Assembly (NCBI RefSeq): GCF_004345675.1
Contig: NZ_SLWU01000002.1
Location: 62,001-126,000, forward strand
DNA: 64,000 nt
DNA from: Caldanaerobacter subterraneus
Lineage (GTDB): Bacteria > Bacillota > Thermoanaerobacteria > Thermoanaerobacterales > Thermoanaerobacteraceae
Direction: 5' to 3'
Shown here: piece by piece, positions 1 to 64,000 of the stretch
How positions within the stretch are numbered: position 1 is the stretch's first letter
Layout of the letters: every line of letters begins with the position of its first letter
Position numbers and translations under genes: made by a program
The notes under the pieces: model-generated
What the model was told of the DNA's origin: nothing
Databases searched by the model: none
The model's input: the letters and a program-made list of their open reading frames with translations, nothing else

Positions 1-8
1 GAAGATAG

Positions 9-1073
9 ATGTATCCTTTATTGAGAATAAATTTAGAAAAGCTTCGCCACAACGCCCATATTATTGTTGAACTGTGTAGAAAAAGAAATATAAAAGTATT
101 GGGGGTCACAAAAGTTTTTTGTGCTATTCCCAAAGTAGCTGAGGAACTTGTGAAAGCCGGAGTAGACATGTTAGGAGATTCCAGGATAAAGAATTTAAAA
201 AAATTGCAGCACATACCTGTGCCTAAAATGCTTCTTCGGATTCCAATGGAAAGCGAAGTAGAAGAGGTTGTAAAATACGCTGATATAAGTTTAAATTCAG
301 AGATAAGCACAATCAGAAATTTATCAGAAGAGGCTATAAGGCAAGGCAAGGTTCACGATATAATACTCATGATAGATTTAGGGGATTTAAGAGAGGGAGT
401 GTTAAAAGAAGATGCCCTTTCAGTTGCTGAAGAGATACTAGAACTCAAAGGAGTGAGGTTAAGAGGTGTTGGAACTAATTTGACCTGCTACGGTTCTGTT
501 ATTCCTACCCCTGATATACTGGAAGAACTTATCGAAGTAAAGGAGGCCATTGAGAAAAAATTCGGTCAAAAATTAGACATAGTTTCGGGGGGTAATTCGA
601 GTAGCTTGTATCTTGTTCAGAACGGACTTATTCCTCGTGGCATTAATCAGCTGAGAATAGGAGAGGCAATCGTTTTAGGTAGGGAAACCGCTTTTGGGGA
701 TAGGATTCCCCACACTTATGATGATGTGTTCACATTGGAGGCTCAGATAGTAGAGCTTAAAGAAAAACCCTCTTATCCAAGGGGAATTTTAGGCATGGAT
801 GCCTTTGGTGAAAGGCAAGTTTATGTAGATAGAGGTACAATGAAAAGAGCCATATTGGGAATTGGCAGGCAGGATGTCAATATTAACGATTTGATTCCTG
901 TAGAAAGCTGTATAGAGTTAATTGGCTCAAGCAGTGACCATCTGATTGTGAATGTGACCAATTGCGATTATCCTTACAAAGTTGGGGATGTAGTGAAGTT
1001 TAAGCTAAGATATGGAGGAATTCTTTCTTGCTCTACTTCAGAATATGTAGAAAAAGTTATTGAAGAGGCGTAA
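9..1073 (+). CDS. Alanine/ornithine racemase family PLP-dependent enzyme
   Basis: A 354-residue fold-type III PLP enzyme. An alanine-racemase N-terminal TIM barrel fills most of the chain. The PLP lysine lies in GVTKVFCA near residue 35, and an SGGNSSS phosphate-binding segment lies near residue 195. The short C-terminal domain (from about residue 235) resembles Orr-type amino-acid racemases rather than the peptidoglycan alanine racemase Alr, so the substrate could be ornithine or another amino acid. The first ATG follows an in-frame TAG at 6-8, so the start is well bounded. Upstream neighbours that might reveal the pathway lie outside the window. The family is secure; the substrate is not. 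Confidence 0.8.
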   Translation: MYPLLRINLEKLRHNAHIIVELCRKRNIKVLGVTKVFCAIPKVAEELVKAGVDMLGDSRIKNLKKLQHIPVPKMLLRIPMESEVEEVVKYADISLNSEISTIRNLSEEAIRQGKVHDIILMIDLGDLREGVLKEDALSVAEEILELKGVRLRGVGTNLTCYGSVIPTPDILEELIEVKEAIEKKFGQKLDIVSGGNSSSLYLVQNGLIPRGINQLRIGEAIVLGRETAFGDRIPHTYDDVFTLEAQIVELKEKPSYPRGILGMDAFGERQVYVDRGTMKRAILGIGRQDVNINDLIPVESCIELIGSSSDHLIVNVTNCDYPYKVGDVVKFKLRYGGILSCSTSEYVEKVIEEA

Positions 1074-1083
1074 GCCTCTTTTT
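1063..1083 (+). terminator. Rho-independent terminator after the racemase gene
   Basis: Seven-bp stem AAGAGGC/GCCTCTT with a GTAA loop, overlapping the racemase stop codon and followed by a T run. It separates the racemase from the Rrf2 promoter. Confidence 0.8.
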
Positions 1084-1086
1084 ATG

Positions 1087-1115
1087 TTGACAATAACTTT
1101 GTTACATGGTATGCT
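1087..1115 (+). promoter_or_regulatory. Sigma-A promoter for the Rrf2 regulator-mnmA operon
   Basis: TTGACA, 17-nt spacer, TATGCT, about 50 nt before the Rrf2 start codon. The -35 is perfect and the -10 matches 4 of 6. No clear dyad operator was recognised here. Confidence 0.65.
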
Positions 1116-1163
1116 TTTTATTGAAATCCGGGTGATATAGTAGGAATTCAGGGGTGAGGAACT

Positions 1164-1613
1164 ATGAAGCTTTCTACAAAGGGACGATATGGGATTCAAG
1201 CTATGTTTGAATTGGCCCTATATTACGGGGAAGGACCTATCTCTTTAAAGACTATTGCAGAAAATGAAGGGCTTTCTGAACATTATCTGGAACAACTTAT
1301 GGCAATTTTGAGAAAAGCAGACCTTGTAAAAAGCGTAAGAGGTGCTCAAGGAGGGTATATGCTGGCAGCTCCGCCGGATAAAATAACTGTAGGCGATGTG
1401 ATAAGGACTCTAGAAGGTTCTCTTGCCCCTGCAGATTGTGTAGTGGAAGACACTCCTTTTGAATGCAGCAGAGCAGGAGGCTGTCCTACAAAGCTCGTTA
1501 TGGAGAGAATAAGAGACAGCATAAATAAAGTTATAGATTCTATCACTTTGCAAGACATGGTGGAAGACTACAGAAGGCTTAATCAAAAAAGCGCTTTTAT
1601 GTACTACATTTAA
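1164..1613 (+). CDS. Rrf2 family transcriptional regulator (IscR/CymR-like)
   Basis: A 149-residue winged-helix regulator beginning with the Rrf2 signature (KLSTKGRYGIQAM) and carrying the recognition-helix segment LSEHYLEQL and the wing sequence VRGAQGGY. Three cysteines at 92, 101 and 107 occupy the position of the IscR Fe-S ligands (spacing 9 and 6 rather than 6 and 6), so an Fe-S or cysteine-responsive role is plausible. SD GGGGTGAGG precedes the ATG. The next gene is mnmA; the cysteine desulfurase and scaffold genes often found between these two are absent. The signal it senses cannot be decided from sequence alone. Confidence 0.88.
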   Translation: MKLSTKGRYGIQAMFELALYYGEGPISLKTIAENEGLSEHYLEQLMAILRKADLVKSVRGAQGGYMLAAPPDKITVGDVIRTLEGSLAPADCVVEDTPFECSRAGGCPTKLVMERIRDSINKVIDSITLQDMVEDYRRLNQKSAFMYYI

Positions 1614-1642
1614 TGTCGCTAAAAGGAGGATTTTTATATTAC

Positions 1643-2737
1643 ATGGAGGTAAACAACAGAGTTGTAGTTGGAATGAGCGGAGGAGTAGATAGTTCAGTCA
1701 CTGCATACCTTTTAAAAGAGCAGGGATTTGAAGTTATAGGAGTGACAATGAGAGTTTGGGTAGACCCTTACAGCAAAGCTCAAGACGATGACAAAAGCTG
1801 CTGTTCCTTGAAGGCAATACACGATGCAAAGGAAGTTGCTAAGATTTTAGGGATTCCCCATTATACTGTGAACTTGAGCGAACCTTTTTATAATAAAATT
1901 GTAAAATATTTCATTGAAGAATATTTAAAAGGGCGAACACCGAACCCTTGTGTTTTTTGTAACAGGCTCATAAAATTTGGAGACCTTCTAGAAAAAGCCC
2001 ACGAATTGGGAGCTTATTATATAGCTACAGGACATTATGTGAGGAAAGAATACGATGAGGACAGAAAAAGGTATTTATTAAAAAAAGGCTTAGACTCTAA
2101 AAAAGACCAGAGCTACATGCTCTATCGCTTGACTCAAGAACAGTTAAAACACGCACTTTTTCCCCTAGGTAACTATACTAAAGAAGAAGTGAGGGCTTTA
2201 GCTGAAAAAATAGGACTTCCTGTTGCTGACAAAAGAGAGAGCCAGGAAATCTGTTTTATTCCAGACAATGATTATAAGGCTTTTATAAAAAGACAGATTA
2301 AAAAAGATGTAAAGCCAGGAGAATTTAGAGACATCCACGGTAATTTCTTAGGGTATCACAAAGGAATAATAAACTATACAATTGGGCAGAGAAAGGGCTT
2401 AGGTTTATCTTCCGACAGGCCTTTGTATGTTGTGGACATAGATCCAGAAAACAATGTAGTCATCGTCGGACATCAGGAAGATGTCTGGGGTGAAGAGCTG
2501 ATATCTTCAAACAATAATTTCATTTCAATAGAAAAACTGGAAGAAGAGATAAAAGTTACCGCTAAAATACGGTATACTGCCAAAGAAGATGAGGCGATAA
2601 TAAAGCCGTATGGCGATGATAAAGTATTAGTAAGATTTCTAAGACCACAAAGAGCGATAACTCCTGGACAATCTGTGGTATTTTATGATGGCGATGTAGT
2701 AGTAGGAGGAGGAATAATTGAGAAAAAAGTAAGATGA
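1643..2737 (+). CDS. mnmA: tRNA-specific 2-thiouridylase MnmA
   Basis: Transfers sulfur to U34 of tRNA for Lys, Glu and Gln in the cytoplasm, using ATP. The N-terminal PP-loop GMSGGVDSS is followed by the catalytic cysteine in NPCVFCN and the second cysteine in ESQEICFIPD. The C-terminal beta-barrel completes a 364-residue protein of normal length. An upstream ATG at 1613 would precede the SD; I chose the ATG at 1643 because AAAAGGAGGA at 1621-1630 sits 12 nt before it and the protein then begins at the conserved VVVGMSGG strand. The sulfur donor enzyme is not encoded next to it. Confidence 0.96.
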   Translation: MEVNNRVVVGMSGGVDSSVTAYLLKEQGFEVIGVTMRVWVDPYSKAQDDDKSCCSLKAIHDAKEVAKILGIPHYTVNLSEPFYNKIVKYFIEEYLKGRTPNPCVFCNRLIKFGDLLEKAHELGAYYIATGHYVRKEYDEDRKRYLLKKGLDSKKDQSYMLYRLTQEQLKHALFPLGNYTKEEVRALAEKIGLPVADKRESQEICFIPDNDYKAFIKRQIKKDVKPGEFRDIHGNFLGYHKGIINYTIGQRKGLGLSSDRPLYVVDIDPENNVVIVGHQEDVWGEELISSNNNFISIEKLEEEIKVTAKIRYTAKEDEAIIKPYGDDKVLVRFLRPQRAITPGQSVVFYDGDVVVGGGIIEKKVR

Positions 2738-2760
2738 GCACCCTTGGGGTGCATTTTTTT
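2738..2760 (+). terminator. Rho-independent terminator after mnmA
   Basis: Perfect six-bp stem GCACCC/GGGTGC with a TTG loop directly after the stop codon, followed by A and seven T. Confidence 0.85.
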
Positions 2761-2820
2761 ATTTATAGAGAGGAACACTATAATAAGCAAAAGTCTTTGA
2801 AAGGTAGAAGGAGGGATTGG

Positions 2821-2985
2821 ATGAGCAACAGAGATAAGTATTTAAAAGGATTTTTGGCAGGAGTTATAGCTGCAGCTTATGTAATTCCAAAGATGGACCT
2901 TAAAAAGTACAGGCGTTACAAGGACATGTTTGAGAAAAATTTTTCAAAAGTGTGGAGGGTAGTTAAACAGATAAAATTGAGATGA
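2821..2985 (+). CDS. Small YtxH-like hypothetical protein
   Basis: A 54-residue protein with one short hydrophobic stretch (FLAGVIAAAYVIPKM, about residues 10-24) and a very basic remainder rich in Lys, Arg and Tyr. Its make-up is that of a small single-span membrane protein with a cytoplasmic basic tail, like YtxH-type proteins, but homology is not certain. The start at 2821 is set by GGAGGG five nt before the ATG; an earlier in-frame start would read through the mnmA terminator. Its stop overlaps the permease start (ATGA), so the two genes are probably translationally coupled. Confidence 0.65.
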   Translation: MSNRDKYLKGFLAGVIAAAYVIPKMDLKKYRRYKDMFEKNFSKVWRVVKQIKLR

Positions 2986-4001
2986 AAAACAAGGTTTACA
3001 TTATATGGTTTTTGATTGTATTAGGGATTTTTTATATTTTCATAAAAAACTGGGTGAGTATCAAAAGCATACTTTCCCCTTTTTTTGTTTCTATACTTAT
3101 GGCGTATCTTTTGAATCCATTTGTAAGATACTTTACTTCAAAAGGTTTTACACTAACTTTTTCTATACTGACAGTGTTTTTCATAGTGGCAGCAGCAATT
3201 TTGATTTTTTCTTACTACGTTTTTCCTATTTTAATAGGAGAACTAGCTTCTTTTGTGAAAGTGGTTCCAGAATATTTGCGAGAATTAAATTCGCTTTTAA
3301 ATCATTTTAAATTTAATTACCTTTCTAATCTTCCACCTAATATTGAAAATGCTGTAGAAAAAAATTTAAATGCGCTAACTGCAGGAGTTGCTTCTTCTGT
3401 TGATACATTTTTTAAATCTGCAGTTGGAATGCTAAAAGGATTTGTAGACATTGTAATTATTCCAATTCTTACCTTCTATTTTTTGAAAGATAAAGACATT
3501 TTTTTGACGCAGGTTGAGTGTTTGATTCCATTAAAATACCGAGAAAAAATTTTTTTACTGCTTTTTAAAGTGGACAGGATATTGAGCAAATACTTGAGAG
3601 CGCAAGTTTATTTGTCTATTTTTGTAGGAACGCTTACAGGTTTAGGGTTGGCTCTCGTAAAAGTAAGATATGCTTTTTTGTTGGGAGTGATAGCAGGTAT
3701 TTTAAATATAATTCCGTATATTGGGCCAATTCTTTCTATCCTTCCAGCGGTTGCGATTGGGCTTATGGATTCAATTTTTAAAGGCTTGTGGGCTTTTGCC
3801 ATCTGCCTTCTAATACAGCAGGTTGAAAATGTGTTTGTGACTCCTAAAGTGATGGGAGATAGTGTTGGACTACACCCTGTTACAGTAATTTTTGTGCTTA
3901 TTTTAGGAGAAGAACTTTTTGGAGTATGGGGGCTTTTATTCTCTGTGCCTGTTGCGGCAATTTTAAAGGAGGTTTTTACAGAAATTTTTTTAGACAAATA
4001 A
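2982..4001 (+). CDS. AI-2E family transporter (YtvI/PerM-like permease)
   Basis: A 339-residue integral membrane protein of the AI-2E exporter/PerM family. There are hydrophobic segments near residues 7-25, 30-42, 58-85 and 148-165, then a block of spans from about 205 to 335. The central family motif region (LNIIPYIGPILSILPA) lies near residues 240-256, followed by the typical GDSVGLHPVTVIFVLILGEELFG. Family members are linked to AI-2 export, Na+/H+ exchange or unknown substrates; nothing here selects among these. It is the last gene before the alaS promoter. Confidence 0.85.
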   Translation: MKNKVYIIWFLIVLGIFYIFIKNWVSIKSILSPFFVSILMAYLLNPFVRYFTSKGFTLTFSILTVFFIVAAAILIFSYYVFPILIGELASFVKVVPEYLRELNSLLNHFKFNYLSNLPPNIENAVEKNLNALTAGVASSVDTFFKSAVGMLKGFVDIVIIPILTFYFLKDKDIFLTQVECLIPLKYREKIFLLLFKVDRILSKYLRAQVYLSIFVGTLTGLGLALVKVRYAFLLGVIAGILNIIPYIGPILSILPAVAIGLMDSIFKGLWAFAICLLIQQVENVFVTPKVMGDSVGLHPVTVIFVLILGEELFGVWGLLFSVPVAAILKEVFTEIFLDK

Positions 4002-4010
4002 ATGCCATTA

Positions 4011-4039
4011 TTGACTTGTTTTTTTCAATCTTGTATAAT
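4011..4039 (+). promoter_or_regulatory. Sigma-A promoter for alaS
   Basis: TTGACT, 17-nt spacer, TATAAT. It lies just after the permease stop and about 80 nt before alaS, giving a leader of about 70 nt. Confidence 0.85.
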
Positions 4040-4052
4040 ATACTCAAAAACA

Positions 4053-4093
4053 ACGGGGTACAGCCCGTCCCCCTGCCTGTTCGGGACGGTTTT
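4053..4093 (+). promoter_or_regulatory. Possible attenuator in the alaS leader
   Basis: Two mutually exclusive hairpins share bases. Hairpin A pairs ACGGG (4053-4057) with CCCGT (4064-4068). Hairpin B pairs CCGTCCC (4065-4071) with GGGACGG (4083-4089) and is followed by TTTTATT, as in a terminator. The leader is too short for a T-box and has no recognisable T-box sequence. The regulatory signal is unknown. Confidence 0.45.
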
Positions 4094-4117
4094 ATTGTAT
4101 AAAAGGGGAGGATTTTT

Positions 4118-6754
4118 ATGGAAAAGCTCGGGATGAATGAAATCAGGGAAAAATTTTTGAGCTTCTTTGAGAGCAAAGGGCATTTAAGGCTTCCAAGTTT
4201 TTCTTTAGTTCCTAAAAATGATAAAAGTTTGCTCTTAATAAACTCTGGTATGGCGCCTTTAAAACCCTATTTTACGGGGAAGGAAACGCCACCAAGCAGA
4301 AGAGTTACTACCTGTCAGAGGTGTATAAGGACGCCTGACATTGAAAGAGTAGGGAAAACTGCAAGGCATGCCACTTTCTTTGAGATGCTCGGAAATTTCT
4401 CTTTTGGAGATTATTTTAAACAAGAGGCTATTCCTTGGGCTTGGGAGTTTGTCACTGAAGTTTTAAAGCTTCCTGTTGACAGGCTGTGGGTAACCATTTA
4501 CGAAGAGGATGATGAAGCTTTTGAAATATGGAATAAGATAGTAGGGCTTCCGCCGGAGAGAATAGTGAGAATGGGCAAAGAAGATAATTTCTGGGAGATA
4601 GGTACAGGTCCCTGCGGGCCCTGTTCAGAGATTTATTTTGACAGGGGAGAAGAAAAAGGATGTGGCAAACCCGATTGCGGAATTGGGTGTGACGATTGCG
4701 ACAGGTATGTGGAATTCTGGAACTTAGTTTTCACTCAGTTTAACAAAGATGAGCAGGGCAATTATCACAGACTTCCCAATCCCAATATAGATACAGGAAT
4801 GGGGCTTGAGAGAATAGCAGCAATAATGCAGGGAGTAGATACGATTTTTGATGTGGACGTGATAAGAGGCATTCGCGACTTTATATCAGACCTTGCAGAG
4901 GTAGAGTATGGCAAAGATGCTGATAAGGATGTGTCTATAAGGGTTATCACAGACCACATAAGAGGCATTACCTTTATGATTTCCGATGGAATCCTCCCCT
5001 CCAACGAGGGAAGGGGCTATGTGTTAAGAAGACTTCTTAGAAGAGCTGCAAGGCATGGCAAGCTTTTGGGATTAAATGATGCTTTCCTGTACAAAGTAGT
5101 AGATTCTGTTGTAGAAAATTACGGAGGAGCTTACCCGGAAATAATTGAGAGAAAAGATTATATAAAGAGGATTATAAAGCTGGAAGAAGAGAGGTTTAAA
5201 GAGACGGTAGATCAAGGGCTTGCCATCTTACAGGATTATATAAATGAACTCAAAGCCCAAGGGAAGACTGTATTAGAAGGTGCAAAAGCCTTCAAACTTT
5301 ACGACACTTATGGATTCCCCTTGGATTTGACAAAAGAAATACTGCAAGAATCAGGCATTACAATTGATGAGGAAGGATATAAAGAAGAGCTTGAAAAGCA
5401 GAGGATAAGAGCTAGAAGCAGCAGAAAAGAAGACAATAGCCTGTGGGAGCAGGACATATACTCCACTTTGGGAGATATTTCTACGAAGTTTGTGGGATAT
5501 GAGGTTTATGAAAGTGAGGCTAAAGTGTTAGCTATCGTGAAGGACAATGAAGTGGTAGAGCAGGCAGAAGCAGGGGACGATGTAAGTATAATTTTAGATG
5601 TGACGCCTTTTTATGCTGAAAGTGGCGGACAGGTAGGAGATAGCGGGGTCATTGAAGGAGAGGACACATTAATAAAAGTGAATGACTGCAAAAAGGTAGG
5701 GGACAAGTTCATACACATTGGCACTGTGGAGAGAGGATTAATTTCGGTTGGAGATAAAGTAGTAGCTAAGATTGATGTCTCAAAGAGAAAAGGTGCTGCG
5801 AGAAACCACACTGCTACACACCTTCTCCACAAAGCTTTGAAAGAAGTTTTAGGTGACCATGTCAATCAGTCGGGTTCGCTTGTCGCATACGATAGATTGA
5901 GATTTGATTTTTCGCACTATCAGGCAGTCTCAAAAGAGGAGCTTAAAAAGATAGAAGAAAGGGTTAATGAAAAGATATACGAGCAGCTTCCTGTAGTAGT
6001 TGAAGAGAAAAATTACGAAGATGCCTTGAAAGAAGGAGCTGTAGCTCTCTTTACAGAAAAGTACGGGGACAAAGTAAGAGTTGTGAAAATTGATGACTAC
6101 AGCATGGAACTTTGCGGGGGTACACATGTAAAGAATACCAGCGAAATAGGAATTTTTAAAATTGTATCAGAAAGCGCAGTAGGAGCTGGATTAAGGCGAA
6201 TAGAGGCTTTAACAGGTATAGAGGCCATCAAATATTTAAATGAGCAGAAAGAAATATTAGATAGAGTTTCTGAAACTTTAAAGGCGCAGGAAAAAGAAGT
6301 AGTTTCAAAGATAGAGAACTTGCAGCAGTCATTAAAGGACAAAGAAAGAGAAATAGAGGGTTTAAAGACAAAGATTGCAAGCATTTTAGCAGAAACCCTG
6401 ATAGATTCGGCTATTTCTGTAGATGGCGTCAAAGTCATAGCTTCCAGAGTGGAAGATTACGATATGGAGGCTTTAAAGACTTTAGGAGATATTCTTAAAG
6501 ATAGGTTGAAGAGCGCAGCTGTGATTTTAGCTTCTTCCTCTAAAGATAAAGCCTTGTTTGTAGGAATGGCCACAAAAGATGCTGTAGAAAAAGGCGTAAA
6601 CATGGGAGCAGTTATTAAAGAGACATGCAGCATAGCCGAGGGGAATGGCGGCGGAAGAGCAGAAATGGCCCAGGGAACAGGCAAAAATATTTCAAAGGTG
6701 AAAGAGGCTCTGGAAAAAGCTATTGAAATTGTAAAAGGACAGTTAAAGGCTTGA
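4118..6754 (+). CDS. alaS: Alanyl-tRNA synthetase
   Basis: An 878-residue class II synthetase charging tRNA-Ala. The catalytic core starts with [15 protein letters not shown] and continues through the motif 2 region ([18 protein letters not shown]). The editing domain has its zinc ligands HTATH near residue 565 and CGGTH near residue 665, and a C-terminal coiled coil and DHHA1 domain end the protein ([14 protein letters not shown]). AAAAGGGGAGGA is the SD. The alaS-ireB-ruvX-DUF1292 order that follows is conserved in Firmicutes. Confidence 0.98.
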
Positions 6755-6799
6755 CTGTGGCCTTCTTGATGGGGTATGATAGAGTCAGAGGTGATTGCA

Positions 6800-7054
6800 T
6801 TGGTTGAAAAAAATGAGCAGACCATAAAGTACACTGTGTCTAAGGACAAAAAATCTGTGAAAGAGATTTTAGAAGCAGTTTACGAGGCGCTTTCAGAAAA
6901 AGGGTACGACCCTGTCAACCAAATAGTTGGGTACATTCTCTCTGGAGACCCTACTTACATCACTAGCCACAAAAATGCTAGAAACCTCATAAGAAAAATA
7001 GAAAGAGATGAGCTGGTGGAAGAACTTCTAAAAAGTTACTTGAGCAAAGAATAA
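6800..7054 (+). CDS. IreB family regulatory phosphoprotein (YrzL/DUF965)
   Basis: A small protein of 84 residues with the family core [19 protein letters not shown] followed by the [18 protein letters not shown] helix. In Enterococcus, IreB is phosphorylated by a Ser/Thr kinase and affects cephalosporin resistance; the role here is inferred only from family. An upstream in-frame ATG at 6776 lacks an SD. The TTG at 6800 has AGAGGTGA six nt upstream and gives the family's normal length, so I use it. The gene lies between alaS and ruvX. Confidence 0.85.
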
Positions 7055-7083
7055 ATGCCTCACCTCGCGTGAGGCATTTTTTT
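7055..7083 (+). terminator. Rho-independent terminator between ireB and ruvX
   Basis: Nine-bp stem ATGCCTCAC/GTGAGGCAT with loop CTCGC and a run of seven T. It lies only 17 nt before ruvX with no obvious promoter between, so it probably attenuates rather than ends the operon. Confidence 0.85.
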
Positions 7084-7099
7084 AAGGACGGGGTGTAAC

Positions 7100-7519
7100 T
7101 TGAGAGTATTGGGATTGGACGTAGGAGACAAGACCATTGGAGTGGCAATAAGCGATGTTTCTTCAACAATTGCCCAGGGGATTACAACTATAAGAAGAAA
7201 AAGTTTTGTAGAAGATGTGAAAGCAATAGAGGAAATTGTGAAAAAATATAGCGTAGAAAAAGTTGTGGTGGGTCTTCCAAAAAACATGAACGGTTCAATA
7301 GGACCTCAGGGGGAAAAAGTCATTAAGTTTGGAGAAAAATTAAGAGAGGTGTTAAGAATTCCTGTTGTATTTTGGGATGAAAGGCTTACTACCCTTCAGG
7401 CGGAAAGGTTTTTGATAGAAGGAGTGGACATGTCAAGGGGAAAGCGGAAAAAGGTGATTGACAAACTTGCTGCTACTATAATACTCCAGAGCTATCTTGA
7501 CTCTCAAAAAAATTCCTAA
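7100..7519 (+). CDS. ruvX: Holliday junction resolvase-like / pre-16S rRNA nuclease (RuvX/YqgF)
   Basis: A 139-residue RNase H-fold protein. The first catalytic aspartate is in [16 protein letters not shown] at the N terminus, the glutamate lies in the [11 protein letters not shown] region, and the late aspartate is in the [17 protein letters not shown] helix. Family members process the 5' end of 16S rRNA precursor and resemble RuvC. The start is TTG, supported by GGGGTG at the proper distance; no ATG fits as well. Confidence 0.92.
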
Positions 7520-7525
7520 AAAGCC

Positions 7526-7554
7526 TTGACAGCTGGCTGGAGATGTTATACAAT
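7526..7554 (+). promoter_or_regulatory. Sigma-A promoter for the DUF1292 gene
   Basis: TTGACA, 17-nt spacer, TACAAT; an overlapping TATACA gives a 15-nt spacer. It lies in the gap after ruvX. Confidence 0.65.
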
Positions 7555-7587
7555 TACATTATCTTGGTAGAATTGAGGTGAAAGTTT

Positions 7588-7878
7588 ATGGAACCAGAAA
7601 TTATTCAGTTGATTGACGAACATGGCCATCCGGTAGATTTTGAGCTCGTAGCCTCCTTTGATGTGGATGACAACAGATATGCAGTTGTGGTGCCTGTGGA
7701 TGGAGATGGAGAAGAAGCCTATATCCTGAGGGTAGAGCAGGACGAAGATGGCAATGACATTTTCGTAGCGATTGAGGATGAAGATGAGTTCAATGATGCT
7801 GTCGAGGCGTACAATGAGCTGATGGAAGAGTATGAAGATTATTATGATGAAGAAGATTTTGATGATGATGATGAGTGA
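7588..7878 (+). CDS. DUF1292 domain protein (YrzB-like)
   Basis: A 96-residue, strongly acidic protein with the DUF1292 pattern: IIQLIDEHGHPVDFELVASFDVDDNRYAVVVP, then EEAYILRVEQDEDG and a Glu/Asp-rich tail from about residue 64. Its function is unknown. Position after alaS-ireB-ruvX and before a Fur-family gene matches many Firmicutes. SD GAGGTGAAAG precedes the ATG. Confidence 0.88.
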   Translation: MEPEIIQLIDEHGHPVDFELVASFDVDDNRYAVVVPVDGDGEEAYILRVEQDEDGNDIFVAIEDEDEFNDAVEAYNELMEEYEDYYDEEDFDDDDE

Positions 7879-7907
7879 TTAAATTTTGATGAATAAAGGG
7901 ATTGGGA

Positions 7908-7945
7908 ATTAAGGTATACCCTTTTTGGGTATATCTTAATTTTAT
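7908..7945 (+). terminator. Rho-independent terminator after the DUF1292 gene
   Basis: Fourteen-bp stem (7908-7921 with 7927-7940) containing one G-U pair, TTTTT loop, followed by TTTATTTTG. It closes the alaS-ruvX-DUF1292 block. Confidence 0.85.
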
Positions 7946-8010
7946 TTTGTCTGTTTTCAATTGAAATTAAAGACGGCGAATAATAGTTGATATTTTTTGA
8001 GAAAAACTTG

Positions 8011-8039
8011 TTGACAATTGAAAATGAATATCATAAACT
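8011..8039 (+). promoter_or_regulatory. fur promoter overlapped by a Fur-type operator
   Basis: TTGACA at 8011-8016 and a weak -10 (TAAACT, 17-nt spacer). TGAAAATGAATATCA at 8019-8033 matches 12 of the 14 defined positions of the 7-1-7 Fur box TGATAATNATTATCA and fills the spacer, so binding would block polymerase. It fits Fur better than the PerR or Zur versions. Confidence 0.7.
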
Positions 8040-8072
8040 ATTTGTAGTTGAAATAATTTGGTGGTGAAAAAA

Positions 8073-8510
8073 GTGAATGAATTTGATAAACTTAAGGAAA
8101 AATTGAAAGAGAAGGGTTTTAAGTTGACTACGCAGCGGCGGGTAATTCTGGACGTGATAATGGAAAATAAAAATAAACATCTGTCTTCAGAAGAGATATA
8201 CGACCTTGTTAAGCGGAAGTATCCTGAGATAGGCTTGGCTACAGTTTACAGGACTCTACAGCTTTTTGAGGAACTGGGACTTGTATATAAATTGAATTTT
8301 GATGAGGGACGGAACAGGTATGAGCTTTACCAGGAAGATGCTCATCAGCACCATCACCTGATATGTTTAAAGTGCGGAAATGTCATAGAAATGGAAGGAG
8401 ATTTGCTGGAAGACTTGGAGAAGCTGATTGAGAAGACGAAGAATTTTGAAATTGTTGACCACAACGTGAAATTCTACGGTTATTGCAGTAATTGTAGAAA
8501 TAAAGTATAA
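8073..8510 (+). CDS. Fur family metal-dependent repressor
   Basis: A 145-residue winged-helix repressor: helix-turn-helix LTTQRRVILDVIMENKNKHLSSEEIYDLV, recognition segment GLATVYRTLQLFEELGLV, then a dimerisation domain with the metal-binding HQHHHLICLKCGNVIE and a second CSNC pair, making a structural Cys4 zinc site. I use GTG 8073 because GGTGGTGA lies just before it; TTG 8058 has no SD. The operator inside its promoter implies autoregulation. Fur, PerR and Zur cannot be told apart by protein sequence alone, but the operator favours Fur. Confidence 0.88.
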   Translation: MNEFDKLKEKLKEKGFKLTTQRRVILDVIMENKNKHLSSEEIYDLVKRKYPEIGLATVYRTLQLFEELGLVYKLNFDEGRNRYELYQEDAHQHHHLICLKCGNVIEMEGDLLEDLEKLIEKTKNFEIVDHNVKFYGYCSNCRNKV

Positions 8511-8596
8511 TTTATATTAACTGGTGTAAGGTACGGGTCTATTTTTATTTAAAGGGGAGAGGGGTAAAAAAATATCTAACGAAAGGAGAAAGGTAT

Positions 8597-10261
8597 TTGG
8601 CGCACAAGGCAAAACTGAAGATAATTCCTTTGGGCGGATTAAATGAAATTGGCAAAAACATGACTGTATTCGAGTATGGAAATGATATCATAGTTGTAGA
8701 CTGTGGCCTCGCTTTCCCTGATGATGAGATGTTAGGAATTGACCTTGTCATTCCCGATATTACTTATTTATTGAAAAACAGGGAAAAAGTTAAAGCAATT
8801 GTGCTCACCCATGGCCACGAAGACCACATAGGGGCTCTGCCCTACGTGTTGAAACAGCTCAACGTCCCAATTTACGGCACGAGACTTACAATTGGGTTGG
8901 TTGAGTACAAATTAAAAGAGCACGGACTTTTGAGAGACAGTAAGCTAATCACTGTAAAACCCAGAGAGACAGTTGAGATCGGCCAGTTTAAAGTAGAGTT
9001 TATAAGGACTTCCCACAGCATTGCAGATTCAGCAGCTTTGGCTATTCACACGCCTGTAGGTACGGTTTTTCACTCAGGGGATTTCAAGATCGATTTTACG
9101 CCTATAGACGGGGAAGTGCCGGATTTGCACCGGTTTGCACAATTGGGAGAAAAGGGCGTACTGGTGATGCTGTGTGACAGCACGAACATTGAAAGGCCGG
9201 GCTATACGATGTCTGAAAGAACAGTAGGGGAGACTTTTGATAATCTTTTCAGAAAGGCTGAGCAGAGGATAATTGTAGCCACTTTTGCTTCAAATATTCA
9301 CAGGGTTCAGCAGATAATAAATTCCGCACAGAAGTACGGAAGGAAAGTGGCCATATCAGGAAGAAGCATGGTAAATGTTGTGAATGTAGCCATGGAGCTT
9401 GGATATCTGACAGTGCCAGAAGGGCTTTTGATAGATTTGGATGAGGCGAATAAACTTCCCCACAACAAAGTAGTGATAATCACCACAGGAAGTCAAGGTG
9501 AACCGATGTCGGCACTTACCAGAATGGCCTCTTCTGAACACAAAAAAGTGGAGATTGTCCCTGGAGACACTGTCATAATCTCGGCTTCTCCAATTCCGGG
9601 AAATGAAAGATTGATCTCAAGAGTTATAAATCAGCTTTTCAAAAAGGGTGCCAATGTGATATATGAAGCTTTAGCAGATATACACGTTTCTGGACATGCA
9701 TGCCAGGAAGAGATCAAACTTTTGCACACCCTTATAAAGCCGAAATTTTTCATACCTGTTCACGGCGAGTACAGGCACCTGGTGCAGCACGCAAAACTTG
9801 CTGAAAGCCTTGGAATGCCGCCGGAGAACATCTTTGTAGTGGACAACGGTACAGTGCTGGAATTTACGAAAGATTCAGGTAGAATTGCAGGTACAGTCAC
9901 AGCCGGTAAGGTATTGGTGGACGGATTGGGAGTTGGAGATGTGGGCAATATAGTCCTGCGGGACAGAAAGCACCTTGCCCAGGATGGCCTGTTAGTTGTG
10001 GTTGTCACGATTTCCAAAGAGACTGGAGCGGTGATAGCAGGGCCAGATATTATTTCACGCGGATTTGTGTATGTGAGAGAGTCTGAAGATTTGATGGAGG
10101 AGTCCAAGAACATCGTACGAGAAGTCCTTGCAAAATGTGAAAAAGAAGAAATCAACGAGTGGGCTACTATAAAATCCATGATAAAGGATAATTTAAGCAA
10201 TTTCCTCTATGAGAAAACTAAAAGGAATCCAATGATACTGCCTATTATAATGGAAATTTAA
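8597..10261 (+). CDS. rnj: Ribonuclease J
   Basis: A 554-residue metallo-beta-lactamase/beta-CASP ribonuclease that degrades and matures mRNA by endo- and 5'-3' exonucleolytic cleavage. The zinc motif is LTHGHEDHIGALPYVL near residue 75. Further ligands lie in FHSGDFKIDFTP and the C-terminal HVSGHACQEE and PVHGEYRHL motifs. The N-terminal PLGGLNEIGKNMTVFEY is diagnostic. Start is TTG with GAAAGGAG upstream. A family paralog may exist elsewhere, so J1 versus J2 is not assigned. Confidence 0.95.
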   Translation: MAHKAKLKIIPLGGLNEIGKNMTVFEYGNDIIVVDCGLAFPDDEMLGIDLVIPDITYLLKNREKVKAIVLTHGHEDHIGALPYVLKQLNVPIYGTRLTIGLVEYKLKEHGLLRDSKLITVKPRETVEIGQFKVEFIRTSHSIADSAALAIHTPVGTVFHSGDFKIDFTPIDGEVPDLHRFAQLGEKGVLVMLCDSTNIERPGYTMSERTVGETFDNLFRKAEQRIIVATFASNIHRVQQIINSAQKYGRKVAISGRSMVNVVNVAMELGYLTVPEGLLIDLDEANKLPHNKVVIITTGSQGEPMSALTRMASSEHKKVEIVPGDTVIISASPIPGNERLISRVINQLFKKGANVIYEALADIHVSGHACQEEIKLLHTLIKPKFFIPVHGEYRHLVQHAKLAESLGMPPENIFVVDNGTVLEFTKDSGRIAGTVTAGKVLVDGLGVGDVGNIVLRDRKHLAQDGLLVVVVTISKETGAVIAGPDIISRGFVYVRESEDLMEESKNIVREVLAKCEKEEINEWATIKSMIKDNLSNFLYEKTKRNPMILPIIMEI

Positions 10262-10284
10262 CACAAAGAATGGAGAGAGGAAAA

Positions 10285-10755
10285 ATGGGTAAAATTGATG
10301 TAAAATACATTGCGAAAGCGGGAGTTATTGCAGCAATTTATTTTGCAGTGACTTTTTTGCTCGGCAGTGTCTCCTATGGCCCTATTCAGTTTAGGCTTTC
10401 AGAGGCTTTGGTGGTTCTGCCGATGATAGAGCCGGCGGCTATCTGGGGTGTTTTCATTGGATGTCTTTTAGCAAATATAGGGAGTCCCTTTGGCATTATA
10501 GATATTTTAGGAGGGAGTTTTGTAACCCTTATAGCTGCGTACCTTACATCAAAGGCAAAAAAGTTTTATCAGGCTATTTTGCCTCCCATTATTTTGAACG
10601 CTTTGTTTGTTTCAATATGGGTGAGCTATTTCCTAAAAATGCCTTATTACATTGTGGCAATTGACATTGCATTGAGTGAGGCAATTGTGACAGGTGTATT
10701 TGGGTATGCTGTTTTAATTGCCTATAAAAGGATTAAAGACAGATACTCACTGTGA
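10285..10755 (+). CDS. queT: QueT family queuosine-precursor transporter
   Basis: A 156-residue membrane protein with about five spans, resembling the QueT substrate-binding (S) component of ECF transporters. The signature YGPIQFRLSEALVVLPMIEPAAIWG lies near residues 34-58, followed by GCLLANIGSPFGIIDILGGS. It would import a deazaguanine precursor such as preQ1. ATG 10285 is preferred over ATG 10270 because GGAGAGAGG lies between them. It directly follows rnj, and no preQ1 riboswitch was seen. Confidence 0.85.
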   Translation: MGKIDVKYIAKAGVIAAIYFAVTFLLGSVSYGPIQFRLSEALVVLPMIEPAAIWGVFIGCLLANIGSPFGIIDILGGSFVTLIAAYLTSKAKKFYQAILPPIILNALFVSIWVSYFLKMPYYIVAIDIALSEAIVTGVFGYAVLIAYKRIKDRYSL

Positions 10756-10788
10756 CAAGTAAGCTTTTAGGCTTACTTGTTTTTATTT
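10755..10788 (+). terminator. Rho-independent terminator after queT
   Basis: Ten-bp perfect stem ACAAGTAAGC/GCTTACTTGT, TTTTAG loop, followed by TTTTATTTT. The 3' arm overlaps the -35 region of the mltG promoter. Confidence 0.9.
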
Positions 10789-10805
10789 TCAATTAATTGT
10801 ATAAT
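10777..10805 (+). promoter_or_regulatory. Promoter for mltG
   Basis: TTGTTT, 17-nt spacer, perfect TATAAT. The weak -35 lies inside the queT terminator stem. Confidence 0.6.
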
Positions 10806-10836
10806 TTATGTATACCCCTCTAAGGAGAGAAATAAG

Positions 10837-11883
10837 ATGAATAAAGTCGAAACAAAAGGTAAAAGCAAATTTTTTATACTTGTGATAGTTTTAATTTTTC
10901 TTTTTGTTTCTGCTTCTTTTTATTATCAAAGCCTTTTTAAACCAGTGTCTACAAGGGCATCAGAGGAAGTGGTTGTGAATATACCCAGTGGCTATTCTAC
11001 TCACCAGATAGCAAAGCTTTTGAAAGAAAAAAATTTGATTAAAAATGAGTGGTTTTTTGCATGGCGGGCAAAAATATTAAAAGCAGATGGTAAGCTGAAG
11101 GCTGGGAAATATTTATTAAGTCAGAATATGACAGTTGACCAGATTATTGAAAAAATAGCAGCAGGAAAATCTGAAATGGATGTTTTTAAAGTCACAATTC
11201 CCGAAGGGTATACTGTTAAAGATATAGCGAAAAAATTGGCTCAAATAGGGCTTGTCGATGAGAAAAAATTTTTAGAAGTAGCGCAGAATGGCGATTTTGA
11301 ATATAGTTTCTTAAAAAACATACCGAAAGATAGGCCCAATAGATTAGAAGGTTACCTTTTCCCCGATACCTATTTTATTCCTGTAAATGCTGATGAAAAA
11401 GAGATAATAAACATGATGTTAAAAAGGTTTGAAGAAGTGTACAACACTGTAATCAAAGACAACGCTCAAAGAATGGGGATGACTCCCGATGAGATTGTGA
11501 TTGTTGCATCAATTGTAGAAAAAGAAGCTGTGTTAGACAAGGAGAGGCCTATTATTGCAGGAGTTATTTACAACAGGCTGAAGAAAAAGATGAAGCTGGA
11601 GCTTTGTCCTACTGTTGAATACGCTTTAGGAACTCATAAGGAAGTGCTTTCATATCAGGACTTAAAAGTCGATTCCCCTTATAATACCTATGAACATTAC
11701 GGGCTTCCTATTGGACCTATTTGCAATCCCGGACTTAAATCCATTGAGGCTGCTTTAAATCCTTCTAAACATGACTATTATTATTTTGTGGCCAGAGGAG
11801 ATGGAACACACATCTTTAGCAGAACTTATCAGGAGCATTTAAAAGCTCAAAGAGAAGTGGAAAGGGAGCAAAATAAAAAGTGA
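10837..11883 (+). CDS. mltG: Endolytic transglycosylase MltG (YceG)
   Basis: A 348-residue single-span protein: cytoplasmic basic N-terminus, one transmembrane helix (about residues 11-30), then extracellular LysM-like and catalytic YceG domains. The catalytic glutamate lies in the conserved IVASIVEKEAVLDKERPIIAGVIYNRL, followed by the LELCPTVEYALG and YNTYEHYGLPIGPICNPG motifs. It cleaves nascent glycan strands at the outer face of the membrane. The start is ATG 10837 with AAGGAGAG upstream; a longer reading would cross the queT terminator. Confidence 0.93.
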   Translation: MNKVETKGKSKFFILVIVLIFLFVSASFYYQSLFKPVSTRASEEVVVNIPSGYSTHQIAKLLKEKNLIKNEWFFAWRAKILKADGKLKAGKYLLSQNMTVDQIIEKIAAGKSEMDVFKVTIPEGYTVKDIAKKLAQIGLVDEKKFLEVAQNGDFEYSFLKNIPKDRPNRLEGYLFPDTYFIPVNADEKEIINMMLKRFEEVYNTVIKDNAQRMGMTPDEIVIVASIVEKEAVLDKERPIIAGVIYNRLKKKMKLELCPTVEYALGTHKEVLSYQDLKVDSPYNTYEHYGLPIGPICNPGLKSIEAALNPSKHDYYYFVARGDGTHIFSRTYQEHLKAQREVEREQNKK

Positions 11884-11895
11884 AGGGTTGAGGCG

Positions 11896-12534
11896 ATGGA
11901 GATAACCTATCGTGATATACAGTTTATAAGGTCTTTTCACGAGGAGTTGTATGAAGACTTAAAGCCATTGAGAAAATTTGCAGAAGAAAATTACATTCCT
12001 ATAGCAAAACCTGAAGTAGCAGCTTTTTTGAGCTTTATGGTGAGGCTTAAAAAGCCTCTTAATATACTGGAGATAGGAACAGCCATAGGATATTCCACCA
12101 TAATAATGGCAAGGGCCTATCAAAACTCTAAAATTGTTACAATTGAAAGGGATATAAACCTTGCTGAGATTGCAAAGAAAAACTTTAAAAGAGCTAAGAT
12201 AGAGGGAAGGATTGATTTAATCTGCGGAGAGGCAGAAGAGGTACTGGACAATCTGACGAAGGAGTACGATTTTATCTTTGTGGATGCGGCAAAGGGCCAG
12301 TATTTGGAGTTTTACAAAAAGATAAGAGAATTTGTTCCACAAGATGGGATTGTCCTCTGGGATAACATCCTGTACAAGGGTTATGTAGTTGGTGAAGAAC
12401 ATGTAAAGCACAAGAGAAGAACGATTGTGTACAGGATGAGGGAGTTTATAGAAGTGTTGAAAAAGGACAAGAATTTTTACACGGTGATTTTGCCTTTAGG
12501 AGATGGGTTGGCTTTAAGCATTAGGGAGGAGTGA
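11896..12534 (+). CDS. O-methyltransferase, TrmR-like (YrrM)
   Basis: A 212-residue SAM-dependent methyltransferase of the catechol/caffeoyl-CoA O-methyltransferase family. Motif I is EIGTAIGYST near residue 57, the acidic ribose contact is TIERD, and the metal-binding aspartates are in FIFVDAAKGQY and LWDNILYKG. Next to a U32 protein this matches Bacillus YrrM (TrmR), which methylates 5-hydroxyuridine at tRNA position 34. Assignment to TrmR is by context; the fold is certain. Confidence 0.85.
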   Translation: MEITYRDIQFIRSFHEELYEDLKPLRKFAEENYIPIAKPEVAAFLSFMVRLKKPLNILEIGTAIGYSTIIMARAYQNSKIVTIERDINLAEIAKKNFKRAKIEGRIDLICGEAEEVLDNLTKEYDFIFVDAAKGQYLEFYKKIREFVPQDGIVLWDNILYKGYVVGEEHVKHKRRTIVYRMREFIEVLKKDKNFYTVILPLGDGLALSIREE

Positions 12535-12537
12535 TTT

Positions 12538-13761
12538 ATGTTAGAGCTTTTGGCGCCAGTTGGAGATTTGGAAAGGCTAAAGGTTGCTGTAAAATACGGA
12601 GCAGATGCTGTTTACTTTGGAGGACAAAATTACAGCTTAAGAGCCTATGTGGGGCTTACACTTGATGAGATAAAAGAGGGTGTTAGATATTTAAAAAAAA
12701 GCAACAGAAAAGCCTATATCACCATAAATATTTTTCCCCACAATAAGGATTTAGAAGAGCTGCCGGAATACATTAAAAAAGTTATAGACCTCGGAGTAGA
12801 TGCTGTTATTGTCTCTGATTTGGGAGTTTTTTCTATAGTTAAGGAAATTGCTCCTGAGATAGATGTACACATAAGCACTCAGGCTAATACTGTAAATTAC
12901 TTGACTGCAAATTTCTGGCACAGATTAGGTGCAAAGAGAATAATTTTAGCAAGAGAGCTTTCTTTAAAGGAAATAAAAGAGATAAGGGATAAGACGCCTC
13001 CTTCTTTAGAATTGGAGGCTTTTGTGCACGGTGCTATGTGCATATCCTATTCAGGGCGATGCCTTTTGAGCAATTACCTGACAGGAAGAGACGCCAACAA
13101 AGGGGAATGTGCGCAGCCCTGCCGGTGGAAATATTACCTGATGGAAGAAAAAAGGCCGGGAGAGTATTTTCCTATTGAAGAAGACGGGCGAGGCACTTAT
13201 ATTTTAAATTCAAAAGACCTGTGCATGATAGAGTACATTCCTCAATTGGTAGAAGCTGGAGTTACAAGTTTTAAAATTGAGGGGAGAAACAAGAGCGCAT
13301 ATTACGTTGCGGTGGTTACACGGGCTTATAGGAAGGCAATTGACGATTACCTTGAAAAAGGGAAGGATTACGTTTTTGACAGGAGCCTTCTTGAGGAAGT
13401 GGGGAAGGCAAGCCACAGAGGATTTACCACAGGCTTTTATTTTGGCAGGCCGGGGGCAGATGCTCAAAATTATGAGTCTTCTAAGTACATCCGCACCCAT
13501 GACTTTGTGGGCATTGTCAAGAGATATGACCCTGAGACGAGGATAGCGATTGTGGAGCAGAGGAACAGAATGTTTGTTGGGGATGAAGTGGAAGTTATAG
13601 GGCCTAAGGTTCAATTTAAGCAGAAAATTGAGAAGATGTGGGATGAGGAAGGAAGAGAGATCGAAGTAGCTCCGCACCCCCAGATGATAGTGAAAATTCC
13701 TGTTGTTAATCCTGTTGAAGAGCTTTATATTTTAAGAAGAGAATCTAAAAATAATGTTTAA
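12538..13761 (+). CDS. U32 family protein, probable tRNA hydroxylation enzyme TrhP
   Basis: A 407-residue U32 'peptidase'. The N-terminal ELLAPVGDLERLKVAVKYGADAVYFGG and the cysteine-rich motif GAMCISYSGRCLLSNYLTGR with ECAQPCRW near residues 165-200 are diagnostic and supply Fe-S ligands. TrhP proteins use prephenate to make 5-hydroxyuridine at tRNA U34, which TrmR then methylates; the adjacent methyltransferase supports this reading over proteolysis. Bacillus carries two such genes here; only one is present in this window. Confidence 0.87.
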   Translation: MLELLAPVGDLERLKVAVKYGADAVYFGGQNYSLRAYVGLTLDEIKEGVRYLKKSNRKAYITINIFPHNKDLEELPEYIKKVIDLGVDAVIVSDLGVFSIVKEIAPEIDVHISTQANTVNYLTANFWHRLGAKRIILARELSLKEIKEIRDKTPPSLELEAFVHGAMCISYSGRCLLSNYLTGRDANKGECAQPCRWKYYLMEEKRPGEYFPIEEDGRGTYILNSKDLCMIEYIPQLVEAGVTSFKIEGRNKSAYYVAVVTRAYRKAIDDYLEKGKDYVFDRSLLEEVGKASHRGFTTGFYFGRPGADAQNYESSKYIRTHDFVGIVKRYDPETRIAIVEQRNRMFVGDEVEVIGPKVQFKQKIEKMWDEEGREIEVAPHPQMIVKIPVVNPVEELYILRRESKNNV

Positions 13762-13764
13762 AAA

Positions 13765-13806
13765 AGCTCCTTTTGGGAATACTGGTTCCTGAAAGGAGCT
13801 ATTTTT
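13765..13806 (+). terminator. Hairpin before the PBP gene; terminator that also covers its SD
   Basis: Nine-bp stem AGCTCCTTT/AAAGGAGCT (13765-13773 with 13792-13800), an 18-nt loop that can itself pair GGAA/TTCC, then ATTTTT and the start codon. The AAAGGAG of the 3' arm is the only SD for the next gene. Confidence 0.7.
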
Positions 13807-15405
13807 ATGGAGAAAAGGATAGTTTTTTTGCGCATAGTTTTGGCCCTTATGATTTTTATATTGGCTGGAAGGCTTTTTTACATACAGGTAGTAAAATATA
13901 ATTTTTATTCTGAAAAAGCAATGGAACAGAGAATTAAAAGCTTTAAAATTTCAGAAAAGCGCGGAGATATATACGATAGAAACATGATACCTTTCACAGA
14001 TAGAGACTACAAAGAGTATGTCTTTGCAATACCCAAAATGATAAATGATAAAAAAAGGGCAGCAGAAATACTCAGTGAGATTACAGAAATTTCTTCCGAA
14101 AAGATTAGAGAAGATTTAAAGAGAAATAAAGACTATATCAGATATGAGATAAGAAGGGATGTAGATTTTTCTCTTCCTGTTGGAATTTTTAAACTCGAGC
14201 TTCCACAGAGGTATTCTTCAAACTCTCTTGCAAGGCATGTGATAGGATATCTTGGAGATAAAAAGATGGGGTTGGAGGAATCTTTTGATGAGGTTTTGAC
14301 TACAGATGCCAGCGACAGCATTGCAGTCTTTACTGATGGCAGCAGAAATGACTATATAAAGGGATTAGGTGTAAAAATACAAACCGTTCACGACAAAGTT
14401 TTTGGTGTAAAAACCACTCTAGACTACCATATACAGAAGGTGGTGGAAGATGTACTTGACAGGCGTAGGATAGAAGGAGCAGCAGTTGTACTGGAGGTAA
14501 AAACAGGGAATATACTAGCGATGGCGAGTAGGCCTAATTTTGACCAGAACAGGATAGAAGATTATTTAAAAAGCTCTAATGAAGAGTTTATAAATAAGGC
14601 TGTATCTGGCTATCCCCCTGGATCTATTTTTAAAATCATAGTTGCTGCGGCAGCTTTAGAATCTGGGAAAGTCAGCTTAGAAGATACTTTTTACTGCAGT
14701 GGAAGCTATGATATAAATGGAGTTGTCTTTCACGATTTTAAGGGAGAGAGCCATGGCTTGATAAATATAGTCAAAGGTTTTGCAGTTTCCTGCAATACAA
14801 CTTTTATAAGGATAGGGGAGATAACAGGTGCAAAAGCTATTTTAGACATGGCAAGAAAATTTGGGATAGAGAAAGACGATGGTCTTCCAATACCGGAGCA
14901 AATAGGAAGGCTTCCAAAGCTTTCTGACACATACGGCGCTGGCATTGGAAATCTTTCGATAGGCCAGGGAGAAGTTTTGATGACTCCGCTTCAAGCTGCC
15001 GATATAGTAGCTACAATTGCGAATGATGGTATAAGGAATGTACCGCGTCTTGTGGAGGCAGTGGTGGATGAAAAGGGAGAGGAGGTTAAGAGATTTCCGC
15101 CTCGAGAATCATATAGAGTGTTAGAAAGTAACACAGCCAAAATTTTGAGGTATATGATGAGGCAAGTGGTGGTTGACCCGGAGGGGACAGGCAAAAGAGC
15201 AGAGACTTTTTGCAAAAGTGCTGGAAAGACAGGTTCTGCAGAGGTCAACAAAGAATTAAATATATATCATGCCTGGTTTGTAGGCTTTGTGCCTTATGAA
15301 AATCCCAAGTATTCTATTGCTGTATTTGTTAAAAACGGAGACACAGGGGGAATAAAGGCCGCTCCTATTTTCAAAGAAATAGCCGAAGAGATAATTAAAT
15401 ACTGA
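13807..15405 (+). CDS. Class B penicillin-binding protein (transpeptidase)
   Basis: A 532-residue peptidoglycan D,D-transpeptidase anchored by one N-terminal helix (about residues 7-27). A short dimerisation domain begins RGDIYDRNMIPF. The penicillin-binding domain has the active-site SIFK (in GYPPGSIFKII near residue 277), the SCN triad in AVSCNTTF, and KTG in AGKTGSAEV near residue 478. It lacks PASTA repeats and is compact, resembling PBP2/SpoVD relatives. Its position before sigK suggests but does not prove a sporulation role. Confidence 0.9.
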   Translation: MEKRIVFLRIVLALMIFILAGRLFYIQVVKYNFYSEKAMEQRIKSFKISEKRGDIYDRNMIPFTDRDYKEYVFAIPKMINDKKRAAEILSEITEISSEKIREDLKRNKDYIRYEIRRDVDFSLPVGIFKLELPQRYSSNSLARHVIGYLGDKKMGLEESFDEVLTTDASDSIAVFTDGSRNDYIKGLGVKIQTVHDKVFGVKTTLDYHIQKVVEDVLDRRRIEGAAVVLEVKTGNILAMASRPNFDQNRIEDYLKSSNEEFINKAVSGYPPGSIFKIIVAAAALESGKVSLEDTFYCSGSYDINGVVFHDFKGESHGLINIVKGFAVSCNTTFIRIGEITGAKAILDMARKFGIEKDDGLPIPEQIGRLPKLSDTYGAGIGNLSIGQGEVLMTPLQAADIVATIANDGIRNVPRLVEAVVDEKGEEVKRFPPRESYRVLESNTAKILRYMMRQVVVDPEGTGKRAETFCKSAGKTGSAEVNKELNIYHAWFVGFVPYENPKYSIAVFVKNGDTGGIKAAPIFKEIAEEIIKY

Positions 15406-15413
15406 TGTACAGG

Positions 15414-15471
15414 CACCTTTTTCAGATAAAACCATATAATAAATGTGTAATTTATTAAAAAAGAAGAGGTG
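15414..15471 (+). repeat. Weak inverted repeat bracketing the sigK promoter and SD
   Basis: CACCTTTTT (15414-15422) can pair with GAAGAGGTG (15463-15471) as nine bp including two G-U. The 3' arm is the sigK SD; the promoter -10 is in the loop. It is a weaker version of the layout at spoIVB, spoIIM and dacF. Confidence 0.35.
15415..15441 (+). promoter_or_regulatory. Sigma-K-type promoter before sigK
   Basis: AC at 15415-15416 within CACC, a 16-nt spacer, and CATATAATA at 15433-15441, matching the sigma-K pattern AC-N16/17-CATANNNTA. CATATAAT is also close to the sigma-E -10, but no sigma-E -35 is visible. Confidence 0.6.
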
Positions 15472-15477
15472 GCGGCC

Positions 15478-16173
15478 GTGTGGGAAGTTATTGCTGCACT
15501 TGTAGGAACCATAGTAAAGGAGATACTGAATTTAGGTTACCTTACTAACACCAATTCTTTTCCAAGCCCTTTATCCCCTGAAGAAGAGAGAAAGTACTTG
15601 GAAGCGTACAGAAGAGGAGACGAAGAGGCAAGGAATATATTGATTGAGAGAAATTTAAGACTGGTCGCTCATGTGGTAAAAAAGTATAGCGGGACAGGAA
15701 GAGATTTAGATGACCTTATTTCTATAGGGACAATTGGACTTATTAAAGCCATAGATACTTATGACTTTGAAAAAGGCACACATCTTGCCACATATGCTGC
15801 AAAGTGCATAGAAAATGAAATCCTCATGTCCATAAGGGCAGAGAAAAAGATGAAAGGAGAAGTTTTTCTTCAAGACCCAATAGGGGTAGATAAGGAAGGA
15901 AATGAAATCTCACTAATGGATGTACTTGGGACAGATGAGGATGAGGTATCTGAGCAGGTGGAAAAGAAGATACAGATTAAAAAGCTTTACAGTAAGTTAA
16001 ACAGCGTCTTAAAAAACAGGGAGCGCATGATAATAGAAATGAGATATGGGCTTTACAATGGAAGAGTGAGGACTCAGAGGGAAATTGCGAAAATGCTTGG
16101 AATTTCTCGTTCTTACGTATCGAGAATTGAGAAGAAAGCCTTGAATAAGCTTTATAAAGAGCTTTCAATGTGA
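15478..16173 (+). CDS. sigK: RNA polymerase sporulation sigma factor sigma-K (pro-form)
   Basis: A 231-residue sigma-70 family protein directing late mother-cell transcription. The N-terminal hydrophobic pro-sequence (WEVIAALVGTIVKEIL) that tethers pro-sigma-K until SpoIVFB-type cleavage is present. Region 2 (NLRLVAHVVKKY, RDLDDLISIGTIGLIKAIDTY), the family-specific FLQDPIGVDKEGNEISL and the C-terminal HTH (TQREIAKMLGISRSYVSRIEKKAL) follow. GTG 15478 is preferred over GTG 15469 because AGAAGAGG then has correct spacing. The gene is continuous; no skin-type element splits it. Confidence 0.95.
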   Translation: MWEVIAALVGTIVKEILNLGYLTNTNSFPSPLSPEEERKYLEAYRRGDEEARNILIERNLRLVAHVVKKYSGTGRDLDDLISIGTIGLIKAIDTYDFEKGTHLATYAAKCIENEILMSIRAEKKMKGEVFLQDPIGVDKEGNEISLMDVLGTDEDEVSEQVEKKIQIKKLYSKLNSVLKNRERMIIEMRYGLYNGRVRTQREIAKMLGISRSYVSRIEKKALNKLYKELSM

Positions 16174-16200
16174 ACTGTCTTATTGACAGTCTATTTTTTT
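16174..16200 (+). terminator. Rho-independent terminator after sigK
   Basis: Six-bp stem ACTGTC/GACAGT with TTATT loop immediately after the stop codon, then CTA and seven T. It overlaps the -35 of the next promoter. Confidence 0.75.
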
Positions 16201-16212
16201 GTAGTATATAAT
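16183..16212 (+). promoter_or_regulatory. Sigma-A promoter for the yqeG-aroE-pil operon
   Basis: Perfect TTGACA, 18-nt spacer, perfect TATAAT. This is the only strong promoter visible before the type IV pilus genes, so it may drive much of the 16.2-28 kb block. Confidence 0.8.
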
Positions 16213-16234
16213 TTTAACTAAATGAGGTGGGCTT

Positions 16235-16735
16235 ATGTATGAAAAACTAATTCCTGACATGATTGTAGAAAGTGTACATAAAATCGACTTGAATTTGCTA
16301 AAAAAGAAAGGTATTACTAGCCTTGTGCTGGACATAGATAACACTCTTTTGCCAAAAAAAGCAAAATTTCTTGATGAGGACACTGTTGAATGGTTGGAAA
16401 GAGCAAAAAACGAAGGGTTTAAAATTTGCTTAGTTTCAAATAATACGAAGAAAAGAGTAAATGAGCTCAAAGAAAAAACTGGAATTCCAGGTATTGCCTG
16501 GGCAATTAAACCGAGAAAGGGTGCTTTTAAAAAGGCCCTAAAACTTTTAGGAGCAAAACCTCATGAGACAGCCTTAATTGGAGATCAAATATTTACTGAC
16601 ATTTTAGGAGGAAAAAGGGTCGGACTTTATACTATCTTGGTAAAACCTTTGTCTGATGAAGAGCTTGCCTGGACTAAGATTATGAGAAGAGCTGAGAAAA
16701 TCATTTTAAAGAGGATTGAAGGATATGAAAATTGA
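16235..16735 (+). CDS. YqeG family HAD-type phosphatase
   Basis: A 166-residue HAD-superfamily (subfamily IIIA) hydrolase. Motif I is VLDIDNTLLP near residue 33, motif II LVSNNTKKRV, and motif III/IV KPRKGAFKKAL and ALIGDQIFTDILGGKRVG. Its substrate is unknown; YqeG relatives include mitochondrial phosphatidylglycerophosphatase GEP4. SD GAGGTGGG precedes the ATG. The end overlaps aroE by 11 nt. Confidence 0.88.
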   Translation: MYEKLIPDMIVESVHKIDLNLLKKKGITSLVLDIDNTLLPKKAKFLDEDTVEWLERAKNEGFKICLVSNNTKKRVNELKEKTGIPGIAWAIKPRKGAFKKALKLLGAKPHETALIGDQIFTDILGGKRVGLYTILVKPLSDEELAWTKIMRRAEKIILKRIEGYEN

Positions 16736-17567
16736 CAGCACCACAAAGGTCTTTGGACTTATTGGGCATCCAGTCAAACACAGTCTTTCTCCTTTGATAC
16801 ATAACTCTTCTTTTGAAAAGCTCAATTTCAATGGAGTGTACGTGGTCTTTGATGTAGCCCCTGAGTTATTAGAAAATGCTGTAAAAGGGCTAAAAGCTTT
16901 AGGTATAAAGGGATTTAATGTGACTGTCCCTCATAAAGAGAGCGTAATGAATTATTTGGATTTTGTCACGGAAGAGGCAGAAAAAATTGGAGCTGTGAAT
17001 ACAGTTGTCAATGAAAATGGGATTTTAAAAGGCTACAATACAGACGTACAGGGATTCATAGATTCCTTAAAAGAGTTGAAAGAGGATGTAAGAGGAAGAA
17101 AAGCCTTTGTACTGGGGGCAGGAGGAGCATCAAAAGCTATATGTTTTGCCCTTGCAAGGGAAGGAGTAGAATCAATTGTAATAGCCAATAGGACTTTAAA
17201 TAAAGCGAGAGCGCTGGCAGAATACATAAGGGAAGAATTTAAGGTGAAATGCGATTACTGCAGTATAGAAGAAGTGGAAAAATTTAATGAAATTGATATT
17301 CTCATAAACACAACTTCTGTGGGGATGCATCCTGAAGTGGGGAACTCTCCAGTTTCTGAGGAGGTAGTGGCAAAGGCAAATTTTGTGTATGATTTAATAT
17401 ACAATCCTTCTGAGACGCTTTTTTTAAAGTACGCAAGAAAAAACGGTGTAAAAAGCGCAAATGGCCTCTCAATGCTTGTGAATCAGGCTAGCTATGCTTT
17501 TTACCTCTGGACAGGAGAGTTTTTTGACAAAGACTTTGTGTATGAGAAAATAAGGGGAGAAATGTAG
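16725..17567 (+). CDS. aroE: Shikimate dehydrogenase
   Basis: Reduces 3-dehydroshikimate to shikimate with NADPH. The 280-residue protein has the substrate-binding GHPVKHSLSPLIHN near the N terminus, the catalytic lysine in NVTVPHKE near residue 67, the Rossmann glycine motif LGAGGASKAI, and the late NTTSVGMHP and GLSMLVNQASYAFYLWTG motifs. ATG 16725 (GAGG ten nt upstream) is preferred over TTG 16716. It overlaps yqeG and leads into the pilus operon. Confidence 0.95.
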   Translation: MKIDSTTKVFGLIGHPVKHSLSPLIHNSSFEKLNFNGVYVVFDVAPELLENAVKGLKALGIKGFNVTVPHKESVMNYLDFVTEEAEKIGAVNTVVNENGILKGYNTDVQGFIDSLKELKEDVRGRKAFVLGAGGASKAICFALAREGVESIVIANRTLNKARALAEYIREEFKVKCDYCSIEEVEKFNEIDILINTTSVGMHPEVGNSPVSEEVVAKANFVYDLIYNPSETLFLKYARKNGVKSANGLSMLVNQASYAFYLWTGEFFDKDFVYEKIRGEM

Positions 17568-17584
17568 AGGGAAGAGGTATTTTT

Positions 17585-19255
17585 ATGGCTAAGAAAAAAC
17601 TTGGAGAACTTCTTGTGGAAGTGGGACTTATCACGGAAGAACAACTGAAACATGCCATGGAAGTGCAGAGCAAAACAGGGGAAAAATTGGGGAAAGTCCT
17701 TACAAAGCTCGGGTATGTGACAGAAAATCAGATATTAGAAGCCCTTGAATTTCAGCTGGGAATACCCCATGTGGACCTTCAGAAATACTACATTGACCCT
17801 GAGGTTGCAAAGCTTGTTCCTGAATCTGTAGCCAAGAGGCATCTCCTCATCCCTGTTAAAAAAAGTGAAGACGGCCTTTATGTAGCAATGGCAGACCCCC
17901 TCAATATTTTTGCCTTGGATGATGTGAGAATTATAACTAAACAAAATGTGAAACCTTTGATTGCATCGGAGAGCAGCATTCTAAAAGCTATAGATAGAAT
18001 CTATGGCAAAGAACAGGCAGAAAAAGCGGCTCAGGAATTTAAAAAGGAGTTTAAAGAAGAGGAAAGCCTACCTCAAGAAGTGCTGGAAGAAATCCAAAAT
18101 GCTCCTGCTGTAAGATTTGTCAATTCTATAATTGAGCAGGCTGTGAAAAGCAGAGCCTCAGATATACACATTGAGCCGACAGAAAAGGATTTGAGAATTC
18201 GCTTCAGAATAGATGGGCAGTTGACAGAAGCAATGAGGACTATAAAAAGCACGCATGCTCCTGTTGTGACTAGAATAAAGATAATGGCCAATATGAATAT
18301 CGCCGAAAGAAGGCTTCCACAAGACGGGAGATTTGATTTCACGGTGTCAGGCAGAACCGTAGATGTAAGGGTTTCCTCCCTTCCTACTGTGTTTGGCGAA
18401 AAGATAGTTTTAAGGCTTCTTGACAAGGAAAACTTTGTGATGACAAAAGAACAACTTGGATTTGATGAGGAGGATTTGCCTCTTTTTGATAAACTGATAA
18501 AAAGACCCAATGGAATTGTGCTTTTAACAGGTCCTACGGGAAGTGGTAAAACTACTACTCTTTATGCAATGCTAAGAGAGCTCAATAAGCCCAATGTGAA
18601 CATAATAACAGTAGAAGACCCTGTTGAGTATTCGCTGGAAGGCATAAATCAAGTGCAGGTAAATGAAAAAGCAGGGCTTACATTTGCTACTGCACTAAGG
18701 TCCATCTTAAGGCAGGACCCTGATATAATAATGATTGGGGAGATAAGAGATACAGAGACAGCTGAGATCGCCATAAGAGCGGCGATAACAGGTCATTTAG
18801 TGCTTTCGACGCTGCACACCAACAACGCTGCAGGTGCGATAACGAGACTGATAGATATGGGGATTGAGCCTTATTTGGTGGCTTCTTCTGTAGTGGGAGT
18901 GATAGCTCAAAGGCTTGCTAGAAAGGTGTGCGACAATTGCAAAGTTCCCTATAAGGCTTCAAAGGAAGAAAAAGAGATTTTGGGGATTCCGGAAGATGAA
19001 GAGGTCACTCTTTATAAAGGCAAAGGCTGTCCTGTCTGCAACAGGACAGGCTACAGAGGGCGTATCCCTATATACGAGATAATGACTGTGACTTCTGACA
19101 TAAGAGAACTCATAAATGCAAAGGTTTCCTCAGATGTGATTGAAGAAAAAGCTATAAAAAATGGCATGAAGACTTTGAGAGAAAGCGCAAGAAAGCTCAT
19201 TTTACAGGGCAAAACTACTGTCGAAGAGATGGTGAGACTAACTTATGAGGAATGA
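17585..19255 (+). CDS. pilB: Type IV pilus assembly ATPase PilB (GspE/PulE family)
   Basis: A 556-residue hexameric ATPase that powers pilus extension at the cytoplasmic face. The N-terminal GspE domain begins KKLGELLVEVGLITEEQL. The ATPase domain has Walker A GPTGSGKTTT near residue 317, the Asp box LRQDPDIIMIGEIRD and the His box HLVLSTLHTN. The zinc-binding tetracysteine CDNC...CPVC lies near residues 449-482, as in extension ATPases and not in PilT. It overlaps pilT by four nt. Confidence 0.94.
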   Translation: MAKKKLGELLVEVGLITEEQLKHAMEVQSKTGEKLGKVLTKLGYVTENQILEALEFQLGIPHVDLQKYYIDPEVAKLVPESVAKRHLLIPVKKSEDGLYVAMADPLNIFALDDVRIITKQNVKPLIASESSILKAIDRIYGKEQAEKAAQEFKKEFKEEESLPQEVLEEIQNAPAVRFVNSIIEQAVKSRASDIHIEPTEKDLRIRFRIDGQLTEAMRTIKSTHAPVVTRIKIMANMNIAERRLPQDGRFDFTVSGRTVDVRVSSLPTVFGEKIVLRLLDKENFVMTKEQLGFDEEDLPLFDKLIKRPNGIVLLTGPTGSGKTTTLYAMLRELNKPNVNIITVEDPVEYSLEGINQVQVNEKAGLTFATALRSILRQDPDIIMIGEIRDTETAEIAIRAAITGHLVLSTLHTNNAAGAITRLIDMGIEPYLVASSVVGVIAQRLARKVCDNCKVPYKASKEEKEILGIPEDEEVTLYKGKGCPVCNRTGYRGRIPIYEIMTVTSDIRELINAKVSSDVIEEKAIKNGMKTLRESARKLILQGKTTVEEMVRLTYEE

Positions 19256-20310
19256 TGAGGATGGAGACCATTGAACTTTTGAAATTGGTTGTGGAGAAAA
19301 AAGCTTCAGATTTACACATAACAGTAGGAGTTCCACCTGTTGTAAGAATTAACGGCTATCTTCAAAAATTAGAAGGAGAGCCTTTTACACCTAAAGATAC
19401 AGAGGAGATAGTCAAAGACCTACTTACGAGCGAGCAGCTAAAAAAGCTGGAGGAAAATGGGGATATTGACCTTTCCTATTCTGTGACAGGTTTGGGAAGG
19501 TTTAGAATAAATGTGTACAAGCAAAGAGGAAGTTACAGCCTTGCCATAAGGTCTGTTGCCTTGAGAATACCTACTATAGAAGAGCTGGGACTTCCACTCA
19601 TACTTAAAGATTTGGCTTTGAAAACGAGGGGATTGATACTTGTTACAGGACCTACGGGAAGTGGGAAGTCCACCACACTGGCGGCTATGGTGGACTGGAT
19701 AAATTCTAAAAGGACTTGTCACATTCTTACATTGGAGGACCCTATAGAGTATTTGCACAAGCACAATAAAAGCATAGTAAATCAAAGAGAAATTGGGCAC
19801 GATGCTACATCCTTTGCATCGGCTTTAAGAGCTGCATTAAGAGAAGACCCGGATGTGATACTTGTCGGTGAGATGAGGGATTTGGAGACAATACAGATCG
19901 CAATAACTGCTGCCGAGACAGGCCATCTTGTTCTTTCCACTCTTCACACAATAGGAGCTGTAAAAACGATTGATAGGATTATTGATGTTTTTCCGCCTCA
20001 TCAGCAACAGCAAATAAGGATACAGCTTTCCAACGTATTAGAAGGAATCATATCTCAGCAGCTTATTCCTAAAAAAGACGGAAGCGGAAGAGTTGTTGCC
20101 ACAGAAGTGATGATTGCAACCCCTGCTATAAGGAATCTCATAAGGGAAGGGAAGACTTACCAAATACAGTCGGCAGTTCAAACAGGTGGTAAATTTGGAA
20201 TGATTACTATGGACATGTTTATTTTGCACCTTTTAAAATCAGGGGTTATCTCTTTGGAAGATGCTTTAACTTACTGCGTTGACCAGGAGAGCTTTTCACG
20301 CATGATATAG
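19252..20310 (+). CDS. pilT: Twitching motility/retraction ATPase PilT
   Basis: A 352-residue ATPase that depolymerises the pilus. It begins with the PilT-type ELLKLVVEKKASDLHITVGVPP, has Walker A GPTGSGKST near residue 133, the Asp box LREDPDVILVGEMRDLET and the His box HLVLSTLHT, and lacks the tetracysteine zinc site of PilB. Its presence indicates a retractable pilus, so motility or DNA uptake is possible. The ATG overlaps the pilB stop. Confidence 0.95.
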   Translation: MMRMETIELLKLVVEKKASDLHITVGVPPVVRINGYLQKLEGEPFTPKDTEEIVKDLLTSEQLKKLEENGDIDLSYSVTGLGRFRINVYKQRGSYSLAIRSVALRIPTIEELGLPLILKDLALKTRGLILVTGPTGSGKSTTLAAMVDWINSKRTCHILTLEDPIEYLHKHNKSIVNQREIGHDATSFASALRAALREDPDVILVGEMRDLETIQIAITAAETGHLVLSTLHTIGAVKTIDRIIDVFPPHQQQQIRIQLSNVLEGIISQQLIPKKDGSGRVVATEVMIATPAIRNLIREGKTYQIQSAVQTGGKFGMITMDMFILHLLKSGVISLEDALTYCVDQESFSRMI

Positions 20311-20320
20311 GGGTGATTTT

Positions 20321-21532
20321 ATGCCTTTGTACTTTTACAAAGCAAGGGACATGGGGGGGAACTTAATTACAGGGACTTTGGAGGTAGATTCAAAGTCCCA
20401 GTGCATAGACATATTGAAGGGGAGAAATTATTACATAATTGACATAAAAGAGGAAGTAGTCAAAAAAGACATTCTAGATTTTAGCTCTTTTAAAAGGGTA
20501 AAAGTCAAAGACATTGCAGTTTTTTGCCGCCAGTTTGCTACTTTGATAAATGCAGGAATTCCTATTCTGACTTCTCTTGCGACAGTGAAAGAACAGGTTA
20601 GTAATAAAAAGCTCAAAACGGCTTTATCAGAAGTGTACGAAGAAGTGCAGAAAGGACGTACCCTTTCTGATGCTATGAGAAAGAGAGAAGACGTTTTTCC
20701 AATGCTTTTGTATAACATGGTGGAGGCGGGAGAAGTCAGTGGTACTCTTGACAGGATAATGAATGAGATGGCAGACCACTATGAAAAAGAAAATGACCTC
20801 AATCAGAAAGTAAAATCGGCACTGACATATCCCGCAATTGTGAGCATTGTGGCAGTTTTTGTCGTAGTGTTTTTATTGACAAATGTGCTTCCAATATTCG
20901 TGGCGATGTTTGAGAATGCAGGAGTCGAGCTACCTCTTCCTACGAGAATTTTGCTCTTAATTGCTAGCTCAATATCTAACTATTGGTATTTTTACATAGG
21001 ATTTATTTTCCTTATGGTTTATGGTATATATAATTTTGTAAAGACTTCTCAGGGAAGGCGAATTTTTGACAGAATGCTTCTAAACATGCCTATTTTTGGA
21101 GTACTTAATAGAAAGATAATAACATCAAGGTTTGCAAGGACTTTAGGGACTTTGATTGGAGCAGGCATCCCGCTTGTCAGTGCACTGGAGGTAGTAGAGA
21201 AGGTAGTGGGCAACACAGTAGTTGCAGAGGGCATAAAAAGGGCAGAGGAAGATGTGAAAAAGGGTCTACCTTTATCTGAACCTTTGAGGAGAATTGGCGT
21301 TTTCCCACCCATGGTGATTCAGATGATAAGTGTAGGAGAAAGCTCTGGCGCTTTGGATACTATACTTGAGAAGACGGCTAGCTTTTTTGACAGAGAAGTT
21401 GACACAGCAGTATCCCAGATGACAACTTTGTTAGAGCCGATTATAATCCTAATGCTTGCAACAGTGGTAGGCTTCATAGTCGTCTCAATAATAATGCCAC
21501 TGTTTGAACTATACAATTTCATTGGAAGGTAA
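20321..21532 (+). CDS. pilC: Type IV pilus inner-membrane platform protein PilC (GspF family)
   Basis: A 403-residue polytopic protein with two T2SSF repeats. The first starts VKVKDIAVFCRQFATLINAGIPI near residue 62 and the second RKIITSRFARTLGTLIGAGIPL near residue 262. Transmembrane helices lie near residues 168-190, 215-240 and 372-395. It couples PilB and PilT to pilin insertion and extraction. It follows pilT directly. Confidence 0.94.
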   Translation: MPLYFYKARDMGGNLITGTLEVDSKSQCIDILKGRNYYIIDIKEEVVKKDILDFSSFKRVKVKDIAVFCRQFATLINAGIPILTSLATVKEQVSNKKLKTALSEVYEEVQKGRTLSDAMRKREDVFPMLLYNMVEAGEVSGTLDRIMNEMADHYEKENDLNQKVKSALTYPAIVSIVAVFVVVFLLTNVLPIFVAMFENAGVELPLPTRILLLIASSISNYWYFYIGFIFLMVYGIYNFVKTSQGRRIFDRMLLNMPIFGVLNRKIITSRFARTLGTLIGAGIPLVSALEVVEKVVGNTVVAEGIKRAEEDVKKGLPLSEPLRRIGVFPPMVIQMISVGESSGALDTILEKTASFFDREVDTAVSQMTTLLEPIIILMLATVVGFIVVSIIMPLFELYNFIGR

Positions 21533-21562
21533 ATTCAAGGGGAAAGGGGGTGAAAAAGGAGT

Positions 21563-21889
21563 ATGGAATGGTTTGTAAAGGCACTCAATAAGGATGAAAG
21601 AGGTTTTACACTGATTGAGTTGATTGTTGTAATCGCAATTTTAGGAATACTAGCAGCAATTGCTGTGCCGAGAGTGACAACGTCATTGGCAAATGCTAAA
21701 GCAAAAGCTGATGAGGCAAATTTAAAGATATTACAAAATGCAGTAGAGAGATATTATGTTGAACATGAAGGAAAATATCCACAGTCATTAAATGAGCTTG
21801 TTCCTAACTATATTGACAAAGTACCAAAAACTCAGGATGGAAAAGATTTTAACTACAATCCTTCTACTGGCGAAGTTACTTTACCATAA
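21563..21889 (+). CDS. Major type IV pilin (GspG/PilE-like prepilin)
   Basis: A 108-residue prepilin with a short charged leader ending at the cleavage site in DERG^FTLIELIVVIAILGILAAIAVPRV, with Glu at +5 and a hydrophobic helix. The globular part (ADEANLKILQNAVERYYVEHEGKYPQSLNELVPNYIDKVP) resembles pseudopilin GspG. It is the best candidate for the major subunit because it directly follows the motor genes and has its own strong SD (AAAGGGGGTGA). A stable hairpin follows it. Confidence 0.87.
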   Translation: MEWFVKALNKDERGFTLIELIVVIAILGILAAIAVPRVTTSLANAKAKADEANLKILQNAVERYYVEHEGKYPQSLNELVPNYIDKVPKTQDGKDFNYNPSTGEVTLP

Positions 21890-21893
21890 CTTC

Positions 21894-21926
21894 AGGGCAC
21901 GTTTTTGTGCCCTCCTTACTATTTTT
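21894..21926 (+). promoter_or_regulatory. Stable hairpin between the pilin and prepilin peptidase genes
   Basis: Seven-bp perfect stem AGGGCAC/GTGCCCT with GTTTTT loop just after the pilin stop. The T run does not begin until seven nt later, so it is a poor terminator. A partial terminator or 3'-stabilising element that favours pilin mRNA is likely. Confidence 0.55.
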
Positions 21927-21944
21927 TAGGAGGCAATTTTAATC

Positions 21945-22703
21945 ATGAAAATGCTAATTTACATACTCATATTTCTATTCGGCACAATTATAGGAAGTTT
22001 TTTAAATGTGGTCATATATAGAGTTCCCAGAAAAGAGTCCATAATATACCCTTCCTCCCATTGTCCCAGATGTGGTCATGAATTAAATGGTATTGATTTA
22101 ATACCAATATTGAGTTATATTTTACTTAAAGGAAGATGCAGGTACTGTGGAGAAAAAATTTCAATAAGATACCCTGTTGTGGAGCTGCTTACAGGAATTG
22201 TATTTGTAATAATTTACTCTAAATTTGGGTTGGACGTGAAGGCTTTTTATTACATGTTTCTTTCTTCTGTGCTGATTTCAGCAAGTTTTATAGATCTGGA
22301 ACACAAAATCATACCCAATAGCATAATAATAGCTGGATTTATAGGTGCTTTAATTTTTAGACTACTCATGTATAGTTATGGCTTTTTAGACTACATTCTG
22401 GGGCTTTTACTGGGTGGGGGAATACTCCTTCTCATCTCTTTTCTCTCAGGAGGGGAAATGGGGGGAGGAGATGTAAAATTAATGGCTCTTATAGGCTTTT
22501 TTATAGGATGGAAGCTTGTGCTTTTAAATTTGTTGCTGGGTGTTGTGTTGGGAGCTTTGGCAGGTGTTTTACTTGTACTTTTTAAGATAAAGAGCAGAAA
22601 GGACTACATACCTTTTGCACCTTATCTATCTTTAGGATGGCTTATTTCAATCTTATACGGATATGAGATTTTAAATTACTATTTAAAACTCATAAGGGGC
22701 TAA
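21945..22703 (+). CDS. pilD: Prepilin peptidase PilD (A24 family)
   Basis: A 252-residue polytopic aspartyl protease that cleaves prepilin leaders and may N-methylate the new end. The N-terminal half has the two CxxC pairs (CPRCGHEL and CRYCGEKI, about residues 41-70). The catalytic aspartates are in ASFIDLEHKIIPN near residue 113 and GGEMGGGDVKLMALIG near residue 173. Length and topology are typical. TAGGAGG precedes the ATG. Confidence 0.95.
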   Translation: MKMLIYILIFLFGTIIGSFLNVVIYRVPRKESIIYPSSHCPRCGHELNGIDLIPILSYILLKGRCRYCGEKISIRYPVVELLTGIVFVIIYSKFGLDVKAFYYMFLSSVLISASFIDLEHKIIPNSIIIAGFIGALIFRLLMYSYGFLDYILGLLLGGGILLLISFLSGGEMGGGDVKLMALIGFFIGWKLVLLNLLLGVVLGALAGVLLVLFKIKSRKDYIPFAPYLSLGWLISILYGYEILNYYLKLIRG

Positions 22704-22707
22704 GCTT

Positions 22708-23166
22708 ATGAAGGGGGAAGAGGGGCTAACTTTAATAGAGCTTGTAACAGTTTTGGCACTTTTGTCCATTATAGTTCTTATAGTTATCCCTTTGACTGAC
22801 TTTTTTGATACGACAAAGTCAAATGTAAGGCTTACTCTTATTGCACGTGAGGTTGTAAATGACTTAAGGTACATACAGCAAAAAAGTATTTTTGAAGGAG
22901 AAATATTGCGCTTTGAAAGCGATGACACAGGGACGAGGTATTACATAAAGAGAAAAGATGACAATGAAAATATCAAGATAAAAAATTTACCTGAGGGAAT
23001 TAAGATAAGTAAAAAAGATGGGGGAAAGGTAGAAATATACTTTAATCAGATGGGGACTCCTATTGGAGCTTGTACAATAACTTTAAAAAATGATAAAGGA
23101 AGCGAGATTTACATAAGTGTGGCGGTAGTAACAGGGCGCATTATGATAAGTGGGAAGAACTATTAG
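22708..23166 (+). CDS. Minor prepilin (GspH-like)
   Basis: A 152-residue protein with leader MKGEEG^LTLIELVTVLALLSIIVLIVIPL, Glu at +5, and a beta-rich C-terminal part (VVNDLRYIQQKS; GTRYYIKRKDD; VEIYFNQMGTPIGACTITL) as in GspH/FimT pseudopilins. It would sit at the pilus tip or prime assembly. It starts directly after pilD. Confidence 0.85.
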   Translation: MKGEEGLTLIELVTVLALLSIIVLIVIPLTDFFDTTKSNVRLTLIAREVVNDLRYIQQKSIFEGEILRFESDDTGTRYYIKRKDDNENIKIKNLPEGIKISKKDGGKVEIYFNQMGTPIGACTITLKNDKGSEIYISVAVVTGRIMISGKNY

Positions 23167-23176
23167 GAGTGATTTT

Positions 23177-23848
23177 ATGAAGATTTTAAAAGATAAGAAA
23201 GGCATGACTTTAATAGAGGTTCTTGTCTCAATAGCTGTGTTTGCAGTAGTGGCAATACCTCTTTTAGGCATTTTTAGTCAATCTGTTATTACTTCTGCTG
23301 ATTCTAAGATAAAGACAAAAGAAGCCACTATTGCGCAGACAATTGCAGAAAACATAAAAGCGGGAAATGTATCAAACCTTGATGAAATAATAACTAAGTA
23401 TAAAGAAGAAGGTTTTATAGCCTATGTTGAACAGCAAACTTCCACAGGAGAACTTTCTCAGTATCAGATTAAAGTAGGGAAAATTGATTCAAACACTCCT
23501 ATGTATACACTTTATATTATGGCGCCTGCAACAGAAATTACTTCTCATGTTCCTGTAGAATTACCCTCTGAGGAAAGCTCAGGTGGAGGTAGTAGCAGTA
23601 GTGATGATGTAATAAAGCGTATATGGGACTTAATAAAAATAGGAATAATTGCTGCATGGACTGTTTTATTTTTGGGGGTTGTTATAGTTACATTGGGGTG
23701 GAATGAGATTACTAAAACAAAAATTTTGACTATAGCAGATACTATTGTTAACATGATAAAAAATGGAGTTACTAGTTTAAAAGCAATCGGGACAAAAGCT
23801 TCAGAAATCGCTGGTGTTAAGGTTCCATGGTGGTTAAAATGGTGGTAA
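23177..23848 (+). CDS. Minor prepilin with a second hydrophobic segment
   Basis: A 223-residue protein with prepilin leader KKG^MTLIEVLVSIAVFAVVAIPLLGIF (Glu at +5; GspI/PilV-like). Unlike its neighbours it has a Gly/Ser linker (about residues 135-144) followed by a second strong hydrophobic stretch (IGIIAAWTVLFLGVVIVTLGW, about 155-175) and a basic C-terminal part. The second span would be unusual for a subunit extracted into a fibre. ATG 23177 is chosen for GGAGTGA just before it. Confidence 0.78.
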   Translation: MKILKDKKGMTLIEVLVSIAVFAVVAIPLLGIFSQSVITSADSKIKTKEATIAQTIAENIKAGNVSNLDEIITKYKEEGFIAYVEQQTSTGELSQYQIKVGKIDSNTPMYTLYIMAPATEITSHVPVELPSEESSGGGSSSSDDVIKRIWDLIKIGIIAAWTVLFLGVVIVTLGWNEITKTKILTIADTIVNMIKNGVTSLKAIGTKASEIAGVKVPWWLKWW

Positions 23849-24348
23849 GAAAAGAAGAAGGATTTACCCTTATTGAACTTATTGTGACATTGGCAATATT
23901 GGGGATTGTGATAGGGGTTTATTCATCTTTATATTATTCGGGGTACAAGTCATTTTCAAGTACACAAAATAGCGTAGACGTGGAACAAAATGTTAGGTTT
24001 GCTATGAATTATATTGTATCTTTATTAGAAAAAGGGCCTTCTGAAGTCGAAATTATTGATAATGGCCGTGGTCTATCGATAAAACAGGTATTAACAGATA
24101 GAGGGTATCGTGATTATACAATAACGCTAGAAAAACCTATTCTTTATACCCATATCAAAGAATCTGACACGGACAGTAGAGGTAGTAAGCTTCAATTAGC
24201 TGTTAATATTTATGATTTTATGGTGACTAAAAAAAGTAACAACATGATAAATATCCAAATAATTGGACAAAGTGATGATAATGGATCAAACAGATTTTCT
24301 CTTTCTACAGACGTTTTTTTAAGAAAGAGTGATATAAATGTTCAATGA
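23839..24348 (+). CDS. Minor prepilin (GspJ/PilW-like)
   Basis: A 169-residue prepilin: MVVRKEEG^FTLIELIVTLAILGIVIGVYSSLYYSG with Glu at +5, then a predicted beta-rich domain (VDVEQNVRFAMNYIVSLLEKGPSEVEIID). An ATG twelve nt earlier is possible; I prefer 23839 because GGTGG is spaced correctly and the leader length matches the others. It overlaps the preceding gene by ten nt. Confidence 0.83.
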   Translation: MVVRKEEGFTLIELIVTLAILGIVIGVYSSLYYSGYKSFSSTQNSVDVEQNVRFAMNYIVSLLEKGPSEVEIIDNGRGLSIKQVLTDRGYRDYTITLEKPILYTHIKESDTDSRGSKLQLAVNIYDFMVTKKSNNMINIQIIGQSDDNGSNRFSLSTDVFLRKSDINVQ

Positions 24349-24988
24349 GAGGGGTTCTGCTTTAATTTTTACTTTAATGGTAATTTTGATTCTCACAGTT
24401 TTAGCTGTAGCAATTTTAGAAGTAACTATTACCAATTACAAAATTTCCCATGCTTATGCAAACTCTATCTCAGCTACTTATGCAGCAGAAGCTGGCCTTG
24501 AACGAGTAAAAAATGAATTTAACATAGCTTTACAAGATGCTTATCAAGGAAAAGGCAAAGGAAAAGGGAAAGGTGAATTTTGGATAAATATAGTTACTAA
24601 CAAAAATACAACTAAGATTCAATATAAAAAAGGTGCAAAAGATTTATTAGATAATGGACTTGACATCCCATTAGGGGAGTGGATTTCATTGGGTGATTCA
24701 GGACAAGAGTATAAAATTGACAGTATAGAAATAGTTCCTCCTTCAATTAATTTTGAAAATGAAGGAGAGCAAATTTTAACCTATAAAGTACGTGTATGGA
24801 CGGAAGGTAGGATGAACAAAATCGTACGCTATGGTTATGCGGAAATTGAATTTGAAATTAACGTGATTATTCAAAAGATGGGCAATGATAACAGCGCCAA
24901 TACTAAGGTGTACCTGAAGGAAAAGGTATCACCGTTTTCACCGATAATAAAGAAGTGGGTAGTAGATTCAACTCCTGTTGAATATTAA
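24338..24988 (+). CDS. PilX-like pilus assembly protein
   Basis: A 216-residue protein with an N-terminal PilX-type segment NERGSALIFTLMVILILTVLAVAILEV, lacking the Glu at +5, followed by the conserved ATYAAEAGLERVKNEF helix. A low-complexity run of alternating Lys and Gly (GKGKGKGKG, about residues 71-79) sits in a loop before a beta-rich C-terminal domain. It overlaps the preceding prepilin gene by 11 nt. Confidence 0.78.
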   Translation: MFNERGSALIFTLMVILILTVLAVAILEVTITNYKISHAYANSISATYAAEAGLERVKNEFNIALQDAYQGKGKGKGKGEFWINIVTNKNTTKIQYKKGAKDLLDNGLDIPLGEWISLGDSGQEYKIDSIEIVPPSINFENEGEQILTYKVRVWTEGRMNKIVRYGYAEIEFEINVIIQKMGNDNSANTKVYLKEKVSPFSPIIKKWVVDSTPVEY

Positions 24989-25013
24989 TCAAGGATAATA
25001 AGGAGAGGATTTT

Positions 25014-25274
25014 ATGCAACTTAAAAATTACATGGAAGATGCGGTTGAACAGATGATGGACAGGGTTTTGAAGGACATTGACGTGTGTAAATGCGAAAGG
25101 TGCAGGATGGACATAAAAGCTTTAGCTTTAAATAATTTACCTCCTAAGTATGTCGTTACAGAAGAAGGAGAGCTTTATGTGAAGACTAATGAACTTGTGA
25201 GGCAGTTTGAAGTGGACATAATAAAGGCTATAACTATGGCTGCTATGAAAGTGAAAGAAAATCCTCGCCATTAG
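25014..25274 (+). CDS. ComFB family protein
   Basis: An 86-residue protein of the late-competence ComFB family. It shows the hallmark VCKCERCRMDIKALALNNLPPKYV (residues about 24-48, three Cys) and an N-terminal NYMEDAVEQMMDRVL helix. In cyanobacteria, ComFB-like proteins have been reported to bind cyclic dinucleotides and affect type IV pilus-dependent behaviour; whether this one does is inference from family and context. SD AAGGAGAGG. It lies between the minor pilins and pilM. Confidence 0.83.
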   Translation: MQLKNYMEDAVEQMMDRVLKDIDVCKCERCRMDIKALALNNLPPKYVVTEEGELYVKTNELVRQFEVDIIKAITMAAMKVKENPRH

Positions 25275-25284
25275 GGGTGCAAAA

Positions 25285-33981: not shown

Positions 33982-34974
33982 ATGAACGGAAGAAAAGGCA
34001 TCGAAGGCATGCTTTACGCCTTTCCGCCTTCTGTGCGGAAAATATTATCTAGTCTTTCACAGGATGTACTTCAGAAAATAGAAGAAGTTAGACTGAGAGC
34101 AAACAGACCCCTTGCAGTTTACTTAGAGGGAAGCGAAAAATTTGTCTCTACATCAGGGGAACTTTCAAACTCTTCTTCGTCTTCCTACATAGTCACTGTT
34201 GATGACTGTGAAAAAGCGTTTCAATTGGTGTCCCAGTCCTCTCTATATGCCTTTGAGGACGAGATAAAAAGTGGATATATAACCTTAAAAGGAGGGTACA
34301 GAGTAGGGCTTGCGGGAGAATGCGTATTAGAAAATGGCAGCATAAAAATTATAAAAAATGTGTCAGGATACAATTACCGCATTTCAAAAGAGGTATTAGG
34401 AGCAGCAGACGAAATAATGGAATATTTGATAGATAGACAAGGCAATGTTTACAATCTCTTGATAATTTCTCCACCCCAATGTGGCAAGACCACTTTATTG
34501 CGAGACATCGCTAGAGCTTTAAGCGATGGTTTTATGGGATTTGGTGGAAAGAAAGTGTGCATAATAGATGAAAGGTCTGAAATTGCTGGTTGTTATAATG
34601 GGGTACCGCAACTTAATGTGGGCATTAGGACTGATGTCTTAGACAGGTGTCCTAAGGCTGAAGGTATGATAATGGCCATAAGGTCTATGTCGCCACAGGT
34701 TGTGGTGACAGATGAGATAGGAAAAAAGGAAGACATAGAAGCTTTAAGGCATGTGTTAAATGCAGGAGTCAAAATAATCACTACCGTTCACGCTAAAGAT
34801 ATTGAAGACCTTAAAAAAAGGCCGCTTTTAAAAGATTTAGTAGAGGGGAAGTATTTTGAAAGGTACATAATTTTGAGCAACCGATTTGGGGCAGGCACTT
34901 TAGAAGAGATACTGGATGAAAATTTGAAAATGGTGTTTAAAGGTCCTTATAAGAAGGGGCTGAAGAAAAGTTGA
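33982..34974 (+). CDS. spoIIIAA: Stage III sporulation protein AA
   Basis: A 330-residue secretion-type ATPase of the mother cell-forespore channel. An N-terminal domain (IEEVRLRANRPLAVYLEG; FEDEIKSGYITLKGGYRVGLAGECV) precedes the AAA core with Walker A ISPPQCGKTTLLRDIAR near residue 165, IIDERSEIAG and VVTDEIGKKEDIEAL. It resembles GspE-type motors. The stop overlaps spoIIIAB. It is the first gene of an intact eight-gene operon. Confidence 0.95.
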   Translation: MNGRKGIEGMLYAFPPSVRKILSSLSQDVLQKIEEVRLRANRPLAVYLEGSEKFVSTSGELSNSSSSSYIVTVDDCEKAFQLVSQSSLYAFEDEIKSGYITLKGGYRVGLAGECVLENGSIKIIKNVSGYNYRISKEVLGAADEIMEYLIDRQGNVYNLLIISPPQCGKTTLLRDIARALSDGFMGFGGKKVCIIDERSEIAGCYNGVPQLNVGIRTDVLDRCPKAEGMIMAIRSMSPQVVVTDEIGKKEDIEALRHVLNAGVKIITTVHAKDIEDLKKRPLLKDLVEGKYFERYIILSNRFGAGTLEEILDENLKMVFKGPYKKGLKKS

Positions 34975-35483
34975 AGCTGATAGGGGTCATTTTGACTATT
35001 TTTTCTACAACTTCTATAGGATATTTGATGGCTATGAAATTTAAAGCAAGAAGGTGGATTCTCAAGAGCCTAATAAGTGCCTTGAATCTTCTGAAATTGG
35101 AAATAACTTACTCAAGAACGCCCCTTGAGAGAGCCTTAAAGAAGGTAGCTTTGTCTTCAGACAAGACAGTAGGGGAACTGTTTCAAAGGGCTTCTTTGCA
35201 TCTAGGGGAACAGAGCGGATTGACTGCAGGAGAGGCATGGGAAAAAGCTTTAAATGAATGGGAAAGAGGATATCTTTCAAAAGAGGAAAAAGAGATTTTA
35301 AGGGCGTTTGGGACTATTCTGGGAATTTCCGATGCAGGAAATCAGGAAAAGAATTTTAATCTCACAATGGACCTTTTAAAAAGGCAGCTTAATCTGGTCG
35401 AAGAAGAAGGTAAAAAGAACGAAAAATTGTACCAGAACCTAGGGTTTCTCTTGGGGCTTGCAATAGTCATATTGTTTTTATAG
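34971..35483 (+). CDS. spoIIIAB: Stage III sporulation protein AB
   Basis: A 170-residue protein with an N-terminal membrane helix (IGVILTIFSTTSIGYLMAM), a helical domain resembling GspF/PilC (LISALNLLKLEITYSRTPLERALKKVA; GTILGISDAGNQEKNFNLTMDLLKRQL) and a C-terminal membrane helix. It is thought to be the platform partner of SpoIIIAA. TTG start overlaps the preceding TGA (TTGA). Confidence 0.92.
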   Translation: MKLIGVILTIFSTTSIGYLMAMKFKARRWILKSLISALNLLKLEITYSRTPLERALKKVALSSDKTVGELFQRASLHLGEQSGLTAGEAWEKALNEWERGYLSKEEKEILRAFGTILGISDAGNQEKNFNLTMDLLKRQLNLVEEEGKKNEKLYQNLGFLLGLAIVILFL

Positions 35484-35495
35484 AGGAGGATTACA

Positions 35496-35693
35496 ATGAA
35501 CATAGACATAATCTTTAAGATTGCGGCAATAGGAATTTTAGTGACTGTTTTAAATCAAATTCTCATACGATCCGGGAGAGAAGAACAGGCTATGATGGTG
35601 ACTCTAGCAGGAATAGTAGTAGTCCTCATGATGGTAATCCACCTTATAAACAATCTTTTTAACACTGTAAAGACCATATTTCATCTGTATTAG
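35496..35693 (+). CDS. spoIIIAC: Stage III sporulation protein AC
   Basis: A 65-residue membrane protein with two hydrophobic helices (IIFKIAAIGILVTVLNQILI and QAMMVTLAGIVVVLMMVIHLI). It is a channel component in the mother-cell membrane. Length and sequence match the family; SD GAGGAGG precedes the ATG. Confidence 0.94.
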   Translation: MNIDIIFKIAAIGILVTVLNQILIRSGREEQAMMVTLAGIVVVLMMVIHLINNLFNTVKTIFHLY

Positions 35694-35701
35694 GTGATAG
35701 A

Positions 35702-36088
35702 ATGGAGATATTTCAGATTGTAGTCTTGGGAATTGTGGTTCTCATCATATTGACAGTGCTCAGAGAGACAAATCCTGAAATTGCTGTAATTTTAAGCCTT
35801 GTAACAGGTATTATAATTTTTGTATCAATTTTACCAAAGTTGAGCAGTGTAGTAGAGGTTTTAAATAGTCTTGCGAGAAAGAGTGGCCTTGATACGATAT
35901 ATTTCGTTACAACTTTAAAAATTATAGGAATTGCTTATATAACTGAATTTGGCTCACAGCTCTGTCAGGATGCTAATGAAAAAAATCTGGCTTCAAAGAT
36001 TGAAATTGCGGGAAAAGTAATGATAATCTTTTTGTCCATTCCCATAATAATAGGGCTTGTAGAGGCCATACTTTCTATAATGCCGTGA
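35702..36088 (+). CDS. spoIIIAD: Stage III sporulation protein AD
   Basis: A 128-residue membrane protein with four predicted helices; family features include LRETNPEIAVILSLVTGIIIF, SGLDTIYFVTTLKIIGIAYITEFGSQLCQDA and the C-terminal IFLSIPIIIGLVEAILSIMP. It acts with SpoIIIAC and AE in the engulfing membrane. Confidence 0.94.
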   Translation: MEIFQIVVLGIVVLIILTVLRETNPEIAVILSLVTGIIIFVSILPKLSSVVEVLNSLARKSGLDTIYFVTTLKIIGIAYITEFGSQLCQDANEKNLASKIEIAGKVMIIFLSIPIIIGLVEAILSIMP

Positions 36089-36098
36089 GGTGTAAAAA

Positions 36099-37253
36099 TT
36101 GAAAAAGCTAGTTTTTGTTCTAGCGTTAGTCATAACTTTATTTGGCTGTGCAAGGGCTGATGTGATAAAAGAGGGAATAGAGGAGCTGGGTAAAGAGGAT
36201 ACGTACCAGATTGACCGCTTTGTGAAAGAGCTTAACCAGAAGACTGGGAACGAATTTCCTCTTATCGATGTAAAAACGTATTTGTTGGAGGTTTTAGAAG
36301 GCAAACAGCCTTTTGAGGTCAAGAAAATCTTTGAGGGAATTTTAAGGGTATTTTTTAAAGAGCTTTACTCTTCTTTTAATCTGTTGATACAGCTTCTTGT
36401 CTTAGGCGTTATAGGAAGCATATTGATGAATTTGCACAGTTCTTTTGAGAGTGAAAGCGTATCAGAGATTGCCTTTTTAGCTATTTACATAGTTTTTATA
36501 ATCATTGCTGTCAAAAGCTTTAGCGAGGCCATGAGCATAGGGAAGCAGGCGATTGACAGCATGGTAGACTTTATGCAGTCTATCTTGCCTCTTTTGATAA
36601 CATTGCTGGTATCTGTTGGGTCATTTACTTCTGCTGCATTTTTAAAGCCCCTTGTGATAGTTACAGTGCAGTTCACAGCCCATGTGATGAGGGACTTTGT
36701 CATTCCAATAATTCTCTTTATGACTGCTATGAAAATAGTAGGAAACATTTCCGATAAGTTTAGCTTAAACAAAATGGGAGACTTTTTGAAGACATTGTCT
36801 ACTGCTTCTATTTCTGTTTTGCTCAGCATATTCTTGGGAGTTATAACTATACAGGGTTTGTCTTCGTCTATAGCAGATGGAGTTATATCTAGAACTGCTA
36901 AGTATACTGTGGGAGCTTTTCTGCCAGTTGTCGGAGGACTTTTGGCAGACAGCGTAGATGCGGTGATAGGAGCTTCTCTTTTAATAAAAGGAGCTATAGG
37001 AACGTACGGGCTAATGATAATCATTGCGATTGCTGCTTTTCCTTTGATAAAGATTTTTTCACTTGCGTTGATATACAGGTTTGTTGCTGCACTAATTGAG
37101 CCAATTTCTGACAAGAGAATAGTGAGTTCTTTATCTGAGGTGGCAAATTCCTTGACTTACATATTGGCGGTTTTGGCATCTGTCACTGTTATGATGTTTT
37201 TTACAATAACTGCGATAATAGGGACTGCTAACATAACTACCATGCTGAGGTAG
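36099..37253 (+). CDS. spoIIIAE: Stage III sporulation protein AE
   Basis: A 384-residue polytopic protein with an N-terminal signal-like helix ending LFGCARA and about eight further membrane segments between residues 98 and 384. The conserved SILPLLITLLVSVGSFTSAAFLKP and PVVGGLLADSVDAVIGASLLIKGAIG regions identify the family. LFGC resembles a lipobox, so a lipid anchor is possible but unproven. Start is TTG with GAGGTG upstream. Confidence 0.94.
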   Translation: MKKLVFVLALVITLFGCARADVIKEGIEELGKEDTYQIDRFVKELNQKTGNEFPLIDVKTYLLEVLEGKQPFEVKKIFEGILRVFFKELYSSFNLLIQLLVLGVIGSILMNLHSSFESESVSEIAFLAIYIVFIIIAVKSFSEAMSIGKQAIDSMVDFMQSILPLLITLLVSVGSFTSAAFLKPLVIVTVQFTAHVMRDFVIPIILFMTAMKIVGNISDKFSLNKMGDFLKTLSTASISVLLSIFLGVITIQGLSSSIADGVISRTAKYTVGAFLPVVGGLLADSVDAVIGASLLIKGAIGTYGLMIIIAIAAFPLIKIFSLALIYRFVAALIEPISDKRIVSSLSEVANSLTYILAVLASVTVMMFFTITAIIGTANITTMLR

Positions 37254-37263
37254 GTGGTGCTTT

Positions 37264-37782
37264 TTGGAGTTCTTTAAAAACTGGGTTGTACAGGTAGTCA
37301 ACATAGCGATTTTGGCAGTGATTTTAGAAATGCTGATACCTTCTTCTAGCTTAAAGAAATACGCAAAAGTCGCTATTGGCCTTGTTATAATGGCAGTTAT
37401 TTTAAATCCCATTCTCGGATTTTTAAAAACAGCTCCTTCCATAGAAGCTCAGGTATTTAAAAGCGATTACTTGTTAAAAAACTCTGCTTTTGAAGGCCTT
37501 TCTGAAAAAGCGAAAGAGCAGACGAAGATTCTCATAGCAAAAGAGTACAAAAACAGGCTTTCACAGCAGATAAGAGAAAAACTTGAAAGCCTGTACAACT
37601 TAAAAGGAGTTGAGGTGGAAATTTTTATGGTAGAAGATTTGGACAAAAAAGAGTTTGGAAAAATCAATTCTCTAATCTTGCACGTGAAAGGTGAAAGAAA
37701 TTTCAACAAAGAAGAAGTAAAAAAATTGATAAGCGCATTCTATAATGTCCCTCTGAAGAATATAACTATAAAAGAGGAGTAG
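37264..37782 (+). CDS. spoIIIAF: Stage III sporulation protein AF
   Basis: A 172-residue protein with two N-terminal helices (WVVQVVNIAILAVILEMLIPSSSLKKYAKVAIGLVIMAVILNPIL) and a soluble domain from about residue 60 ending in KEEVKKLISAFYNVPLKNITIKEE, a ring-building-motif-like fold. Start is TTG with AGGTGGTG upstream. Confidence 0.92.
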   Translation: MEFFKNWVVQVVNIAILAVILEMLIPSSSLKKYAKVAIGLVIMAVILNPILGFLKTAPSIEAQVFKSDYLLKNSAFEGLSEKAKEQTKILIAKEYKNRLSQQIREKLESLYNLKGVEVEIFMVEDLDKKEFGKINSLILHVKGERNFNKEEVKKLISAFYNVPLKNITIKEE

Positions 37783-37799
37783 GGAAAGGGGGTACTTTG

Positions 37800-38375
37800 G
37801 TGGACTTTACCAAACTTAAAGATAAATTTTTAAAGGACAACAAAAAGCTTTTAGAAAATTTGACAGTTATCTTTTTGATAGGTTTAATTCTTCTGATAGG
37901 AGCCAGTACCTTTTCGAAGCCCCGCCCTTCTAATGAAAGTGACAATAAAGAGTTGGTTTTGGCAGAGAAGCAGAATGAAGATTACGCAAAGAGGTTGGAG
38001 AGGGATTTAAAGAGCATACTTTCAAAAATTGAAGGGGTGGGGAATGTAGAAGTTTTAATAACATTAAATTCTGATGAAGAAGTGGTAGCGGCTATGGATG
38101 TGGTTCAGTCCAGCACTACTACCAATGAAAAGGACAGCAACGGCACAGTGAGGGAGGTCGTGCAGACAGAATCTAACAATAAAATAGTGACGTCTCAAAA
38201 CCCTTCTGGACAGAATGCCCCTATTGTATTAAAGCGTCTGATGCCTGAGATAAGGGGTGTAATTGTGGTGGCCGATGGGGCAAAGGACCCCAGGCTAAGA
38301 TATGAAATTTCTTCGGCAGTGCAGACAGCTCTGGGAATTCCTGCTTACAAGGTGAAAGTAATATCTTCTAAGTGA
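37800..38375 (+). CDS. spoIIIAG: Stage III sporulation protein AG
   Basis: A 191-residue bitopic protein: membrane helix LENLTVIFLIGLILLIGAST (about residues 20-39) and an extracellular ring-building domain (RDLKSILSKIEGVGNVEVLITLNS ... MPEIRGVIVVADGAKDPRLRYEISSAVQTALGIPAYKVKVI). In Bacillus it forms a large ring in the intermembrane space. GTG 37800 is seven nt from AAAGGGGG; TTG 37797 is also possible. Confidence 0.94.
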   Translation: MDFTKLKDKFLKDNKKLLENLTVIFLIGLILLIGASTFSKPRPSNESDNKELVLAEKQNEDYAKRLERDLKSILSKIEGVGNVEVLITLNSDEEVVAAMDVVQSSTTTNEKDSNGTVREVVQTESNNKIVTSQNPSGQNAPIVLKRLMPEIRGVIVVADGAKDPRLRYEISSAVQTALGIPAYKVKVISSK

Positions 38376-38387
38376 GGAGGTATTTTT

Positions 38388-38921
38388 ATGGTGTATATGA
38401 GAAAAAGACTTATAGCAATTGTATCTTTGATTTTGCTGATAGCAACAGCTTTTGTTTTAAATTACGGTTATACAGAAAAGAAGGTAGATAATGCTAAAAA
38501 CTCTTCTACACAGGAAGTAAGTCAAAAAGCCGTTGAAACGAGTGCTTATACACAGGGTAAATATATCGCTTCAGGCATATTCACCGCTTATAGAGAGGAA
38601 AGAGAGATAAACAGGAGCAGGAGTATAGATGCTTTAAAAGAAATAGTTGAAAACAAAAATACAAGTCAGGCCACAAGAGACGAAGCCCAGAAGCAGATTA
38701 TAAAACTTACAGAAATTACAAATCAGGAGATGATCATAGAAAATCTCATAAAAGCGAAGGGATTTCAAGATGCCGTTGTGATGATAGACAATGGGATTGT
38801 GAATGTGATAGTGCAAGCGGATAAATTGTCGGAAGAAGAAGTTGCACAGATTGTGGAAATAGTCTCCAGGCAAACAGGCGCTTCACTGGACAATATAAAA
38901 ATTATGACTCGGTTGGACTAG
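38388..38921 (+). CDS. spoIIIAH: Stage III sporulation protein AH
   Basis: A 177-residue protein with one N-terminal helix (LIAIVSLILLIATAFVLNYG) and an extracellular YscJ-like domain (EIVENKNTSQATRDEAQKQIIKLTEITNQEMIIENLIKAKGFQDAVVMIDNGIVNVIVQADKLSEEEVAQI). It docks with forespore SpoIIQ. Last gene of the operon; SD AGGAGG. Confidence 0.94.
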   Translation: MVYMRKRLIAIVSLILLIATAFVLNYGYTEKKVDNAKNSSTQEVSQKAVETSAYTQGKYIASGIFTAYREEREINRSRSIDALKEIVENKNTSQATRDEAQKQIIKLTEITNQEMIIENLIKAKGFQDAVVMIDNGIVNVIVQADKLSEEEVAQIVEIVSRQTGASLDNIKIMTRLD

Positions 38922-38922
38922 A

Positions 38923-38952
38923 TTGTTTTTAAGCGACAGATTATGGTATAAT
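38923..38952 (+). promoter_or_regulatory. Promoter for the Asp23 gene
   Basis: TTGTTT, 18-nt spacer, perfect TATAAT, just after spoIIIAH. The weak -35 limits confidence. Confidence 0.6.
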
Positions 38953-38993
38953 GTATTTGAAGCTCTTGCTTTTACTTTTAAGGGGGTGAGTTT

Positions 38994-39404
38994 ATGGAGG
39001 AAAATGTAAAAAATTTTGAAAATCAAGAGCTGGGTTCTGTCAAGATTTCAGAAGAGGTAGTTAGCATAATCGCTGGTTTGGCTGCCACAGAAGTACCAGG
39101 TGTTGCTGGAATGAGCGGGGGAGTTGTAAACGGCATTTCAGAGATTTTAGGCAGAAAGAATTTGAGCAAAGGAGTAAAGGTTGAGGTAGGAGATAAAGAA
39201 GCAACTATAGACTTGTACTTAATTGTGGACTATGGCGTTAGAATCCCTGAGGTCGCTTGGAATGTACAGGAAAATGTTAAAAATGCTGTTGAGAATATGA
39301 CAGGGCTTAAAGTTGTAGAGGTCAATATACATGTGCAAGGGGTCAGCATGGAAAAAGGAAACAAAAAACAGCAAGAAGCCGCAGAAAAAGAAGAAGAAAA
39401 TTAA
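38994..39404 (+). CDS. Asp23/Gls24 family envelope stress response protein (YqhY-like)
   Basis: A 136-residue protein with the Asp23 core: LGSVKISEEVVSIIAGLAATEVPGVAGMSGG near residues 12-42 and VEVGDKEATIDLYLIVDYGVRIPEVAWNVQENVKNAVENMTGLKVVEVNIHVQGV. In Bacillus, YqhY sits at the same place and has been connected with acetyl-CoA carboxylase. A Lys/Glu-rich tail follows. SD AAGGGGGTGAG. Confidence 0.92.
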   Translation: MEENVKNFENQELGSVKISEEVVSIIAGLAATEVPGVAGMSGGVVNGISEILGRKNLSKGVKVEVGDKEATIDLYLIVDYGVRIPEVAWNVQENVKNAVENMTGLKVVEVNIHVQGVSMEKGNKKQQEAAEKEEEN

Positions 39405-39409
39405 ATTTT

Positions 39410-39446
39410 CTAAACTAACCCTCTGCTAGTCAGAGGGTTAGTTTAG
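39410..39446 (+). repeat. Perfect 16-bp inverted repeat after the Asp23 gene
   Basis: CTAAACTAACCCTCTG (39410-39425) and its exact reverse complement (39431-39446) with loop CTAGT. There is no T run on either strand, so it is not a standard intrinsic terminator. It may be an mRNA end-stabiliser or a protein site. Confidence 0.8.
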
Positions 39447-39502
39447 GTGAAGTTATGGCACAATAAAAAAGAAAAGGTTAGATTTTGCAAGGAGTTGAGA
39501 AA

Positions 39503-39925
39503 ATGAACAGAACAGAAGCTAGAGAATGGGTTGTAAAAATGCTGTACCAGTACGACGTCTCAAAACTTCCTCTTGAAAAAATATTTGAAAATTTTTACGA
39601 AGAACATGACCCTGGTGAACAAAAGGAGTACATAGAGGGCACTGTCAGAGGAACTGTTGAGCATCTGGAGGAAATTGACCGAGAGATAGAAAAATACTCT
39701 AAGGATTGGCCGCTTTATCGAATGCCAAGGATAGATTTGGCAATTTTAAGATGCAGTATGTACGAGATGCTTTACGGCAACATTCCTGTCAGCATATCCA
39801 TAAATGAAGCGGTAGAAATAGCAAAAAAATATAGCACTGACGATTCTCCCTCTTTCATAAACGGGCTTTTGGGAGCATTCGTCAGGGAAAAAGGATTAGA
39901 GGAAGGTGAAGCGAATGATAATTGA
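39503..39925 (+). CDS. nusB: Transcription antitermination factor NusB
   Basis: A 140-residue all-helical factor for rRNA antitermination. It starts [19 protein letters not shown] and has the conserved [55 protein letters not shown] 39503 with AAGGAG eight nt upstream is preferred over TTG 39485. Confidence 0.96.
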
Positions 39926-40748
39926 TGGAAAAGAAATTTCTAATAGAATAAAAGAAGAAGTTAAAAGGGAAATACAGGAATTTGGTTACAAACCTAGATT
40001 GGCAATATTGATGGCAGGAGATGACGAATCCTCAAAGGTCTATGCCAACTCCAAAGTGAAGGCCTGTGAGAGCGTAGGGATAGAAGCAAAAGTGTACTAT
40101 TTTTCAGAAAAAGAGGAAGATAAATTTTTTGATACTTTAGAAAAGTTAAATGAAGATAAAGACACCCACGGGATAATGATAGAGATGCCTCTTCCAAAGG
40201 GCTTTGATGTAGACAAAGTTTACGATACGATAAATCCGTACAAAGATGTTGATTGCATATCAAATTACAATATGGGCAGGCTTTTTGCTGGAAAACCTCT
40301 TTTTGTTCCCTGTACGCCGAAGGCTATTATCCATATATTAGAAAATACAGGGGTTGACTTGGAAGGAAAACATGCCGTGGTGATAGGAAGGAGCAATATT
40401 TTAGGAAAACCAGTTGCCAAGCTTTTGCTGGACAAAAACTGCACTGTGACAGTATGCCACTCTAAGACAAAGGATTTAGCTTATCATACGAAACAGGCAG
40501 ATGTTTTGGTGGTAGCAGCAGGAAAGATGAATCTGGTTAGAGGGGACATGGTCAAAGAGGGAGTAGTTTTAATAGATGCAGGGATAAACGTACATGAAGG
40601 TAAGATATACGGCGATGCCGACTTTGAGTCAATTAAGGACAAGGCTTCTTACATAACCCCTGTGCCGGGGGGAGTTGGACCTGTAACTACAGCCATGATT
40701 CTCAAAAATACCCTGGAGGCTTTTAAATATGCAGTTAAAAGCCTTTAG
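39915..40748 (+). CDS. folD: Bifunctional methylenetetrahydrofolate dehydrogenase/cyclohydrolase
   Basis: Interconverts methylene-, methenyl- and formyl-tetrahydrofolate. The 277-residue protein has [20 protein letters not shown] (catalytic Lys region), MIEMPLPKG, the [13 protein letters not shown] segment and the nucleotide-binding [18 protein letters not shown]. The [21 protein letters not shown] signature is complete. ATG 39915 follows AAGGTG; it overlaps nusB by 11 nt. Confidence 0.96.
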
Positions 40749-41943
40749 TGTTAGTGAAGTGACGGAATATATAAAGAAAGTTATGGACAACGACATAATA
40801 TTGAGAAATGTGAGAGTGAGAGGGGAAATTTCTAATTTAAAATACCACTCTACAGCAGTGTACTTTACCTTAAAAGACGAAGGAGCAGCTTTAAAATGCG
40901 TAATGTTTAACGACTACAGCAGGTCCCTTGAATTTACTTTGCAGGATGGAATGTCTGTAATTGCTACAGGCAGGATAACAGTGTACGAAAAAGGCGGACT
41001 TTACCAGCTGTACGTTCAGTCTGTGCAGATGGATGGAATAGGAGCTTTGTACATTGCTTTTAACAAACTAAAAGAAAAGCTCCAAAAAGAAGGCCTATTT
41101 GATTTAGATAAGAAAAAACCTATTCCAAAGCATCCGAGGAAAATTGCTGTGGTCACCTCTCCGACAGGGGCTGTAATACGCGATATAATAACGATTTCAC
41201 GGAGGAGAAATCCGACTGTTGATATAATGGTAGTGCCTGTTTTGGTGCAGGGGAGCTCTGCTGCGGATGAAATTTCAAATGCTCTTCGCATTTTAAACAA
41301 GAGGAAGGATATCGATGTTATAATAGTGGCAAGAGGAGGCGGGTCTTTAGAGGAAATCTGGCCTTTCAATGAGGAGAAGGTGGCTCGCAGTATTTTTGCC
41401 TCCCGCATTCCTGTGGTTTCTGCTGTAGGGCATGAGACGGATTTCACTATTGCTGATTTTGTAGCGGATTTGAGAGCCCCTACTCCCTCTGCTGCTGCCG
41501 AATTGGTGGTTCCAGACATAAAGGTGTATCAAAGGGAGTTGTTCTTATTAAAGACAAAGATAATGAATTTGATGAAAGCTCAAGTGCTTCACAGCAAAAA
41601 GGAATTTGAAGGATTAAAAAGAGCACTTTATTTAAACAACCCCATTAAGAAGAACGAAGTTTTAAAGCAAAGAGTAAAAAACCTAAAAAAATCTCTAACT
41701 AAAGAGATGCTTTCCATTTTCAATCAAAAAAAGAATGAGCTTTTGGTGCTCAACGAAAAGTTAGATTCTTTAAGTCCGTTGAAAGTCTTGACAAGGGGAT
41801 ATACTATTGTGCTTAATAAGGAAGGACAAGTGATCACTTCCTCTAGAAAAGTGAAAACTTCTGAAGAAGTGGGCATCCTCTTCAGTGACGGAAGGGCTAC
41901 GGCAGTGGTGAAAGAGGTGAAAGAAGATGGAGAAAGAATTTAA
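40729..41943 (+). CDS. xseA: Exodeoxyribonuclease VII large subunit
   Basis: A 404-residue subunit: N-terminal OB fold ([43 protein letters not shown]), catalytic domain ([93 protein letters not shown]) and a C-terminal coiled coil. It overlaps folD by 20 nt and xseB by 17 nt. Confidence 0.96.
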
Positions 41944-42154
41944 TTTTGAAGAAGATTTGAAAAGGTTAGAGGAGATTGTAGATACGCTAGAAAAAGGCAA
42001 TTTGATGCTGGAGGAGTCTTTTAATTTATTCAAAGAAGGAGTGGAAATATCAAAAAGACTAGAAAAAATGTTAAAAGAAGTGGAAGGAAAGATAACCATG
42101 CTGATAAGTGAAGATGAGGAAATTGAGTTTAAAGAGGAGGAAAATAATGTTTAA
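41927..42154 (+). CDS. xseB: Exodeoxyribonuclease VII small subunit
   Basis: A 75-residue helical subunit with the family signature [53 protein letters not shown]. It wraps the XseA coiled coil. An acidic tail overlaps the start of ispA. Confidence 0.94.
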
Positions 42155-43031
42155 AGAAAAATTCAAAAATTTACAACAGATGGTGGAGGAAGAGCTTCAC
42201 AGGATACTGGATGTACAGGAGAAGCCGGAGATAATATACGAGGCGATGAGATACAGCGTTTTTGCAGGGGGGAAAAGATTGAGGCCTGTTTTGTGCCTCT
42301 CTGCCTGTGAACTTTTGGGAGGGGATTTAAAAAAAGCTTTGCCAGTAGCCTGCTCTATTGAACTCATACACACTTATTCTCTTATCCACGATGACCTTCC
42401 TGCTATGGATAATGATGATTTGAGAAGAGGCAAGCCTACAAATCACAAGGTATTTGGAGAGGCCATAGCCATTCTTGCCGGGGATGGACTTTTAAACCTG
42501 GGATATGAGGTTTTGATAAGGCATGCTCTGGAAAATCCCGAAGATTATGAGAAAATTTTAAAAGCTGCGAATGAAATAGCTACTGCTTCAGGTTGTAAGG
42601 GAATCATAGGAGGGCAGGTAGAAGATATACTTTCTCAAAACACAGAACTTACCTATGAAGAGCTAAAATACATCCACGAACACAAGACCGCAGCTTTGAT
42701 AGAGGCTTCTGTCTGTGCAGGAGCCCATATGGCTGGGGCTAGTGAAAAAGAAGTGGAGCTTTTGAGAGAATACGCTGGGCTAATAGGGCTGGCATTTCAG
42801 ATAAAAGACGACATACTGGATGTAATAGGAGATGAAAAAACGCTTGGCAAAAAAGTGGGGAGCGACAGGGAAAAAGGCAAGTTTACTTTTGTCAACATAT
42901 TCGGCGTTGAAAAATCCCAAGAAATGGTAGAGGAGCTTACAGATGAAGCTATAAAGATTTTGGACACTTTTGGCGAAAGGGCACAGTTTCTTAAAGACCT
43001 CTTTAATTATTTGATTGAGAGAGTAAACTGA
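42147..43031 (+). CDS. ispA: Polyprenyl synthetase (farnesyl/geranylgeranyl diphosphate synthase type)
   Basis: A 294-residue all-helical prenyltransferase. The first aspartate-rich motif lies in [23 protein letters not shown] near residue 82, the second in [33 protein letters not shown] near residue 220; GGKRLRP binds IPP. ATG 42147 follows GAGGAGG; a longer reading from 42108 lacks an SD. It feeds on precursors from dxs, which lies beyond the OLE RNA. Confidence 0.94.
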
Positions 43032-43055
43032 AGATTGAAAGAGCATTGACAATGT

Positions 43056-43079
43056 ATCAGGATAGAAACTGATTTTTTT
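43056..43079 (+). terminator. Weak terminator after ispA
   Basis: Five-bp stem ATCAG/CTGAT with an eight-nt loop followed by seven T. It is short, so some read-through into the OLE RNA region is likely. Confidence 0.5.
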
Positions 43080-43123
43080 GACCTTAAGAGACTGTAGCAG
43101 GCTTTTACGGTTTTAAGCGGTGT

Positions 43124-43152
43124 TTGATATTGTAGACTTTCTCTGTTATAAT
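43124..43152 (+). promoter_or_regulatory. Promoter for OLE RNA
   Basis: TTGATA, 17-nt spacer, perfect TATAAT. Predicted transcription start is near 43159, about 13 nt before the closing helix of the RNA. Confidence 0.85.
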
Positions 43153-43159
43153 GTAATTA

Positions 43160-43726
43160 CCTTGAAAAGATAGGCGAAGTGGTGCAGTATCCTAGTCAGA
43201 GGTGCCAATCCTGAAGACGGGCCTAAAAACCCGTCAAGGGCACATCGATGAAGTTCCTGGTGCTGGCTTCTGACGCCCAGTTGGGGGCTGGTGCTGGGAG
43301 TTAAGGAGGGGGGGCGATCCACAAGGGCATGTGGGCGTTGACCCTTCCTCCGCGGAGACCTACTGCTGTGGCTCTCTTCGAGAGCTATGGGGTAGGCAGA
43401 ACCTGTCTCGTGGCCAGCAAGCTGCGGACAGTGTAGCCCGCCTTGAGTGATCCGGGGGGAAATCAGCCATTGGCTGATGAAACCCGGGTTGCAAAAGAGG
43501 CTAGGGATTGGGCCCTCTGGTGAGGAAAGCTCCTAGGCTGTGCCCGAAAGGGCGGCATATTGGGGATTACAGTGCGGTCTAAGTGGCAGTCCAGTCCTGC
43601 CTATGGCGACAAGGCAGAAGCGGGCTTAAAGGGGAACCGCTGAACGGCGACGTTCAGTGCCTGCTTGGGAAATCCTACTGGACCTAAGCCGCAAGGTTTA
43701 CCCAATATGCTACCACTTCGCCTTTT
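43160..43726 (+). ncRNA. ole: OLE RNA (ornate large extremophilic RNA)
   Basis: A noncoding segment of about 570 nt that is far more GC-rich than its surroundings, lacks long reading frames and is densely self-complementary. The ends close by AGGCGAAGTGGT (43172-43183) pairing with ACCACTTCGCCT (43712-43723). Internal hairpins include GACGGG/CCCGTC near 43219, GCCC-GAAA-GGGC at 43542-43553 and a seven-bp stem with GCGA loop at 43640-43657. Size, own promoter, position between ispA and dxs and the following OapA gene match the OLE RNA class of extremophilic and anaerobic Firmicutes, known to assemble with OapA at the membrane and to affect Mg2+ and ethanol tolerance. It is not RNase P, tmRNA or rRNA. 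Confidence 0.9.
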
Positions 43727-43747
43727 TCTAGGAGGTCTTTTTTTATT

Positions 43748-44335
43748 ATGAAAAATAAAAACATAAATACGAATTATAAGTGGATTTTACATATAACTAT
43801 TATAACCTTTTTTCTTGCCACTATATTAAATTTTTTTTCTGATGTTGCATTAAAAGAGAGCAATCTCCTTGTAGCCTTTTGTATTCTTGGTTTTATAGTG
43901 TTAATTGGTATAATTTTTGATATAATAGGTACAGCAGTAATTTCAGGCAGAGAAGAACCTTTTCATGCAATGGCGGCTAAAAAAGTATTTGGAGCAAAGG
44001 AAGCCATAAAACTTCTTAGAAATGCTGATATTGTGGCTAATTTTTGTAATGACGTAGTAGGAGATATTGCTGGAATTGTTTCTGGTGCTGCTCTGATGGC
44101 AATAATTGCAAAATTAGCTTTTGAGGGGCCCAAAAGTTCTATTTATACTGCGATTTTGGGAGGTTTGTTATCTGCCATTACGATCGGAGGAAAAGCAATT
44201 GGTAAAAATATAGGTATAAATAAAAGCCAGTCTATTGTTTATACAGTTGCAGTAATTTTTGCTTGGATAGAAAAAAACACGGGTATAAAGGTTTTGCCGA
44301 ATTATAAAAATAATAGAAGGAAAAAAAGAAAGTGA
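43748..44335 (+). CDS. oapA: OLE RNA-associated membrane protein OapA
   Basis: A 195-residue membrane protein with predicted helices near residues 11-30, 38-62, 104-125 and 131-150. A cytoplasmic loop between helices 2 and 3 (SGREEPFHAMAAKKVFGAKEAIKLLRNADIVANFCNDVVGDIAG) and a strongly basic C-terminus (NNRRKKRK) could contact RNA. OapA recruits OLE RNA to the membrane in Bacillus halodurans, where the complex has been linked to Mg2+ homeostasis. SD AGGAGGT begins only seven nt after the OLE closing helix, so the RNA is also the 5' leader of this gene. Confidence 0.9.
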   Translation: MKNKNINTNYKWILHITIITFFLATILNFFSDVALKESNLLVAFCILGFIVLIGIIFDIIGTAVISGREEPFHAMAAKKVFGAKEAIKLLRNADIVANFCNDVVGDIAGIVSGAALMAIIAKLAFEGPKSSIYTAILGGLLSAITIGGKAIGKNIGINKSQSIVYTVAVIFAWIEKNTGIKVLPNYKNNRRKKRK

Positions 44336-44344
44336 GGGTTTTGT

Positions 44345-46213
44345 ATGCTTGAACAGATTAATAGCCCTTACGATTTAAAAAAACTTGACATAAAAGACCT
44401 TCCAAGACTTTCTGAAGAGATAAGGCAGTTTATAGTTGAAAAAGTTTCAAAGACTGGAGGACACTTAGCTTCGAACCTAGGGATTGTCGAACTCACTCTT
44501 GCACTTCACTACGTTTTTAATTCTCCTGTTGACAAAATAATTTGGGATGTCGGTCATCAGTGTTATGTACATAAAATGATTACAGGGAGAAGGGACAAAT
44601 TTGATACTTTAAGGCAGTTTAATGGGCTTTCTGGTTATACTAAGAGGACAGAGAGCATTCACGATATATTTGGAGCAGGCCACAGCAGCACCTCACTGTC
44701 GGCAGCATTGGGAATTGCAACTGCTAGGGATTTAAAGGGAGAAAAATATCATGTTATAGCAGTGATTGGTGACGGGGCCTTGACAGGCGGTATGGCTCTG
44801 GAAGCTTTGAACAACATTGGAAGGTCTCGGAAGGATGTCATTGTAATTTTAAATCATAATGAGATGTCTATTTCTGAAAATGTAGGAAGCCTTTCTCTTT
44901 ATTTGAGCAAATTAAGAACTGACCCCACTTACAATAAGGTGAAGCAGGAGATTGACAATCTGTTAAATATCATACCTCCAATAGGCAAAAGCCTTCACAA
45001 GTATATTGAAAAAATCAAAGATTCTATAAAGCAATTGGTAGTTCCAGGGATGTTTTTTGAAGAGCTGGGTTTTACTTATTTAGGACCTATTGACGGTCAT
45101 AATGTGGAAGAACTCATTGAAGTTTTAGAAAGGTCTAAAAAAATGAAGGGGCCTTTGCTTATACATGTTGTTACAAAAAAAGGGAAAGGATATATGTTTG
45201 CGGAAAAAAGGCCAGATAAATTCCACTCTGCAGCTCCTTTTGACATAGAAACAGGTAAATTTGTAGGAGAAGGAAAAGACAGCTATTCTGACGTTTTTGG
45301 CAAAACCCTTGCTGAAATGGCGCTAAAAGACGAAAAGATTGTTGCGATAACAGCAGCCATGCCAGAAGGCACTGGGCTTATTCATTTTGCGAAGTTAATA
45401 CCGGATAGATTCTTCGACGTGGGAATAGCCGAACAACACGCTACTACTTTTGCTGCAGGGCTTGCTGTTGAAGGATACAAGCCTTATTTTGCTGTATATT
45501 CCACTTTTTTGCAAAGAGCTTACGACCAGGTGATTCACGATGTGTGTATACAAAAACTTCCAGTAGTTTTTGCTGTTGACAGAGCAGGGATTGTCGGGGA
45601 AGACGGAGAAACCCATCAAGGGGTGTTTGATATATCTTTCTTAAGGGCAATTCCAAATATCGCTATAATGTCACCAAAAGATGCCAATGAATTGGTTGAA
45701 ATGGTAAAGTTATCGAGAAATTTAGATTTTCCTGTAGCCATAAGGTATCCAAGAGGTAAAGCGGGTGAGTATGATATTTCAAGAAAGCCAAGTTTTCCAT
45801 TTGGCAAAGGAGAAGTGCTTCTTGAAGGAGAAAAAATAGCCGTATTTGCTCTGGGCAGAATGGTGTCAAAATCAATTGATGCGGCGGAAATTTTAAAAGG
45901 CCATGGTATCAATCCTTTTGTCGTAAATTTGAGATTTGTTAAGCCTCTTGATGAAGAACTCATTTTAGAAATTTCTAATAAAGTAGACCTCGTCGTGACT
46001 GTGGAGGACAACGTTATAGCGGGAGGAGTAGGCAGCGCTATATTGGAGCTTTTGAACGATAAGAAAGTCTATAGGCCTGTGCTACGCTTAGGATTTCCTG
46101 ATAAATTCATAGAACATGGAGATGTAGAAAGCTTGTTTAAAAAGTACGGTTTAGATTCTCAGTCAATAGCCGATACTATTTTACAAAGGTACAAGGAAAT
46201 GAGGGGATCATGA
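44345..46213 (+). CDS. dxs: 1-Deoxy-D-xylulose-5-phosphate synthase
   Basis: First enzyme of the MEP isoprenoid pathway, joining pyruvate and glyceraldehyde 3-phosphate with thiamine diphosphate. The 622-residue protein has GHQCYVHKMITGR, the ThDP-binding VIGDGALTGGMALEALNN near residue 141, the GPIDGHNVEELIEVLE motif and the pyrimidine-domain FFDVGIAEQHATTFAAGLA, ending with a transketolase C domain (VVTVEDNVIAGGVGSAI). It overlaps tlyA by four nt. Confidence 0.97.
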   Translation: MLEQINSPYDLKKLDIKDLPRLSEEIRQFIVEKVSKTGGHLASNLGIVELTLALHYVFNSPVDKIIWDVGHQCYVHKMITGRRDKFDTLRQFNGLSGYTKRTESIHDIFGAGHSSTSLSAALGIATARDLKGEKYHVIAVIGDGALTGGMALEALNNIGRSRKDVIVILNHNEMSISENVGSLSLYLSKLRTDPTYNKVKQEIDNLLNIIPPIGKSLHKYIEKIKDSIKQLVVPGMFFEELGFTYLGPIDGHNVEELIEVLERSKKMKGPLLIHVVTKKGKGYMFAEKRPDKFHSAAPFDIETGKFVGEGKDSYSDVFGKTLAEMALKDEKIVAITAAMPEGTGLIHFAKLIPDRFFDVGIAEQHATTFAAGLAVEGYKPYFAVYSTFLQRAYDQVIHDVCIQKLPVVFAVDRAGIVGEDGETHQGVFDISFLRAIPNIAIMSPKDANELVEMVKLSRNLDFPVAIRYPRGKAGEYDISRKPSFPFGKGEVLLEGEKIAVFALGRMVSKSIDAAEILKGHGINPFVVNLRFVKPLDEELILEISNKVDLVVTVEDNVIAGGVGSAILELLNDKKVYRPVLRLGFPDKFIEHGDVESLFKKYGLDSQSIADTILQRYKEMRGS

Positions 46214-47007
46214 AGGAGAGAATAGATGTACTTCTCGTAAAAAGGGGCTTTTTCTCTTCAAGAGAAAAGGCAAAAGCAGCTATAATGGCAGGAGAAGTGT
46301 ACGTAGACGGCAAAAGAGCCGAAAAAGCTGGAGAAATGGTAAAAGAAGATTCAAAAATTGAAGTAAAAGGTAATTCTCTTCCTTATGTCAGCAGAGGAGG
46401 ACTTAAACTAGAAAAAGCTCTTCAACTCTTTGGCATTGATGTCAGGGGTAAAATTGCCTTAGATGTAGGCGCTTCTACTGGTGGTTTTACTGACTGCCTT
46501 TTAAAGCACGGGGCACAGAAGGTGTACGCTGTTGATGTCGGTTACGGACAGCTTCACTGGAGTTTAAGAAATGATCCGAGAGTTGTCGTAATGGAAAAAA
46601 CTAACATAAGATTTTTAAATGCACTTCCCGAGATGGTGGATATAATAACTATAGACGTTTCCTTTATTTCACTTGAGATTGTAGTGCCTGCTGCTGATAA
46701 ATTCTTAAAAAGCGAAGGAGAAATAGTGGCTTTGATAAAGCCCCAGTTTGAGGCCGGAAGGGAAAAAGTAGGGAAAAAGGGGATTGTAAGGGATAAAGAT
46801 GTGCACAAAGAAGTGCTTGAAAAGATTATAAAATTGTTTAAAAATATAAACTACGGAGTATGCGGAATTACTTATTCGCCTATAAAAGGAGCAGAGGGAA
46901 ATATTGAGTACTTGATCTACGGAAAAAAGGGAAAATGCGATGAAAAGGAAATAGAAGTTGAAAAAATAGTTGAAGAAGCCTTTAAAAATTTGTGGCAGGA
47001 AAAATGA
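46210..47007 (+). CDS. TlyA family rRNA (cytidine-2'-O)-methyltransferase
   Basis: A 265-residue protein: N-terminal S4 RNA-binding domain (ERIDVLLVKRGFFSSREKAKAAIMAGEVYVDGKRAEKAGEMV, residues 2-43) and a FtsJ-like methyltransferase (RGKIALDVGASTGGFTDCLLKHGAQKVYAVDVGYGQLHW; IKPQFEAGREKVGKKGIVRD). TlyA proteins methylate 16S/23S rRNA cytidines. In many spore formers it lies between dxs and nadK, as here. Confidence 0.92.
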   Translation: MKERIDVLLVKRGFFSSREKAKAAIMAGEVYVDGKRAEKAGEMVKEDSKIEVKGNSLPYVSRGGLKLEKALQLFGIDVRGKIALDVGASTGGFTDCLLKHGAQKVYAVDVGYGQLHWSLRNDPRVVVMEKTNIRFLNALPEMVDIITIDVSFISLEIVVPAADKFLKSEGEIVALIKPQFEAGREKVGKKGIVRDKDVHKEVLEKIIKLFKNINYGVCGITYSPIKGAEGNIEYLIYGKKGKCDEKEIEVEKIVEEAFKNLWQEK

Positions 47008-47045
47008 ATTTTGTGTAGAATAATGATAAATGTGGTGATATAATA

Positions 47046-47897
47046 ATGAAAAAAGTCGGGGTAATTCCAAATATAAATAAAGACAAGGACTTAGAGGTTA
47101 CAAAATCTGTAGTAAATTGGCTTTTAGATCATGGTTCTGAACCCTATTTAAATGAGATAGTGGCAGCCAGAATCGGCTATGAAAAACACGGCAAAAAAGC
47201 AAATGAAATATACAGCAAATCTGACTTTCTCATCGCTTTAGGAGGAGATGGAACGATACTTAATGTAGCGCGCCTTTGTGCTCCTTTTGGCACCCCAATT
47301 CTAGCAGTGAATTTGGGACATTTAGGCTTTTTGACAGAAATAGATGCATCTGAACTTTTCCCTTCACTAGAGAAAATATACAAAGGGGAGTACGCAATAG
47401 AAAAGAGAATGATGTTAGAAGCTAATGTGGTTAAAAATGACATGGAAGTTATAAATTTCAGGGCTTTGAATGACATAGTTATAACAAGAGGAGCTTTTTC
47501 AAGAATGGCCCGCATTAAAGCTTATGTAAATGATAACTACGTAGACACTTACTTAGCAGATGGGGTTATTGTAGCAACACCTACTGGCTCTACAGCCTAT
47601 TCTCTTTCTGCTGGAGGGCCAATCGTATATCCCACAGTGGAAGTCATCATCATAACGCCAATTTGTCCACACACTTTGTACTCCAGGTCTATAGTTGTCT
47701 CTCCTGATGATGTGATACGCCTTGAGATAGCTGAAGAAAACCAGGATTTAATGATAACTACTGATGGACAGCAAGGCTACAAGATAGATTATAGAGATGT
47801 AATATACATAAAGAAAAGCAATGAATACACTAATCTCATCAAAGTGAAAAACAGCAATTTCTTTGATTTGCTAAGAGATAAGCTTACAGAAAGGTGA
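47046..47897 (+). CDS. nadK: NAD kinase
   Basis: A 283-residue enzyme making NADP+ from NAD+. The motif FLIALGGDGTILNVAR near residue 66 and the C-terminal GVIVATPTGSTAYSLSAGGPIVYPTVEVIIITPICPHTL are diagnostic. GTGGTGATA before the ATG is a modest SD. It precedes argR and recN. Confidence 0.95.
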   Translation: MKKVGVIPNINKDKDLEVTKSVVNWLLDHGSEPYLNEIVAARIGYEKHGKKANEIYSKSDFLIALGGDGTILNVARLCAPFGTPILAVNLGHLGFLTEIDASELFPSLEKIYKGEYAIEKRMMLEANVVKNDMEVINFRALNDIVITRGAFSRMARIKAYVNDNYVDTYLADGVIVATPTGSTAYSLSAGGPIVYPTVEVIIITPICPHTLYSRSIVVSPDDVIRLEIAEENQDLMITTDGQQGYKIDYRDVIYIKKSNEYTNLIKVKNSNFFDLLRDKLTER

Positions 47898-47915
47898 AAA
47901 GAGGTGAAAGGAAGA

Positions 47916-48371
47916 ATGATGAAGTTGGCAAGGCATGCCAAGATTTTAGAGATAATTTCTGAAAAAGAAATAGAGACGCAGGAAGAGCTGGCAGCAGAAC
48001 TTCAGAAGAGAGGAATAGATGTCACACAGGCCACGGTGTCTAGAGATATTAAAGAGCTTCGCCTCATAAAAGTTCTTACAGAAGATGGAAAAAGATACAA
48101 ATATGCGCCAATGACAAAAGTAGATACTAATATAAGTGAAAGACTTATGACTTTACTTTCTGAGTCCATAGTCAATGTGGACTATGCTGGAAACATCATA
48201 GTCATAAAAACGTTATCAGGCAGTGCTTCAGCAGCAGCCGAAGCAATTGATACTCTTAATTGGAAAAATATTGTAGGTACTATAGCTGGAGATAATACTA
48301 TTTTTGTCCTTGTGAGGAACCAAGAGGATATTCAAGAACTGGTGGAGAAGTTCAGAAAACTCATGAAGTAG
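47916..48371 (+). CDS. argR: Arginine repressor
   Basis: A 151-residue regulator with an N-terminal winged helix ([47 protein letters not shown]) and a C-terminal arginine-binding oligomerisation domain ([50 protein letters not shown]). Starts at ATG 47916 or 47919 suit the SD (GAGGTGAAAGGAAG) better than GTG 47904. Gene order nadK-argR-recN matches Bacillus ahrC. Confidence 0.95.
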
Positions 48372-48387
48372 TTCTGGAGGTTTTGCC

Positions 48388-50088
48388 ATGCTTTTAAACT
48401 TAAGCATACAAAACGTGGCTATAATAGACAAGCTGGAAGTGGAATTTAAAGAGGGGTTTAATGTTCTTACTGGTGAAACTGGTGCAGGTAAGTCTATAGT
48501 GATTGACTCTGTACTTTTATTGATTGGTGCTCGAGCTAATAAAGATATAATACGTTCTGGAGAAGAAAGGGCTTTAGTTGAAGGAGTGTTTCTAGTAGAT
48601 TCTAACAAAGACAAAATTGCAGAGTTATTAGAAGAAGCAGGAGTTTCGCAGGAAGAGGACGATACCCTTATAATAAGCAGGGAAATAACTAAAAGTGGCA
48701 GGAGTTATTCGAGGGTAAACGGAAAAATAGTACCTCTTTCTTTTTTGGACAAAATCGGGGCTTTACTTGTAGACATCTTAGGGCAGCATGAGCATCAGTT
48801 TCTTCTAGATTCCTCTCAGCACCTATTTATCCTAGATAATTTTGGCGATGAGGAGTTTAAAGCATTAAAAGAAAGATTTAAACAACTGCTAGAGGAATAC
48901 AGATCTGTTGTGAAGGAAAAGACAAGCCTTTTTAAAGATGAAAGAGAAAAGGAACAGATGATCGATTTATTAAGGTATCAGATTCAGGAAATAGAAAGCG
49001 CTAACTTGAGTGAAGAGGAAGAGCAACAACTTATAGAGAGAAGAAATATTTTAATGAATTATGAAAAATTATTCAATGCTGTAAATTCATCCTATAAGAT
49101 ACTGTATGAGGGAAATGGAGGGTTTTCTGTACTCGATAATCTCCACAAAGTGGTTAAAAATTTAGAGACAGCCTTTTCTATAGATGGGAAACTTAAAGGA
49201 TTAAAAGAAAAACTGGAAAATATTTTATATGAAACAGAGGATGCTGCACTTCAGTTAAGAGACTATTTGGGCGCTATTGACTTTAATCAAAAGGCTTTAG
49301 AAGAGATAGAAGAAAGGCTTAATCATATAAACTTTTTAAAGAGAAAATACGGACCTACAATTTCTCATATTTTATCTTTTAAAGAAGAGAAAGAAAAAGA
49401 ACTGGACAAAATCCTTCATTTTGAAGAAAGACAGAAAGAATTAGAAGAAAAAGAAGCTAAGTTATGGGAAGAGATTAATAAAATGGGCAGTAAAATTCAT
49501 GAAAAGAGAAAAACTTTAGCTTCCCATATCGAGGAAGAGATAAATAAAGTTTTGAAAGAGCTCAACATGCCCAACGCCTCTTTTAAAGTGGATATAACAA
49601 AAGAAGAGAGTCCAAATGAAAATGGATTTGATAGAGTGGAATTTTTGATTTCTACTAATATTGGAGAACCTTTAAAACCGCTTTCTAAAATTGCATCAGG
49701 TGGAGAACTATCTAGAATTATGCTTGCTTTAAAGACAATTTTGGCTTCTTCTGATGGAATTCCTACACTAATCTTTGACGAGGTAGATACGGGAATAAGT
49801 GGCAAGACAGCACAGCTTGTGGCAGAAAAGATGGCTTATCTTTCTAGAAGGCATCAGCTAATTTGTGTAACCCATCTTCCTCAGATAGCCTGTATGGCAG
49901 ATGCCCATTATTTTATTTCAAAAATTTCCAAAGGCGACAGAACTTATATTAAACTTACAGAGCTTGACTATGAAGGCAGAATAAAAGAGTTGGCGCGAAT
50001 TATGGGAGGAGAGAAAATAACTTCTACAATTCTTGAGCACGCGAAAGAACTTTTAGAAATGGCTTCAAAATTTAAAAATTCCCTTTAA
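48388..50088 (+). CDS. recN: DNA repair protein RecN
   Basis: A 566-residue SMC-like ATPase for double-strand break repair. Walker A is TGETGAGKSIVIDSV near residue 30, a long coiled coil spans about 155-400, the ABC signature is in KIASGGELSRIMLALKT near residue 430, and Walker B is LIFDEVDTGISG. Length is normal. Its stop lies ten nt before the 5' arm of the spoIVB inverted repeat. Confidence 0.96.
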   Translation: MLLNLSIQNVAIIDKLEVEFKEGFNVLTGETGAGKSIVIDSVLLLIGARANKDIIRSGEERALVEGVFLVDSNKDKIAELLEEAGVSQEEDDTLIISREITKSGRSYSRVNGKIVPLSFLDKIGALLVDILGQHEHQFLLDSSQHLFILDNFGDEEFKALKERFKQLLEEYRSVVKEKTSLFKDEREKEQMIDLLRYQIQEIESANLSEEEEQQLIERRNILMNYEKLFNAVNSSYKILYEGNGGFSVLDNLHKVVKNLETAFSIDGKLKGLKEKLENILYETEDAALQLRDYLGAIDFNQKALEEIEERLNHINFLKRKYGPTISHILSFKEEKEKELDKILHFEERQKELEEKEAKLWEEINKMGSKIHEKRKTLASHIEEEINKVLKELNMPNASFKVDITKEESPNENGFDRVEFLISTNIGEPLKPLSKIASGGELSRIMLALKTILASSDGIPTLIFDEVDTGISGKTAQLVAEKMAYLSRRHQLICVTHLPQIACMADAHYFISKISKGDRTYIKLTELDYEGRIKELARIMGGEKITSTILEHAKELLEMASKFKNSL

Positions 50089-50097
50089 CTTCATCCT

Positions 50098-50207
50098 CAT
50101 CTCGCTTCCTTTTGCTATCGGGATAATTTATTTACAGTATATAAGCACTTCAAAAGGGTTAATTTAAATGTAGATTCAGCTGAAGTTTTGAAAAAGGAAG
50201 TGAGATG
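50098..50207 (+). repeat. Long-range inverted repeat enclosing the spoIVB promoter and covering its SD and start codon
   Basis: Sixteen nt at 50098-50113 pair with 50192-50207 (15 Watson-Crick pairs and one G-U). The 3' arm contains GGAAGTGAG, the SD, and the ATG at 50205. The 78-nt loop holds the sigma-F-type promoter. No T run follows, so it is not a terminator. Confidence 0.75.
50137..50165 (+). promoter_or_regulatory. Sigma-F-type promoter for spoIVB
   Basis: GTATA, 15-nt spacer, GGTTAATTT, matching the sigma-F consensus GYWTA-N15/16-GGHRARHTW except one position. Bacillus spoIVB is expressed in the forespore under sigma-F and sigma-G. Confidence 0.65.
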
Positions 50208-51494
50208 ATGAATAGGAAATTAATAAAGCTGGTTTTATTTGCCCTATTGAGCTTTTTTTTAGTATTTGCAAACTACTTTACACCTATTCAGGAGCTAGCA
50301 AAAACACCCTCTAATTTCAAAATTTTTCAGGGTGATAAGCTAAGTTACAATTTTAAATTTCCTTTTAAAATTACGTTTGAAATTGACAAAGAAGGGCTTT
50401 TGAGAATAAATGGAAAAGATAAGATAACCATTGAAGCAGTAAACACTGGAAAAGCAAATTTAGATGTAAAATTATTTGGATTTTTACCTTTAAAACACAT
50501 AAATGTTGATGTAGTGCCTACGATAAAAGTCGTACCTGGAGGGCAAGCAATAGGAGTGAAACTTAATACAAAAGGAGCCCTAGTGGTAGGTTATTCGGAC
50601 ATAATGGGAGAAGATGGGAAAATTTACAGCCCGTATAAAGAAGGTAAAATTCAGATTGGAGACATAATTTTAGAAGTAAACGGAGTCGAGATAAAGCAGG
50701 CGGAAGATATTACAAATATTGCTAATAAACTTCAAGGCAAGGCTTTGAAGCTCAAAATTAACAGGAAAAATGCCATACTTTACACTGTCATTCATCCTGT
50801 AAAATCTAAAGAAGATAAGCAGTATAGAATTGGATTGTGGGTGAGGGACCATACTGCGGGGATTGGCACTTTGACGTTTTATTATCCTTCGCAAAAGGTG
50901 TACGCTGCATTAGGGCATGCTATAACTGACATTGATACGGGACACATGTTGTCAGTGGAAAACGGAGAAATAATGAATACTCGCATTACATCTATTGACC
51001 AAGGTCGCAGAAGCAAGCCAGGAGAATTGAAGGGGGTGTTTTTTGAAGAGATAGATGCGATAGGAAATATTTTAAAAAATACTCAGTTTGGCATATATGG
51101 CTACATGTACAAGGACTTTAAGAATGAATTCTATGGAGAGATTCCTGTCGCTTATCAAGGACAGATAAAAGAAGGACCTGCTAAAATACTTGCTACCATT
51201 GATAATAAAGGAGTACAGGAGTTTGACGTAGAAATTGTGAAAAAGGTGTATCAAGAGTCACCTACTCCAAAAGGCATGATAGTAAGGATTGTAGATAAGA
51301 ACCTCTTGGCCAAGACTGGAGGAATAATACAGGGTATGAGCGGAAGCCCCATAATTCAAAATGGAAAACTTGTAGGAGCTATAACTCACGTGTTTGTCAA
51401 TGACCCTTCAAAAGGCTATGCTGTTTACGCAGAATGGATGATAAATGAAGTGAATAACTTGCTCAACGATAAGCAGGTTTTTATAAATGAATAA
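50205..51494 (+). CDS. spoIVB: SpoIVB serine peptidase
   Basis: A 429-residue secreted peptidase of the sigma-K checkpoint: made in the forespore, it cleaves SpoIVFA and frees the pro-sigma-K protease. It has an N-terminal membrane anchor (LVLFALLSFFLVFANYF), a PDZ domain (about residues 105-205, IQIGDIILEVNGVEI) and the SA-clan protease domain with the catalytic His in ALGHAITDIDTGH and the Ser in GMSGSPIIQNGKLVGAITHVFVND near residue 384. ATGATG start with GGAAGTGAG. Pro-sigma-K, its ultimate target, is encoded at 15.5 kb. Confidence 0.95.
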   Translation: MMNRKLIKLVLFALLSFFLVFANYFTPIQELAKTPSNFKIFQGDKLSYNFKFPFKITFEIDKEGLLRINGKDKITIEAVNTGKANLDVKLFGFLPLKHINVDVVPTIKVVPGGQAIGVKLNTKGALVVGYSDIMGEDGKIYSPYKEGKIQIGDIILEVNGVEIKQAEDITNIANKLQGKALKLKINRKNAILYTVIHPVKSKEDKQYRIGLWVRDHTAGIGTLTFYYPSQKVYAALGHAITDIDTGHMLSVENGEIMNTRITSIDQGRRSKPGELKGVFFEEIDAIGNILKNTQFGIYGYMYKDFKNEFYGEIPVAYQGQIKEGPAKILATIDNKGVQEFDVEIVKKVYQESPTPKGMIVRIVDKNLLAKTGGIIQGMSGSPIIQNGKLVGAITHVFVNDPSKGYAVYAEWMINEVNNLLNDKQVFINE

Positions 51495-51510
51495 AAATTT
51501 TTACCAAAAA

Positions 51511-51539
51511 GGAGGAAATTCAACTATTATGTAGAATAA
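51511..51539 (+). promoter_or_regulatory. Sigma-H promoter for spo0A
   Basis: GGAGGAAAT, 11-nt spacer, GTAGAATAA: every defined position of RNAGGAWWW and RNNGAATWW is matched. No clear 0A box (TGTCGAA) was seen beside it. Confidence 0.85.
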
Positions 51540-51578
51540 ATATTATATACTAATATTAGCAACGGGAGGTAAGAGTAA

Positions 51579-52361
51579 TTGATTAAGAAGATTAGAATAG
51601 CCATTGCAGACGACAACAAAGAATTTGCTAACATTTTGGCTGAGTATTTGTCTGCTCAGCAGAACATTGAAGTGGTAGGGGTTGCCAATGACGGCAACCA
51701 AGCTATTGAGATTATAAAAAATCAATCGCCAGACCTTTTGATTTTAGACATTATAATGCCATATCTAGATGGCATAGGTGTGCTGGAAAAAATAAATGAA
51801 GAGCAGCTTAAGAAGCCCAAAATTCTCATTCTGTCTGCAGTAGGGCAGGAGAAAATTACGCAAAGAGCCATAGCATTGGGAGCAGATTACTACGTGCTCA
51901 AACCTTTTGACCTTGCAATGCTGTCAAAGAGGATCTTAGAACTGATGGAACCCGACTTGGACATTGTGTCAAGGACGGTTTTCCCTGTTGTGAAAGCGAA
52001 GAAAGATTACGATTTGGAGGCTATGATTACGGAGATCATCCACGAAGTCGGAGTACCTGCCCACATAAAGGGATATATGTATTTAAGAGATGCGATTTCT
52101 CTTGTGATAAGCAATATGGAGTATTTGAATTCAGTCACAAAAATGCTGTATCCCAAGATAGCTGAAAAGTACAATACTACGCCGAGCAGAGTAGAGAGAG
52201 CTATAAGACACGCCATTGAAGTAGCGTGGAGCAGAGGAAGGACAGAAGTTTTAAATGAACTTTTTGGCTATACTATAAACGATGAGAAAGGAAAACCCAC
52301 CAACTCTGAATTTATTGCTCTTATCGCTGATAAGTTGAGGCTTGGAATGAAAGCAGGATAA
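51579..52361 (+). CDS. spo0A: Sporulation master regulator Spo0A
   Basis: A 260-residue response regulator. The receiver domain has the acidic pair in [10 protein letters not shown], the phospho-accepting Asp in [13 protein letters not shown] near residue 55, and the conserved Lys in [11 protein letters not shown]. The C-terminal DNA-binding domain ([27 protein letters not shown] ... [23 protein letters not shown]) is complete. Start TTG with CGGGAGGTAAG. It follows spoIVB, as in Bacillus and clostridia. Confidence 0.98.
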
Positions 52362-52389
52362 TTTTCTATTTCCTGCTTTTTATTTTTTG
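52350..52389 (+). terminator. Rho-independent terminator after spo0A
   Basis: Nine-bp stem AAAGCAGGA/TCCTGCTTT spanning the spo0A stop codon, 12-nt loop, followed by TATTTTTTG. Confidence 0.85.
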
Positions 52390-52393
52390 TTTA

Positions 52394-52422
52394 TTTTATG
52401 TAAATTTTTTTTGTGTTATAAT
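52394..52422 (+). promoter_or_regulatory. Probable promoter for the steA operon
   Basis: Perfect TATAAT at 52417-52422 with a weak -35 (TTTTAT) 17 nt upstream. Confidence 0.5.
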
Positions 52423-52457
52423 AGACAGGGAAGTTATACTCCGGCAGGTGAGTATTT

Positions 52458-53579
52458 ATGCAGATAACAGGATTTGTAAAATTGGATAAAAGGACCAAAA
52501 ACCTTGTCAAAAGGCTAAATCCTGGTGAGATAGCCGTAATCGACCATAGGGATTTGGACGAAGTAGCAGCTGAATCTCTTGTTGAGAAAAAAGTGCTGGC
52601 TGTCATAAACGCAGATAAGTCAATAAGTGGAAGGTATCCCAATATGGGACCTTCTATTTTGTGTGAAGCTGGAATTCCAATAATTGATGATGTAGGAAAA
52701 GACATATTCGACTTGCTCAAAGAAAATGATAAAATTACTATAGTAGACAACGAGATATACAAAGATGGGGTTTTAATAAAAAGGGGAAAACTTCTCACCA
52801 AAGAGGTGGTTGAATATAAACTTCAGGAGAGCAGAGAAAACATTGGAGAAGAGCTGGACAAGTTTATTGAGAACACATTAGAGTACGCTAAGAGGGAAAA
52901 GTATTTCATTCTAGGGGGAGTTGAACTTCCTCCTACAAAGGTCCGCTTCAAAGGAAGACATGCTCTTGTAGTGGTGCGCGGAAAAGACTATAAAGAAGAC
53001 CTTTTTACTATAAAACAGTATATCACTGACGTAAAACCAATTCTGATAGGAGTGGACGGAGGCGCGGATGCTCTTTTAGAATTCGGGTTAGTTCCTGACA
53101 TAGTGATAGGAGACATGGACAGTGTAAGCGATGAAGCTTTAAGAAAAGCCAAAGAAATTATAGTCCACGCTTATCCAGATGGCACAGCGCCAGGGCTTGA
53201 GAGAGTGCAGAAGCTAGGACTTAGTGCAGAAGTTTTTAAAGCACCAGGGACCAGTGAAGACATAGCGATGCTTTTGGCTTTTGAAAAAGGAGCAGATCTC
53301 ATTGTAGCAGTAGGAACTCATTCTAGCATGATTGATTTTTTAGAAAAGGGAAGAAAAGGAATGGCCAGCACATTTTTGGTGCGCCTGAAAGTTGGAGAGA
53401 AATTGATTGATGCAAAAGGAGTAAACAAGCTTTACAGGGAAACTTTTAAGCTTTCGTATATATTCAGCATAATAATTGCAGCCCTAGTTCCGTTGGGAGT
53501 GCTAGCTTACTTTTCACCTCCAATGCAACAGCTTCTCAAACTCCTGCAGTTAAGGATTAGGCTTTTAATTGGTTTTTAA
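52458..53579 (+). CDS. steA: SteA-like protein (thiamin pyrophosphokinase-like domain, membrane-anchored)
   Basis: A 373-residue protein of the SteA family. An N-terminal region (KNLVKRLNPGEIAVIDHRDLDEVAAESLVEKKVLAVINADKSISGRYPNMGP) precedes a thiamin pyrophosphokinase-like core (PILIGVDGGADALLEFGLVPDIVIGDMDSVSDEAL, about residues 195-230) and a C-terminal membrane helix (YIFSIIIAALVPLGVLAYF). In Corynebacterium, SteA and SteB act together at the cytokinetic ring. The next gene is a SteB-like protein, supporting the pair. Confidence 0.82.
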   Translation: MQITGFVKLDKRTKNLVKRLNPGEIAVIDHRDLDEVAAESLVEKKVLAVINADKSISGRYPNMGPSILCEAGIPIIDDVGKDIFDLLKENDKITIVDNEIYKDGVLIKRGKLLTKEVVEYKLQESRENIGEELDKFIENTLEYAKREKYFILGGVELPPTKVRFKGRHALVVVRGKDYKEDLFTIKQYITDVKPILIGVDGGADALLEFGLVPDIVIGDMDSVSDEALRKAKEIIVHAYPDGTAPGLERVQKLGLSAEVFKAPGTSEDIAMLLAFEKGADLIVAVGTHSSMIDFLEKGRKGMASTFLVRLKVGEKLIDAKGVNKLYRETFKLSYIFSIIIAALVPLGVLAYFSPPMQQLLKLLQLRIRLLIGF

Positions 53580-53593
53580 GGAGATGATTTAGT

Positions 53594-54502
53594 ATGAATA
53601 TAAACATAAAGTATTACGTCCTTACAATTGCTTCTATTTTTGTGGCTTTGGGGGTAGGGATTTTCATTGGCTTTATGTTGGACGGGCAGAAAATTTTTTC
53701 TGAGCAGCAGACTGCTATAATAAACGAACTGGAACAAAAGTTTAAAGATTTACAAGCCGAAAATGCTAATTTAAAAAATACAGTACAGGAGCTCAACAAA
53801 GAGATAAACTATTACAACCAATATCATCAGATAATTTTCCCGGAGCTTGTCGCTAATAGGCTTACTGGCGTTAAGGTGGCTATAATTGAGACCACTAATG
53901 AGTTTATATTTTCTGGGATGAGAAATGCTCTTTTAAAGGCTGGAGCTACTATTGAATCTATAACGATAATAAAAGAGGGATTTGATGCGGGGGATGAATT
54001 GGAAGTCCAGAATTTGATAAATTTTCTTTCAAACAAGTACGGTGTTTCAATAGACCCCAAACATCTTAACGAATTTGTATCTCAGAAGCTGGCTCATGCG
54101 ATTGTCACAGGGCAGGATGTAGACCTCATAAACTACTTGAAGTCAAACGGTTATATAGATTTTACAGGGATGCCCGGAAATGTAGATTTTGTCATTATAG
54201 CCGGGGGAAGCAATAACAAGGAAAATAATGTAAATTATATAGATGTTCCGATTATCAAAGAAGTTAAGCTTTTGAACATCCCTATAGTAGGAGTTGAGCA
54301 AAGTGATGCAAAATACTCCTATATGGAAGCGTATAAGAAGCAGCATATTTCCACAATAGACAATGTGGACAGCATAATAGGTCAGACATCCCTTATAATG
54401 GTAATGGAAGGAAAAGAAGGGAATTATGGAGTGAAACAAGAAGCGATGAGTTTGATGCCAGATTCTTTTGGGAATACTTCTAACATTACTCAAAAAAGGT
54501 GA
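53594..54502 (+). CDS. SteB/MctB-like coiled-coil membrane protein
   Basis: A 302-residue protein of the family annotated 'copper transporter' (MctB, DUF3186), which includes corynebacterial SteB. One N-terminal helix (YYVLTIASIFVALGVGIFIGFML, residues 7-29), a coiled coil (about 38-76), then an extracellular alpha/beta domain (VKVAIIETTNEFIFSGMRNALLKAGATIESITII). Adjacency to steA favours a division/envelope role over copper transport. Confidence 0.78.
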   Translation: MNINIKYYVLTIASIFVALGVGIFIGFMLDGQKIFSEQQTAIINELEQKFKDLQAENANLKNTVQELNKEINYYNQYHQIIFPELVANRLTGVKVAIIETTNEFIFSGMRNALLKAGATIESITIIKEGFDAGDELEVQNLINFLSNKYGVSIDPKHLNEFVSQKLAHAIVTGQDVDLINYLKSNGYIDFTGMPGNVDFVIIAGGSNNKENNVNYIDVPIIKEVKLLNIPIVGVEQSDAKYSYMEAYKKQHISTIDNVDSIIGQTSLIMVMEGKEGNYGVKQEAMSLMPDSFGNTSNITQKR

Positions 54503-54511
54503 GGATGATTG

Positions 54512-55198
54512 ATGAACAAAAAGGTAAGCGTTCTGATACCAGCTTACAATGAGCAGGATAAAATAATTGATACAATAAAAGGGTTAGAAGTTGTGAAAGA
54601 GGTGGATGAAGTAATTGTAATAAACGATGGGTCCACGGACCAAACTGCGGAAAGGGCAAAAAAGGCAGGAGCGAAATTGGTGAACATGAAGGAAAATATG
54701 GGGAAAGCCGCGGCTTTGAGAGAGGGGCTAAAATATGCAAAAAATGATATTGTGGTTTTCCTAGATGCCGATGTGGGTCTTACCTCCAGAGAAGTTGAAA
54801 AGCTGATAAAGCCTGTATTTTTAGATGAAGCTGATGTGGTAATCGCAAAATTTCCTAAAACTCCAGTAAAAGGCGGCTTTGGGCTTGTAAAAAGCCTGGC
54901 AAGAAAGGGAGTAAAGTACTTTACTGGGAAGGAAATTGAATCTGTCCTTTCAGGGCAAAGGGCTTTTAAAAGAGAAGTTTTAGAAAGTTTGGATACTTTT
55001 TATAAAGGTTTTGGGATAGAAGTGGGAATGACAATAGACATTTTGCAAAAGGGTTACCGCGTAAAAGAAGTAGAAGTCAATATGACTCACTCTTTTACAG
55101 GGAGGAATTTAAAGGGATTTTTGCACAGAGGAAGGCAATTTTGGGACATATTAAAAGTGCTTCTCTATAAATTCTTCAAAAGCAGGTGGAAGAAGTGA
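54512..55198 (+). CDS. Glycosyltransferase family 2
   Basis: A 228-residue GT-A glycosyltransferase: VSVLIPAYNEQDKI, VIVINDGSTDQTAERAKKAGAK, NMGKAAALREGLKYAKNDIVVFLDADVG (DxD-type metal site) and GFGIEVGMTIDILQKGYRVKEVEVNMTHSF. No transmembrane segment is obvious. ATG 54512 is eight nt after AGGTGAGG. Donor and acceptor are unknown; the neighbouring phosphotransferase suggests a lipid-linked sugar. Confidence 0.85.
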   Translation: MNKKVSVLIPAYNEQDKIIDTIKGLEVVKEVDEVIVINDGSTDQTAERAKKAGAKLVNMKENMGKAAALREGLKYAKNDIVVFLDADVGLTSREVEKLIKPVFLDEADVVIAKFPKTPVKGGFGLVKSLARKGVKYFTGKEIESVLSGQRAFKREVLESLDTFYKGFGIEVGMTIDILQKGYRVKEVEVNMTHSFTGRNLKGFLHRGRQFWDILKVLLYKFFKSRWKK

Positions 55199-56010
55199 AA
55201 TGGATAGTTTTAATATCAATACCTCTCATTGTGACATTTGCTGTAAAAAAGTTTTTTAGAGAACTGCTTTACCACCCTTATTGTTTAAAGGAGAATTACA
55301 AGAAAAAGTTGATTCCAGTTTGTGGCGGCATAGTGTTTGTTCCAAGCTTTTTTGCTTCTATTTTCTTGATAAACTTGTTGGGGCATAGCGTAGAATACCA
55401 GGAAGTAATTTTAATAGCTCTTTCTCTCATTTCATTTGTAGGATTTGCAGATGACCTCATAGGAGATACTAAAGTAAAAGGCTTAAAAGGGCACATCCTA
55501 AGGCTTATAAAAGGTAAGCCTACCACTGGCAGTCTAAAAGCTTTGGGAGGGCTTTTAATTGCTGCTTTTGTAAGTTACGAAATAGCGGGGATAAGTCTAA
55601 TAGAGGTCACTATAGATTCTCTCATCATAGCACTTTTTACTAACCTTTTAAACCTTCTTGATTTAAGGCCAGGAAGATGTGCCAAAGGCTTTTTACTCCT
55701 TTCATTGCTATTTTTATTGATTGGCAGGGGAAAGCCAGAGTTTTTGTTTATCCTTTTTGTGATTGTACTCGTATATCTGCCGGAAGATTTAAAGGCACAG
55801 CTTATGATGGGAGATACAGGTTCTAACGTTTTGGGAATGGCTAGTGGGATAGCGGCCATTTTGCTTTTCAACTTTTATGAAAAGCTGATACTACTTTTTG
55901 CACTGATTTTATTTCACCTTTTTACTGAGAAGTATTCTTTAACTGCTATAATTGAGAAAAATAAATTTTTAAATTATCTAGACATGCTAGGAAGAAAAGG
56001 GGAAGAGTGA
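55195..56010 (+). CDS. MraY/WecA-like phosphoglycosyl transferase
   Basis: A 271-residue polytopic protein of the polyprenyl-phosphate sugar-1-P transferase family. Catalytic signatures are GFADDLIGDTKVKGLKGHI near residue 84 (DD pair), NLLNLLDLRPGRCAKG near residue 153 and MMGDTGSNVLGMASG near residue 205. It is shorter than MraY and WecA and is not next to murein genes, so a secondary envelope glycan is likely. GTG 55195 overlaps the preceding stop (GTGA) and follows GGTGG. Confidence 0.82.
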   Translation: MKWIVLISIPLIVTFAVKKFFRELLYHPYCLKENYKKKLIPVCGGIVFVPSFFASIFLINLLGHSVEYQEVILIALSLISFVGFADDLIGDTKVKGLKGHILRLIKGKPTTGSLKALGGLLIAAFVSYEIAGISLIEVTIDSLIIALFTNLLNLLDLRPGRCAKGFLLLSLLFLLIGRGKPEFLFILFVIVLVYLPEDLKAQLMMGDTGSNVLGMASGIAAILLFNFYEKLILLFALILFHLFTEKYSLTAIIEKNKFLNYLDMLGRKGEE

Positions 56011-56011
56011 T

Positions 56012-57085
56012 GTGATAAGCACCTACCTTGGAAAAGTCAGCAAAGTGATATCAAAAAGAGAAAAGATTTCTGTAGTGGAAATAAGTACCAAAAATGAAAA
56101 AGCCTTAGCTATAAATTACGACGAGCTTACAGGGGAGGTAAAAGAAGGGGATTTTGTCTATGTGAATAAGACTGCCCGCCTTCTCAATTTGGGTACAGGT
56201 GGGTATGACTTTATTGTCGCAAACTTAAGGTATGAAAAATTTGATAATATTAAAAAAGGTCACATAATGAAATTGAGGTATACCCCTTTTCAGATAAACC
56301 TTTTGACAATGGAAGAGGAAAAAAGTCCCTATCATAAGGAATTTGATAAATTCAGAAATTTAGAAGGATTTCCTGTCATAGTGGGGGAGCTCCACAGCAT
56401 GGTAGCTCCTGCTGCTTTGGTCCTCAAAAAATTAGCTCCTGATGTCAAAATTACTTACATAATGACAGATGGAGGTGCACTTCCTCTTTACTTCAGCAAC
56501 GCAATTTACGAACTAAAAAAGATAGGAGCAATTGACAACACAATTACCATTGGACATGCCTTTGGCGGGGATTATGAATGTGTCAACATCTACACGGCTT
56601 TAATAGCTTCAAAGGAAATTTTAAATTCAGACGTGGCCATAGTTGCCATGGGGCCTGGCATTGTGGGGACAGGTACAAAATATGGCTTTTCAGGTGTGGA
56701 ACAAGCCCACATAATAGATGCTGTTAACAAAATGGGAGGAAAGCCTGTGCTAATTCCAAGGATAAGTTTTAAAGACGCAAGGGGGAGGCATCAGGGCATA
56801 AGTCACCACACTGTTACTGTGCTGGAATTGTGCTATTCTTCCTGTGTCATAACTTTTCCTTCTATGGACTCTGAGAAGGAAGAATTGGTGAAGAGGCAGA
56901 TAAATTCAAATACTGTCTTTTCTAGATTCGATATTCGCTTTATTAACGCTTGCGACACAGCTAAGTATTTAGAGGAAGCAGGATTTTATGTAACCACAAT
57001 GGGAAGAAGTTATGAAGAGGAAAAAGAATTTTTTAATGCTTGCGGTGCTGCTGCTATTTATGTAGCTAGTGAATTACTTAACTGA
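56012..57085 (+). CDS. DUF3866 family protein
   Basis: A 357-residue protein of unknown function. It begins with a beta-rich segment (YLGKVSKVISKREKISVVEISTKNEKALAINYDELTGEVKEGDFVYVN). The remainder has a Rossmann-like look with conserved VGELHSMVAPAAL, VTYIMTDGGALPL-type segment near residue 150, GHAFGGDYECVNIYTAL and MGPGIVGTGTKYGFSGVEQAHIID. It lies two nt after the phosphotransferase and is probably in that operon. Confidence 0.8.
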   Translation: MISTYLGKVSKVISKREKISVVEISTKNEKALAINYDELTGEVKEGDFVYVNKTARLLNLGTGGYDFIVANLRYEKFDNIKKGHIMKLRYTPFQINLLTMEEEKSPYHKEFDKFRNLEGFPVIVGELHSMVAPAALVLKKLAPDVKITYIMTDGGALPLYFSNAIYELKKIGAIDNTITIGHAFGGDYECVNIYTALIASKEILNSDVAIVAMGPGIVGTGTKYGFSGVEQAHIIDAVNKMGGKPVLIPRISFKDARGRHQGISHHTVTVLELCYSSCVITFPSMDSEKEELVKRQINSNTVFSRFDIRFINACDTAKYLEEAGFYVTTMGRSYEEEKEFFNACGAAAIYVASELLN

Positions 57086-57246
57086 ATTTGTCAGGTCTTT
57101 CAAAGTGGAATATCTCATGCTTAGCTCTTTTAAAAAGACAAGCAGATTTGAAAATTTCCCTGTGTATAAGAGCACAATCATTTTTCTCACCTCATTTCTA
57201 TAGTATGTATTTGGAGTAAAAATTATACATAGAAAGGAAGGTAAAA

Positions 57247-57789
57247 ATGGAACAAAAAGAGCCTACAGTAAGCACTAGAAAGGTATTTGAAGGGAAGATA
57301 ATAAACTTAAGAGTTGATGAGGTAAGGCTTCCAAATGGGAAAATAACTACGAGAGAAATAGTAGAGCACCCTGGCGGTGTCTCAATAGTAGCAGTCACAA
57401 ATGATGGGAAAATCCTTTTAGTAAAACAGTACAGAAAACCGGCTGAAGAAGTTTTGCTAGAGATACCTGCAGGAAAGCTGGAAAAAGGAGAAGACCCTTT
57501 GGAGTGTGCCAAAAGAGAGCTTTCAGAAGAGACAGGGTATGAAGCGGGTCACATAGAGCATTTGATTACTTTTTACACTACTCCTGGCTTTTCCAATGAA
57601 AAGATGTACCTTTATTTTGCAAAGGATTTAAAGAAAAGCAAGATACATCCTGATGAAGATGAGTTTTTAGAAGTGGGCGAATATTTTCCGGAAGAACTGT
57701 GGAAGATGATTTTAGAAAATAAGATAAAAGATTCCAAAACGATAATAGGCGTTCTGTACTATTTGAAAATGAGGAATGAAAAAATATGA
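57247..57789 (+). CDS. ADP-ribose pyrophosphatase (Nudix hydrolase)
   Basis: A 180-residue NudF-type hydrolase. The Nudix box GKLEKGEDPLECAKRELSEETGY fits GX5EX7REUXEEXGU exactly. The N-terminal KVFEGKIINLRVDEVRLPNGKITTREIVEHPGGVSIVAV and the later FYTTPGFSNEKMYLYFAKDL are typical of ADP-ribose-specific members. The 161-nt gap upstream holds no other gene; an imperfect hairpin there may pair with the SD AAAGGAAGG. Confidence 0.9.
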   Translation: MEQKEPTVSTRKVFEGKIINLRVDEVRLPNGKITTREIVEHPGGVSIVAVTNDGKILLVKQYRKPAEEVLLEIPAGKLEKGEDPLECAKRELSEETGYEAGHIEHLITFYTTPGFSNEKMYLYFAKDLKKSKIHPDEDEFLEVGEYFPEELWKMILENKIKDSKTIIGVLYYLKMRNEKI

Positions 57790-58961
57790 TGAAGATTTAT
57801 GGAGATTTGCACATCCACATAGGTAGAACTGAAAAGGGTATTTCTGTAAAAGTCGCTGCTTCGAAGGATTTGACTGTTTTAAACATTTTAGAAAGAAGCT
57901 TATTAAAGGGGATAAACGTTGTCGGTATAGTAGATTGTGCATCTCCACCTGTAATTCACGAGATAAAAAGACATTGCGAAGAAGGAGTGCTATCTTGCAT
58001 TGAAGGAGGAGGACTTAAGTACAAGGGAAAAGTTACGCTGATTTTAGGAAGTGAAATTGAAATTGGGGGAGAAGAAGAAGGCTCTCCCCATTTAATTGGA
58101 TATTTTAAAAGCATAGAAGACATTTCCTCTTTTTCTGAAAAAATAGGCAAGTACATGAAAAATATAAGATTGAGTTCCCAAAGAGTAAGCCTAAACAGCG
58201 AACAGGCAGTAGAAGTTATAAAAAGCTGTAACGGTATAGTTGTTCCTGCTCACGTTTTTACTCCTTTTAAAAGCTATTACGGAAGCTGTACTGATAGATT
58301 GCACAAGGTCTTTAAAGACCGCTACAAGGAAATTGAGGCAGTAGAATTGGGACTGAGCGCTGACTCGGATATGGCGGACCAAATTGAAGAGCTATCATTA
58401 AAGATTTTTCTTTCTAATTCAGATGCCCATTCTTTAAACAAAATTGGAAGGGAATTTAATGTCTTTGAGGTAGAAGAAGCAAATTTTGAAGAAATCTTAA
58501 TGGCTCTAAAGAGAGAAAAGGGAAGAAAAGTTGTAAAAAATTACGGCTTAGACCCTAAATTGGGGAAGTACCACAGGACTTTCTGCCTTGAATGCGGTTA
58601 TATAGCGAAAGAAACTCCCCCTGTTAGAAGATGCCCCAGATGTGGAAGTGATAAAGTATTGATGGGGGTAAGAGACAGAATAGAAGAAATAAAAGACTAT
58701 GATACCAGACATCCTGATTTTAGACCCCCCTATATCTATCAGATTCCTTTGGAATTTATTCCTAATATAGGAAAAAGAACAGTAGAAAAGCTTGTACATC
58801 ACTTTGGAAGTGAACTTTACGCTCTTCATGAGGCTTCTTACGAAGATCTAGAGAAGGTCGTAGGTGAGAAAAACGCTCTCAATATTTTAAAGGCGAGAAA
58901 TGGAGAACTTACTGTTTCTTCGGGTGGAGGCGGAATATACGGGAAGGTATTGTTAGAATAG
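57786..58961 (+). CDS. Endonuclease Q family protein (PHP nuclease with zinc ribbon and HhH)
   Basis: A 391-residue protein with an N-terminal PHP domain (MKIYGDLHIHIGR; VGIVDCASPPVIHEI; VVPAHVFTPF; SNSDAHSLNKIGREF), a zinc ribbon (CLECGYIAKETPPVRRCPRCG, about residues 265-286) and a C-terminal helix-hairpin-helix (IPNIGKRTVEKLVHHFG). This is the architecture of archaeal EndoQ, which nicks DNA beside deaminated bases; a role in heat-driven deamination repair is inferred. It overlaps nudF by four nt. Confidence 0.85.
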   Translation: MMKIYGDLHIHIGRTEKGISVKVAASKDLTVLNILERSLLKGINVVGIVDCASPPVIHEIKRHCEEGVLSCIEGGGLKYKGKVTLILGSEIEIGGEEEGSPHLIGYFKSIEDISSFSEKIGKYMKNIRLSSQRVSLNSEQAVEVIKSCNGIVVPAHVFTPFKSYYGSCTDRLHKVFKDRYKEIEAVELGLSADSDMADQIEELSLKIFLSNSDAHSLNKIGREFNVFEVEEANFEEILMALKREKGRKVVKNYGLDPKLGKYHRTFCLECGYIAKETPPVRRCPRCGSDKVLMGVRDRIEEIKDYDTRHPDFRPPYIYQIPLEFIPNIGKRTVEKLVHHFGSELYALHEASYEDLEKVVGEKNALNILKARNGELTVSSGGGGIYGKVLLE

Positions 58962-58966
58962 TTGAG

Positions 58967-58995
58967 GAATATTGTCCCCTTTTTATTCATAAATT
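58967..58995 (+). promoter_or_regulatory. Sigma-E promoter for spoIIM
   Basis: GAATATT (perfect to KMATATT), 14-nt spacer, CATAAATT (7 of 8 to CATACAWT). The -35 is embedded in the 5' arm of an inverted repeat and the -10 is in its loop. Confidence 0.8.
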
Positions 58996-59029
58996 TAAAT
59001 TAGCAAAGAAAAAATAGGGGGCAATATTC
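58967..59029 (+). repeat. Inverted repeat overlapping the spoIIM promoter and SD
   Basis: GAATATTGTCCCCT (58967-58980) pairs with AGGGGGCAATATTC (59016-59029): 13 Watson-Crick pairs and one G-U, with a 35-nt loop. The 3' arm contains the SD AGGGGG; the start TTG follows at 59030. No T run follows the stem. Confidence 0.85.
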
Positions 59030-59653
59030 TTGAAATTTGTAAAGGCAGGATTTTATTCCCATATCAGAGGAAATTTTTTTCTATATGTGCTGGTGTTAAC
59101 TGCTCTGATGATTGGCACTACTACAGGGGCCTTTACAGTAAACAATATAACTGACATTCAAAGGGAGCAGATAAGAGAATATATTTCCAAGTTTTATCAA
59201 ATTGCAAAGACTATAGAACTAAGTCCCGTGCAGATTTTTAAGCAATCTCTTTTAAACAATTTTGTGACAGTCTTTTTGCTCTGGATTTTGGGAGCCACCA
59301 TAATAGGCATTCCTTTTATATTTCTAATCGTTGGCATGAGAGGTTTTACGTTAGGCTTTTCAATAGGCGTACTGATTAAGGAAATGCAAATGAAGGGAGT
59401 ACTTCTAACGCTTTTGGGGGTATTGCCTCAGAATATTTTTATACTTTTAGGGATTTTGTTTACTTCAGTTACTGCAATCAATTTTTCTGTATATCTTTTG
59501 AAAAATAAAAAATTTTACTTTGAGGAATTAGCTTCCCAATTTATTTCCTACACTTTTGCAATTTATGCAGGCTTTCTGTTTATAATGCTGGGATGCCTGA
59601 TAGAGTCTTACCTTATCCCGTATGTATTACTTCTTCCTATTTTTTCGCTGTAG
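59030..59653 (+). CDS. spoIIM: Stage II sporulation protein M
   Basis: A 207-residue polytopic protein (DUF95 family) of the SpoIID-M-P engulfment machine in the mother cell. Helices lie near residues 14-38, 78-100, 120-150 and 180-205. The conserved core is FLLWILGATIIGIPFIFLIVGMRGFTLGFSIGVLIKEMQMKGVLLTLLGVLPQNIFIL. TTG start with AGGGGG eight nt upstream. The sigma-E promoter before it agrees with Bacillus. Confidence 0.94.
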   Translation: MKFVKAGFYSHIRGNFFLYVLVLTALMIGTTTGAFTVNNITDIQREQIREYISKFYQIAKTIELSPVQIFKQSLLNNFVTVFLLWILGATIIGIPFIFLIVGMRGFTLGFSIGVLIKEMQMKGVLLTLLGVLPQNIFILLGILFTSVTAINFSVYLLKNKKFYFEELASQFISYTFAIYAGFLFIMLGCLIESYLIPYVLLLPIFSL

Positions 59654-59665
59654 AAAAGAAGGAAA

Positions 59666-59693
59666 TTGACGATTTATGTTGAATATTTATAAT
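59666..59693 (+). promoter_or_regulatory. Sigma-A promoter for the xerD-like gene
   Basis: TTGACG, 16-nt spacer, perfect TATAAT, in the gap after spoIIM. Confidence 0.7.
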
Positions 59694-59731
59694 TAATGAA
59701 CTTATATAGAAAATTGTAGGGGTAAAAGGGT

Positions 59732-60604
59732 ATGGCTGAAAGCGTGGTTGGGGAGTTTTTGGAGTTTTTAAAGAAAAATAAAAGGCTATCTAAAAATACA
59801 TTAGAGTCCTATTCCAGAGATGTAGAACAATTTTTAACTTACCTGAATGAACATGGGATAAATTTTTGTTCTGCTAAAAAGTCCACCATTGTAAATTACC
59901 TTTATTTTCTAAAACAGCAGGGAAAATCCCAGGCTACCATATCTAGAGCTCTTTCTTCAATAAAAGCTTTTTATCACTATTTGTTTGCTAAGAAAAAAAT
60001 TGAGGAAGACCCCTCTTATGGTATAAATGCCCCCAAAGTAGAAAAAAAGGAGCCTGTTACCTTGACAGTAGAACAAGTAGATATGCTTTTATCTTTTGAT
60101 TTTGGTAAAGATGAGAAAGGGTTGAGAGATAAAGCGTTGATAGAATTGATGTACGCTTCCGGCCTTAAAGTCTCTGAAGTGATATCTTTGAAGATAGAGG
60201 ATGTAAATTTGGCCAGTGGCTACATTGTAGTGCGCTCTGGAAAAGAAAGGGTTATTCCTATAGGTTCTTACGCAGTTGCTGCACTTCAGGAATATATTGA
60301 AAAAGGAAGAAAACCCAGAAAAGGAGAAAAAGCCCTTTTTCTCAATTTGAGAGGGAAAAGGCTTACAAGGCAGGGATGTTGGAAGATAATAAAAGAATAC
60401 GCTGACAAAATAAGTCCGGGTTTGCCTTTAACTCCAAACATTTTGAGAAAATCTTTTGCCCAGCACATGCTTCAAAATGGAGCGGATTTAAAGACTGTCC
60501 AAGAGATGCTGGGATATGAAGTAAATTTTGGAAATAATTTACTTTCTCTGGTTTCGCGGTCAAAAATGAAAGAAGTTTACAATAAATTTCATCCAAGAGC
60601 TTGA
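59732..60604 (+). CDS. XerD-like tyrosine recombinase with degenerate active site
   Basis: A 290-residue protein aligning end to end with XerD: N-terminal core-binding domain (LSKNTLESYSRDVEQFLTYL), catalytic fold (GLRDKALIELMYASGLKVSEVISLK) and the C-terminal YNKFHPRA. It occupies the XerD (RipX) site between spoIIM and dacF. The catalytic residues are mostly lost: first Arg is Lys146, HxxR is N236-x-x-R239, the second His is Tyr262, and the nucleophilic Tyr is Leu271. The beta-hairpin Lys (GKERVIP) remains. It is intact as a reading frame, so it may bind DNA without cutting, or be a decaying paralog. Confidence 0.85.
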   Translation: MAESVVGEFLEFLKKNKRLSKNTLESYSRDVEQFLTYLNEHGINFCSAKKSTIVNYLYFLKQQGKSQATISRALSSIKAFYHYLFAKKKIEEDPSYGINAPKVEKKEPVTLTVEQVDMLLSFDFGKDEKGLRDKALIELMYASGLKVSEVISLKIEDVNLASGYIVVRSGKERVIPIGSYAVAALQEYIEKGRKPRKGEKALFLNLRGKRLTRQGCWKIIKEYADKISPGLPLTPNILRKSFAQHMLQNGADLKTVQEMLGYEVNFGNNLLSLVSRSKMKEVYNKFHPRA

Positions 60605-60608
60605 AAAG

Positions 60609-60639
60609 GCATAAAATTCACCCTCCGGTACACAATATA
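60609..60639 (+). promoter_or_regulatory. Possible forespore (sigma-G/F) promoter for dacF
   Basis: GCATA (fits GHATR), 19-nt spacer, CAATATA (6 of 7 to CATWMTA). The spacer is one nt long for sigma-G, so this is tentative; dacF is a forespore gene in Bacillus. Confidence 0.4.
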
Positions 60640-60666
60640 AAATAGCAACGAAGGAGGGTGAATTTT
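60613..60666 (+). repeat. Perfect 14-bp inverted repeat covering the dacF SD
   Basis: AAAATTCACCCTCC (60613-60626) and its exact reverse complement (60653-60666) flank a 26-nt loop. The 3' arm holds AAGGAGG, the dacF SD, and the start codon follows two nt later. The terminal T run could also let it act as a weak terminator for xerD. Confidence 0.88.
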
Positions 60667-60667
60667 T

Positions 60668-61801
60668 ATGTCAAAAAAGTTTTTAGCATTATTGATAAGC
60701 ACATTTTTGCTGTTTAATACGGCATATGCGGATGTCATGAATTTAAAAGCAAAATCTGCAATACTTATGGAAGCAGAAACTGGAGAGATTCTATATGAAA
60801 AAGATATTCACAAACCTTTGCCTCCTGCTAGTGTGACGAAAGTAATGACTTTGCTCCTTGCGATTGAGGCGATAGATTCAGGGAAGATCAAAGTCACAGA
60901 CAAAGTGGTCACCAGCAAACACGCTTTTGACATGGGGGGTACTCAAATATACCTTGAGGTAGGAGAAGAAATGACTGTAGACGATTTGATGAAAGCTATT
61001 GCGATGAACTCAGCAAATGACGCATCTGTAGCTTTGGCTGAATATATAGCCGGTACAGAGGAAAATTTTGTGGAAATGATGAACAAAAGAGCAAAGGAAC
61101 TGGGAGCCAAAAATACCACTTTTAAAAACGCTACAGGTCTTCCTGAAGAAGGACATTTAACCACGGTGTATGATATAGCAATGATTTCCAGAGAACTTGT
61201 AAAACATCCGTCAATTTTTAAGTATTTGACTAATAAAATTGACTCCTTGAGGAATGGGAAATTCAGCCTTATAAACACAAATAAACTGCTTTGGAGGTAC
61301 AAAGGAGTTGATGGAATAAAAACAGGTTCTACCTCTGAGGCTCTTTACTGCATGGCTGCAACCGCAAAAAGAGGAGATACCAGGTTGATTGCTGTGGTAT
61401 TTGGAGCTCCCGATTCGGAGACTAGGTTCAACGAGACGGCTAAATTGCTGGATTACGGGTTTGCAAATTTCGAAACGGTGAAAGTAGCTTCAAAAGGGGA
61501 AGTACTAGGAAAGATAAAGGTTTTAAAAGGGAATAAGGAGATGGTAGAGGGAATTTCATTAAAAGATGAATATGTAGTTGTGAAAAAAGGCGAAGGGAAA
61601 AATATTAAAAAAGAGGTGGAGCTTAAGAATTTTCTCACTGCTCCTGTAAGTAAAAATAATCCGTTAGGAGTGCTCAAAATCCTGCAGGAAGGAAAACTGA
61701 TAAAGACAGTTGACATATACCCTGCCACTGATGTGAAGAAGGCGAATTTCTTTGAGAATTTTAATAAGGTGATAAACTACTGGATTAAGAAAGGGAGTTA
61801 A
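60668..61801 (+). CDS. dacF: D-alanyl-D-alanine carboxypeptidase DacF
   Basis: A 377-residue class C low-molecular-weight PBP. A signal peptide (KKFLALLISTFLLFNTAYA) is followed by active-site motifs SVTK near residue 57, SAN in AIAMNSANDASVAL near residue 116, and KTG in GIKTGSTSEAL, then a beta-sandwich domain and a C-terminal amphipathic helix (ANFFENFNKVINYWIKKG). It trims stem peptides in cortex/spore murein. It stands before spoIIA as in Bacillus. Confidence 0.94.
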   Translation: MSKKFLALLISTFLLFNTAYADVMNLKAKSAILMEAETGEILYEKDIHKPLPPASVTKVMTLLLAIEAIDSGKIKVTDKVVTSKHAFDMGGTQIYLEVGEEMTVDDLMKAIAMNSANDASVALAEYIAGTEENFVEMMNKRAKELGAKNTTFKNATGLPEEGHLTTVYDIAMISRELVKHPSIFKYLTNKIDSLRNGKFSLINTNKLLWRYKGVDGIKTGSTSEALYCMAATAKRGDTRLIAVVFGAPDSETRFNETAKLLDYGFANFETVKVASKGEVLGKIKVLKGNKEMVEGISLKDEYVVVKKGEGKNIKKEVELKNFLTAPVSKNNPLGVLKILQEGKLIKTVDIYPATDVKKANFFENFNKVINYWIKKGS

Positions 61802-61804
61802 GGC

Positions 61805-61837
61805 GGGCGGGTTTTTATCCCGTCCATTTATTTTTTA
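61805..61837 (+). terminator. Rho-independent terminator after dacF
   Basis: Seven-bp stem GGGCGGG/CCCGTCC (one G-U) with TTTTTAT loop, then ATTTATTTTTT. It separates dacF from the spoIIA operon. Confidence 0.75.
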
Positions 61838-61855
61838 GAAAATTATTCTAAAAAA

Positions 61856-61884
61856 GGAGGATTTTTTAAATTTGTATCGAATAT
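61856..61884 (+). promoter_or_regulatory. Sigma-H promoter for spoIIAA-spoIIAB-sigF
   Basis: GGAGGATTT, 11-nt spacer, ATCGAATAT: full match to RNAGGAWWW-N11-RNNGAATWW, identical in spacing to the spo0A promoter. Confidence 0.88.
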
Positions 61885-61905
61885 AATAGAGGGAGGTTGA
61901 TATGA

Positions 61906-62241
61906 ATGGGAGCAAAATTTTCTAAAAAAGACAGCACTTTAGTTGTAAAGATTGAAGGAGAATTGGACCACCATGAGGCGGAGAGAGTAAAAAGGGCAAT
62001 TGATGAAGAGTATGAAAAGAAGAGCTGTAAGAATATGATTTTTGAGCTAAAAAACCTCACTTTCATGGATAGCTCAGGAATTGGCGTCATAATCGGAAGA
62101 TACAAAAAAGTAAAAAATAATGGTGGGAAAGTGGCAATTGTAAATGCAAATCAACATTTAAAAAAAGTAATTGAGGTTTCTGGATTGTTGAGAATAATTA
62201 AGTGTTATAATAGCCTTGAGGAAGCCATAAAGGACATGTAA
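61906..62241 (+). CDS. spoIIAA: Anti-sigma F factor antagonist
   Basis: A 111-residue STAS protein. The phospho-accepting serine is in [19 protein letters not shown] near residue 58. Dephosphorylated SpoIIAA frees sigma-F from SpoIIAB in the forespore. ATG 61906 has GGGAGG nine nt upstream; the ATG at 61902 is in another frame and stops at once. Confidence 0.96.
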
Positions 62242-62255
62242 GGGGGATAATAAGA

Positions 62256-62687
62256 ATGGAATACAACAACATGATGGAATTGAAATTTTTAAGCAAGTCA
62301 CAAAATGAATCTTTTGCTAGGACTGTAGTGGCTGCATTCGCCGCGCAGTTGGACCCGACGATTGAAGAGATTGCAGATATAAAGACGGCAGTATCTGAAG
62401 CTGTAACCAATTGCATAATTCATGCTTATGAAAATAAAATAGGAATTATTACTATAAGAGCCTTTATCTTGGACAATAAAATCACCATTGAGGTCATAGA
62501 TGAAGGAAAGGGAATTGAAGATGTAGAAAAAGCCATGCAGCCTCTTTTTACAACTCGTCTGGAGGAAGAAAGAGCTGGAATGGGATTTACAGTCATGCAG
62601 ACCTTTATGGATGAGCTAGAAGTAGAGTCTACTCCAGGCAAAGGAACTTTAGTGAGAATGACTAAATACATAGGGCGAAATAGATGA
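62256..62687 (+). CDS. spoIIAB: Anti-sigma F factor / serine kinase
   Basis: A 143-residue GHKL kinase that binds sigma-F and phosphorylates SpoIIAA. The N box is [20 protein letters not shown], the G1 box [22 protein letters not shown] and the G2 box [22 protein letters not shown]. Length is typical. It sits between spoIIAA and sigF. Confidence 0.96.
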
Positions 62688-62699
62688 GGTGACCATCCC

Positions 62700-63422
62700 A
62701 TGAAGGAGGAGGAAAATCTTGAGCTTATAAAGCTTGCAAAAAATAATGACAAAGCTAGTCTTGAAAAATTGATTTTGGAAAACAGCGGCCTTATCTGGAG
62801 CATTGTAAAAAAATTTGCTAACAGAGGCTATGAATTAGAAGATTTATATCAAATAGGGTGTATAGGATTTGTAAAGGCTGTGCAGAAGTTTGACGAATCT
62901 TACAATGTGAAGTTTTCTACATATGCTGTTCCCATAATAATGGGGGAGATAAAGAGGTTTTTAAGAGATGATGGATTGATAAAAGTCAGTAGGTCTTTGA
63001 AAGAACTTTCTTCTAAAGCCTTTTACATGAAAGAAGTGTTGAGCAATGAGCTGAATAGAGAGCCTACTATTAACGAAATTGCAGAAAGGCTCAATGTAAC
63101 CCCGGAAGAAATTGCTATGGCTTTTGAATCGGCTGCCACAGCGGAATCTCTTTATGACAGCATAAGCCATGAAGAAGAGGACAGGCAGCTTATTGAAATG
63201 GTGGGAGATAAAGAAGATAGTGTAGATTTAGAAGAAAAGCTTACACTTCACATGATCATAGACAAGCTAAAACCTAGGGAGAAGCAAGTGATATTTTTGA
63301 GGTATTTTAAAGACATGACTCAGACGGAGGTAGCGAACATCCTGGGAATTTCTCAGGTGCAGGTTTCAAGGATAGAGAAAAAAGTTTTGGAAAAGATAAG
63401 GAAAGAATTAGAAAAAGTGTAG
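62700..63422 (+). CDS. sigF: RNA polymerase sporulation sigma factor sigma-F
   Basis: A 240-residue sigma factor, first forespore-specific. Region 2 is SGLIWSIVKKFANRGYELEDLYQIGCIGFVKAVQKFDESYNVKFSTYAVPIIMGEIKRFLRDDGLIKVSRSLKEL, and the region 4 HTH is KDMTQTEVANILGISQVQVSRIEKKVLEKIR. SD TGAGGTGA. Last gene of spoIIA; a strong terminator overlaps its stop. Confidence 0.96.
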   Translation: MKEEENLELIKLAKNNDKASLEKLILENSGLIWSIVKKFANRGYELEDLYQIGCIGFVKAVQKFDESYNVKFSTYAVPIIMGEIKRFLRDDGLIKVSRSLKELSSKAFYMKEVLSNELNREPTINEIAERLNVTPEEIAMAFESAATAESLYDSISHEEEDRQLIEMVGDKEDSVDLEEKLTLHMIIDKLKPREKQVIFLRYFKDMTQTEVANILGISQVQVSRIEKKVLEKIRKELEKV

Positions 63423-63450
63423 CATTTGGCATGAATGCTACACTTTTTTT
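63417..63450 (+). terminator. Rho-independent terminator after sigF
   Basis: Ten-bp perfect stem GTGTAGCATT/AATGCTACAC spanning the sigF stop codon, seven-nt loop, seven T. Confidence 0.92.
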
Positions 63451-63480
63451 GAATTAATTCAACTTGTTCTTCACATACTA
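63451..63480 (+). promoter_or_regulatory. Sigma-G-type promoter for the dodecin gene and spoVA
   Basis: GAATT (4 of 5 to GHATR), 18-nt spacer, CATACTA (perfect to CATWMTA). Located directly after the sigF terminator; spoVA operons are sigma-G dependent in Bacillus. Confidence 0.65.
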
Positions 63481-63500
63481 ATACTGGCTGGTGAAATGAG

Positions 63501-63833
63501 ATGAAAAAAATTTTAATTGCAATCGCTGTGCTACTTATAATTGTAGCTATTTTTTATCTGCACAGGTCTGGTAAGAAAATACCAGACAGCGCCAATCTAG
63601 TGTATAAAGGAGGAGATAGTATGGCTGTGGTGAAGGTCTTAAACGTAGTTGGAGACTCCACAGTAAGCTGGGAAGATGCAATTCACAAAGCTGTTGAAGA
63701 AGCCGCTAAAAGCGTTCCGAATATTTCAGGAATAGAAGTCGTAAATCAGACGGCAAATGTTAAAAATGGAAAGATAGTGGAGTATAAAGCCAACATACAG
63801 ATAGCTTACAGAGCAGATGGACAACTAGATTAA
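63501..63833 (+). CDS. Dodecin-family protein with N-terminal membrane segment and internal start
   Basis: A 110-residue frame. Residues 1-40 hold a membrane helix (KKILIAIAVLLIIVAIFYLH) and a polar linker. Residues 41-110 (MAVVKVLNVVGDSTVSWEDAIHKAVEEAAKSVPNISGIEVVNQTANV) are a dodecin-like domain, a small flavin-binding oligomer in known members. An ideal SD AAAGGAGGAG at 63606-63615 precedes the in-frame ATG at 63621, so a free 70-residue dodecin may also, or only, be made. The sigma-G-type promoter suggests forespore expression; ligand binding here is inferred. Confidence 0.75.
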   Translation: MKKILIAIAVLLIIVAIFYLHRSGKKIPDSANLVYKGGDSMAVVKVLNVVGDSTVSWEDAIHKAVEEAAKSVPNISGIEVVNQTANVKNGKIVEYKANIQIAYRADGQLD

Positions 63834-63838
63834 CTTTG

Positions 63839-63864
63839 AGAGCACCGCTTTTGGTGCTCTTTTA
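63839..63864 (+). terminator. Hairpin between the dodecin gene and spoVAC
   Basis: Eight-bp stem AGAGCACC/GGTGCTCT, GCTTTT loop, only four T after it. Probably a partial terminator that lowers spoVA expression rather than a full stop. Confidence 0.65.
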
Positions 63865-63880
63865 TGGAAAGGGGAGAAAA

Positions 63881-64000
63881 ATGGAAAGAGATGTAAAAAA
63901 AGAGCAGGAATACAAAAACATAGCTCAAAAGTATGAACCAAAACCCACACTCCTGAAAAATGTGGTTATGGCTTTTATTGTAGGAGGGCTGATAAGTGAT
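63881..64000 (+). CDS. spoVAC: Stage V sporulation protein AC (partial, cut by window end)
   Basis: The first 40 residues are visible: a charged N-terminus (ERDVKKEQEYKNIAQKYEPKPTLLKNVVMAFIVGGLISD) with the family-like EPKPTLLKNVVMAFIVGGLI leading into the first membrane helix. SpoVA proteins move dipicolinic acid into and out of the forespore. SD AAGGGGAG precedes the ATG. The position after spoIIA fits; the assignment rests on this fragment only. Confidence 0.8.
   Translation, partial: MERDVKKEQEYKNIAQKYEPKPTLLKNVVMAFIVGGLISD

Follow-up and report, generated by a model that had tools for sequence, protein, structure and literature searches.

In IS10-type elements, transcripts that enter the transposase gene from outside fold over its ribosome site, and the element's own promoter starts inside the folded region. 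A related arrangement is described for bacteriophage T4, where a helix in the early read-through RNA of gene e, and also of soc, 49 and I-TevI, hides the ribosome site; the late promoters lie within the DNA encoding the 5′ strand of the helix, so that late RNA is without that strand (PMC3014915). For gene e an approximately 100-fold lower translation was shown experimentally (PMC3014915). In Bacillus subtilis, sigG lies downstream of sigE, and a hairpin of >20 bp has been proposed to keep spoIIG read-through RNA from being translated; RNA made by the sigG promoter is unable to form this hairpin (PMC5942855). The passages on this hairpin in that source concern sigG only and do not discuss spoIIM, spoIIP, spoIVB, dacF or safA (PMC5942855).

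The spoIIM locus described here has in common with T4 gene e that the read-through RNA is masked and that RNA from the stage-specific promoter lacks the 5′ strand, both as predicted for spoIIM. However, the T4 case concerns a phage late sigma factor and the timing of lysis, whereas spoIIM is a chromosomal developmental gene with a sigma-E promoter whose −35 element is itself in the masking arm. IS10-type protection likewise belongs to a mobile element and not to a developmental gene. The sigG gene of the present genome has a predicted equivalent of the B. subtilis sigG hairpin. Thus the masking principle is already known, from T4 gene e and B. subtilis sigG.

The window, i.e., the whole 64,000-nt stretch of DNA that was analysed, carries spoIIM at 59030..59653 on the + strand (207 aa, TTG start; TIGR02831, 221.6 bits), preceded by the Shine-Dalgarno (SD) sequence AGGGGG at 59016..59021. 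All spoIIM leader features given below are on the same strand. The sequence GAATATTGTCCCCT (58967-58980) is complementary to AGGGGGCAATATTC (59016-59029) and forms 14 bp with it, 13 of them Watson-Crick and one G-U. The helix reaches 16 bp once A58965 and G58966 pair into the TTG start codon, which is kept across the family. The full 5′ masking (anti-SD) arm, found by duplex search and RNA folding, is thus AGGAATATTGTCCCCT (58965..58980), and the 3′ arm from the RNA fold, AGGGGGCAATATTCTT (59016..59031), contains the SD and extends into the start codon.

Important is the overlap between this stem and the promoter. GAATATT-N14-CATAAATT matches 12 of the 12 positions of the sigma-E consensus applied; the −35 element GAATATT (58967..58973) is the outer part of the 5′ masking arm, and the −10 element (58988..58995), strongly conserved among the leaders aligned with MAFFT, is within the hairpin loop. 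By the promoter consensus, transcription would start at 59002..59003, about 7 nt 3′ of the −10 and about 27 nt 5′ of the start codon, between the two arms. Native spoIIM RNA would therefore be without the mask, because the predicted sigma-E start falls downstream of the 5′ arm. An initial annotation had read GAATATT as both the −35 element and the outer end of a 14-bp SD-pairing stem, and had argued that native RNA cannot contain the masking arm; the stem and the promoter are present as it described, and the consensus-based start agrees with its argument on the native RNA.

RNA folding of 58955-59050 gives −27.1 kcal/mol versus a mean of −14.7 for shuffled sequences (z −4.3), with none of 200 shuffles reaching this value, and over the comparisons of the leader with shuffled sequence z ranges from −4.3 to −4.6. 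Among the 80 SD-bearing open reading frames scanned in the window, spoIIM has the top SD-masking duplex (z −10.2), and its mask comes second among the 415 genes of a 425-kb sample from this genome. Chance complementarity should be considered at this point, since AT-rich leaders and G-rich SDs do yield some strong duplexes and about 2.5% of genes reach z −3. Such an origin is nevertheless hardly credible for spoIIM, given its ranks in both scans and the conservation and covariation of the pairing across genera, described below, which already contradict it. At the level of sequence, a promoter-embedded SD-masking stem at spoIIM is confirmed.

In the longer, read-through form of the RNA, a stable helix is predicted over the SD and start codon. 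The SD is predicted to be unpaired with a probability of 0.01 at 37°C, where opening it would cost 16.0 kcal/mol, and of 0.03 at 70°C, where the cost would be about 9.5 kcal/mol. For RNA beginning at 59002, the predicted opening cost is 2.4 kcal/mol at 37°C and about 1.2 at 70°C. SD hairpins of a thermophile could respond to temperature, and some longer transcripts may be physiological, and the mask might then be an element on a longer spoIIM mRNA that is switched by temperature, a ligand or a small RNA, and not a constitutive block. This is very unlikely: the predicted cost of opening the SD is still 8.1 kcal/mol at 75°C, and an Rfam search at the leader gave sub-threshold matches only, with no family at gathering score. 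A switch is also unnecessary, because transcription from the promoter would begin within the loop.

Upstream of spoIIM, in the same direction, is a PHP-type gene (57786..58961, + strand; a profile match to TIGR00375, under the cutoff of that model), the start of which overlaps the 3′ end of nudF (57247-57789). It ends 68 nt from spoIIM, and a terminator scan found no forward-strand terminator between the two genes; it is thus a possible source of read-through. The position of the hairpin directly after an upstream gene would also suit an action on the read-through RNA itself and not on its translation, by termination, attenuation or RNase processing, and RNase III could cut a long duplex and in this way also lower read-through expression. 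These functions are quite improbable, as each species has an arm matched to its own SD and start codon. An intrinsic terminator was rejected: the stem has no T tract following it (CTTGAAATTTG), and it is not among the terminators called by the scans. A further idea, that the mask exists because xerD, the downstream gene, depends on read-through, was abandoned because xerD has a promoter match of its own (TTGACG-N16-TATAAT at 59666-59693).

The spoIIM leaders of relatives show that the pairing is conserved despite changes in sequence. Within the family, arm and SD pairs differ, as in AATATTGTCCCCT/AGGGGGCAATATT, TAATGTCCTTCTCC/GGAGGAGGACGTTG and TATTGCCC/GGGCAATG, with both pairing and promoter kept, and a third genus keeps them as CCCTCCTT/AAGGAGGG. 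Pair counts were made with the arms joined by a fixed linker, because the MAFFT alignment shifted two genera by one column in the 3′ arm; where arm spacing differs, registers were set by hand from the duplexes. Over nine distinct leaders, 80% of cells in these counts are paired, versus 50-62% with a slid partner, and both sides have changed in 5 of the 14 stem pairs. The covariation score was reached by none of 500 shuffles. In an alignment-free swap test, native arm and SD combinations average −19.5 kcal/mol and cross-species swapped ones −14.8 (permutation p 5e-5). These covariation and swap figures are supportive but not exact, because related sequences inflate them. The housekeeping control nudF has a moderate hairpin (z −2.7) and displays no native advantage in the swap test (native −10.3, swapped −10.8, p 0.70).

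An inverted repeat of this kind could also be a DNA operator, e.g., for SpoIIID or GerR, or be kept for other reasons at the DNA level, with the RNA pairing incidental. The other strand of the 5′ arm, GGACAAT, resembles a SpoIIID site, ATTGTCC is present also in two leaders without a mask (L037 and L038, described below), and spoIIM of B. subtilis, which is sigma-E dependent, is repressed by GerR (PMC517825). However, the 35 nt between the arms is long for a dimer operator, the SD is the centre of the pairing, and the changes seen in relatives preserve RNA pairing, G-U included. An explanation at the DNA level is thus improbable. SpoIIID in particular was rejected as the binding factor: the case for it is a motif resemblance, and B. 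subtilis spoIIM is listed as outside SpoIIID control.

The initial annotation had proposed to align this region across related genomes. All family spoIIM leaders examined keep the promoter and the pairing, with both sides of the stem changing; the pairing is weak in two Thermoanaerobacterium leaders (L008, z −0.9; L031, z −1.5). Loss of pairing with retention of the promoter was found in none of these family leaders, but it is seen in more distant genomes, mostly where the upstream gap is large. A strong mask is absent in seven distant, clostridial spoIIM leaders (L010, L011 and L013-L017; z −1.7 to 1.2), in which spoIIM is 86-630 nt from the upstream gene, and in several of the clostridial leaders with far gaps a terminator-like stretch is visible by eye 5′ of the promoter. 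Leaders L037 and L038 of family f2 have a sigma-E-like promoter with no mask in it and no close upstream gene. Fitting less well are some GC-rich leaders of distant genomes that have larger gaps (L045 and L046), with z values of −1.8 and −2.6 and no clear promoter geometry, and L042 (gap of 71 nt), with only a modest pairing signal. Against the trend are L039 and L040, from another family, which pair weakly despite a gap of 46-48 nt. L041 belongs to a different family of the phylum and has a gap of 62 nt; in this leader, TCCTCCCC is directly 5′ of CATAAATA and pairs with the SD. Thus the mask is mostly missing where spoIIM is far from an upstream gene, a pattern that fits insulation from read-through.

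Most probably, then, the spoIIM mask is a read-through insulator that acts at translation. Polymerase running on from nudF and the PHP-type gene would produce RNA with both arms; this RNA would fold into the hairpin and hide the SD and start codon, and SpoIIM would not be produced in vegetative cells. In sporulation, sigma-E polymerase would initiate inside the loop at about 59002, giving RNA without the 5′ arm, from whose open SD SpoIIM would be made in the mother cell. As far as sequence can tell, the interpretation that the initial annotation gave to the overlap of promoter and mask is supported.

The overlap is not unique to spoIIM. The SD-mask scan of the window has as its four strongest masks spoIIM, spoIVB, a dacF-like gene and sigK. 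The 11 strongest masks in the 425 kb include seven sporulation genes, spoIVB, spoIIM, safA, dacF, a PdaB-like deacetylase gene, spoIIP and sigG; the other four are an IS1182-like transposase fragment and three genes, one spoVD-like, one small and repressor-like and one unknown. A sporulation sigma class gave the top promoter score at each of the seven named sporulation genes, with the predicted start between the arms; at spoIIP the promoter match is weak (8/11). The same layout is found in this genome at safA, the PdaB-like gene and one unknown gene.

The dacF-like gene has a predicted sigma-F-type promoter by consensus, GCATA-N14-GTACACAATA (60609..60637), and a 14-bp mask from the duplex scan, in which the 5′ arm AAAATTCACCCTCC (60613-60626) lies in the promoter spacer and the 3′ arm with the SD is GGAGGGTGAATTTT (60653..60666). 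This mask is kept in relatives with altered sequence. At spoIVB, the duplex scan gives a 17-bp mask, with the 5′ arm TCATCTCGCTTCCTTTT at 50097..50113 and the 3′ arm, with the SD, AAAAGGAAGTGAGATGA at 50192..50208; the consensus-predicted sigma-F/G-type promoter, GTATA-N15-GGTTAATTTA (50137-50166), is 3′ of the 5′ arm. The features of both genes are on the + strand. In spoIVB of family f3 (L081, L085), the GTATA −35 element is itself the arm. The location of the arm thus varies: it covers the −35 and spacer in spoIIM, is mainly in the spacer in sigG, dacF and spoIIP, and is upstream of the −35 in spoIVB of the present genome. The initial annotation had regarded the use of the −35 as an arm as a very economical overlap of promoter and translational control; this use of the −35 is seen at spoIIM, but it is one of several solutions, and spoIVB, dacF, spoIIP and sigG carry conserved masks as well.

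The masks of spoIIP, sigG, dacF and spoIVB, traced in up to 24 relatives, retain their pairing with different sequences in several families, as exemplified by the spoIIP arm and SD pairs AAGCACCTCTT/GAGAGGTGCTT, AATGTGCCCTTCTTTTT/AAAAAGAGGGGTGCATT and GGCGCCCTCTTTTG/CAAAAGAGGGTGTT, and the swap test gives a p of 6e-4 or less for each of the four genes. Masks have also been lost, those of spoIVB and sigG in Thermoanaerobacterium, that of dacF in families f3 and f4, and that of spoIIP in f4.

Several other loci should be noted. At sigK (window 15356-15478), the SD region can pair with a stretch within the 3′ end of the preceding coding sequence; the pairing is weaker (z −1.9 to −3.8), and a sigma-K/E-like promoter lies between the pairing stretches. 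At the spoVD-like penicillin-binding protein gene 5′ of sigK, a hairpin (window 13756-13807) that is also terminator-like (GCTCC..GGAGC then TATTTTT) encloses a sigma-F-like promoter, GTTTA-N14-GGGAATACTG. The gene at L053:7171-8139, behind an rsmA/ksgA-like gene, combines a strong SD mask with a sigma-E promoter (11/12); with no Pfam or NCBIfam match, it is a candidate for an unrecognised sporulation gene. A 77-aa peptidoglycan-binding protein gene (L181:4603-4836), behind an rRNA-methyltransferase-like gene, has an SD mask and a sigma-K-like promoter (9/10). The IS1182-like transposase fragment at L055:14094-14486 has a strong SD mask that recalls the known protection of transposases from read-through. 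In the small repressor-like gene at L063:682-903, GGTAGTTT-type repeats are found around a perfect sigma-A promoter, and these look like autoregulatory operators rather than a mask.

Enrichment was assessed on two samples of genome stretches. In the first (425 kb, 415 genes), which includes the window that prompted the idea, 7 of the 11 strongest masks are on sporulation genes, versus 2 of 20 random controls (hypergeometric p about 0.003, calculated by hand). In the second (400 kb, same scoring), at most one plausible spore gene is among 11 strong masks. Because the second sample failed to repeat the first, the claim is limited to recurrence on the named genes, and a genome-wide enrichment is unproven. 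A literature search, confined to open-access sources and so weak as evidence of novelty, found no such masks described on spoIIM or the other listed genes, nor their recurrence across sporulation genes. We lean toward the view that, in Thermoanaerobacteraceae and related families, sporulation genes of several sigma classes repeatedly carry such masks as a second lock, used where a developmental gene directly follows another gene and repeatedly renewed by new arms in the −35, in the spacer or just upstream.

Control of sporulation is usually described as transcriptional, by way of stage-specific sigma factors. If masks of the present type are common, a sigma-type promoter with a −35 or spacer complementary to the gene's own SD may serve as a sequence criterion by which sporulation genes so far overlooked can be found. 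Transcript level alone could then mislead on the levels of sporulation proteins, and in dense bacterial genomes a developmental gene could follow a housekeeping gene directly, with no terminator in between, since RNA from any but the proper promoter would not be translatable.
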